Below the pieces are notes generated by a model. It was not told the origin of the DNA. It saw only the letters and a list, made by a program, of their open reading frames with translations, and searched no databases. Below, one piece after another: positions 1-37,409 of a stretch of 37,409 nt of DNA. This stretch comes from Syntrophomonadaceae bacterium. GTDB taxonomy: Bacteria > Bacillota > Syntrophomonadia > Syntrophomonadales > Syntrophomonadaceae. The DNA lies in contig JAAYCK010000017.1 of NCBI GenBank assembly GCA_012729835.1, forward strand, positions 1-37,409, written 5' to 3'. Each line of letters begins with the position of its first letter. The first letter of the stretch is position 1. The position numbers and the translations under genes are program-made.

Positions 1-15
1 CCAAGAAACGGCTAA

Positions 16-989
<974 letters not shown>

Positions 990-1016
990 TCTTATATTGT
1001 TTCACGATTGCAGGAT

Positions 1017-1847
1017 CTAAAACTCATCGGAGCGGATCGCCTCGGTATGCAGATTTCCATCCTGGCGGGATTGCAGTGTAATAACCTGTCCCATAATCTG
1101 AAAATCGGTACGGTAGAATTCTATTGATTCGGTGGTCTCAGTGAATTGGGTTTCGGGGCCGAAGTAGGCTTCTTTCCCGTACCAGGTGTCCCCTTGTGCG
1201 GTGCGCATTTTATAAGTACCGAGAGGAATCTTGGTTTGTACAGTTTCCCCCGCTCGGAGAAAGATAGTAACCATGGTTTGACCGGTATTGTTGTCCACTA
1301 GTTTGATATAATAATTGACGCCCGGGGCACCGGAGATCTTGAGCGGAGCTAGTGAATCTGCATTGCTAAAGGAAGCGATTTTACCGGTTGGTGGCAGGTT
1401 AACCGGGTTCAGGCTGCCTTGACTGACGCCAGCCGGAGTAATAGGGTCATTATGGGAGCGTGTATCCGGAGTGGGGGAAAGCCTAGCCAGGACTATAAAA
1501 GCGGTTATAAATATCATGGTCAAAATGACACCCGTATTGTTGGACCGCCTCATAGATTGCCTGGTTGAGTGCTGCGAAGATGACGGTTTTATTTTAGCGG
1601 GGATGACCCGTTCATCCGCCCGTTTTTGGGGTGGATTTTTCAATAAGAAATCATACTCACACCGGTTCAACTCATCACCCAGAACTAGGTAAGCCTCTTT
1701 GAGTTTTTGTATCCGACCGAAATTCTTGTTTGGCTCAGACTCCAACTGCTTCATCAGTACCTGGAACTGTGCCTCGATAGTGCTGAGATCCGCTGTATGT
1801 TCCACCCCGAGTATTTGGTAATAATCATCGTTATAATTCTTTGACAT
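1017..1847 (-). CDS. membrane-anchored degenerate J-domain protein
   Basis: The protein has about 276 residues when read from the ATG at 1847 (MSKNYNDDYYQILGV), which follows a G-rich stretch; an upstream TTG-type start would add six residues. Residues 5-70 resemble a DnaJ J-domain (YYQILGV, IQKLKEAYLVLGD, YDFLL), but the HPD tripeptide needed to stimulate Hsp70 is absent and ESEPNKNF occupies the loop. A basic, Ser-rich linker is followed by one membrane segment near residues 103-122 (VILTMIFITAFIVLARL), then a Pro/Ser linker and a C-terminal domain (SGAPGVNYYIKLVDNNTGQT...PLGTYKMRTAQGDTWYG). I recall similar domains in uncharacterised secreted or membrane proteins. The gene lies alone between the CRISPR trailer and a divergent sigma-54 regulator. 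Its function is unknown; a non-catalytic J-like scaffold at the membrane is plausible. Confidence 0.85.
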   Translation of the reverse strand: MSKNYNDDYYQILGVEHTADLSTIEAQFQVLMKQLESEPNKNFGRIQKLKEAYLVLGDELNRCEYDFLLKNPPQKRADERVIPAKIKPSSSQHSTRQSMRRSNNTGVILTMIFITAFIVLARLSPTPDTRSHNDPITPAGVSQGSLNPVNLPPTGKIASFSNADSLAPLKISGAPGVNYYIKLVDNNTGQTMVTIFLRAGETVQTKIPLGTYKMRTAQGDTWYGKEAYFGPETQFTETTESIEFYRTDFQIMGQVITLQSRQDGNLHTEAIRSDEF

Positions 1848-2008
1848 AGCGCCCCCCACAGCCATTTATAGGAATATAATAGCAGATAGCCTGAATAATG
1901 GGAATGGGCAAGGAGTAAGCTGCGCACTGGTTTGCCCAATCCTTTTTGCGTAATTGCTGCTTATGTGATATGTATGAAGAACGTAAAACCTTATGGCGGA
2001 GGATAATA

Positions 2009-3391
2009 ATGATACGCTTGAGCAATCTGCCGGCCCGGACTCTGAAGGCTATCGGAACGGTGTTCAATGGTTTTGATGGGGCTTTGATAATTGATGAGAA
2101 GGGGCATATAGCAGTTATTACCGAAAACTATGCCGACGTGGCTGGGGTAGATCCGGAAGAGGTGACGGGGAAACATGTGCTGGAGATCTTCCCCAAGAGC
2201 AGGATGATCGAAGTGCTTACCACCGGCAAACCGATTTTTGCTGAACTGTGGGAAGCGGGCAGAGAGACAGTTTGGGTAACCCGGGTACCTATAGTGTCCG
2301 ACGGCAGGATCATCGGGGCGGCGGCCGTCAGCGTGTTTCGTTATATGGATGAAGCGAAGCGCTTTGCCAAACAGTTGAAAAACATGGACAGTGAGCTGGA
2401 GTATTACAAATCGCAGGTGCGCAAGCTGTCCGGAGCCAGATATTCCTTCGATGCTATCGTGGGGACCAGCGCGGCTATTTCCATTGCCAAGACCAATGCC
2501 CAGCGTATGACCAGAAACCGGGCGCCGGTGCTGATCGTTGGGGAGACCGGGACCGGCAAGGAGCTGTTCGCTCACGCCATTCATCAGGCCAGTTCCCGTC
2601 GCGACCGTCCGTTTATACGGGTCAACTGTGCCAGCATACCAGATAACCTCAGTGAATCAGAGCTGTTCGGTTATGAAGAGGGAGCTTTTACCGGGGCCCG
2701 CAAGGGCGGAAGGGCTGGTAAGTTTGAACTGGCTCACGGCGGAACCATCTTCCTGGACGAGATTAATGAACTGCCGGGAAATATTCAGGCCAAACTGTTG
2801 CGGGTCCTGCAGGAGGGAGAGATTGACCGCATTGGTGGGACTGACGTCAGTCTGATAGATGTCCGCGTTATCAGCGCTACCAGTGCTCATCTTAACGAAT
2901 TGGTCGAGCAGAAACTCTTCAGACAGGATCTGTTTTATCGGATAAATGCTTTCATACTGGTAATACCTCCGCTGCGGGAGCGCCTGGAGGATATCCCGTT
3001 GCTGTGCGAGCACTTTATCGATAACTGCAACTACGAGCTGGGCACCGCGGTGGCTGGAATCGACCGCAAGGTGCTGCAGGCCTTTGCCCGTTATGATTGG
3101 CCAGGCAATGTACGGGAACTAAGAAATGTGATCCAGCGGGCTTGCTTGAATGCCGGTTCGGACATAATTAAGACCAGCCATCTGCCATTTGAATCCATCG
3201 GGCGCAAGGGGACTTCTGCAAGTACTGATGGAGGGAGCCTTGAGGAGTACCTGGCTGGAGTTGAACGGGAATATATTGTGGGAATACTGCAATCAGTGCG
3301 CTGGAATCGCAACCGGGCAGCGGAGATCCTGGGGATACACCGCACTTCTCTTTATGCCAAAATGAAAAAGTACGGACTCCTGGAACAATAA
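2009..3391 (+). CDS. sigma-54-dependent transcriptional activator (PAS-AAA+-Fis)
   Basis: This is a 460-residue bacterial enhancer-binding protein. The start is the ATG at 2009, seven bases after GGCGGAGG; the frame is open further upstream but has no ribosome site there. An N-terminal PAS sensor covers about residues 12-125 (GALIIDEKGHIAVITENYADVAGV), followed by a short coiled linker. The AAA+ core has Walker A GETGTGKE near residue 178, the sigma-54 contact loop GAFTGA near 225, Walker B GGTIFLDEIN, and the R-finger region FRQDLFYRIN. A Fis-type HTH ends the protein (NRAAEILGIHRTSLYAKMKKYG). There is no phosphoreceiver domain, so it probably senses a small ligand or redox state through PAS. 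A consensus -24/-12 promoter and dyad sites lie before the next gene, the CoA-transferase, which is its likely target. Confidence 0.95.
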   Translation: MIRLSNLPARTLKAIGTVFNGFDGALIIDEKGHIAVITENYADVAGVDPEEVTGKHVLEIFPKSRMIEVLTTGKPIFAELWEAGRETVWVTRVPIVSDGRIIGAAAVSVFRYMDEAKRFAKQLKNMDSELEYYKSQVRKLSGARYSFDAIVGTSAAISIAKTNAQRMTRNRAPVLIVGETGTGKELFAHAIHQASSRRDRPFIRVNCASIPDNLSESELFGYEEGAFTGARKGGRAGKFELAHGGTIFLDEINELPGNIQAKLLRVLQEGEIDRIGGTDVSLIDVRVISATSAHLNELVEQKLFRQDLFYRINAFILVIPPLRERLEDIPLLCEHFIDNCNYELGTAVAGIDRKVLQAFARYDWPGNVRELRNVIQRACLNAGSDIIKTSHLPFESIGRKGTSASTDGGSLEEYLAGVEREYIVGILQSVRWNRNRAAEILGIHRTSLYAKMKKYGLLEQ

Positions 3392-3424
3392 ATTAGTTAA
3401 GCCCCGAAAGGGGGCGGTGGTATT

Positions 3425-3533
3425 GATTGCCGCGTCGCTAACGCTCCTCGCAAAGACAAGTTGGGGCACCGGGGCGAATATTGTGTCATTGCGAGCGCAG
3501 CGCGGCAATCTTACCCCGTTTTCGCAGCAATGG
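3425..3533. repeat. REP-like dispersed palindromic repeat, copy 1
   Basis: Two inverted units, GATTGCCGCGTCGC...CTCGCAA and TTGCGAGCGCAGCGCGGCAATC, flank a spacer containing AAGTTGGGGCACCGGGGCG. The same parts recur near 8191, 11191, 14891, 18594, 30000 and 35868. The outer arms can pair into a long hairpin. It lies directly after the sigma-54 activator gene and carries no coding potential I trust. Confidence 0.85.
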
Positions 3534-3560
3534 CAGGAATGCAGCATAGTGTATTCAAAA

Positions 3561-3578
3561 TGTTGAGATAACGCAACA
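3561..3578. promoter_or_regulatory. candidate enhancer site 1 (TGTTG-N8-CAACA)
   Basis: TGTTGAGATAACGCAACA is an interrupted dyad about 250 bp upstream of the -24 element. Its reverse complement is nearly identical to the site at 3766-3783 (18-base core with one changed base). Two matching dyads in front of a sigma-54 promoter, beside an enhancer-binding protein gene, suggest upstream activating sites. This is inference from position and symmetry. Confidence 0.6.
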
Positions 3579-3603
3579 TAAACTAATATATAATATTCAG
3601 GCA

Positions 3604-3639
3604 AATAATTCCTCTTGCTGATTGGCTAGAGGAATTATT
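3604..3639. repeat. perfect 12-bp inverted repeat, possible weak terminator
   Basis: AATAATTCCTCT at 3604-3615 and AGAGGAATTATT at 3628-3639 are exact reverse complements with a 12-nt loop, followed by GTTTTCT. It could end transcripts from the sigma-54 activator gene, or be a protein site lying between the two TGTTG/CAACA dyads. The AT-rich stem makes it a weak terminator at best. Confidence 0.5.
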
Positions 3640-3765
3640 GTTTTCTAGGGCTTATACCCCAACCAACACCTATATAACCGGCAAAACGAAATGGAAAACA
3701 TCTGCGGAATATTCATGCAATTTTGTTCTGCTCGGGCTGATTGAGCGAAGGGATTGTATGACTGA

Positions 3766-3798
3766 TGTTGCGTTATCACAACATGCCGAAAATGTTGT
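3766..3798. promoter_or_regulatory. candidate enhancer site 2 with overlapping third half-site
   Basis: TGTTG at 3766-3770 and CAACA at 3779-3783 repeat the site-1 dyad in the opposite orientation (core CGTTATCA). The CAACA arm is also the left arm of a second dyad, ACAACAT-N7-ATGTTGT (3778-3784 and 3792-3798). This gives three half-sites within 33 bp, ending 27 bp before the -24 element. Such clustering fits oligomeric binding by the adjacent enhancer-binding protein. Confidence 0.6.
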
Positions 3799-3825
3799 AT
3801 GCCGTAATTTTGGGGATACCAGCGC

Positions 3826-3841
3826 TGGCATGGATCTTGCT
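3826..3841 (+). promoter_or_regulatory. sigma-54 (-24/-12) promoter of the CoA-transferase gene
   Basis: TGGCATGGATCTTGCT fits the sigma-54 consensus TGGCAY-R-N4-TTGCW at every defined position, with the GG and GC doublets at the required spacing. It lies 58 bp before the CoA-transferase ATG at 3900, in the right orientation. The PAS/AAA+ activator is encoded immediately upstream. Confidence 0.85.
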
Positions 3842-3899
3842 TAATAAAAGGCCATGAGGGACCTGTCCAATAGCTATAGAAAGGAAGGAGAAAAAGGTT

Positions 3900-5276
3900 A
3901 TGAGCACTTTTATGGATGAGTACAGATCAAAATTGATCAGCGCTGAGCAGGCAGCCCGACTGGTTAAGTCGGGAATGGTTATCGAATATGGACAGTTTGC
4001 CACCAAGCCGGTAGATTTTGACCGGGCGCTGGGGGCCAGAGCGGGCGAAGAAAACCTGACTGATGTGACGATACGAGCGACCGGCACCGTATTGCCTGTG
4101 CCAGAAGTGGTGAAAAATGACCCCCAGCACAAATCATTTACCTATGGCAGCTGGTATTGCACGGCAGTTGATCGTAAGATGGGAGATTTCGGGCTGTGTA
4201 TCCACTACCCCTTCAACTATCACGAAGCTAATAATGTGGGGACGCTTTCTTCTTTCCAACATCGCTGGTGTGACATCTGGGTAGCGCAGACTACTCCGAT
4301 GGATCGGGGCGGTTGTTTTAACTTCGGTTTGGGGAACTCTCACAGTTATGCCCTGGGCAGCACTGCGAAGTATCGCATTGTAGAGGTTAATACCAATATG
4401 CCGCGCTGCCTGGGCGGATTCGAGGAAGGTATTCCTTTAGATGAAGTCGATTATATTATCGAAGGATCCAATAGCCCGATTTTTGCTACTCCGCCATCTC
4501 CGGCTCCCAACAAGGCGGAACAGAAGATCGCCGAATATATAGTTGAGGAGATCAGGGATGGTTCCTGCATCCAGTTGGGAATAGGAGCGTTGCCGAATAC
4601 CATCGGCATGATGCTGGCAGAATCGGATCTTAAGGATCTGGGTGTGCAGAGTGAGATGTTCTGTGATGCTTTCGTAGCCATGTATGAAGCGGGGAAGATA
4701 ACTAATGCCAAGAAGGCCACCGACCGTTTCAAATCTACTTATACCTTCTGCCTGGGCCAGCAGTCGACCTATGATTTTATCCACGACAATTCACGGCTGG
4801 CCTCCTGCCCGGTGCAATACACCAACGATCCAGCCCGAGTGCGGCTCAATGACCGCATGGTATCGATCAATAATATTCTGGAGATAGATCTGCTTTCACA
4901 GGTTTGTTCAGAATCCAAGGGCCTGCGCCAGATTTCCGGTACCGGGGGACAGCTGGACTTCGTTATTGGCGCCTTCGAATCAAATGAGGGGATGAGCTTC
5001 CTGGCTTTTTCATCAACCTTCAAAGATAAGGAGGGTAATCTGCATTCCCGTATCCGGCCGATGCTAACGCCGGGCGGAGTAGTAACCGTTCCCCGTACCA
5101 TGGTAAACTGGGTAGTTACCGAATACGGCAAGGTCAATTTGAAGGCCTTATCCATCTGGGAGCGGGCTGAAGCCCTTATCAACATTGCTCATCCGGATTT
5201 CAGGGATCAGTTGATAAAGGACGCCGAGCAGATGAAGCTCTGGCGCCCTACCAACAAAATTGCCTGTTCCGCATGA
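3900..5276 (+). CDS. acetyl-CoA hydrolase/transferase family CoA-transferase (butyryl- or 4-hydroxybutyrate-CoA type)
   Basis: This 458-residue cytoplasmic enzyme moves CoA between an acyl-CoA and acetate (or another carboxylate). It belongs to family I acetyl-CoA hydrolase/transferases, like Cat1, AbfT and butyryl-CoA:acetate transferases. Visible marks are the CoA-binding stretch GIGALPNTIG, the motif SEMFCDAF whose Glu252 matches the catalytic glutamate that forms the glutamyl-CoA thioester, and the C-terminal GTGGQLDFVIGAF segment. The start follows GGAAGGAG. The gene is monocistronic: a sigma-54 promoter precedes it and a strong terminator follows at 5307. In a butyrate-oxidising or fermenting anaerobe it would activate fatty acids or recover acetate. 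The exact substrate cannot be read from the sequence. The dedicated sigma-54 control suggests expression is induced by a signal sensed by the upstream PAS protein. Confidence 0.93.
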   Translation: MSTFMDEYRSKLISAEQAARLVKSGMVIEYGQFATKPVDFDRALGARAGEENLTDVTIRATGTVLPVPEVVKNDPQHKSFTYGSWYCTAVDRKMGDFGLCIHYPFNYHEANNVGTLSSFQHRWCDIWVAQTTPMDRGGCFNFGLGNSHSYALGSTAKYRIVEVNTNMPRCLGGFEEGIPLDEVDYIIEGSNSPIFATPPSPAPNKAEQKIAEYIVEEIRDGSCIQLGIGALPNTIGMMLAESDLKDLGVQSEMFCDAFVAMYEAGKITNAKKATDRFKSTYTFCLGQQSTYDFIHDNSRLASCPVQYTNDPARVRLNDRMVSINNILEIDLLSQVCSESKGLRQISGTGGQLDFVIGAFESNEGMSFLAFSSTFKDKEGNLHSRIRPMLTPGGVVTVPRTMVNWVVTEYGKVNLKALSIWERAEALINIAHPDFRDQLIKDAEQMKLWRPTNKIACSA

Positions 5277-5306
5277 TAGGTTCCTCTAGGAATCTCCCAA
5301 AATTTT

Positions 5307-5340
5307 GCCTCCCCAAAGGATGGGGAGGCCTTTTCTTTTT
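5307..5340. terminator. intrinsic terminator between convergent genes
   Basis: GCCTCCCC at 5307-5314 pairs exactly with GGGGAGGC at 5322-5329 around a 7-nt loop, followed by CTTTTCTTTTT. It ends the CoA-transferase transcript. The AAAATTTT on the left side could give partial termination for the converging minus-strand operon. Confidence 0.92.
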
Positions 5341-5362
5341 ATGGTCAATTGGCGGCAGCCGT

Positions 5363-6520
5363 CTATCCCAGGCGGATGCTCAGATCACTCAGTGGATAAG
5401 CCTTGCATGAGTGTACATAACCATATTTTTTGTCACTTGCTCGCAGCAGTACGCCGGCTGGTTGGTAGACTTCACCGGAGAGCAGTTGTACACGGCACTG
5501 GCTGCATTCACCCGAGCGGCAGAGCACCGGCACCACGATACCGGAGTTTTCCAGGGCGGTGAGTAAGGTTTCTCCGGCCTGGGCGGTAATGATCCCCCGA
5601 CCGTTGATGTCGATATTAAACTGGGTATCTCCGGGGATATCCGTAGGCCAGCCAGCTTCCTGGGTGATGTCAGCCGCGCCTATAAAGAGTTCATGGCGGA
5701 TTCTACGTTCGGGGACCCCCAGTCGCCAGAGATGCGGCAGCAGAGCATCATACATGGCCTGCGGCCCGCATACCATGATCGAATCAACTATTTCCCCGGC
5801 CAGTATTTCCTGGAGCATATCGATGTTTATGGTGCCGACCCGGCCGTGGTAATGTTTTTCCGCTTGTTCTACCACTGGATAGTAGTGGAAATTATAATGC
5901 CGCAATGAACGCTCCCACAGTTCGGAATGGAAAATGATGTCGTTGGAAAAACGGTTCCCATAAACTAGATGGATGGTGCGGTCGAGCCCCGCATCAGTGA
6001 TTTCGCGGATCATGCTCATGAAGGGGGTTATGCCGCTCCCGCCGGCCAACAGCAGCTGATTCTTGCCGTGGAACAGGGGATTATAATAGAAGTTGCCAGC
6101 CGGACCGCTGCTCTCTAATTCATAACCGGACAGAATGTTGTCCAGCAGATAGTTGGAAACCAGCCCGTCCTGCACCCTGCGTACCGTTATATCGTAATAG
6201 GCCGTCTGGCAGGGAGAGGATGATATGGTATAGGGACGGCTGGTTCTTATACCGTCTATGTTAAGAAACAGGTTGATATACTGGCCCGCCTGGAAAGGTG
6301 GCAGATAACCGTCCTGGGCAACCAGGCGGAAGGTGTCGGTAGTAGTGCTCTTGGTGATTATCTCTGATACCCGGAGTTTTAGACGGCGGGGATGAAGGCG
6401 TTCGACCAGACGGGTGGTCTTGCCGCGTTCCATCGAGTAATCGATGCCATATTTACGGCAAGCTTCGATATCGCGAAGGTTCTCCTGGTAGCCAGGCAAG
6501 TTCATTCTGAAATCATTCAT
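5363..6520 (-). CDS. ferredoxin-NAD(P) reductase-like flavoprotein with C-terminal 2Fe-2S domain
   Basis: This 385-residue protein passes electrons between NAD(P)H, flavin and a plant-type 2Fe-2S cluster. An N-terminal extension of about 48 residues precedes a FAD-binding barrel with RPYTISSSP and an NAD-binding fold with GGSGITPFMSM and VCGPQAMYDALLPHL. The C-terminal ferredoxin domain has C334-x4-C339-x2-C342 and C372. The layout matches oxygenase-reductase-type proteins (vanillate or benzoate dioxygenase reductases with reversed domain order). Its ATG shares one base with the stop of the upstream flavoprotein gene (TAATG), so the two are translationally coupled and probably work together. 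In an anaerobe the acceptor is more likely the partner flavoenzyme than an oxygenase; this is inference. Confidence 0.92.
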   Translation of the reverse strand: MNDFRMNLPGYQENLRDIEACRKYGIDYSMERGKTTRLVERLHPRRLKLRVSEIITKSTTTDTFRLVAQDGYLPPFQAGQYINLFLNIDGIRTSRPYTISSSPCQTAYYDITVRRVQDGLVSNYLLDNILSGYELESSGPAGNFYYNPLFHGKNQLLLAGGSGITPFMSMIREITDAGLDRTIHLVYGNRFSNDIIFHSELWERSLRHYNFHYYPVVEQAEKHYHGRVGTINIDMLQEILAGEIVDSIMVCGPQAMYDALLPHLWRLGVPERRIRHELFIGAADITQEAGWPTDIPGDTQFNIDINGRGIITAQAGETLLTALENSGIVVPVLCRSGECSQCRVQLLSGEVYQPAGVLLRASDKKYGYVHSCKAYPLSDLSIRLG

Positions 6521-8019
6521 TATTCCACCCTCCCCAACTCGCGAATTACTGCTCGGGCGGCCTGGACCCCGGAATTAAGTGTAGGCTGGAAGCCGCCGCT
6601 GCCTGCCCAGGCGCCGGCCAGGTACAAACCCTGCACCGGTGATCGGGGTGACGAAAAGAGGGATGATTCTTTGGCATACTGATCGAAGCCGTAGATAGCT
6701 CCGCCCGGATGGCCCAGATAGCGCATATGGGTTATGGGAGTGGCTATCTCGATTTCTTCTATATGTTCCCGGAACCCGGGATAAAGTGCATCCACCCGGC
6801 TCAATAAAATCTCAGCATACTCGAACTTGGTCTGATAATACTGCTGCGGCGGAACGGATTCCCAGGGCTCGGAATACTTCAGATCAACGATGACCACCTG
6901 TGCGCAGCCCGGAGGAGAAAAGGAGGGGTCGACCAGGTCATAACAGGTAACCAGCAGCATGTCGTCAGAGGTATCCAGCTGACGAAAACGGGCATAGGCG
7001 TAATCCATATCGGTACTCGTGCAGATGAAGTTGGTGGCTTCACTGATACCCAGCTCTGATGCTTCGCAGTCCAGACCAACGTAGATAGTGAATGAGGAGG
7101 GGCCTACAGTGCTGCCGCGCAGTTCATTCATTTTATCGGGTTTAAGGGCAGCAGGTTCCATAAACTCGAGATAGGTATCCAGGCTGGAAGCGTTCGAGAC
7201 TACGGCCCGGGTTCTAATAAGCACATCATCCGAGGTGTAAACGCCAGTCACCCGGCCATCCTTGACCTCCAGTCCTCGGGCGGCGCAGTTGAAATGTACA
7301 GAGCCCCCGTTTTGCAGGATCTGGTCCAGCAGGGCAGCGGACATGGCCTGTGAGCCGCCCAGCAGATGAAAAGGCTTAAATTCCAGATAGGAGAACATGA
7401 GGACTGCCATGTCGGTAAAGCTTAAGCGACTGGGGGGCAGTCCCATGTAGCACCAGTAAATTGAAACGGCCATCTTAAGCAGCGGATTATGCAGGTACTC
7501 TTCCAATACATCTGAGGTGTTCTTCAGAGCATATTTAAAGTACAACGGATATTTTTCGGGAGTTATTTCGGGGTCTTTCATATAGAAAGCCCTCATCAAT
7601 TCATAGAAGAAAGCGTAAATCAGATCAAAGTAGGCGGCGATTCCTTCCTTCTCCTCGGGGAAACGGTTTTGCAGCGCATCGATACAGCCTTCCCGGTCTG
7701 CTGGCAGAGTGAGCAGCAGTTGGCCGGGCAGGATCACCCGGTAAAGATTTTTCATCGCTACCCATTTAAGATCCTGGGCTACTTTCAGATCATCCAAGAC
7801 CTTGTATAAAGGGCCTGGCTTATCAGGGGTTCCCAGGCCGCTTAGTTGGTGAAGAGCTACCTCGAATTCGAAGCGGCCCCGGCAAAAGCTGGTGGCGCAG
7901 CCGCCTGGTATGTTGTGCTTTTCCAGCACCATTACCCGGAGACCCGCTTGGGCAAGTGTAGCAGCAGCAGTTAGTCCGCCATTGCCAGCACCAATGACTA
8001 CTACATCATAATCAGTCAT
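6520..8019 (-). CDS. phytoene desaturase/RetSat-like FAD-dependent oxidoreductase
   Basis: This 499-residue flavoprotein starts at the ATG at 8019, seven bases after AAGGAGG; an upstream in-frame start at 8040 has no such site. The N-terminal dinucleotide-binding fold reads GAGNGGLTAAATLAQAG (residues 10-26), ends in VLEK, and is followed by PGGCATSF. The C-terminal FAD motif is GLYLAGAWAGSGGFQPTLNSG. This is the CrtI/RetSat branch of amine-oxidase-like flavoenzymes, which desaturate or saturate isoprenoid or polyunsaturated lipids. No carotenoid synthesis genes are nearby. Coupling to an NAD(P)H/2Fe-2S reductase suggests it acts as a reductase or saturase fed with electrons, possibly on a lipid or prenyl substrate. 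The true substrate is unknown. Confidence 0.9.
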   Translation of the reverse strand: MTDYDVVVIGAGNGGLTAAATLAQAGLRVMVLEKHNIPGGCATSFCRGRFEFEVALHQLSGLGTPDKPGPLYKVLDDLKVAQDLKWVAMKNLYRVILPGQLLLTLPADREGCIDALQNRFPEEKEGIAAYFDLIYAFFYELMRAFYMKDPEITPEKYPLYFKYALKNTSDVLEEYLHNPLLKMAVSIYWCYMGLPPSRLSFTDMAVLMFSYLEFKPFHLLGGSQAMSAALLDQILQNGGSVHFNCAARGLEVKDGRVTGVYTSDDVLIRTRAVVSNASSLDTYLEFMEPAALKPDKMNELRGSTVGPSSFTIYVGLDCEASELGISEATNFICTSTDMDYAYARFRQLDTSDDMLLVTCYDLVDPSFSPPGCAQVVIVDLKYSEPWESVPPQQYYQTKFEYAEILLSRVDALYPGFREHIEEIEIATPITHMRYLGHPGGAIYGFDQYAKESSLFSSPRSPVQGLYLAGAWAGSGGFQPTLNSGVQAARAVIRELGRVE

Positions 8020-8190
8020 GAAAAGCCTCCTTATCGGCATATTCCCAATCTGATAACAAGCTGTAGTGGGTATCTATTAGTTTCTACCCCGCGCTGCTTT
8101 TTTCCTGTTTGGGGAAAATAATAATTATTCTTCCTCAGGTGACCGGTTTTTTGTTCAGTAAATACGTGATTCTATGAAATGCCATTTTTG

Positions 8191-8370
8191 CAGAAACCGG
8201 GGAAGATTGCCGCGCTGCGCTCGCAATGACACAATAAAGAATTGCCGCCCCGGTGCCCCAACTTGCCATTGCTGCGAAACTCGCGTTCTTGTCGTTGCGA
8301 GGAGCGACGCGACGCGGCAATCTTCCCCGGCGTAAATAGTAACAATCGCTGTTCGTTCATCGTGGTGGGT
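8191..8370. repeat. REP-like dispersed palindromic repeat, copy 2
   Basis: This is a full composite copy: CCGGGGAAGATTGCCGCGCTGC at the left, CGACGCGGCAATCTTCCCCGG at the right, and the central GGTGCCCCAACTTG found inverted in copy 1. A distal tail, GTTCGTTCATCGTGGTGGGTT, recurs inverted near 11221 and direct near 30130. It fills the gap between the flavoprotein gene and the GntR promoter. I see no gene in it. Confidence 0.85.
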
Positions 8371-8383
8371 TATTAATAATAAC

Positions 8384-8412
8384 TTGACAAGATAATAAGC
8401 ACATAATAAAAT
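8384..8412 (+). promoter_or_regulatory. sigma-A-type promoter of the gntR-ABC operon
   Basis: TTGACA at 8384-8389 and TAAAAT at 8407-8412 are separated by 17 bp. The operator starts two bases after the -10 box, so the transcription start should fall inside the operator. Confidence 0.85.
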
Positions 8413-8413
8413 T

Positions 8414-8437
8414 AGTGCACTAGGACACTAGTGCACT
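8414..8437. promoter_or_regulatory. 24-bp palindromic operator, likely bound by the YtrA-type GntR
   Basis: AGTGCACTAG (8414-8423), GACA, then CTAGTGCACT (8428-8437) form a perfect 10-bp inverted repeat covering the predicted transcription start and ending 26 bp before the gntR ATG. Binding here would block initiation, giving autorepression of the regulator and the ABC genes. Assignment to this regulator is by position. Confidence 0.75.
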
Positions 8438-8463
8438 ATGGGAAGGACATAGGAGGTGATGCC

Positions 8464-8850
8464 ATGGATTTCGATCTGGCCCGGCCAATATACCAGCAGA
8501 TAATAGATGAATATAAAAAAAAGTTGATCCGGGGCGAGCTGCGCCAGGGAGATAAGATCCTGTCTCAGCGCGAGTATGCAGAGAAGGCGAGGACCAATCC
8601 CAACACTGTTCAGCGAGCTTACCGGGAGATGGAGAACATGAAACTGGTGGAGACGGTGAGGGGGCAGGGTACCTTTGTATGCATAGCGCCTGAACAGTTA
8701 GAGTTAATTCGCAACGAGATGGCCGGTTCCGTTATTGAATTATGTGTAAGCGAGATGAAAGCACTGGGTTTTACTGAACAGGAGATCCGGGTACGCTTGG
8801 AGCAGGTGCTGGTTAATGCAAAGGAGGTTATAACAGATGATCGAGTTTAA
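8464..8850 (+). CDS. GntR-family regulator, YtrA subfamily
   Basis: This 128-residue repressor starts at the ATG at 8464, after GGAGGTGATGCC. The winged helix spans residues 5-72, with RPIYQQIIDEYKKKLIRGEL and the recognition region TNPNTVQRAYREMENMKL. GQGTF closes the wing. The short C-terminal tail of about 50 residues, with no FCD or UTRA domain, is typical of YtrA regulators, which control ABC exporters and usually respond to cell-envelope stress. The gene overlaps the ABC ATPase gene by 14 bases and is driven by the 8384 promoter. Lack of an effector domain suggests sensing by dimer dissociation or an unknown ligand. Confidence 0.93.
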   Translation: MDFDLARPIYQQIIDEYKKKLIRGELRQGDKILSQREYAEKARTNPNTVQRAYREMENMKLVETVRGQGTFVCIAPEQLELIRNEMAGSVIELCVSEMKALGFTEQEIRVRLEQVLVNAKEVITDDRV

Positions 8851-9532
8851 GGGGGTATCCAAGAATTTTGGCCGGACCAGGGCCCTGGATGCCGTGGATA
8901 TTACTTTTGCCACCGGCAAGATAACCGGGCTTTTTGGCCCGAACGGCGCGGGGAAGTCTACCAGTTTGAAACTGATCACCGGCCTGAACCGGCCGGATCG
9001 GGGAGAGGTATTGTTAGACGGACGTAATCCGATGGACAGCAAAGTCGATATAGCTTATCTGCCTGAAATAGACCATTTATATCCCTGGATGACTATCCGC
9101 CAGGCGGCATCCTTTGTCAGCGATTTTTATGGTGACTGGGATGGGGAGCGTTACAAGGACCTGTTGGGTTTCCTCGGTCTGGATGATGAAATGAAAATCG
9201 GCAAGATATCCAAGGGACAGCGGGCCAAGACCAAGCTTTTGTTGTGTACGACCAGACGTTCCCGGTACTTGCTGCTGGATGAGCCGCTTTCCGGTATAGA
9301 TATCCTTACCCGGGAGCAGATCATACAGACTCTGATCCGGGATTTTAGGGAGGGCGAGCAGAGCATCATCATTTCTACCCATGAGATCTCTGAGATAGAA
9401 GGATTAGTCGATGAGGTGGTATTCCTGGATCGGGGAAGGGTACGCCTGCAGGGCGACGCCGAACAATTGAGGGAAGAAAGGGGCATGTCCCTGGTGGAAA
9501 TCATGAAGGAGGCGTTTAGAGATGCAAACTAG
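8837..9532 (+). CDS. ABC transporter ATP-binding protein
   Basis: This 231-residue nucleotide-binding subunit has Walker A GPNGAGKST at residues 34-42, Walker B YLLLDEPLSG and the switch histidine in IISTHEIS. The signature motif is unusual: ISKGQRAKTKL instead of LSGGQ, a form common in exporter ATPases controlled by YtrA-type regulators. Its start lies inside the 3' end of the gntR gene, preceded by AAGGAGG, and its end overlaps the permease gene by 11 bases, so the three are one translationally linked operon. The substrate is unknown; peptide or antibiotic export or membrane-stress defence is plausible from family context. Confidence 0.94.
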   Translation: MIEFKGVSKNFGRTRALDAVDITFATGKITGLFGPNGAGKSTSLKLITGLNRPDRGEVLLDGRNPMDSKVDIAYLPEIDHLYPWMTIRQAASFVSDFYGDWDGERYKDLLGFLGLDDEMKIGKISKGQRAKTKLLLCTTRRSRYLLLDEPLSGIDILTREQIIQTLIRDFREGEQSIIISTHEISEIEGLVDEVVFLDRGRVRLQGDAEQLREERGMSLVEIMKEAFRDAN

Positions 9533-10304
9533 TTCCTGGCGGCGATTCTCGGCTCTATACAGCAAGGAACTCCGCGAGCTGCGACCTGAGATAGTTATAG
9601 TAGTAGCAGCAGCGGTTTTGATTTGTGTGACCATGTTTGTTAAATCAGGGACTAGCGAGCGTGACCTGCTGGTCTTACCAATAGTCTTGTTGATGGGATT
9701 GGCTGGTTTTCTGCCCTTTGTTGCTACTTTTAAACTTCTGGGCAGGGAATGGAGCAGCAATACGATTTACCTTATCATGTCGCTGCCGGCCAGTGGGGAA
9801 TTAATCCTCGGAGCTAAACTTGCTGCGTTGATTAGTCAGTACCTGCTAGGAACGCTGGTAGTAATCGCTTCAGCCGTTGTCTGGTTGTACCCCCACTTGC
9901 CGGAATTAGTAAGGTCACTGAACTCTATGACTGGAATAGATATGCAACTGGCTCAATTTATACCGGGAATCGCAATAGCTTATCTCCTGAGTTTAACCTG
10001 GTTGTTTTATCTCATTTCCGCGAGTTTTTTAAGCCAACTTATCAGCAAGCTTTTTACCCGGTTCAATGGAGCGATCACCCTGATAGCCTTTGTTATTATA
10101 CTAATGCTAGGTAGTTGGTTGATGGAGATATCCAGATCATTTATCAATACTTCGTCTTCAATCAATATTGTTGGGACCGATGTTGTCTCGGGCTTGCAAC
10201 AAGCTATTCTGTTTATGGGGATTAACAGTGCTATATATTTTATTGCTGCCGGGTTGATAATGATGATCAGCATCCTGGTTTATAACTATAGAATAGAGTT
10301 ATAA
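9522..10304 (+). CDS. ABC-2-type transporter permease
   Basis: This 260-residue membrane protein has about six hydrophobic segments, including residues near 22-40, 50-70, 100-125, 150-175, 180-200 and 230-255. A cytoplasmic basic N-terminus (SWRRFSALYSKELRELRPE) matches the ABC-2 permease entry helix. The start is preceded by AAGGAGG and overlaps the ATPase gene. It should form the membrane channel for the ATPase just upstream. Its stop is only six bases from the stop of the convergent hydrolase gene, with no obvious terminator, so converging transcripts probably overlap. Confidence 0.9.
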   Translation: MQTSSWRRFSALYSKELRELRPEIVIVVAAAVLICVTMFVKSGTSERDLLVLPIVLLMGLAGFLPFVATFKLLGREWSSNTIYLIMSLPASGELILGAKLAALISQYLLGTLVVIASAVVWLYPHLPELVRSLNSMTGIDMQLAQFIPGIAIAYLLSLTWLFYLISASFLSQLISKLFTRFNGAITLIAFVIILMLGSWLMEISRSFINTSSSINIVGTDVVSGLQQAILFMGINSAIYFIAAGLIMMISILVYNYRIEL

Positions 10305-10310
10305 TTCTGG

Positions 10311-11084
10311 CTAAGCCTTGATCCTGATCTGTTCAATAAATTCATGGATAGCCTGGTTCACGTGACCAGGCTTTTCTAACATGGCGAAATGTCCGGCATC
10401 GGGGATTATCATTAGGCGGGCATCTGCTGCTCTTTCCTGGACCCAGCGAGAATTCTTCGGCGGAGTCAAGCGGTCTTGGTCACCTACTATCAGCAGCATG
10501 GGAAGAGCCAGGGCGGCCAGGTCACCTGTCATATCGAATTCATTACAGGCGGTAAAGTCCTGGAAAAGAGGATCGGCAGATACCTCTGCATACAGTCTCA
10601 GTTCTTCTTCTAACAGAGACGGTTCAGCCGAGGGCGCAAAACCCAGTGCGAAAAAGGCAGGGTCAACGATACCGGCGGCCAGGCTGTCCAAAAAGGCTGG
10701 CAGGACTCGCATGCGGGCACCGCCGCCGATCAGGATCAGTCCATCAATTGCCTGAGGGCTCAAGGAGGCAGCCTGCATGGCGATAGCCGCTCCCAGGGAA
10801 TGTCCCACCAGGATCAGGGGATGGGGTGGAGCCAGCTGGCGGATAAATTCGGCTATAATTTCGGCCAGCTCGGTGACACGGTTCAAGGCCGGACCAGTAG
10901 AGAGACCGTGCCCCGGCAGATTCAGAGCTATACCCTGGATTTCCGGAGGCAGATCGTTCATCTGTTTGCGCCAGCTCTCTATACTGGCCCCGCTGCCGTG
11001 GATGAACAGCAAAGTAACGGCTGGGCTGGGGGGGCCGGAAGTCTGATAATAAAGGGCATGATGTTCCAGAGTACATACGGGCAT
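10311..11084 (-). CDS. alpha/beta-fold hydrolase
   Basis: This 257-residue cytoplasmic hydrolase has no signal peptide. The oxyanion region is HGSGASIESW, the nucleophile elbow is GHSLG with Ser96, the acid is likely Asp204 in GDQD, and the base is His232 in DAGHFAM. The fold and length match the broad esterase / C-C hydrolase / haloperoxidase-like group. An AAGGAG lies seven bases before the ATG. It is a single gene, converging on the ABC operon, and nothing nearby fixes the substrate. Confidence 0.92.
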   Translation of the reverse strand: MPVCTLEHHALYYQTSGPPSPAVTLLFIHGSGASIESWRKQMNDLPPEIQGIALNLPGHGLSTGPALNRVTELAEIIAEFIRQLAPPHPLILVGHSLGAAIAMQAASLSPQAIDGLILIGGGARMRVLPAFLDSLAAGIVDPAFFALGFAPSAEPSLLEEELRLYAEVSADPLFQDFTACNEFDMTGDLAALALPMLLIVGDQDRLTPPKNSRWVQERAADARLMIIPDAGHFAMLEKPGHVNQAIHEFIEQIRIKA

Positions 11085-11190
11085 TTTGGTTCTCCTTTCC
11101 AGACAAAACCATCCAGGTGAAAAGAAACAGCCAAACTGGGGATAAGAAACCAGGTAAGATTGTCAAAAAGATTACTCGTCATTCAAGCTT

Positions 11191-11390
11191 TGGATTGCCG
11201 CGCTGCGCTCGCAATTATCACGGGTATTTAACCCACCACGATGAACGAAAAGCATTTAGATCTTTTTTATTTATGCAACAATACCGGGGAAGATTGCCGC
11301 GTCGCTAACGCTCCTCGCAATGACAAGTTGGGGCACAGGGGCGGAAATCCAATATTGTGTCATTGCGAGCGCAGCGTGGCAATCTTTAAC
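11191..11390. repeat. REP-like dispersed palindromic repeats, copy 3 (double unit)
   Basis: A unit at 11192-11218 (ATTGCCGCGCTGCGCTCGCAAT) is joined through ACCCACCACGATGAACGAA to a full inverted pair at 11288-11389 with the central AAGTTGGGGCAC. The 500-bp gap between the hydrolase and spoIIR holds this repeat and then a possible spoIIR promoter, and no gene. Confidence 0.85.
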
Positions 11391-11462
11391 GCTAATTATG
11401 TCCTTGCTTATCAGTACTTTATCGAAACCCTGCCATGTTCTCTTGTTTATTTATAATACATT

Positions 11463-11491
11463 TGTAGCATAGGTTCAAACAGGAGATACTT
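11463..11491 (+). promoter_or_regulatory. possible sigma-F promoter of spoIIR
   Basis: GGAGATACTT at 11482-11491 fits the Bacillus sigma-F -10 consensus GGnRAYAMTW at all positions. A weaker -35 (TGTAGC, 11463-11468) lies 13 bp upstream. spoIIR is a sigma-F gene in B. subtilis. The short spacer and weak -35 keep this tentative. Confidence 0.45.
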
Positions 11492-11584
11492 CAATCACCA
11501 AAACTATAATTGGAAAATATTGCCTCGTCTGTTTTAAACGCAGGGATTACGGAAACAATCTCTGGTAGAGAGGGGGCATATCAT

Positions 11585-12151
11585 TTGAAGCGTTTACTAT
11601 TTTCATTTTTAATAATTACCCTGTTGGTTTTTGGTGGGTCTTATCTGTTGAGCCTTAAGGATCAACCGCTGGCTGATGACGTTCTCCGCCTGCATGTTAT
11701 CGCCAACAGTGACGATCCCCAGGACCAGGCGGTCAAGTTAGAGGTAAAAGATCATATCGTGGATATGATGCGCCGTGATTTCAGTGAAGTGAACAGTGCC
11801 GGAGAGGCCAGGAGATTGGCCTTGCAGGAGCGGGCAGATATCCAGGCTGAAGCAGAGTCGGTATTAGCCTCTCGTGGATACCATTATCCGGTCCAGGTGT
11901 ACATCGGGGAATTCGAGTTTCCTGCCAAGAGTTACGGAAACGTCGTGCTGCCCCAGGGTGAATACCAGGCGGTCAGGGTAATCCTGGGCGAAGGGCAGGG
12001 AAAGAATTGGTGGTGTGTATTGTTTCCGCCCTTATGCATGGTCTCGTCCTCTGATAAGGGTCTGGCCCTGTCCAGTCCCCAGGAAGCCGAGGTCACGCTG
12101 AAGTGTCTTGAACTGCTTCCCCGGGGTATGCAGGTAAAAATTAACCGGTAA
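11585..12151 (+). CDS. spoIIR: stage II sporulation protein R
   Basis: SpoIIR is made in the forespore and secreted into the intermembrane space, where it triggers SpoIIGA to process pro-sigma-E in the mother cell. I start it at TTG 11585, which follows GAGAGGGGG at a normal distance; an earlier in-frame TTG at 11510 lacks a ribosome site. This gives 188 residues. Residues 2-22 form a hydrophobic export or anchor segment (LLFSFLIITLLVFGGSYLL). The SpoIIR core begins LRLHVIANSDDPQDQAVKLEVKD and ends near WWCVLFPPLCMV. The gene is monocistronic, preceded by a sigma-F-like -10 and followed by a perfect hairpin. Confidence 0.95.
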   Translation: MKRLLFSFLIITLLVFGGSYLLSLKDQPLADDVLRLHVIANSDDPQDQAVKLEVKDHIVDMMRRDFSEVNSAGEARRLALQERADIQAEAESVLASRGYHYPVQVYIGEFEFPAKSYGNVVLPQGEYQAVRVILGEGQGKNWWCVLFPPLCMVSSSDKGLALSSPQEAEVTLKCLELLPRGMQVKINR

Positions 12152-12165
12152 TAGGCTCTCGGAAC

Positions 12166-12202
12166 GCCAGTCTCCAGCCTGGTTATCAGGCTGGAGACTG
12201 GC
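12166..12202 (+). terminator. perfect 16-bp hairpin after spoIIR
   Basis: GCCAGTCTCCAGCCTG (12166-12181) pairs with CAGGCTGGAGACTGGC (12187-12202) around GTTAT. There is no T-run after it, so it may be an mRNA 3'-end stabiliser or a Rho-type or weak terminator rather than a classical one. Confidence 0.7.
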
Positions 12203-12263
12203 CTTCCCGCGGGTTAAAGTTGCGGAGGGTTCCCGGAAAGATTGCTATACCAGGTTAATTCAT

Positions 12264-12291
12264 TTGCTTGCTGTGATACTGGTGCTATAAT
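12264..12291 (+). promoter_or_regulatory. extended -10 promoter of ispE
   Basis: TATAAT at 12286-12291 is preceded by TGC, giving an extended -10. TTGCTT at 12264-12269 lies 16 bp upstream. The ispE start is 23 bp after the -10 box. Confidence 0.75.
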
Positions 12292-12314
12292 AAGGAAAAC
12301 TATGGAGACACTAT

Positions 12315-13214
12315 ATGGACAGGGAAATCATTGTCGAAGCTCCGGCCAAAGTAAACCTTACCCTGGACATTCTGGGTAAAAGGCCGGACGGCTATCACGA
12401 ACTCGAAACGGTCATGCATCAGATTACACTGACCGACCGGGTTCATTTGTTTTCTAATCAGCATGGCATCATTTTGGATACCAACAGTTCCGATATTCCT
12501 CGTGACCAAAACAACCTGGCCTATCGAGCCGCAGAATTGGCCATGGGAAAATATGGCAGAGGAGAAGGAATCAGCATATTTATAGAGAAGAATATACCTG
12601 TGGGAGCTGGTCTGGCAGGGGGCAGTACCGATGCAGCAGCTGTACTGCTTGGCTTGGATCATCTTATGGACTGGCATTTGAGCAGGGAGTCTCTCCTGGA
12701 GATGGGGGCGGCGCTGGGCTCAGACGTACCTTTTTGTATGTTAGGCATGCCTCTGCAGAAGAAAGCGGACAACTGCTTTGCGGTGGCTGGCGCTACTGCT
12801 CTGGCCCAAGGCCGCGGGGAGATCATGTCGCCGTTGCCGAAGCAGATCATCCGCCATATAGTACTGGTCAAGCCGCCTTTTCAGATGTCTACTGCTGAAG
12901 TATACCGGGCCTTCAGGCTGGAAGGGGTGCTGGAGCATCCCGATACCGGAGTTTTTCTTGAGACCTGGGCGGGCGGAGATAACAGTGATATCGCCCGGCG
13001 CATGGTCAATGTACTCGAGACGGTGAGTGTAGCACAGAAACCTGAGATCGGCCAACTGAAACAAAGGCTGGTGCAATTAGGGGCTGTACAAGCCCTGATG
13101 TCTGGCAGCGGTCCCAGTGTTTTTGGTATTTTTGAGACAGAAGATAGCGCCCAGGCTGCCGTCTCAGCACTGAAAAAGGATTACCGGGAGGTTTTCCTGG
13201 TTTCATCTTATTAA
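12315..13214 (+). CDS. ispE: 4-diphosphocytidyl-2-C-methyl-D-erythritol kinase
   Basis: IspE phosphorylates CDP-methylerythritol in the MEP pathway to isoprenoid precursors. The 299-residue GHMP kinase starts EIIVEAPAKVNLTLDILGKRPDGYHEL, has the ATP-binding PVGAGLAGGSTDAA near residue 95, and ends with the third GHMP motif MSGSGPSVFGIF. Length is normal for the family. The ribosome site before ATG 12315 is weak (GGAGA). The FCD-type regulator gene follows 14 bp later, so the two are probably co-transcribed, as in many Clostridia where ispE sits near glmU. Confidence 0.96.
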   Translation: MDREIIVEAPAKVNLTLDILGKRPDGYHELETVMHQITLTDRVHLFSNQHGIILDTNSSDIPRDQNNLAYRAAELAMGKYGRGEGISIFIEKNIPVGAGLAGGSTDAAAVLLGLDHLMDWHLSRESLLEMGAALGSDVPFCMLGMPLQKKADNCFAVAGATALAQGRGEIMSPLPKQIIRHIVLVKPPFQMSTAEVYRAFRLEGVLEHPDTGVFLETWAGGDNSDIARRMVNVLETVSVAQKPEIGQLKQRLVQLGAVQALMSGSGPSVFGIFETEDSAQAAVSALKKDYREVFLVSSY

Positions 13215-13228
13215 AAGAGGTGATTGTA

Positions 13229-13924
13229 ATGGATTCAAAACGATTATTACCGGTGAACTTAGATTCTTACAAACCACTGCGCGAATTAGTTTTAGAGGCA
13301 ATCCGTGATGCCATTATCAACGGAACTCTGAAGCCGCGGGAACGCTTGATGGAGATTCAAATGGCTGAAGAGCTGGGCGTATCCCGTACCCCGATCCGAG
13401 AAGCTCTGCGCAAACTGGAGTTGGAGGGCTTTATCGTTATGATTCCGCGTAAAGGGGCCTTTGTGGCGGATATGACCTTCAAGGACATCGCGGATATTTT
13501 TGAGATCCGGGCTGCCCTGGAGGGATTGGCTGCCGCTTTGGCTGCCGAACGCATCACTGACGAGGAACTTGAGAAAATGGAACGGCATCTGGTGGAAAAG
13601 GCCGATGCCATAGCTCACGGTGATATGGAGCGCCTGGTGGAGGTGGACACTGATTTTCATGAGTCGATATATAAGGCCAGCCGTAATGATAGACTGCAGG
13701 GCATAATAAATAACTTGCGCGAACAGATCCAGAGATTTAGAGCCACCTCATTGGCCTATCCGGGTCGCATGAAACAATCGTTGGATGAGCACCGGGCTAT
13801 AGTCGAGGCTATCCACGCCCGCGATGCTGCCCTGGCACGGCAGGTGACCCAGGAGCACATCGAAAACGCCGAACAAAGCATGATAGAATCAATAAAAAAA
13901 GATGGGTTTCAGCTGTCTAATTAG
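13229..13924 (+). CDS. GntR-family regulator, FCD (FadR) subfamily
   Basis: This 231-residue regulator starts at ATG 13229, after GAGGTG; an in-frame GTG at 13220 overlaps that site and is unlikely. The winged helix covers residues 15-80 with GVSRTPIREALRKLELEGFI. A C-terminal all-helical FCD ligand domain runs from about residue 90 (FEIRAALEGLAA...) with the metal/ligand-binding pattern D-x3-H (DTDFHESIY) and later histidines (LDEHRAIVEAI, QEHIENA). Such regulators sense carboxylic acids or acyl-CoAs. An 18-bp perfect palindrome spans its stop codon and may be its operator for the next gene. Confidence 0.93.
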   Translation: MDSKRLLPVNLDSYKPLRELVLEAIRDAIINGTLKPRERLMEIQMAEELGVSRTPIREALRKLELEGFIVMIPRKGAFVADMTFKDIADIFEIRAALEGLAAALAAERITDEELEKMERHLVEKADAIAHGDMERLVEVDTDFHESIYKASRNDRLQGIINNLREQIQRFRATSLAYPGRMKQSLDEHRAIVEAIHARDAALARQVTQEHIENAEQSMIESIKKDGFQLSN

Positions 13925-13929
13925 ACAGC
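13912..13929. promoter_or_regulatory. 18-bp perfect palindrome, candidate GntR operator
   Basis: GCTGTCTAATTAGACAGC reads the same on both strands and covers the stop codon of the FCD-type regulator gene. With no loop it cannot form a good RNA hairpin, so a DNA-binding dimer site is more likely. It lies 75 bp before the nucleotidyltransferase gene. Confidence 0.5.
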
Positions 13930-14004
13930 AGTCAGCAGTGGCCCAGGAGTCCCAGCCCTAGAGAGAGAAGGCCGGGACCTAATTACGAAGGCGGAGGTTG
14001 ACCA

Positions 14005-14781
14005 ATGCAGTATGATGCGGTTATTCTGGCCGGAGGGCAGAGCAGCGGTGAACTAAAAAAAATTGCTCCTTATGACAATGAAGCCCTGATAATAATCGGC
14101 AAATACCCGATGATCTACTATGTTTACAAGGCTTTGCGCAATTCAGAGCATATAAATCGAATAGTAATCTGCGGACCCGTAGAATCATTGAAGAGCATCT
14201 TCGTTAAGGAAGAAAATCTCTATCTGGCGGGGGGCGGCGAGAACGCTGTTGACAGCCTGGCCAATGGAGTGGAACTGCTCAAAGGCATGGGTATCAGCGA
14301 ACGTCTGTTAATATTGCCTTCAGATATACCGTTTATTACCACGGAAGCTATAGATGATTTTATCAATCAAGCTGAAGCAGTCGGGGCCGATTTCGTATAT
14401 CCGCTGACCAGCAAGGAGGTTAATGAGGCTAAGTATCCCGGTGTCAGGAGAACCTATGCCAAGTTAAAGGACGGGATATTTACTGGCGGTAACCTTTTTG
14501 TGATAACCAGTGCGGTTATTGATCAGGGTATGGATATGGCTAAAAAACTAGTGGAACGTAGGAAGAACCCGCTGTCGATGGCCCGGCTGTTTGGACCGCT
14601 GCTGGTCTGGAAATTTATTACCCGCAGTCTCTCCATCAGAGAAGTGGAAAAACGATTTTACGAAATAATCGGCATTAAAGCCCGGGCAATTATTTCTGCT
14701 TACGCCGAAGTGGGTGTGGATGTGGATAAGCCCAGCGATCTGGAACTGGCGAACCGTTACCTGGCAGATGTAAGATTATAA
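14005..14781 (+). CDS. MobA-like NTP transferase family protein
   Basis: This 258-residue nucleotidyltransferase has the N-terminal signature VILAGGQSSGELKKIAP, a looser form of the LAGGxSxRxGxxK motif with Leu-Lys in place of the usual Arg-x-Gly. LILPSDIPFIT supplies the metal-binding aspartate (SDIP). The second half (TGGNLFVITSAVIDQGMDMAKKLVERRKNP) is typical of a clostridial MobA-like group. The start follows GGCGGAGG. It sits between the FCD regulator and glmU and ends at a good terminator. It is not IspD by sequence pattern. Cofactor or sugar-nucleotide synthesis is possible; the substrate is unknown. Confidence 0.88.
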   Translation: MQYDAVILAGGQSSGELKKIAPYDNEALIIIGKYPMIYYVYKALRNSEHINRIVICGPVESLKSIFVKEENLYLAGGGENAVDSLANGVELLKGMGISERLLILPSDIPFITTEAIDDFINQAEAVGADFVYPLTSKEVNEAKYPGVRRTYAKLKDGIFTGGNLFVITSAVIDQGMDMAKKLVERRKNPLSMARLFGPLLVWKFITRSLSIREVEKRFYEIIGIKARAIISAYAEVGVDVDKPSDLELANRYLADVRL

Positions 14782-14807
14782 AAGCATAAAATAAAAACAT
14801 ATCGAAC

Positions 14808-14842
14808 AATATCGGCAGGCTGACAGCCCCCGATATTTTTTT
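14808..14842 (+). terminator. intrinsic terminator
   Basis: AATATCGG at 14808-14815 pairs with CCGATATT at 14830-14837, with an inner GGCT/AGCC stem and a run of seven T's ending at 14842. It closes the ispE-gntR-nucleotidyltransferase group. Confidence 0.9.
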
Positions 14843-14890
14843 ACTCAACTTTCTCAGTAGACGGGGTACGAATAGACGCAGAGGGTCCTC

Positions 14891-14920
14891 TCATTGCGAG
14901 CGCAGCGAAGCAATCTTTAA
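14891..14920. repeat. REP-like repeat, single unit, copy 4
   Basis: TCATTGCGAGCGCAGCGAAG followed by CAATCTTTA is one half of the composite repeat. It lies between the terminator and a TATAAT box at 14967-14972 that may serve glmU. Confidence 0.75.
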
Positions 14921-15037
14921 GCCCATGCGGCCAAGGCAGATATTTTTGAAGCAATTGTCGAAGTTATATAATATAGTAATAATAGTAGTAGAATAATCAC
15001 TACGTTTATTTTTTTCGGAAAGTGGTGTTTTTTTAGC

Positions 15038-16387
15038 ATGGATTGTACAGCCGTTATTCTGGCGGCCGGAAAAGGGGTGCGTATGCGCTCCGAGCTGCCC
15101 AAGGTCTTACATCGGGTGGCAGGGAAACCAGTTGTGCAATATATCGTAGAGGCAGTCAAAGGAGCCGGAGTCCAGTCTATAACCTTGGTGGTAGGACATG
15201 GCCGGGAAAAAGTCACCCACAGCCTGGCCGGTCAAGATCTTAATTTCGTGGTACAGGAAGAGCAACTGGGAACCGGGCATGCCCTGATGCAGGCGGCGGA
15301 TCAGATTGATCCTGCTCACACGCTTTTGGTATTGGCGGGTGACACCCCTCTCTTACGCCAGGAGACCCTCACTCGGATAATCGATTTTCATACCTCCGAA
15401 CAAGCATATGCTACCGTTCTTACCTGCGAATTCGAGCATCCTTATGGCTATGGTCGGGTAATCCGTGATATAGACGGCAGTTTTTCCCGGATAGTGGAAG
15501 AAAAGGACGCCAGTCCTGAAGAGCGGGCCGTTAAAGAGATCAATTCCGGCATATACTGTTTTCAGGCCGGGGCCGCCCTGGCTGCCCTGTCAAAAATAAA
15601 GGCCAGCAACGCGCAGGGTGAGTACTACCTTACCGATGTCCTGGAGATACTGAAAAAGGAAGGGAAAAAGGTGCTGCCTTTGATGCTGGAGGCGGAAGAA
15701 GATATTTACGGGGTTAATGATCGGGTTCAGCTGGCTTATGCGGAAAAAATCATGCGCCAGCGCAAAAACCGGGCATTGATGCAGAATGGAGTGACTCTGG
15801 TCGATCCGGATTCCATTTATATCGACGACGCGGTGGAGATCGGTCCGGACACCATTATTCTGCCCAACACTATGATCGAGGGAAAAACGGTCATTGGCTC
15901 GAATTGTGAGATTGGGCCTAATACCCGTATCAATGATTCGCAGCTGGGCAATGGCGTAACGGTAGAGAGTTCACGTGTCAAAGAGGCCATCGTGGGTGAT
16001 AAATGCACTATCGGGCCATTCGCCTACCTCAGGCCAGAGGCCAACCTGGCAGCTGGGGTCAAGGTGGGCGATTTCGTGGAGATTAAGAAATCACAAATTG
16101 GCGAAGGAAGCAAGGTGCCGCACCTGGCCTATGTGGGTGATGCAATCGTCGGCAAAGAGGTCAATATCGGCGCCGGTACCATCACCTGTAATTATGATGG
16201 CAGGCAGAAATCACAGACCATTCTGGAGGATGGAGTATTCATAGGCAGTAATACTAATCTGGTGGCGCCGGTCACCATCGGACAGAATTCGATAACCGGA
16301 GCCGGATCCACCATCAGCCGTAATGTTCCGCCGGAGACCCTGGCGGTTGAAAGAGCGGAGCAAAAGCATCTAAAAAAGAGAAAATGA
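15038..16387 (+). CDS. glmU: bifunctional GlmU (GlcNAc-1-P uridyltransferase / GlcN-1-P acetyltransferase)
   Basis: GlmU acetylates glucosamine-1-phosphate and then couples it to UTP, making UDP-GlcNAc for peptidoglycan. The 449-residue protein has the uridyltransferase signature LAAGKGVRMRSELPKVLH at residues 8-25, AGDTPLL, and the left-handed beta-helix from about residue 250 (hexapeptide runs such as IGPDTIILPNTMIEG), with the acetyltransferase region RPEANLAAGVKVGDFVEIK...HLAYVGDAIVGKEVNIGAGTITCNYDG. The length is usual. The ribosome site before ATG 15038 is poor. prs follows after 197 bp, the same order as B. subtilis glmU-prs. Confidence 0.97.
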   Translation: MDCTAVILAAGKGVRMRSELPKVLHRVAGKPVVQYIVEAVKGAGVQSITLVVGHGREKVTHSLAGQDLNFVVQEEQLGTGHALMQAADQIDPAHTLLVLAGDTPLLRQETLTRIIDFHTSEQAYATVLTCEFEHPYGYGRVIRDIDGSFSRIVEEKDASPEERAVKEINSGIYCFQAGAALAALSKIKASNAQGEYYLTDVLEILKKEGKKVLPLMLEAEEDIYGVNDRVQLAYAEKIMRQRKNRALMQNGVTLVDPDSIYIDDAVEIGPDTIILPNTMIEGKTVIGSNCEIGPNTRINDSQLGNGVTVESSRVKEAIVGDKCTIGPFAYLRPEANLAAGVKVGDFVEIKKSQIGEGSKVPHLAYVGDAIVGKEVNIGAGTITCNYDGRQKSQTILEDGVFIGSNTNLVAPVTIGQNSITGAGSTISRNVPPETLAVERAEQKHLKKRK

Positions 16388-16584
16388 GAGTTATTTGCGG
16401 AAAAACGCTTTATATTGCCTAATACCAGAGTGCACATATAACATTGTTTTCCTGATCTATGACATAATAGAATCTCAGCAATATGTAAGTTCCAGATCGA
16501 AAGAAATAGAAATGCTTTATGCAGTTATAGACTTTTATATGATCTGCCCCCTGACTATTTATACTTTAGGAGGAATGGGATAAG

Positions 16585-17538
16585 ATGAAGGCTTCCAGGT
16601 GGAGGATGAAGCTATTTACCGGCAATGCCAATCCCTGTTTAGCAGAGGAAATTGCGAAATATTTAGGGATGCCGGTGGGCGATGCCAAGGTAAGACGCTT
16701 TTCCGATGGGGAGATAGGTTGCGCTATCGACGAAAGTGTGCGTGGAGTGGATGTCTTTGTAGTTCAGCCGACCTGTGGACCAGTTAATGACAACCTTATG
16801 GAGCTTCTCATCATGATCGATGCCTTTCGCCGGGCGTCGGCATCTCGAATTAATGCGGTAGTGCCCTATTATGGCTATGCCCGCCAGGATCGTAAAAGCA
16901 AGGCCCGCGATCCTATTACCGCCAAACTGGTTTCCAATCTGATGGTGGAAGCAGGTGCCAACCGCGTAGTTGCGGTAGATCTCCATGCTACTCAGATACA
17001 GGGTTTCTTTGATATACCGGTCGATCATCTGCCGGGTGTACCAACCATTGCCGAATATTTTAAGAGCAAAGGGATCAACCAAAATGCAGTTGTACTCTCT
17101 CCTGACGTAGGGGGTGTGACCCGGGCGCGAGATCTGGCCGCCAAGCTGGGTACGCCGCTTGCTATAGTGGACAAGCGTCGTCCGGAACCCAACAAGTCAG
17201 AAGTGATGAATGTCATAGGTGATGTCGAGAATAAAGATGTTATCATCATTGACGATATCATAGATACCGCCGGGACCGTCTGCCAATCCGCCCGCGTAAT
17301 GAAGGAGAAGGGCGCCCAAAAGATCTATTGCTGCTGCACCCACCCGGTATTTTCCGGACCGGCCATCAAGAACCTTTCCGAAGCTCCATTGGAAGAGATT
17401 GTAGTAACCAACACCATACCACTGGGTGAAAGCAAGAAGCAGGCCAATATGACAGTATTATCTATTGCACCCCTGATCGGCGAAGCCATCCTGCGCATCC
17501 ACGAAGACCTCTCGGTTTCCAAACTGTTCGAGGGGTAA
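16585..17538 (+). CDS. prs: ribose-phosphate pyrophosphokinase
   Basis: Prs makes PRPP from ribose-5-phosphate and ATP for nucleotide, histidine and tryptophan synthesis. The 317-residue protein has the N-terminal KLFTGNANPCLAEEIAKYLG, the ATP/flexible region YYGYARQDRKSKARDPITAKL, the DLHATQIQGFFD metal site, and the PRPP loop VIIIDDIIDTAGT near residue 220. The start ATG follows TAGGAGGA; the first seven residues (MKASRWR) are a small extension and initiation at the following Met cannot be excluded. Confidence 0.97.
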   Translation: MKASRWRMKLFTGNANPCLAEEIAKYLGMPVGDAKVRRFSDGEIGCAIDESVRGVDVFVVQPTCGPVNDNLMELLIMIDAFRRASASRINAVVPYYGYARQDRKSKARDPITAKLVSNLMVEAGANRVVAVDLHATQIQGFFDIPVDHLPGVPTIAEYFKSKGINQNAVVLSPDVGGVTRARDLAAKLGTPLAIVDKRRPEPNKSEVMNVIGDVENKDVIIIDDIIDTAGTVCQSARVMKEKGAQKIYCCCTHPVFSGPAIKNLSEAPLEEIVVTNTIPLGESKKQANMTVLSIAPLIGEAILRIHEDLSVSKLFEG

Positions 17539-17544
17539 GGGGTT

Positions 17545-17700
17545 ACGAATGGACGCAGATTTACGCAGATTTATTGGATTTGCGCAGACAGGAAATATGA
17601 TTATTTGCAGGACAAGTATAATTAGCAAGAGCTAATATTGTACTTGAAGTCGTGAATATTCTGCGTTGATCAGTTAAGATCAGCGTTATCTGTGTTGAAT
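17545..17700. repeat. ACGCAGAT/CACAGAT repeat tract between prs and pth
   Basis: The gap holds ACGAATGGACGCAGATTTACGC, a second GCGCAGACAGG, and the inverted forms TCTGCGTTGATC and TATCTGTGTTGAAT at the right end. The same words occur at 18536-18590, 18733-18775, 29921-29950, 31889-31967 and 36056-36080. They are a dispersed short-repeat family, not genes. Confidence 0.7.
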
Positions 17701-17716
17701 TCTTTTGAGGTTCATG

Positions 17717-18268
17717 ATGAAAGTAATAGTTGGTTTAGGGAATCCGGGGAAGAAGTACAGCGACACCCGGCATAATATCGGTTTCAGGGTTTTAGAGGAA
17801 GTAGCCCGGCGTCATGGGGTGCAAAAAGAGGAAAGCCGCTTTGACGCCTTGATCGCACATATCATGCTCGGCGGCCAGAAGGTTCTTCTGGTTAAGCCCC
17901 TTACCTACATGAATCTTTCCGGCAAGGCTGTCCAGCCGCTTCTGCATTGGTACAAAGCAGATCTTTCCGACCTGATAGTGGTATATGATGATATGGACCT
18001 TCCCGTGGGCAATCTTCGTCTGCGGGCTGATGGCGGCAGCGGCGGGCATAAGGGACTGACCTCGGTTATTGAACGCTTGGGCAGCCGGGAGTTCAACCGA
18101 CTCCGGCTGGGCATCGGGCGACCCACAGATGAAGCCATAGATTGGGTTTTGGGAACTTTTGCAGCGGATGAGAAGGAATTGGTCAAGGAAATGGTCGCCG
18201 GAGCGGCCGACCGTCTGGAATATTGGGTAGAGCAGGGCATAGTCAGGGCTATGAACGAATATAATTAA
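17717..18268 (+). CDS. pth: peptidyl-tRNA hydrolase
   Basis: Pth cleaves peptidyl-tRNA released from stalled ribosomes, recycling tRNA. I start it at ATG 17717, six bases after GAGG; an adjacent ATG at 17714 and a TTG at 17705 are too close to or inside that site. This gives 183 residues. Visible marks are GLGNPGKKYSDTRHNIGF with catalytic His19, KPLTYMNLSGKAV with the substrate-binding Asn, VYDDMDLPVG, and GGHKGLTSVIERLGSREFNRLRLGIGRP. It is spoVC in B. subtilis, where it likewise precedes fin and mfd. Confidence 0.97.
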   Translation: MKVIVGLGNPGKKYSDTRHNIGFRVLEEVARRHGVQKEESRFDALIAHIMLGGQKVLLVKPLTYMNLSGKAVQPLLHWYKADLSDLIVVYDDMDLPVGNLRLRADGGSGGHKGLTSVIERLGSREFNRLRLGIGRPTDEAIDWVLGTFAADEKELVKEMVAGAADRLEYWVEQGIVRAMNEYN

Positions 18269-18310
18269 GTGATGTAATAGGTGACACGGGCTGGGTCACG
18301 AGTGTTTATG

Positions 18311-18340
18311 GTATATTAACCAGCTCCTTTAGGGAAAATA
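18311..18340 (+). promoter_or_regulatory. possible forespore (sigma-F-like) promoter of fin
   Basis: GTATA at 18311-18315 and GGGAAAATA at 18332-18340 are 16 bp apart. The -35 fits sigma-F/G -35 boxes well; the -10 fits the sigma-F consensus only partly. In B. subtilis fin is expressed from a sigma-F promoter, which makes the placement reasonable. Confidence 0.35.
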
Positions 18341-18366
18341 TTCAAAAAGTCTAAAGGAGCAGGGGC

Positions 18367-18534
18367 ATGATGAAAATCTACCACATCTGTGAATGTTGTC
18401 AGCAGATATTCGATAACACCGAGGTGGATGGACCCGAAGGGGCGATTGGTCTGCAGGGCATCTGCGACGACTGCGCCAACGAACTCGGCCTGTATGACAA
18501 CCATACCACGAGTACCCAGCATTTTTATAACTAA
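18367..18534 (+). CDS. fin: anti-sigma-F factor Fin family protein
   Basis: This is a 55-residue protein (MMKIYHICECCQQIF...) with two zinc-knuckle-like pairs, C8-x-C10/C11 and GICDDCANEL (C33, C36). An AAGGAG lies seven bases before ATG 18367. B. subtilis Fin (YabK, 76 residues) is a small two-CxxC protein encoded exactly between pth and mfd. It binds sigma-F to help the forespore switch to sigma-G. Position, size and cysteine pattern support the call, though overall similarity cannot be measured here. The N-terminal cluster has three near-adjacent cysteines (ECCQQ), which is slightly unusual. This copy is shorter than the Bacillus one. Confidence 0.82.
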   Translation: MMKIYHICECCQQIFDNTEVDGPEGAIGLQGICDDCANELGLYDNHTTSTQHFYN

Positions 18535-18593
18535 GAGAGAACGAATCGACGCAGATAACGCAGATTAATAATGATTTACGCAGGAAGGGAAAA

Positions 18594-18703
18594 TGTCATT
18601 GCTGCGAAAGCTCGCGTCTTGTCTTTGCGAGGAGCGTTAGGGACGCGGCCATCTAAAACGGCATGACGCGGGGGAAGATTGCTTCGCTGCACTCGCAATG
18701 ACA
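18594..18703. repeat. REP-like dispersed repeat, copy 5
   Basis: TGTCATTGCTGCGAAAGCTCGCG and TTTGCGAGGAGCGTTAGGGACGC are followed by GGGGAAGATTGCTTCGCTGC and TCGCAATGACA. This copy is more diverged than the others. The 422-bp gap between fin and mfd also holds CACAGAT-type tracts at both sides and the 74-bp element described next. Confidence 0.8.
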
Positions 18704-18781
18704 ATTTGTTGCGTTTAGGGTCAGAAAGTTCTGTTCTATATCTGTGTTTATCTGTGTTGACGCAGGCATCAGGTATGCAAG

Positions 18782-18855
18782 CATATGCTGCACCTGGCCA
18801 TTTGGGGCTTAGACCAAGTAACCGTTGTTGTTTTCATGGATTTCTCGGTGACCAC
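18782..18855 (+). other. two-copy 74-bp conserved element, copy A (upstream of mfd)
   Basis: This element starts CATATGCTGCACC, contains GGGCTTAGACCAAG and GTTTTCAT, and ends CGGTGACCAC. A second copy lies at 28908-28980 in the same orientation; by eye about 60 of 74 positions agree. The end can form a small hairpin (TGACC, 7-nt loop, GGTCA at 18849-18865). I do not recognise it as a known riboswitch. It ends about 100 bp before the mfd start and may be a structured leader or a small mobile repeat. Confidence 0.6.
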
Positions 18856-18956
18856 TTTTGGGTCATCAAGGGTTCGTGTCGATTTGTGTTTAATTACTAT
18901 CATATGTGGGGGCTGATTTTTCGGCGTCCACCTTTGCTTGTGGGGAGGAAGCTTAA

Positions 18957-21900
18957 TTGGATCGAGATTTATTGGAGAAAATTGCTGCAACGGTCACTGG
19001 AAACCAGGATGTCCTGCTTACCGGTATGTCTGGTTTGGGCCGGGCGTTCTTTATTTCCGAGCTATTTGCATCCTTGCCCGGCAAGCTGATTTGTATGGTA
19101 GCCAGCGAAGAAAAGGCCTACGATCTGGTTCGTGAGCTGGACGGATTTCTAGATCGGGACCAGATACTGCTCTTTCCTGGTCGGGACCTGGTCTTTGTTA
19201 AGGAAAACTATTCATCGGCAGAGATCAACCGGGTGTTTACCCTGCAGGAATGCCTCGACCATCCGAATGCACGGAGTCTTATTATCACTACTCCGGCGGC
19301 GTTGAATTTTGCTATGATGTCTCCTCAGAACCTGCAGGCAGCTTCCATGACTCTGAGGACCGGTGATGAGCAGGATATTGAGCAGATCCTCAGACACTTG
19401 ATCGGCAGCGGGTATACCAGGGCCGACACCGTGAGCCGACCGGGAGAGTTTGCCGTACGTGGTGGCATTTTAGATATCTATCCTCTGAATCAAAAGGAAC
19501 CCTACCGGATCGATTTTTTTGGGGATCAGATCGAGAGTATCCGGCGCTTCGATGCAGACAGCCAGCGCTCGGGGAAGGCCTGTATCCAGTTCAGGGTTTT
19601 GCCGGCGGATGAATTGGCTCGGGAACCACTTGACTCTGATTTGTTGGATTATTTATCCCCGCGTGATGTGGTCTTTTTCGATGAACCAAGGGATTTCTAC
19701 AGGCAGATGGAACAAAACTCCAAACGCTACCGTGAACTGCTGCGGGAAGCCGGTAAGGAAGGGAAGGCTTTGCGGGAACTTCCGCTTATCGACCGGGAGA
19801 CGCTGCTGGCAGGTCTTGAAAAACAGGGGGTCATCTACCATTCGTTTTTCCCGGGCAATATACCTCAGGTCACGGTGACTCATATGGAGCATATCTCTCA
19901 GCAGGAAATGGAGACCTTTTACGGCAACTATGACCAGCTCTTTTCCCGTATCGGCGAGTGGCAGCAAAAAGGTTACGAGGTGGAAGTAGCTATCCGAAGC
20001 AAAGTAGCCCGCGACCGCTTGAAGAGCGACCTCAGCGATCATCATATCACTGGGGTGGAACTTACCAATCGCGTAATAGAGAAGGGTTTTATCAGCCAGA
20101 CCCTGCAGAAGGTATTGGTATCAGAGAAAGACATCTGGGGCAAGAGTGGCATTAAGGCGGCTAAGCGCAAACGCAGCCAGGAACGGGTCATCCTGGAAGA
20201 TCTAAAATTGGGTGACTATATTGTTCACGAAAGCTATGGAATCGGCATCTTTCGCGGGGTGACCCATGTGGAAACCGACAATGTAACCCGTGAATACATA
20301 TTGCTGCAATACGCCGGCACCGACAAGCTGTACCTGCCGATCGAGAAGCTGGATCACCTGTACAAGTACACTACCTCAGAGGAAAAAACACCGCGGCTAT
20401 CCAAGCTGGGCGGCAGTGAGTGGGAACGCACCAAGAAGAAGGTATCAGAATCCATTCAGGAAATGGCTGAGAAGCTGCTGGTGCTTTATGCTGGACGTCA
20501 GGCTCGGGAGGGCTACAAGTTCGCGCCTGATACCCCCTGGCAGCGTCAATTCGAACAGGATTTTCCCTTTGAAGAGACACCCGACCAATTAAAATCCATC
20601 AAGGATATCAAGCACGACATGGAATCCAGCCGGCCGATGGATCGCCTGGTTTGCGGAGATGTGGGCTATGGCAAAACTGAAGTGGCCATGCGGGCAGTTT
20701 TCAAGGCGATCATGGATGGCAAACAGGTAGCGATACTGGTGCCAACCACCGTGTTGGCCGAACAGCACTTCCAGACCTTCAACGAACGCTTTAAGCATTA
20801 CCCGACCGGGATAGAGGTATTGAGCCGCTTTCGCACGGCTGCCGAGCAGAGACGAATTATCAGCGACCTGAAGAAGGGGGTGGTGGACATCGTTATCGGC
20901 ACTCACCGCTTGCTTTCGGCTGATGTACAGTTCAAGGACCTGGGGCTGCTGGTAGTCGACGAAGAACACCGTTTCGGTGTGGCGCAGAAGGAAAAAATCA
21001 AGGCATTAAAGGAACTGGTAGATGTGGTAAGCCTGTCGGCCACTCCCATCCCACGCAGCCTGCATATGTCACTGACCGGGCTAAGGGACTTGTCAGTTAT
21101 CGAGACTCCTCCGCCGGAGCGCTATCCCATTACTACCTATGTGCTGGAATACAACGAGGAGATTTTAGCTCAGGCGGTATATCATGAGATAGAACGCGGC
21201 GGGCAGATATTTTTCGTACATAACCGCATCGAGGATATCCATCGGGTAAAGGCGCGGCTGGAGGAACTGCTGCCCGGGGTAAAAATCGGCGTGGGACACG
21301 GCAAGATGGCTGAAGAAGAATTGTCGCGCACCATGCTGGACTTTATGAATAACCGCTTTCAGCTCTTTCTCTGTACCACCATCATAGAATCAGGTCTGGA
21401 CATGCCGAATGTCAACACCATAATAGTGGATGAAGCTGACAAGATGGGATTGGCCCAGCTATATCAACTGCGGGGCCGGGTGGGACGGTCCAGTCGCGTA
21501 GCCTATGCCTACCTATGCTACCGGCCGGATAAGGTGATCACGGAAACCGCCCAGAAGAGGCTCAATGCTATCCGCGAGTTCAACGAGTTGGGGTCTGGTT
21601 TGAAGATCGCCCTGCGCGATCTGGAGATCCGCGGAGCCGGCAACATCTTGGGTTCTGAACAGCATGGGTTCATTCACGCCGTAGGCTTTGATCTCTACTG
21701 CCGCCTGCTGGAACAGGAGACCGCCCGATTAAAGGGAGAGGCTCCCCGAGAAGAGACTTCCACCCAGTTTGATATAGATGTAGATTACTATATACCGGAT
21801 GCCTACATCCCTGATTCAGGGACTAAGATACGGGTTTACCGGCGTCTGCTGCTGGCGGCTGAGTTGGAGGAGATCGAAGAGATCCGGGCCGAGCTTTTAG

Positions 21901-22163
21901 ATCGTTTCGGAGCCATGCCCGGACCGGTGGACAATTTCCTGAAGATATCGGCCTTACGGGTAAAGGCTCGCCATAAAGAGATCAAGGCGTTACGGCGCCG
22001 GGGCAAGGAAGTAGAGATCACCCTGGGGCGCAGCCTGCCGGTTGATTTCAATCAGAAAGCGGAAGGATTCCGCATCAAGAAGCTGGGGGCGACTAGCGTG
22101 GTCTTGTCGCTGGAAGGCTCGGCTTCTCTGGACGGGCTGGGGCAGATCCTGGAGTTGATTTAG
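18957..22163 (+). CDS. mfd: transcription-repair coupling factor
   Basis: Mfd removes RNA polymerase stalled at DNA lesions and recruits UvrA. The 1068-residue protein starts at TTG 18957, seven bases after GGGGAGGA. In order it shows a UvrB-like N-terminal module (GLGRAFFISELFASL, GGILDIYPLNQKEPYRIDFFGD), the polymerase-interacting CarD-like domain (GDYIVHESYGIGIFRGV), and a RecG-like translocase with Walker A GDVGYGKTE near residue 566, DEEH, SATPIPR and the QLRGRVGRSS motif. The C-terminal TRCF domain follows. It is about 100 residues shorter than the Bacillus protein, mostly by compaction rather than loss of a motif. Its last 71 bp overlap the converging gerAB-like gene. Confidence 0.98.
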   Translation: MDRDLLEKIAATVTGNQDVLLTGMSGLGRAFFISELFASLPGKLICMVASEEKAYDLVRELDGFLDRDQILLFPGRDLVFVKENYSSAEINRVFTLQECLDHPNARSLIITTPAALNFAMMSPQNLQAASMTLRTGDEQDIEQILRHLIGSGYTRADTVSRPGEFAVRGGILDIYPLNQKEPYRIDFFGDQIESIRRFDADSQRSGKACIQFRVLPADELAREPLDSDLLDYLSPRDVVFFDEPRDFYRQMEQNSKRYRELLREAGKEGKALRELPLIDRETLLAGLEKQGVIYHSFFPGNIPQVTVTHMEHISQQEMETFYGNYDQLFSRIGEWQQKGYEVEVAIRSKVARDRLKSDLSDHHITGVELTNRVIEKGFISQTLQKVLVSEKDIWGKSGIKAAKRKRSQERVILEDLKLGDYIVHESYGIGIFRGVTHVETDNVTREYILLQYAGTDKLYLPIEKLDHLYKYTTSEEKTPRLSKLGGSEWERTKKKVSESIQEMAEKLLVLYAGRQAREGYKFAPDTPWQRQFEQDFPFEETPDQLKSIKDIKHDMESSRPMDRLVCGDVGYGKTEVAMRAVFKAIMDGKQVAILVPTTVLAEQHFQTFNERFKHYPTGIEVLSRFRTAAEQRRIISDLKKGVVDIVIGTHRLLSADVQFKDLGLLVVDEEHRFGVAQKEKIKALKELVDVVSLSATPIPRSLHMSLTGLRDLSVIETPPPERYPITTYVLEYNEEILAQAVYHEIERGGQIFFVHNRIEDIHRVKARLEELLPGVKIGVGHGKMAEEELSRTMLDFMNNRFQLFLCTTIIESGLDMPNVNTIIVDEADKMGLAQLYQLRGRVGRSSRVAYAYLCYRPDKVITETAQKRLNAIREFNELGSGLKIALRDLEIRGAGNILGSEQHGFIHAVGFDLYCRLLEQETARLKGEAPREETSTQFDIDVDYYIPDAYIPDSGTKIRVYRRLLLAAELEEIEEIRAELLDRFGAMPGPVDNFLKISALRVKARHKEIKALRRRGKEVEITLGRSLPVDFNQKAEGFRIKKLGATSVVLSLEGSASLDGLGQILELI

Positions 22164-23235
22164 AGCTGGCACGTTTCTTTTGTATGCCGGCGGCTAAGAG
22201 AAGCAGCGTAGGATATAGAAAATTGACCGGAAAGGTAAACAGCGGCGAATATTTATTTTCTAATATGTCGTAAAGCATATCTGAGGGAAACATATAGAGG
22301 GTAAACACGCCCAGAACCAATCCAAGGGGCAATATAAGCTTAATGTAGTCTTTAAGGCGAAAGATATCCTGAACGATAAAGTTCAAACCCTGGTACAGTA
22401 TTATGATAGGCGTGATACCGGAGATCAACCATAGAAATAGAAAAATCAGCTCGAGGCGGCGAAATTCTCCGAAGCCAATCAAACGGTATATAAGGAACAA
22501 GGGGAAGCGGGTACTCTCGCTCAATTCGGGGCCCAGGATGGCCAGAGTCTCTGCGCTTAGAATGGCCAACAGCAGAGCACTGATCAGGTACCAGCCATAT
22601 ATCTGTTTGGTATGTTCCTTAATGGTGGCCACCAGCGGCAGGAATAGCCCGAGGACAACCACGATGGCAAAAGGCCAATCAGCTGAAAAGAAGGTGCCAG
22701 CGGCCAGGGGTTTCCAGGCTGATGCTAATGGTTTCAGATTACTGAAGTCGGCCAAAGGCAGGGCTATACCAATTCCCAGTATTAAGAATATAAGGCTTAT
22801 CCAGACTGAAAGCTCGCCTAAACGGCCTATTATGTTAAGTCCCTGGTAGAGGCAGTATACACAGGTGAGTATGATGATAAAGCACAACACTTCGACGGCT
22901 ATGGCAGGATTGATGAAGTTTAGCAGAATATAGAAATCGTAAAGCAGGCCGCAAGCAAATATAAATATCGACCATAAGAACAAGATATTCAGTATAGTAC
23001 CGGGAACTTTACCTAAAACCAGCGTGCTGATCTGGGTGATGCGTTGCCCCGGGAACATTTCATGGAGGCTTATTACCGCATACAATACCCATATACCAAT
23101 TACTGCGCCGGCCAGAATGGCGATCCAGGCGCTCTGAGCGGCCGTTATGCCTGGTACATAGACCAGTACACTGCCGATGAGCAATAAAAAGAGCAGCGCG
23201 GAAAATTGTTGGCTGGATATGGGCCTGTTTTCCAT
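22093..23235 (-). CDS. GerAB-family spore germination permease (second B subunit)
   Basis: This 380-residue membrane protein of the amino-acid-permease-like GerAB family has about ten hydrophobic segments, starting SSQQFSALLFLLLIGSVLVYVPG. In spores the B subunit binds germinants within the GerA/GerB/GerC receptor of the inner membrane. The start follows AGGGGA. It is the last gene of the minus-strand ger operon. The C-terminus ends in a Pro/Ser/Arg-rich tail (SKSTPGSAPARPEKPSLP) encoded antisense to the last 71 bp of mfd, so the stop codon appears to have moved into mfd. It is a paralogue of the B subunit at 27751. Confidence 0.93.
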   Translation of the reverse strand: MENRPISSQQFSALLFLLLIGSVLVYVPGITAAQSAWIAILAGAVIGIWVLYAVISLHEMFPGQRITQISTLVLGKVPGTILNILFLWSIFIFACGLLYDFYILLNFINPAIAVEVLCFIIILTCVYCLYQGLNIIGRLGELSVWISLIFLILGIGIALPLADFSNLKPLASAWKPLAAGTFFSADWPFAIVVVLGLFLPLVATIKEHTKQIYGWYLISALLLAILSAETLAILGPELSESTRFPLFLIYRLIGFGEFRRLELIFLFLWLISGITPIIILYQGLNFIVQDIFRLKDYIKLILPLGLVLGVFTLYMFPSDMLYDILENKYSPLFTFPVNFLYPTLLLLAAGIQKKRASSKSTPGSAPARPEKPSLPATRPR

Positions 23236-23257
23236 AGACGGTTTTCCCCTATACCTT

Positions 23258-23503
23258 TTATTTGATCTCGAAAAAGCCGGAAAAAGCCTGGTAAACTGGT
23301 TTGAACATCGCTAAAAACTTGTTGGGGTTAGGCAAAATGCTGGACTGAAGCGCGTAATCGACACCATAGGATAATCCAATCAAGAAGAGGCATGTTGCCA
23401 CCAGTATCTCATAATAGGCCTTTTGTTTTAGCGATGGTATTAGCGCTAAGAAAATGAATAACAACACGAATAATATTAGGATATAGTAGAGCACAGAGGC
23501 CAT
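23258..23503 (-). CDS. small two-helix membrane protein in ger operon
   Basis: This 81-residue protein starts at ATG 23503 (MASVLYYILILFVLLFIFLALIP), after AGGAGG; the frame extends further upstream into the GerAC gene but without a start site. Two hydrophobic segments (residues 3-22 and about 31-52) are linked by a basic loop (SLKQKAYYE). It sits 20 bp after a GerAC gene and 22 bp before a GerAB gene, so it is translated with them. Small membrane proteins such as GerD-like or GerXD subunits modulate some Ger receptors, but I see no clear match. The function is unknown. Confidence 0.8.
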   Translation of the reverse strand: MASVLYYILILFVLLFIFLALIPSLKQKAYYEILVATCLFLIGLSYGVDYALQSSILPNPNKFLAMFKPVYQAFSGFFEIK

Positions 23504-23523
23504 CTGCCGTCCTCCTGTTATTT

Positions 23524-24732
23524 TTACTGAAAACGGAACGATTTGCTTTGGATACTCGATTGGGTAATAACGGTTTTTACCCTTATATCGCTTTCTACCG
23601 ACGGGTAAATGGAGGGCCAATCAGGGTACAAGGCCTGCCATATTTCCGGTTCATACATATTGATCTTTCTCCCCCAGCCATTGATATCACTGCCCAGCAT
23701 CTGCGACTTTTCTATGCAGGCCGAGATCTGACGCTCTATCTCGCGGTTGGCGCTCTCTTCCAACTTCGGCATCATATTATAACGCAGCAGGTCGCTGGTT
23801 CCGGTTTGCTCATAGAAACTCAGCGCAGCTTGTACCTGGATATTCATTTTAATATTGTCTCCATTTATTTGCGGTTTCACCCGGGTACTGAAACCAAGCA
23901 CCTCAAAACCGATAATTTCCTTGGGATTCAGTGGTGATCTCATGGTAAAGTGCCCCCCTTTCCTGACCTTCGAATTCATCCAGTAATATCCCCGGCTTTC
24001 ATATTCACTAAGGGACCCTACCATTCTATTTTTCTTGAAGACCGCCATTCCATTCAGGACCGGAGACATTTTTTTATCGTTGGCTGCCACTTTATCAGGG
24101 TTATCCGCCGTAGCACCTTCAGCAACACCACCCTGCTCCGCCAGGGTGACCTGGGGGACCACCGGTTCGATGCCGGGAGTGGCCAGGCGATATGTAAACT
24201 CCTCCAGCGTCACCGGCACATATATTCCCAGCACCCGTTGGTTTTGCTGCAGCATATCCATTAATCCGGTCCCCAGGTCCGATCCTTGCGGCAATTGCGA
24301 CAGCAATACCTTTTCGGAAGTTGTTCCCCGGCAAATCAAAAGATCTGAATCAGGTCTCACATAGCGATTGCGGCTCATAAAATCGATACATAAGCCCAGA
24401 TCTTTACGTGCCAGGTCTTCACTCAACAGAAAGGCGTTTATATGAGCCCATTCCGGCACCAGGGAGAGAGAGAGCATCAAACGCCGCCCGGCGCCTGATA
24501 CACTATAGTCTACAGCACTAATAGTAATCGGTTTATTAGAAGCGCTGCCGATTTCACTGCTAGTTTGTGATTGGAGCAATTGTACCGTGACTGCCACTTG
24601 ATTTTTCGGGGCCAGATCAACACCCAGGCAAGTGGCGATAACACTGTCATTAATTTCCCGCAGGTCATAACAGCCGGTAATACCCACCACAATAAAGAGC
24701 AATGTGATAAAGGCAAGAGTTTTTTTAGCCAT
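23524..24732 (-). CDS. GerAC-family spore germination lipoprotein (second C subunit)
   Basis: This 402-residue lipoprotein has a signal peptide ending in the lipobox VGITGC, with lipidated Cys21, followed by YDLREINDSVIATCLGVD, the conserved GerAC opening. The C-terminal Ger(x)C domain includes SKVRKGGHFTMRSPLN and ends NGWGRKINMYEPEIWQALYPDW. GerC subunits sit on the outer face of the spore inner membrane as part of the receptor. The start follows AAGGAG. It is a paralogue of the GerAC at 24972, with which it shares the GWGxxI...P-E-W ending. Confidence 0.95.
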   Translation of the reverse strand: MAKKTLAFITLLFIVVGITGCYDLREINDSVIATCLGVDLAPKNQVAVTVQLLQSQTSSEIGSASNKPITISAVDYSVSGAGRRLMLSLSLVPEWAHINAFLLSEDLARKDLGLCIDFMSRNRYVRPDSDLLICRGTTSEKVLLSQLPQGSDLGTGLMDMLQQNQRVLGIYVPVTLEEFTYRLATPGIEPVVPQVTLAEQGGVAEGATADNPDKVAANDKKMSPVLNGMAVFKKNRMVGSLSEYESRGYYWMNSKVRKGGHFTMRSPLNPKEIIGFEVLGFSTRVKPQINGDNIKMNIQVQAALSFYEQTGTSDLLRYNMMPKLEESANREIERQISACIEKSQMLGSDINGWGRKINMYEPEIWQALYPDWPSIYPSVESDIRVKTVITQSSIQSKSFRFQ

Positions 24733-24747
24733 CTTGAGCTCCTTTGA

Positions 24748-24951
24748 TCAATCATTGGGCGCAACATGCGATATTAAGGCATTGAACGGTTCTTGCAGGG
24801 GCCAGCCATAGTAGAAGGCCAGACTGGCGTACAGACCAATCGCAAAGAGAGCAAAAAATACACTTAAATCTTTATACTGCCGCTTTTTGATCAGAGCAGG
24901 CGCCTCCATCAACAGAACCAGCAGATTAATGCCCAGGATAAGCCCTAGCAT
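24748..24951 (-). CDS. small membrane protein in ger operon
   Basis: This 67-residue protein, MLGLILGINLLVLLMEAPALIKK..., has two hydrophobic segments (about residues 2-19 and 30-48) around a charged loop (KKRQYKD), and ends in a short polar tail. A GAAGGGA lies about nine bases before the ATG. It lies between the two GerAC genes, with 15-20 bp gaps, so it belongs to the operon. Its two-helix plan resembles the 81-residue protein at 23258, though the sequences differ. The function is unknown; a receptor accessory subunit is the natural guess. Confidence 0.8.
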   Translation of the reverse strand: MLGLILGINLLVLLMEAPALIKKRQYKDLSVFFALFAIGLYASLAFYYGWPLQEPFNALISHVAPND

Positions 24952-24971
24952 GCGTTTCAGTCCCTTCTTGC

Positions 24972-26120
24972 CTACTCCCGGAAAACGAATGATTTATCGC
25001 GAAGATAACTCCTTCTCAATTGATACTTGACGGTGATTTCCGGTTGCACGTCGGTAAATCTTTGCGGCCATTCGGGGCCGATCTGTTTCCACAATTCAGG
25101 GTCGGTTTGGCGGATCAATTTGCCCCAGCCAAAGATGTCGCTGTTCAGGGATTGGGCTTTGCTGATAGCAGCGTTGATCTCACTCGTGATTTCCTGGTCA
25201 GCTAATTTCTCCAGTTTCTTAAAGGTAGTGAGGGTGAAGAGATCGCCGCTGCTATTTTGTTCATAAAAGTTTCCTTCCGCGGAGATTTCTATTCTTATCA
25301 CTATATTTTGCCCCTGGATCAATGGTTTAATCTTGGCCTGCGAACGGGACATCTCCAGGGTGACTTTTTTATCCGGCTGCCCCGGAAATGGCACGGTAAA
25401 GAGTCCCCCCTCGATCATTCTAGGGCTCAGGAACCGGTACCCCCGACTTTCCTTTTCAGTTAAAATACCTACCATTCTACGGTCTCGGAAAACTGCCATA
25501 TGTTCCAATAACAGTTGATTACCTTGCGCCGCCTTTTTTACAGTAATAATAGGTATCACCGGCTCGATACCCGGCTCGGCGAATCGTTCTATGACCTGGA
25601 TCAGAGTTATCGGGGTGTAGATGCCCAGCTGGGTTTCTTGAGTTTGCAGCAGATCAGTGATTGCGGTGGCGGTATAAGGAGTGGCAATCGGTTTTGTATT
25701 GAATATCTCCTCGACACTGGCCTTATGGGTAACCACTACTTGTATGTTTTTTCTGACAAAACGGTTACGGCTAACAAAATCCATGAATTGAGAAAGGTCA
25801 GATTGGGCCAGCCCTTCTCCCCACAGCATCAGGCTGGAATGGCTCCACAGCGGGTATTGGGAACTGGTCAGCGAGATTCGCCGGGCCGCTTCAGCCACCG
25901 TGGCACCGGTTGCCGATTGTGCAATGAATTGCGGACCGCCTCCGCCATTCTTCTCCGGCGAAGTCGGGATCGCTAATTGGGTGGTAAAGATGACTTGGTT
26001 ATTTTTAAAGTCCGCCCCGAATCCCAGGGGAATGGAAGACTTGTTTATCTCAGTGGTGCCGCAGCCGGCTGCCGTTACTGCCAGCAGCAGCATCGCCATA
26101 ATCAGACAATGCTTTTTCAT
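24972..26120 (-). CDS. GerAC-family spore germination lipoprotein (first C subunit)
   Basis: This 382-residue lipoprotein has a signal peptide with the lipobox VTAAGC (Cys20), then GTTEINKSSIPLGFGADF. Typical GerAC features are the SSQYPLWSHSSLMLWGEGLAQ region, the FMDFVSRNRFVRKNIQVVVTH strand and the C-terminal FGWGKLIRQTDPELWKQIGPEWP. Its ATG overlaps the GerAA stop as ATGA, giving translational coupling. An AAGGAAGG lies just upstream. It probably forms the primary receptor with the A subunit and the first B subunit. Confidence 0.95.
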   Translation of the reverse strand: MKKHCLIMAMLLLAVTAAGCGTTEINKSSIPLGFGADFKNNQVIFTTQLAIPTSPEKNGGGGPQFIAQSATGATVAEAARRISLTSSQYPLWSHSSLMLWGEGLAQSDLSQFMDFVSRNRFVRKNIQVVVTHKASVEEIFNTKPIATPYTATAITDLLQTQETQLGIYTPITLIQVIERFAEPGIEPVIPIITVKKAAQGNQLLLEHMAVFRDRRMVGILTEKESRGYRFLSPRMIEGGLFTVPFPGQPDKKVTLEMSRSQAKIKPLIQGQNIVIRIEISAEGNFYEQNSSGDLFTLTTFKKLEKLADQEITSEINAAISKAQSLNSDIFGWGKLIRQTDPELWKQIGPEWPQRFTDVQPEITVKYQLRRSYLRDKSFVFRE

Positions 26121-27682
26121 TGCTTGCCTTCCTTTTCCGTTTCAGTCTTCTGGCGTATGATATTTTTCATATCGTCCATATAGGGACGATTTTTGTTGTT
26201 GAACCAGGGCCTTCTGATGATGATATCGCCCATATGGTGAAGATTGAAAGGTGCTATTGGTGCCAGATAGGGCATGCCAAAGGATGACAGACCCGCCATC
26301 CTCAAGGCCATTAGAATCAGACTGATAATTATACCCAGAAAACCTAGAATACCTGCGGCAAACAGGAAGCCAAAACGGGCGATGCGAATTATAATGCTGG
26401 CATTGTAGGATGGGTTAACAAAGGATGCTATACCGCAAAAAGCAATTATTACTACCATAGGGGTAGAGACCAGGCCCGCCCGGACCGCAGCATCCCCGAT
26501 TATCAAAGCCCCTACGATACTCACGGCCGGGCCGACCGCCCGGGGCAATCTGAGCCCTGCCTCCCTCAGCAGTTCAAAAGTAGCATCCAGGAGTAGGGCT
26601 TCTACGAAGGCGGGAAAGGGAACTCCTTGTCGGGTCGCGGCAATGGTCAACAATAAGGGGGTAGGGATCATTTCATGGTGATAAGTGATAACGGCTACAT
26701 ATAACGACGGCAGCAAGAGCGCCAGCAAAAAGGCGGCGAAACGCAGCATCCGAAACAGAGAAGCTGGTATGAAATGAATGTAGTAGTCCTCGGGGGATAT
26801 CATATATTCGGGAAAAGTGACCGGTACGACCAGGGCCATGGGGGTCCCATCCGCCATAATACATATCCGGCCTTCTAAAAGTGCGCCGCAGACCCGGTCC
26901 GGTTTCTCGGTATGCTCGGTCTGCGTGAATATAGTCCATTTGTTATCTGCTATTATTTCCGCCAGGTAGCCGGTATCCAGAATGGCGTCAATGTCGATGC
27001 CTTCCAGGCGTTTTTTCACCTCGGCCACCAAAGCAGGCGGAGCGATAGTATCTATATAGCATATCACCACATCGGTCTTGGATATACGTCCCAATACCAT
27101 TGACTCGATCTTCAAGCTGGTCGATTTTAATCTCCTCCGGAGCAAGGCGGTATTGAAGCGCAAAGTCTCAGTAAAGCCTTCTTTAGGCCCGAATACCACG
27201 AGTTCGTTTTCCGGGCTCTGCACCGTTCGCCCCTGCCAGGAGCGAGTGCCGGCGAGCAGACCGCTGCTGTATCCGTCAATTAATACAACTGTATCACCCG
27301 AGCTTATATGGTGGCAGACCTCCTGCAAGGTCTCCAGGGTCTTTAATTCGGCCAGAGGCAGTACTTTCTCCTGAATAAAGCCCAGGATATCCGGATCTGG
27401 CATATTTCCGCCCTCGGGACGCATGTTCAGCTCCAGCAGCAGTGGCTTAAGTAAGTTGGACTCTATAGAGTTTTTATCGATGAGCCCATCGAAAAACAGC
27501 ATCAGGCCACGGGTCGCCGGCTGGCCAAACGTGAATTCCTTTAATACAACATCGGAGCAGCCTTGCAATAGGATCTTGAGACTGTCTATGTTCTCCTGCA
27601 GGTGCGGGGAGAGCTGCTCTGCAACCACCTGGGCAGGAGTCTCAGCCTCGGTAGAATTCTTTTTACTGCTTATATAACGCAT
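26117..27682 (-). CDS. GerAA-family spore germination protein (A subunit)
   Basis: This protein has about 521 residues from ATG 27682; an upstream TTG would add five. The N-terminal soluble domain (residues 1-270) carries QENIDSLKILLQGCSDVVLKEF and VLIDGYSSGLLAGTRSWQGRTVQSPENELVVFGPKEGFTETLR, the hallmark GerA segment. The membrane part begins near SLFRMLRFAAFLLALLLPSLYVAVI and includes RQGVPFPAFVEALLLDATFELLREAGLRLPRAVGPAVSIVGALIIGDAAVRAGLVS. A subunits form the oligomeric ion channel that opens on germinant binding. It is the only A gene in an operon with two B and two C genes. Confidence 0.96.
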   Translation of the reverse strand: MRYISSKKNSTEAETPAQVVAEQLSPHLQENIDSLKILLQGCSDVVLKEFTFGQPATRGLMLFFDGLIDKNSIESNLLKPLLLELNMRPEGGNMPDPDILGFIQEKVLPLAELKTLETLQEVCHHISSGDTVVLIDGYSSGLLAGTRSWQGRTVQSPENELVVFGPKEGFTETLRFNTALLRRRLKSTSLKIESMVLGRISKTDVVICYIDTIAPPALVAEVKKRLEGIDIDAILDTGYLAEIIADNKWTIFTQTEHTEKPDRVCGALLEGRICIMADGTPMALVVPVTFPEYMISPEDYYIHFIPASLFRMLRFAAFLLALLLPSLYVAVITYHHEMIPTPLLLTIAATRQGVPFPAFVEALLLDATFELLREAGLRLPRAVGPAVSIVGALIIGDAAVRAGLVSTPMVVIIAFCGIASFVNPSYNASIIIRIARFGFLFAAGILGFLGIIISLILMALRMAGLSSFGMPYLAPIAPFNLHHMGDIIIRRPWFNNKNRPYMDDMKNIIRQKTETEKEGKQ

Positions 27683-27750
27683 ATCAAGCCCCCGCAATAC
27701 ATATGTTTACCGCCAAATGACTAGTATAGCTTTGACGGGAAGCCAGCGCT

Positions 27751-28875
27751 TTATACAGGAGGAGCTTCAGTATCGGGATTGGCGGTATCACTCCCTGCAT
27801 CCAGCGGATAGGGTTTAAACAGGGTAATGACAAAGATTATGAAAGGAATGGCAATGAAAAAGAGACCATAGACCCAGGGAATCAGCGTACGACTCCATAT
27901 AACGACCTCCAGATTGTTGCGGCATATGATAATCGAAAGATAACCAATGATAAGTGCGCTCGGTGCAGCGATAAATCGGTAATCCTTCAGCGCAAAAATC
28001 TGCTGGGTCACGTAACAGGCCATAAACCAGGGGATAGTGACCGCTCCGAAAATCCCCAGTATCCATATGGCCACAAGAACGATGTCCATGTTTTGGATGA
28101 AGGCACCGATCCGAGCCAATCTGATGGTAGCAAAGGTAGGGAAAGTCATGGTAAGTGCCGGGATGATACCGCGGGTGATAATAATAGTAATACTAGCCAG
28201 GGTGATCAGGGGTATAAAGAGGGCCAATACCCAGCGTTGTATGCTGCCCGCCTGTTGTTTTTTATCTAGGAAATAGGCCAGGGTCAGCACCGGCATCAGC
28301 TTGCTCAAAAACGAGATATTTATGGCTGTGGCCAGGCCGAGGGACCAGTAATTGATATAGCCGAGCGGCAGTAAGCGTTCGGGATGATAATTGCAGAACA
28401 AAGCAACCAGCAAAATGGCTACTGAAAACATATACCCAATGGGAACGCCTATTTCTACCACTCTGGCTAAATTGACCAGGCCTGTTTTGATGGCGGCAAA
28501 ACTGACCAGCAGCAGGACTCCGATGAAAATACTGATAGGGGTAGCCGGCAGGACGATCATTTTCATGAACTCGATAAACAGGCGCAGGGTATAACTGCAG
28601 ACTATTATGAAGACGGGGATGTAGATCATACCTATTATGCGTCCCATTGCTTTCCCCAAGTGTTCATCCAGCATCAGGGGAAAGGGCCGACTGCTCTTTG
28701 TGATAATGTACTGATACATCCCGATCAGCAGCAAACCAGGAATTATGGCGGTCAATATCCCTAACCACGAATTGGCATAAAGTACGTGGACTAGCGTATG
28801 CGGGGTTTCCAGAAAAGCGACTGGTGCAACCAGAATCATTAGCAGACAGAACAATTGATAGTGTGTAAGTTTCAC
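27751..28875 (-). CDS. GerAB-family spore germination permease (first B subunit)
   Basis: This 374-residue protein is read from GTG 28875, seven bases after GGAAGGAG; a TTG six bases earlier is too close to the ribosome site. It has about ten membrane helices, starting KLTHYQLFCLLMILVAPVAFL, with the GerAB-type region PFPLMLDEHLGKAMGRIIGMIYIPVFI. It is the first gene of the minus-strand operon and precedes the A gene by 68 bp. It would form the germinant-binding subunit with GerAA and GerAC. I found no convincing sigma-G promoter upstream on this strand. Confidence 0.94.
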   Translation of the reverse strand: MKLTHYQLFCLLMILVAPVAFLETPHTLVHVLYANSWLGILTAIIPGLLLIGMYQYIITKSSRPFPLMLDEHLGKAMGRIIGMIYIPVFIIVCSYTLRLFIEFMKMIVLPATPISIFIGVLLLVSFAAIKTGLVNLARVVEIGVPIGYMFSVAILLVALFCNYHPERLLPLGYINYWSLGLATAINISFLSKLMPVLTLAYFLDKKQQAGSIQRWVLALFIPLITLASITIIITRGIIPALTMTFPTFATIRLARIGAFIQNMDIVLVAIWILGIFGAVTIPWFMACYVTQQIFALKDYRFIAAPSALIIGYLSIIICRNNLEVVIWSRTLIPWVYGLFFIAIPFIIFVITLFKPYPLDAGSDTANPDTEAPPV

Positions 28876-28907
28876 CGGCAATCTCCTTCCATTAGCTGTT
28901 TTGAAAA

Positions 28908-28980
28908 CATATGCTGCACCAACCCAGTTAGGGCTTAGACCAAGATACAGTTGTGGTTTTCATCATTCTTCGGTGACCAC
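28908..28980 (+). other. two-copy 74-bp conserved element, copy B (ger/spoVT intergenic)
   Basis: This copy matches the element at 18782 (CATATGCTGCACC, GGGCTTAGACCAAG, GTTTTCAT, CGGTGACCAC). It is followed by a hairpin ACCAC-CTCC-GTGGT at 28976-28989, formed from different bases than in copy A. It is antisense to the ger operon, ending 33 bp before its start, and sense to spoVT, 277 bp upstream. The rest of the 381-bp gap holds the spoVT promoter and no gene. Confidence 0.6.
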
Positions 28981-29174
28981 CTCCGTGGTGTTGAATGTCT
29001 ATAGATTATTTTCACCAGAAACCGTATAACTATGAATCCTAGGACTAATTATTCCAGCTTCAGGGGACAATCATTATAAACGAGCATTCAAGTTAAAATC
29101 AGGTTACAGAAAAAATGCTGAACAAGCGGTGTGGCCTACAGGTATCAAAAATTTCCGGGCATGATGGCAATAAG

Positions 29175-29205
29175 TGAATAAAAGGGGATTTTGAGTTATA
29201 TACTA
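29175..29205 (+). promoter_or_regulatory. sigma-G-type promoter of spoVT
   Basis: TGAATA at 29175-29180, 18 bp, then TATACTA at 29199-29205 matches the Bacillus sigma-G pattern (TGAATA, 17-18 bp, CATACTA) with one mismatch. spoVT is a sigma-G gene in B. subtilis. It ends 51 bp before the spoVT ATG. Confidence 0.75.
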
Positions 29206-29256
29206 TCACTGAGAAAGAAAACCACAATTTGAAGATTTCAAACAAAGGAGGGATAA

Positions 29257-29826
29257 ATGCATTTGAAAGCAACAGGAATCGTTCGACGCATAGACGATCT
29301 AGGCAGAGTAGTCATTCCCAAGGAGATCCGCAGAACTTTACGTATTCGTGAGGGTGACCCTCTGGAGATCTTTGTAGACCGTGAAGGTGAAGTTATTTTA
29401 AAGAAGTATTCTCCCATCGGCGAACTGGGGGATTTCGCTAAAGAATACGCTGATTCGCTCAATGAAACCATCGGACATATATCGATGATTGCGGATCGGG
29501 ATGTTGTTATAGCGGTGGCAGGAGCCAACAAGCGCGAGTTCTTGACCAAACCCATCGGCAAGGCTGTCGAGCGGGCTCTGGAGGAAAGAACCACTTTAAT
29601 AATGAACGAACTGCAGCCATCTGACGATGAAGACGTTCATATCATTCAGCTGGATGACCGGGAATACACTGTTAAGTCGCAGGTAATCGCGCCTATCATT
29701 ACCCAGGGCGACCCTATCGGAGCAGTGATTATCGTGACCAAAGATGCCGGGGTCAAACTGGGCAACCTGGAAGTGAAACTGGCCGAAACCGCCGCTGGCT
29801 TCCTGGCCAAACAGATGGAGCCCTAA
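29257..29826 (+). CDS. spoVT: stage V sporulation protein T (AbrB/GAF regulator)
   Basis: SpoVT tunes sigma-G-dependent genes in the forespore. The 189-residue protein has an AbrB/SpoVT swapped-hairpin DNA-binding domain at residues 1-50 (ATGIVRRIDDLGRVVIPKEIRRTLRI) and a GAF-like C-terminal domain from about residue 55 to 180 (SPIGELGDFAKEYADSLNE...). The length is close to the Bacillus protein (178). CAAAGGAGGG lies just before the ATG. A sigma-G-type promoter precedes it and a strong terminator follows, so it is monocistronic. In Bacillus spoVT directly follows mfd; here the ger operon lies between them. Confidence 0.97.
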   Translation: MHLKATGIVRRIDDLGRVVIPKEIRRTLRIREGDPLEIFVDREGEVILKKYSPIGELGDFAKEYADSLNETIGHISMIADRDVVIAVAGANKREFLTKPIGKAVERALEERTTLIMNELQPSDDEDVHIIQLDDREYTVKSQVIAPIITQGDPIGAVIIVTKDAGVKLGNLEVKLAETAAGFLAKQMEP

Positions 29827-29850
29827 CGGGAGCTGATTTAGTAACAGTCA

Positions 29851-29887
29851 AGCGATCTTATTACTCGTTTATAAGATCGCTTTTTTT
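29851..29887 (+). terminator. intrinsic terminator of spoVT
   Basis: AGCGATCTTAT at 29851-29861 pairs with ATAAGATCGCT at 29871-29881, followed by a T-run to 29887. Confidence 0.93.
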
Positions 29888-29999
29888 ATGGGGACAGGTA
29901 GAAAAATCGGAAAGACGAGTTAACCACAGATGTACACGCGATTCAAATGTAAGTAATACAAAGATGCCCGTAATGAAAATTATGACTTTCGCAGAAGGG

Positions 30000-30190
30000 T
30001 GTCACTGCTGCGAAAACGGGGTAAGATTGCCGCGCTGCGCTCGCAATGACACAATGAATGTTAACGCTCCGGCGCCCGAACTGGTCATTGCGAGGAGCGT
30101 TAGCGACGCGGCAATCTTCCCGGTCAACTCTTTTCGTTCATCGTGATGGGTTAAACACCCGTGATAATTGCGAGCTTAGCGAAGCAACAT
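30000..30190. repeat. REP-like dispersed palindromic repeats, copy 6
   Basis: The left unit is GATTGCCGCGCTGCGCTCGC, the right unit is GCGACGCGGCAATCTTCCCGG, followed by the tail TTCGTTCATCGTGATGGGTT and a half unit ATTGCGAGCTTAGCGAAGCAA. It occupies the gap between the spoVT terminator and the SpoVB-family gene. A 30-bp sequence shared with the mazG leader follows at 30196. Confidence 0.85.
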
Positions 30191-30309
30191 CTAAGGGGTG
30201 CTATTTATGACGCTGTGGTGAATAGTTCCCTTTACCGATTGCCTGTGGTTAACTACTCCAGGGGCATAATCGGTGGTATAATATGGTCCATGGTGTGGGG
30301 AGGATTTTG

Positions 30310-31857
30310 ATGGAGAAGAAACGCAGTTTCCTGTGGGGGGCTATGATATTAGCCATAGCGGGTGCCATCTGCAAAGTGCTGGGAGCTATCTACCGGATAC
30401 CTCTGGCTCGCCTGGTGGGTGACGAGGGTATGGCCTTATATCAGATGGCCTACCCGATATACACGACGATCCTTACCCTGGCTACAGCAGGGGTGCCGAT
30501 AGCTATTTCCGTCCTGGTATCCCGAGGGGAAACTCAGGGCTACACCGGCGACAGCCGCAAGATATTCCGGATGTCTTTGCTGATCCTGTTAACCTTTGGC
30601 TTCATACTCACTGTGCTGGTAATGCTCTTCGCCCCGTTTATTGCCAACAACATACTGAGAGAACCCCGGGCCTATTACCCGATCATGGGGGTTGCGCCGG
30701 CTATTTTCCTATCGAGCTTGATGTCAGTTTTTCGGGGATATTTCCAAGGGTTACAGTCCATGGTCCCCACGGCAGTCTCCCAGGTTGCCGAGCAGTCTGT
30801 GCGGGTTACCGCGGTCCTGATCCTGGCTTTCATGCTGTTTCCCTACGGACTGGAATACTCAGCGGCCGGGGCAACCAGCGGAGCGGTTGTTGGTGGAATC
30901 GCCGGATCGCTGGTCCTGTTCATTTATTACTATTTGTCCAGAAGGAAAGTGCGAAGTAATTCTGCGGAATTAAAATATTCTGGCGCCAGTTCATGGGAAC
31001 TAGGGCGCGAGATGGTGCGCCTGGCCATACCAGTATCCTTCGGAGCAGTGGTCATACCGCTGGTCCAGATGATCGATGCCGTCATCGTTCCGCAGAGACT
31101 GGAGTTCATTAATTATACCCATGCCCAGGCTATGGGGCTCTTTGGTCAATTATCCGGTATGGCCTCAGTGCTGATAACCTTGCCAAATATTTTTGTCATT
31201 TCGATTGCTACCAGTCTCGTACCGGCCATAGCCGAGGCCTTAACCTGCCGGGACCTGACTTTACTGAATGGACGAATTAATTATGCCTTTCGGGCTGCCA
31301 TGATCATCACCTTGCCCTGCACTGCTGGATTGTTTGTTCTAGCCTTTCCCATCTCAGACCTGCTGTTCAAACTCCCCCAGGTAGGGGTTCCGCTTGAAAT
31401 CATGGCATTTGCCTGCATCGTTCTGGCCGCTTTCCAAATCTCCAGTGCTGGCCTGCAGGGACTTGGCCGCCCGGAGATCGCCATGCGGAATCTTATGGTA
31501 GTAGGGATTCTGAAGGTTATCATGAATTACAGTCTTACGGCAGTTCCGGTCCTGAACATCCGGGGAGCGGCATTAGCCACCGTAGCTGCCTTCGCCATTG
31601 GCTCTGCTCTAAACATATTCTATTTGAAAAAGCTGACCGGAGTAGTTTACGAAAAAGCGCGTTTGATCAGGATAACTTTGGTAACTATAGTAATGGGCAT
31701 CGTAGTTAAGGTTTCCTATCAAGGCCTTATCGGCACCGATATCAACTCGCATATTGCCACGTTGATCGCTATTGTTGTCGGAATAGGCGCATACGGAATA
31801 CTGCTGCTGGCCATCAAGGAGTTCGACCTGGGTATGATCAGGCGGATAGTAAAGTAG
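30310..31857 (+). CDS. SpoVB/YabM-family polysaccharide (lipid) flippase
   Basis: This 515-residue membrane protein of the MATE/MOP superfamily starts at ATG 30310 after GGGGAGG; an in-frame ATG at 30283 lacks a ribosome site. About 14 hydrophobic segments run through it, beginning SFLWGAMILAIAGAICKVLGAIYRIPLARLVGDEGMALYQMAYP, a typical SpoVB/YabM opening, with the interior VFRGYFQGLQSMVPTAVSQVAEQ. In B. subtilis yabM sits between spoVT and mazG, as here; the SpoVB paralogue acts in cortex synthesis. The predicted role is moving lipid-linked precursors across the membrane. A TATAAT at 30277-30282 may be its -10 box, but no good -35 fits. Confidence 0.94.
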   Translation: MEKKRSFLWGAMILAIAGAICKVLGAIYRIPLARLVGDEGMALYQMAYPIYTTILTLATAGVPIAISVLVSRGETQGYTGDSRKIFRMSLLILLTFGFILTVLVMLFAPFIANNILREPRAYYPIMGVAPAIFLSSLMSVFRGYFQGLQSMVPTAVSQVAEQSVRVTAVLILAFMLFPYGLEYSAAGATSGAVVGGIAGSLVLFIYYYLSRRKVRSNSAELKYSGASSWELGREMVRLAIPVSFGAVVIPLVQMIDAVIVPQRLEFINYTHAQAMGLFGQLSGMASVLITLPNIFVISIATSLVPAIAEALTCRDLTLLNGRINYAFRAAMIITLPCTAGLFVLAFPISDLLFKLPQVGVPLEIMAFACIVLAAFQISSAGLQGLGRPEIAMRNLMVVGILKVIMNYSLTAVPVLNIRGAALATVAAFAIGSALNIFYLKKLTGVVYEKARLIRITLVTIVMGIVVKVSYQGLIGTDINSHIATLIAIVVGIGAYGILLLAIKEFDLGMIRRIVK

Positions 31858-31888
31858 AGGGGTTTTGAATCACTACGAGGATACAAGA

Positions 31889-31967
31889 GGAACGAATTTA
31901 ACACAGATGACACGGATGGGGAACATTTTTTGCCACAGATTAACACAGATGGACACAGATTTTTGCA
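31889..31967. repeat. CACAGAT repeat tract
   Basis: The tract reads GAACGAATTTAACACAGATG, then CCACAGATTAACACAGATGG and ACACAGATTTTTG. It belongs to the dispersed short-repeat family also seen at 17545. Together with the hairpins at 32102 it fills the gap between the SpoVB-like gene and mazG. Confidence 0.75.
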
Positions 31968-32101
31968 TGGCGGGTATTGTTAAAATTCTACTTTAACAAC
32001 AAGATGACTGTAATATAAATAATTTTTTATCAAAGACAACAGATAAGGTTGATGTTTTTATAACTCATAGCCATAGATAAAACGGGTTTAATAATAGATC
32101 A

Positions 32102-32160
32102 TTACACAGAAAAATCTGTGTAAATCCCCCTCTGGGGACAACCCATGCACCCTGACGGGT
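32102..32160 (+). other. three consecutive hairpins upstream of mazG
   Basis: TTACACAGA-AAAA-TCTGTGTAA (32102-32123), CCCC-TCT-GGGG (within 32126-32138) and ACCC...GGGT (32141-32160) follow one another 64-122 bp before the mazG start. They could form a structured leader, but the first is built from the CACAGAT repeat. No T-run follows. Confidence 0.45.
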
Positions 32161-32223
32161 GCCAATAATGACGCTGTGGCTAATAAAAAACCTGGCAAAA
32201 TAACCCCCCGGGAGGTATTAGGA

Positions 32224-32988
32224 ATGGAAAATGGCAAGGCTTTGGAAGAGTTGATAGCGGTGATGGACGAGCTTCTGGCGCCGGAGGGTTGTCCCTGGGA
32301 CCGGGAACAGACTCATCAGTCACTGCAGCGCTACCTGATAGAAGAGAGCTATGAGGTGGTCGAGGCGATCCAGGAAGGCAGTATGGACAAGCTCAGGGAG
32401 GAATTGGGCGATGTCCTGCTGCAGGTGGTTTTTCACTCCGCCCTGGCCGAGCGTGAGGGGTATTTCAATTTCTCTGACGTGGCGGTAGCCGTAAAGGATA
32501 AAATGATCCAACGCCACCCGCATGTTTTTGGCGAGCTGAAACTGGCCACCAGTAATGATGTCCTGGAACGTTGGGAAGGCTTTAAAAAGAAAGAGGGTAA
32601 AAAGTATATCCTGGAGGGTATCCCTGCTATGCTCCCCGCCTTAATGCGCGCTGAAAAAATGCAGGAAAAAGCGGCCCGGGTCGGCTTTGATTGGCCCACT
32701 ATTGATGGAGCCTGGGATAAATTCAGGGAAGAGATCGATGAATTGCGCGCAGCCGGGTCCGCGGAGGAGATAGTGGAGGAAATGGGAGATATACTTTTTG
32801 CCCTGGTAAACGTGGCCCGCTTCAAAGGAGTAGACCCGGAAGCGGCTCTGCAGGCGACCAATAATAAATTTGCCCGGCGTTTCAGATACATCGAAGAGTG
32901 TACTCAGGCAAGCGGCAAGCAATTCTCCGATTTCAGCTTGGAGGAACTGGATCACTGGTGGGAGGAAGCCAAGGGAAAAGGTCTCTGA
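32224..32988 (+). CDS. mazG: nucleoside triphosphate pyrophosphohydrolase MazG
   Basis: MazG hydrolyses (d)NTPs, including damaged ones, to monophosphates. The 254-residue protein is read from ATG 32224 after GGGAGG; the GTG at 32176 opens the same frame but has no ribosome site. It has two MazG repeats: the first with GCPWDREQTHQSL and the metal-binding EESYEVVEAI...EELGDVLLQVVFH, the second with WDKFREEIDELRAAG...EEMGDILFALVNVARF. In B. subtilis yabN, a methylase-MazG fusion, occupies this place; here the methylase half is absent. Confidence 0.96.
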   Translation: MENGKALEELIAVMDELLAPEGCPWDREQTHQSLQRYLIEESYEVVEAIQEGSMDKLREELGDVLLQVVFHSALAEREGYFNFSDVAVAVKDKMIQRHPHVFGELKLATSNDVLERWEGFKKKEGKKYILEGIPAMLPALMRAEKMQEKAARVGFDWPTIDGAWDKFREEIDELRAAGSAEEIVEEMGDILFALVNVARFKGVDPEAALQATNNKFARRFRYIEECTQASGKQFSDFSLEELDHWWEEAKGKGL

Positions 32989-33126
32989 TTTGGTTAATGG
33001 ATGGAAATAATGCGATTATAGTTGCATGAGCCAGTTTTCCACAAGTTTTTGCTGAAAAAAAGGAGAAATGTCCATGCACAGCGAATAGCCTTTTAAAATC
33101 TGAAAGTGATTAGGAGGTAATGCTTT

Positions 33127-33399
33127 TTGAACAAAACGGAATTAGTTGCAGGAGTAGCTGCAAAAACAGGATTAACCAAAAAGGATAGTGAAAAAGTGGT
33201 CAATGCTTTCTTTGCTACCGTTGAAAAGGCACTGGCGGCTGGTGACAAGGTTCAGCTGGTAGGATTCGGTACCTTTGAAGTAAGAGACCGCAAGGCTCGC
33301 AAGGGAAGAAACCCTCAGTCCGGAGTGGAAATCAACATCCCGGCTACCAAGGTTCCTGCTTTTAAAGCTGGCAAGGGTCTTAAAGATTCTGTTGACTAG
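33127..33399 (+). CDS. hup: HU-family DNA-binding protein
   Basis: This 90-residue nucleoid protein starts at TTG 33127, eight bases after TAGGAGG. It has the helical base [28 protein letters not shown], then [22 protein letters not shown] with the beta-arm, and [15 protein letters not shown], all canonical for HU. The next gene, rqcP, starts two bases after its stop, so they are coupled. A DnaA-box-like TTTTCCACA lies at 33035 in its leader. Confidence 0.97.
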
Positions 33400-33401
33400 A
33401 G

Positions 33402-33644
33402 ATGCGCTTAGATAAATTTTTAAAAGTCAGCCGAATAATCAAAAGACGAACCGTGGCTAAAGACTTTGCTGAAAGTGAAAGGGTTATGATAAATGGCCGC
33501 ACAGCCAAGCCCTCCAGTGAGGTAAAAAAGGGTGACATCATCATTATTCAGGTAGGGGAACGCAAAACCACGGTTGAGGTTTTAGATATTAAGGAGAACG
33601 TTAAAGCCGCTGAGGCGAAAAATCTATACAGAACTATTGAATAG
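33402..33644 (+). CDS. rqcP: RqcP-type S4-domain RNA-binding protein
   Basis: This is an 80-residue S4-domain protein: MRLDKFLKVSRIIKRRTVAKDFAESERVMINGRTAKPSSEVKKGDII. Homologues (Hsp15/YabO, renamed RqcP) bind stalled 50S subunits and help RqcH add C-terminal alanine tails in ribosome quality control. It is in the same place as yabO in B. subtilis. The start directly follows the HU stop and depends on translational coupling, and two hairpins follow. Confidence 0.95.
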   Translation: MRLDKFLKVSRIIKRRTVAKDFAESERVMINGRTAKPSSEVKKGDIIIIQVGERKTTVEVLDIKENVKAAEAKNLYRTIE

Positions 33645-33652
33645 TAAATAAT

Positions 33653-33686
33653 ATCGCCCTCATTAGCGGGGGCGATTCTATTTTTT
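33653..33686 (+). terminator. intrinsic terminator after rqcP
   Basis: ATCGCCC at 33653-33659 pairs with GGGCGAT at 33670-33676, followed by TCTATTTTTT. It separates the HU-rqcP unit from yabP. Confidence 0.88.
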
Positions 33687-33713
33687 GAAGCCATTGCTTT
33701 ATGCGATGGCTTC
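33687..33713 (+). terminator. second hairpin in tandem
   Basis: GAAGCCATTGC pairs with GCGATGGCTTC (one G-T pair) around TTTAT, then TCTTATTG. It backs up the preceding terminator. Confidence 0.65.
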
Positions 33714-33720
33714 TCTTATT

Positions 33721-33751
33721 GTCATAAGCTTATACCTTGTCTGCATATCTT
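33721..33751 (+). promoter_or_regulatory. weak sigma-E-like promoter of yabP
   Basis: GTCATAA at 33721-33727 and CATATCTT at 33744-33751 partly resemble the sigma-E boxes (ATATT; CATACAnT) with a 16-bp gap. yabP and yabQ are sigma-E genes in Bacillus. The match is poor, so this is a guess from context. Confidence 0.25.
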
Positions 33752-33788
33752 TTGGTAATGATTAATGTGGCTCTGAGGAGGTAGAAAG

Positions 33789-34058
33789 ATGGCGGAACAT
33801 AGTGTGAGCATGCAAAATCGCAGGAATGTACAGATGGCAGGAATTAAGAACGTGATCACTTTTGATGAGGATGAGATCATCCTGGAGAGTGAGTTGGGAT
33901 TTCTGGCCATACTGGGCGAAGACCTGCATGTAACCATGTTGAACCTGGAGCAGGGCAAGGTCTCTCTGGCTGGCAATGTGCGCAGTATGGAATACAAGGA
34001 GCAGAGCAGTGACATCAAAGCTCGTGGCAAGAGTATCTTAAACCGTCTGCTGAAGTAA
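33789..34058 (+). CDS. yabP: sporulation protein YabP
   Basis: This 89-residue protein of the YabP/YqfC family has the family core NVQMAGIKNVITFDEDEIILESELGFLAILGEDLHVTMLNLEQGKVSLAGNVRSMEYKEQ. AGGAGG lies seven bases before the ATG. The family is made in the mother cell and is needed for normal spore formation in some species; its biochemical role is not established. yabQ follows after 86 bp. Confidence 0.95.
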   Translation: MAEHSVSMQNRRNVQMAGIKNVITFDEDEIILESELGFLAILGEDLHVTMLNLEQGKVSLAGNVRSMEYKEQSSDIKARGKSILNRLLK

Positions 34059-34144
34059 AGCATGCGGATGAGAGGTGAGAGCGGCCGTAGGGGACCGATA
34101 TCGTATGTGGAAATCTGCAAATAGCCGGATGATGAGGTGAAGAA

Positions 34145-34576
34145 TTGGCGGAGCTGGCAAGTCAGATACAGTCTTTTTTCCTTACTCTGGTGCTGGGTCT
34201 GATCACTGGAGTTATTTTTCATTATTATCAGCTCTTTATACGGCAGGCTCGGGTGGGCAGGTACATTCTCTATCTCATGGATCTCTTCCTGTGGCTATTG
34301 ATTATTGCCCTGGTTTTCTGGGCGATGGTTGGTATCAATCAGGGTGAGGTTCGCTTTTACGTGCTGCTTGCCTTGCTCATGGGCATACTGCTCTATTTTC
34401 GCGTCTTATCGGCCAGGTTCAACGATTATTTATCAGGTACTGCCTCCCGTAATATCCGAGCATTGGCCTTCGGTGGAAGGCAGCTAAAACAGGCCGGGAG
34501 CATCATAAAATCAGCAATGAGGAAAGCGATGCCGCGAAGAACGCCACCGCCACCCCCGCCGCCTGATCCCGAGTAG
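34145..34576 (+). CDS. yabQ: spore cortex biosynthesis protein YabQ
   Basis: This 143-residue membrane protein starts at TTG 34145 just after GAGGTGAAG. Hydrophobic segments lie near residues 9-27 (FFLTLVLGLITGVIFHYY), 40-60 and 65-82. In B. subtilis YabQ localises to the forespore membranes and is required for cortex assembly. The C-terminal tail is basic and ends in seven prolines (RRTPPPPPPPDPE), which should need EF-P for translation and is not a common ending in the family as I know it. Confidence 0.93.
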   Translation: MAELASQIQSFFLTLVLGLITGVIFHYYQLFIRQARVGRYILYLMDLFLWLLIIALVFWAMVGINQGEVRFYVLLALLMGILLYFRVLSARFNDYLSGTASRNIRALAFGGRQLKQAGSIIKSAMRKAMPRRTPPPPPPPDPE

Positions 34577-34610
34577 TTGTCAGAATTATAATATTTTTTT
34601 GCCGGAAGTG

Positions 34611-34640
34611 TTGCCCCCGATATCTAATATGTCGTATACT
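34611..34640 (+). promoter_or_regulatory. sigma-A-like promoter for the HTH gene and divIC
   Basis: TTGCCC at 34611-34616, 18 bp, TATACT at 34635-34640. The predicted start of transcription lies within the DnaA-box cluster that follows. Confidence 0.55.
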
Positions 34641-34644
34641 AAAT

Positions 34645-34676
34645 TTGTCCACAGTTTGTGGATAAATTGTGGATGG
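34645..34676. promoter_or_regulatory. cluster of three DnaA-box-like sequences
   Basis: TTGTCCACA (34645-34653, one mismatch to TTATCCACA), TGTGGATAA (34657-34665, exact inverse match) and TGTGGATGG (34668-34676, two mismatches, same direction as the second). The first two also form an inverted repeat. The cluster covers the transcription start predicted from the -10 box at 34635. Confidence 0.65.
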
Positions 34677-34684
34677 ACTGTAAA

Positions 34685-34915
34685 ATGAAGATCGAGATTC
34701 GGGGAGCCCATAAACTAAGTTTCCGGGAGAGACAAGTCGTAGTCCTTAAAGAAATGGGCAAAAGCACTGAGGAGATTTGCCGGCAGCTCCAGATTAGTTC
34801 CAGTACGGTAGCGACTCTCTACAATCGTGCCCGCGGCAAAGGCTACGAGGTGGTAATCGTATTGCCTGGAGAAGTACTGGGGCTGTTTGAAGGGGATAAC
34901 GAGGATGAAGAGTAA
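34685..34915 (+). CDS. small HTH protein (sigma-70 region 4 / LuxR-like)
   Basis: This 76-residue protein from ATG 34685 has no strong ribosome site; an in-frame start at 34658 would put the DnaA boxes inside the gene. Residues 8-55 form a helix-turn-helix like sigma region 4 or LuxR (KLSFRERQVVVLKEMGKSTEEICRQLQISSSTVATLYNRARGKG), followed by a short hydrophobic strand and an acidic tail (FEGDNEDEE). There is no region 2, so it is not a full sigma factor. It overlaps the divIC start by 11 bases and is probably co-expressed. B. subtilis has no gene here. Its function is unknown; a local DNA-binding regulator is likely. Confidence 0.8.
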   Translation: MKIEIRGAHKLSFRERQVVVLKEMGKSTEEICRQLQISSSTVATLYNRARGKGYEVVIVLPGEVLGLFEGDNEDEE

Positions 34916-35177
34916 ACCCGCCAAGCGAATATTTATCATGCTGGTTTGCTTTGTCATGATGGTTACTATTATTCCCCGGGCGAAGACCATCTGGGAGCTT
35001 AATGGGCGAAAACAGCAGTTGGTCATGGAAAAAAACCAGGTTCAGAGGTTGAACCAACAGTTAAAAGAACAGTTAATAGAGTCTAAAAAACCGGAAACGG
35101 TTGAAAGAATAGCCCGCGAAAAGCTCAAGATGGTCAAAGAAGGCGAAACCTACGTGATCGAAGTGTCGGCTGACTAA
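34905..35177 (+). CDS. divIC: septum formation initiator DivIC/FtsB
   Basis: This 90-residue bitopic protein is read from ATG 34905, inside the end of the HTH gene; a TTG at 34887 in frame is possible. A basic N-terminus (MKSKPAKR) leads to one membrane helix (IFIMLVCFVMMVTIIP) and a periplasmic coiled coil (ELNGRKQQLVMEKNQVQRLNQQLKEQLIESKK), then PETVERIAREKLKMVKEGETYVIEV, the usual DivIC/FtsB ending. It acts in the divisome with FtsL and DivIB. The order yabQ-divIC-yabR matches B. subtilis apart from the extra HTH gene. Confidence 0.94.
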   Translation: MKSKPAKRIFIMLVCFVMMVTIIPRAKTIWELNGRKQQLVMEKNQVQRLNQQLKEQLIESKKPETVERIAREKLKMVKEGETYVIEVSAD

Positions 35178-35254
35178 TACATCTCCAGCTAAGCTCCCGT
35201 GTATAAAAACATCTCCAAGTGCTTCCGTATTAGGAAAAAACGGAATTATTGTTG

Positions 35255-35283
35255 TTGACTACTGTCGCTCTCTTGCATACAAT
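35255..35283 (+). promoter_or_regulatory. sigma-A promoter of yabR
   Basis: TTGACT at 35255-35260, 17 bp, TACAAT at 35278-35283: one mismatch in each box. It lies 36 bp before the yabR ATG. Confidence 0.85.
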
Positions 35284-35318
35284 AAATCTAGTATCTTTAG
35301 AGGGGGACATCTATCTCT

Positions 35319-35765
35319 ATGCCTATCGAACAAGCGGATATTGTACCCGGGGATATTATTGAAGGCCGGGTTCAGGGCATTACTAAATTTGGAGCATTTA
35401 TCGAATTGCCCGGAGGCACTGTAGGTCTGGTTCATATCTCCGAGATAGCCGATACCTATGTTCGCGATGTAAAGGATTTTATCCAGGAAGGCGACATGGT
35501 AAGGGTTAAAGTGCTCAACATAGCTGGCAAGAAAATTGGTCTTTCCATCAAACAGGCCGCTCCACCCCGTAGGGTTGAGGAAATTCCTCGTAATGTCAGC
35601 CCTCGAGCTAACTATTCCGGGGGAGGGAATTACAACAAACCTCAGGCCAATCAGGGTGGGAATCTGGATGATAAGATAGCCCGTTTCCTCAAAGAGAGCG
35701 ACGAAAGAATGCAGCCACTTAAAAATAAAATGGAGCCGCGCAGGCGGAATCGTAATAATCAGTAA
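35319..35765 (+). CDS. yabR: S1 domain RNA-binding protein (YabR family)
   Basis: This 148-residue protein has one S1 domain at residues 8-76 (VPGDIIEGRVQGITKFGAFIELPGGTVGLVHISEIADTYVRDVKDFIQEGDMVRVKVLNIAGKKIGLSIKQ). A low-complexity Gly/Asn/Arg tail (SGGGNYNKPQANQGG) and a basic end (EPRRRNRNNQ) follow. It resembles Bacillus YabR and the GSP13 type of general-stress S1 proteins that bind RNA or ribosomes. AGAGGGGG lies 12 bases before the ATG, a longer than usual spacing. It has its own promoter and terminator. Confidence 0.95.
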   Translation: MPIEQADIVPGDIIEGRVQGITKFGAFIELPGGTVGLVHISEIADTYVRDVKDFIQEGDMVRVKVLNIAGKKIGLSIKQAAPPRRVEEIPRNVSPRANYSGGGNYNKPQANQGGNLDDKIARFLKESDERMQPLKNKMEPRRRNRNNQ

Positions 35766-35775
35766 TGAAAGCGCT

Positions 35776-35803
35776 AAGGCACTTCCGCGAGAAGTGCTTT
35801 TTC
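35776..35803 (+). terminator. intrinsic terminator of yabR
   Basis: GCACTTC at 35779-35785 pairs with GAAGTGC at 35791-35797 around CGCGA, extended by AA/TT pairs, followed by TTTTTC. Confidence 0.9.
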
Positions 35804-35867
35804 TTTGTGAAATTATGGACAGGTTAATATTGAAACAGAAGCTAAGTAATGTATAATCAGGTGTATG

Positions 35868-35890
35868 TTATTGCGAGCGTAGCAATCTAG
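35868..35890. repeat. REP-like repeat, short remnant, copy 7
   Basis: TTATTGCGAGCGTAGCAATCTAG is a shortened half unit of the dispersed repeat. The 334-bp gap between yabR and the phosphatase holds it, the yabR terminator and two inverted repeats, and no gene. Confidence 0.65.
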
Positions 35891-35981
35891 TCCTAAAGGT
35901 CTATACTCAGCTGTTATAAATACAACTTGGATTGCCCTAAAATTTTATAAGCCAAGCTATGGCTGTGTTCGTAATAGCCTC

Positions 35982-36047
35982 AGCAACTACTATACTGTAT
36001 CGCATAATTAGTTGCTGCGCGAGTAAGTCAAATCCTTATTGACTTAC
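35982..36047. repeat. two consecutive perfect inverted repeats upstream of the phosphatase
   Basis: AGCAACTA (35982-35989) with TAGTTGCT (36009-36016), then GTAAGTCAA (36023-36031) with TTGACTTAC (36039-36047). They end 52 bp before the Ppx/GppA start. They may be operators or leader hairpins; TATACT at 36050 could be a -10 box. Confidence 0.55.
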
Positions 36048-36099
36048 GTTATACTAATCTGTGGTTTCTGTGTTAATTGCGTACCCCAGGGAGGTTATT

Positions 36100-36969
36100 A
36101 TGCGTAGAGCGGCGATTGATATAGGAACCAATTCGTGCCGGTTGCTAATTGTTGATGCAGACGAGGGCCGATATCATGTGATCCGGCGTGAGTTGTGCAG
36201 CACCCGCCTGGGTCAGGGAGTGGATGCTCGCCGGGTGCTGGCCCCGGAGGCAATCGGCCGCACTATCACTTGCTTGCAGGAGTTCAAGCAGATAATGGAG
36301 GAAAACAGAGTCGTATGGTCCCGGGCAGTGGCCACCAGTGCAGTCAGGGATGCTATCAATAGGGAAGAATTCCTGGCGATCGTGCGGCGGGAGTGCGGAA
36401 TGAAGGTGGAGGTTATCGATGGCGAGCAGGAGGCTGCCTTGAGCTACCGGGGAGTCAACTGCGGGCTACCGTTGAATGATCCCCCGCTGGTGGTGGATCT
36501 GGGCGGAGGCAGCTGCGAGTTCATTCTTTCTACTGATGAGGTGAACTGGTCCATATCACTTCCTCTGGGGGCGGTACGGGCTACCGAAGCCGCTTACAGC
36601 CCGGCAGATATCGAGCTTATCCTCTCCCCGCTGTCGCCTTACCGGGATAGGCTCGCGAATTGCCCGGTGGTTTTTGTGGGGGGGACGGCAACCACTCTGG
36701 TGGCGGTGCAGCTGGCTCTACCCGAATATGATACCCGGATGGTTCACGGCCAGAGGCTCTCTTTAGCTGAAATACAGGAGGTCTATGAACTCCTGCAAGG
36801 GCTCTCTATAAAGGAGCGTCAGCGTCTGCCTGGCCTGCAGCCGGAAAGGGCCGACATTATATCGGCCGGAGCTCTGATAGTGCTAGAAATCATGAAATTC
36901 TTGAGTTGCGGCCAGATCACGGTGAGTGAGAGCGATATCCTGGACGGTATCATAACTGAAGGGTTTTGA
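36100..36969 (+). CDS. Ppx/GppA-type exopolyphosphatase / pppGpp phosphohydrolase, short form
   Basis: This 289-residue protein is read from ATG 36100 after GGGAGG; an upstream GTG at 36061 is in frame without a site. It has the actin-like ASKHA fold: phosphate-1 motif AAIDIGTNSCRLLIVD, middle motif ATSAVRDAINREEF, phosphate-2 motif VVDLGGGSCEFIL, and GGTATTLVAVQ. It ends soon after the second actin-like lobe (ERADIISAGALIVLEIM...ESDILDGII), so it lacks the extra C-terminal HD-like domain of E. coli enzymes and resembles the short Ppx1-like clostridial group. It cleaves polyphosphate or the 5' phosphate of pppGpp; which one cannot be told. Confidence 0.94.
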   Translation: MRRAAIDIGTNSCRLLIVDADEGRYHVIRRELCSTRLGQGVDARRVLAPEAIGRTITCLQEFKQIMEENRVVWSRAVATSAVRDAINREEFLAIVRRECGMKVEVIDGEQEAALSYRGVNCGLPLNDPPLVVDLGGGSCEFILSTDEVNWSISLPLGAVRATEAAYSPADIELILSPLSPYRDRLANCPVVFVGGTATTLVAVQLALPEYDTRMVHGQRLSLAEIQEVYELLQGLSIKERQRLPGLQPERADIISAGALIVLEIMKFLSCGQITVSESDILDGIITEGF

Positions 36970-37158
36970 AAAACATGGGTCTTGAAGATTGAGAATTTTC
37001 GACATAAACTGTGACTTAGGACATTGTTATATCTAGACCGAGTGAAGGCTGGTTAAATTGTTTCCAATACTGCAAAAAAGTTATCTAAGGCTTGGAGAGC
37101 CCCGGAGTTTTCACGGAAAGCCCTCCTGGTCAGTGGATAAATCGGTCATCAAATATCT

Positions 37159-37266
37159 TTGAAGGAGGTGAACAGGGGACTGAGCGGTTTATCTGCGATC
37201 GCCCTTGTTAAAGGATTTTTGGATCCTGTTGCAGGGCTTATCCGAAAGTTGACTCGAGAAATATGA
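37159..37266 (+). CDS. possible 35-residue amphipathic peptide
   Basis: An open frame starts TTG AAG GAG GTG (or at that GTG, 37168) and encodes KEVNRGLSGLSAIALVKGFLDPVAGLIRKLTREI. A strong GAAGGAGGTG lies within the first codons, too close to drive these starts; a CTG at 37180 would be better spaced but is a rare start. The peptide could be a membrane-lying amphipathic helix. It precedes the FNT channel gene by 33 bp. The 330-bp gap otherwise shows GGCTT/AAGCC hairpin potential near 37090. Weak support. Confidence 0.25.
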   Translation: MKEVNRGLSGLSAIALVKGFLDPVAGLIRKLTREI

Positions 37267-37299
37267 ACGGGTAAGTTGTTAAGAAAGGATGAGGAGAGA

Positions 37300-37409
37300 A
37301 TGAATTGTTTCGGACCTGCAGAAGTAGCGGGAGTAGCTTGTGGAGCCGGCGGCAAGAAAGCTAGCCTGTCTCTGGGCAAACTGTTTATCCTGGGTATCCT
37401 GGCCGGTGC
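37300..37409 (+). CDS. formate/nitrite transporter family channel (5' end only)
   Basis: Only the first 36 codons are in the window: MNCFGPAEVAGVACGAGGKK, then SLSLGKLFILGILAG. The PAEV start and the GKLFxLGILAG helix match the N-terminal re-entrant region and first helix of FocA/FdhC/NirC pentameric channels. AAGGATGAGGAG precedes the ATG. If FocA-like it would move formate, which suits a syntroph or fermenter. The rest of the gene lies beyond the right edge. Confidence 0.85.
   Translation, partial: MNCFGPAEVAGVACGAGGKKASLSLGKLFILGILAG

Follow-up and report, generated by a model that had tools for sequence, protein, structure and literature searches.

Fatty acids enter oxidation in syntrophic bacteria through CoA-transferases, whose genes are present in many copies per genome, and we know of no account of how a cell chooses among them. 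In the window (the whole 37,409-nt stretch of DNA analysed here) a gene for a sigma-54 activator lies upstream of a CoA-transferase gene on the same strand, which raises the question of whether this one enzyme has a switch of its own. A preliminary description of the DNA had proposed that acyl-CoA/acetate exchange is switched here by a sensed signal. The explanation that we favour, and hold to be very probable from the sequence comparisons below, is a local sigma-54 switch of the CoA-transferase by the adjoining activator, probably with this gene as its single target.

The locus and its two genes

The window lies on contig C113 of a 3.13-Mb genome from a spore-forming member of the Syntrophomonadaceae, which shares its GTDB genus with Syntrophomonas palmitatica JCM 14374. 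A gap of 509 bp separates the activator gene from the CoA-transferase gene downstream of it (Table 1). A genome lacking rpoN would have spoken against the original proposal; one copy was found (DNA-binding domain, E 2.7e-61).

Table 1. Features of the activator and CoA-transferase locus, with positions in the window.
Feature	Position	Strand	Details
Sigma-54 activator (bEBP), 460 aa	2009..3391	+	single PAS, AAA+ with GAFTGA, Fis-type HTH
REP/MITE-like element, TCATTGCGAGCGCAGCGCGGCAATC family	3424..3510		between activator gene and distal UAS
Distal candidate UAS (dyad 1)	3560..3579	-	exact TGTTG-N8-CAACA at 3561-3578; centre ~283 bp before predicted start
Inverted repeat, 15 bp, 6-nt loop, then T-rich	3604..3639	+	possible activator mRNA end
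Proximal candidate UAS (dyad 2)	3765..3784	+	exact TGTTG-N8-CAACA at 3766-3783; centre ~78 bp before predicted start
Overlapping divergent dyad CAACAT-N7-ATGTTG	3779..3797		right arm of dyad 2 shared
Predicted sigma-54 -24/-12 promoter TGGCATGGATCTTGCT	3826..3841	+	predicted start near 3852
CoA-transferase, 458 aa, AcetylCoA_hydro family, butyryl-CoA:acetate CoA-transferase-like	3900..5276	+	PF02550, PF13336
Intrinsic terminator directly 3' of CoA-transferase	5307..5340	+	9-bp stem, 7 GC pairs, T-rich tail

The activator gene likely starts at the ATG at 2009, which has GGAGG just 5' of it. Pfam matches of the product were to Sigma54_activat (222 bits), AAA_lid_14 and HTH_8, the Fis-type helix being coded at 3311-3364, and with both GAFTGA (2681-2698) and Walker A (GETGTGKE) intact in the AAA+ domain the protein classes by its sequence as a bEBP. 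The only N-terminal domain found with Pfam was PAS (PAS_4, 22.3 bits, slightly below its 23.1 cut-off), and there was no response-regulator receiver. The predicted fold of the PAS domain (pLDDT 82) had the cytoplasmic PAS of CitA as its best structural match, and that match gave no hint of a ligand.

The CoA-transferase carries both Pfam domains, a catalytic-type Glu in SEMF at residues 251-254 and a GxGxxP-type motif (GIGALP, 227-232), features by which its sequence fits the AcetylCoA_hydro (4-hydroxybutyrate/butyryl) type, a Pfam family that we take to be the same as COG0427. The closest solved structures were 4-hydroxybutyrate CoA-transferases. A true TIGR03948 butyryl-CoA:acetate CoA-transferase was rejected, since the protein scored 508 bits against a cut-off of 674.8. 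The genes beyond the terminator are on the opposite strand, and the CoA-transferase mRNA is predicted to be a single-gene transcript.

Sites in the intergenic region

Both copies of TGTTG-N8-CAACA that had been reported downstream of the activator gene, at 3561 and 3766, proved to be exact. What the first reading had overlooked is that the dyads repeat a single 20-mer in inverted orientation, as ATGTTGAGATAACGCAACAT and ATGTTGCGTTATCACAACAT, which are 95% complementary. The third, overlapping dyad is real but amounts to one additional half-site, its sense being opposite to that of dyad 2, with which it has an arm in common; its geometry is not kept in S. palmitatica, where another extra half-site stands beside the distal UAS. 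The 3.13-Mb genome has six exact copies of TGTTG-N8-CAACA, and two are in this gap; for the 434 bp that precede the promoter, the probability of finding at least two is about 3e-7.

Sigma-54 promoter matches were scored to a maximum of 16, where scores of at least 14.5, here called strong, have a frequency of some 0.033 per kb on each strand. The promoter in the gap scored 15.5 with one mismatch against TGGCACG-N4-TTGCW, making it near-consensus and the term full match slightly generous, and the 58 bp from it to the CoA-transferase ATG are as first claimed. Its -24 TGGCAC/-12 TTGC[AT] spacing, the presence of rpoN and its conservation in S. palmitatica mark it as a predicted sigma-54 promoter. 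Self-regulation of the activator gene was rejected, as neither a sigma-54 site scoring at least 13 nor TGT-N12-ACA was found upstream of it.

The REP/MITE-like element has two pairs of inverted arms (3425-3434/3501-3510 and 3447-3458/3484-3495), and its repeat is present in seven copies in the 37-kb window and in none of the shuffles. Core copies are at 3424-3510, 8205, 11193, 11360, 14891, 18677 and 30025, and a similar copy lies near a paralogue of the activator on contig C175. The element was not evident in the spacer between activator and CoA-transferase of S. palmitatica, and it is no part of the switch. The inverted repeat at 3604-3639 may mark the end of the activator mRNA; it is absent from the terminator-scan list.

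Conservation in Syntrophomonas palmitatica

Orthologues of the activator (76% identical) and of the CoA-transferase (81% identical) stand in the same order in S. palmitatica, where a promoter scoring 16/16, TGGCACCATTATTGCT, is found at the equivalent place. Two TGTTG-N8-CAACA sites, out of three in that genome, lie within the orthologous gap, in a spacer the rest of which is barely alignable, and the conservation in relatives on which the proposal had been made to depend thus holds for promoter and dyads. The spacing from dyad to dyad is 205 bp in the source genome and 103 bp in S. palmitatica.

The activator might mainly serve other genes in trans, the CoA-transferase being one of several targets of a regulon. 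Action at a distance is possible for bEBPs, and ten full-length bEBP AAA+ matches were found in the source genome, along with 15 related CoA-transferases. However, the scan of exact sites found no strong sigma-54 promoter within 600 bp of the five remaining TGTTG-N8-CAACA sites (four in the source genome, one in S. palmitatica), the best match being one of 14.0 beside one of them, and we regard a regulon as unlikely.

A paralogous activator gene on contig C15 of S. palmitatica (6603-7984 of locus L134) falls into two overlapping frames, one of 128 aa and one of 336 aa; the gene is broken or the draft sequence is in error.

The activator subfamily across genomes

A subfamily was defined with the N-terminal profile of the activator, against which its members score above 139 bits and no other PAS activator more than about 120 bits. 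It has 19 members in 54 genomes of the family, and every one of them adjoins a CoA-transferase gene. In 398 genomes spread over the phylum, a single member was found outside the family (G419, 148 bits), which lies 5' of a GntP-type permease gene and a gene for an AMP-forming acyl-CoA ligase, a context consistent with a role in organic-acid activation.

The order activator, sigma-54 promoter, CoA-transferase is seen for 16 of the 19 members; the activator is 3' of the CoA-transferase in the own-genome paralogue on C175, G077b and G036. Each of the 16 gaps contains a strong sigma-54 match, and together they hold 28 TGT-N12-ACA sites against 0.97 in dinucleotide shuffles, with every other spacing occurring at most four times. 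Most of these sites precede the -24 element by about 70 bp or by 120-160 bp. Exact TGT-N12-ACA is absent from three of the 16 gaps, and two of the three (G027, G077) have degenerate GTCC...GACA-like sites. For CoA-transferase genes at large in three genomes, 7 of 35 had a strong promoter within 400 bp where about 0.46 would be expected.

The same geometry bears on whether the dyads could be operators of another regulator, a repressor or one of sigma-70 type, placed between these genes by coincidence. Simple palindromes with 5-bp arms are bound by many regulators, and dyad 2 overlaps a weak minus-strand sigma-70-like match (3781-3753), but sigma-70-like matches are no commoner than in shuffles, and TGT-N12-ACA agrees with published bEBP sites and keeps a fixed geometry in 16 gaps that have nothing in common but the bEBP family and the sigma-54 promoter, which makes such operators very improbable. 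Chance, meaning random dyads beside an accidental -24/-12 match, is rejected as next to impossible, since the exact sites are rare genome-wide and recur at the same place in S. palmitatica, even though a dyad scan allowing two mismatches, itself uninformative, gave 18 against 14 in shuffles.

The arms of the dyads differ by clade, being TGTTG in the window and S. palmitatica, TGTCC in the own-genome contig C37 and in G020, and mixed elsewhere. In the activator tree the window and S. palmitatica proteins group together with full support, apart from the other 16 activators, and the CoA-transferases of this pair belong to a clade different from that in the other modules, which suggests a partner exchange.

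Longer arrangements also occur. In G027 (contig C64, 1987-9478 of locus L071) the activator and a sigma-54 promoter are followed by four consecutive CoA-transferase genes. On the own-genome contig C175 (4234-11630 of locus L069) five CoA-transferase genes, three of the AcetylCoA_hydro family and two of PF01144, end in a second activator of the subfamily; upstream of this block, which is possibly self-regulating, are paired TGT-N12-ACA sites and a sigma-54 site of lower score (14.0).

Proposed mechanism

In the local switch that we favour, sigma-54 RNA polymerase would wait as a closed complex at the promoter and the PAS/AAA+/Fis activator would bind the two inverted TGTTG-N8-CAACA sites as enhancers, at about -78 and -283, looping the DNA. 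A metabolic cue at the PAS domain, perhaps an acid or acyl-CoA of beta-oxidation, would lead to use of ATP via the GAFTGA loop and to opening of the promoter, the activator thus activating rather than repressing. The output would be a monocistronic CoA-transferase mRNA, and the enzyme would exchange CoA between acetyl- or acyl-CoA on one side and a short-chain acid on the other.

The sigma-54/bEBP switch is well supported because rpoN is present, the promoter and dyads are kept in S. palmitatica, and activator and CoA-transferase are paired family-wide. We counted against it the long distance of the distal UAS (283 bp) with a REP-like element landed beside it, the unequal dyad spacing between the two species, and the three gaps lacking the exact motif. 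As regards the rest of the original proposal, the PAS domain makes it fair to infer that a signal is sensed, and acyl-CoA/acetate exchange is plausible for an enzyme that has kept Glu and GxGxxP and matches TIGR03948, albeit below the cut-off.

Relation to known systems

The preliminary description had held such control to be undescribed for this enzyme family, and three publications contradict it (PMC12316311, PMC6615313, PMC3118216). For Clostridia, the sigma-54 targets predicted in a 2025 survey include COG0427, acetyl-CoA hydrolase, which would place what is apparently the enzyme family of the window gene under predicted sigma-54 promoters; in the portion of the survey considered here, targets are given by gene class, and the activator, the UAS and detail for Syntrophomonadaceae are absent (PMC12316311).

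In Clostridium, cotX and cotY operons were predicted to be under sigma-54 activators, the regulons of CrbR, AhcR and XcgR being cotX-gntT, atoE-hbd-cotX and cotY-gntT-bcd-etfAB, and SigL bound the cotX-gntT promoter in a gel shift (PMC6615313). We infer that cot stands for CoA-transferase. Compared by description, these regulators too are bEBPs of Bacillota, most of them have a PAS domain, and the genes named cot are preceded by TGT-N10-12-ACA sites and a sigma-54 promoter, whereas the genera are others and the targets are multi-gene, against one CoA-transferase here. TGT-N10-12-ACA is the usual clostridial activator site (PMC6615313), and by their sequence the window sites belong to this UAS class with a spacer of N12.

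The E. coli atoDAEB operon is under control of AtoC and sigma-54 (PMC3118216). AtoC is a two-component response regulator with a receiver and the AtoS kinase, while the window activator would sense in one-component fashion through PAS; AtoDA is a two-subunit enzyme and the window CoA-transferase one chain. Membership of the AtoC regulon was rejected on the N-terminal domain of the activator, PAS with no receiver.

The principle that sigma-54 can control CoA-transferases was established earlier, in E. coli and Clostridium, and the window switch is a well-supported further case of it. No prior account in Syntrophomonadaceae was found in the literature searched on sigma-54/CoA-transferase control. 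The link between a one-component sigma-54 activator and individual CoA-transferase genes would be a concrete, testable control point, and the ligand of the PAS domain would tell which substrate the enzyme uses, a specificity that the sequence cannot reveal.

Taken jointly, the observations also allow a wider reading, which we offer tentatively and consider rather doubtful. The Syntrophomonadaceae-centred subfamily may be a dedicated sensor of fatty-acid activation, each member acting on one CoA-transferase or on a block of up to five, with a PAS domain that reads the acid or acyl-CoA; half-site specificity (TGTTG here, TGTCC and others in the sister clade) would have changed when a clade acquired a different CoA-transferase partner. 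If this were true, each species would pick by such sensors the acid to activate during syntrophic growth. The family-wide pattern of activator and CoA-transferase may merit a short paper.

Loci in Syntrophomonas wolfei and outside the family

In S. wolfei (G021, 2,936,195 bp; 7722-11640 of locus L136) a perfect sigma-54 promoter is followed by hbd, a CoA-transferase gene and a PAS-type activator gene. The CoA-transferase is Swol_0436, as three published peptides match at their published positions. Swol_0435 and Swol_0436 were reported as crotonate-specific protein spots (PMC3582634), and Swol_0436 was called constitutive in a later study (PMC9676460); at most, these reports indicate that conditions can affect a related operon. 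The locus resembles that of the window in being from a member of the family, with a sigma-54 promoter before the CoA-transferase and a PAS-type bEBP adjoining, but its activator is downstream and merely 34% identical in the PAS region, and no TGT-N12-ACA was found at the locus. In the assembly used, the reading frame of hbd is interrupted after 207 aa.

Outside the family, a locus of G113 (5154-9016 of L191) has a multi-PAS-type activator, a sigma-54 promoter with three TGT-N12-ACA sites and a FadX-like PF01144 CoA-transferase, the same logic with another CoA-transferase family.
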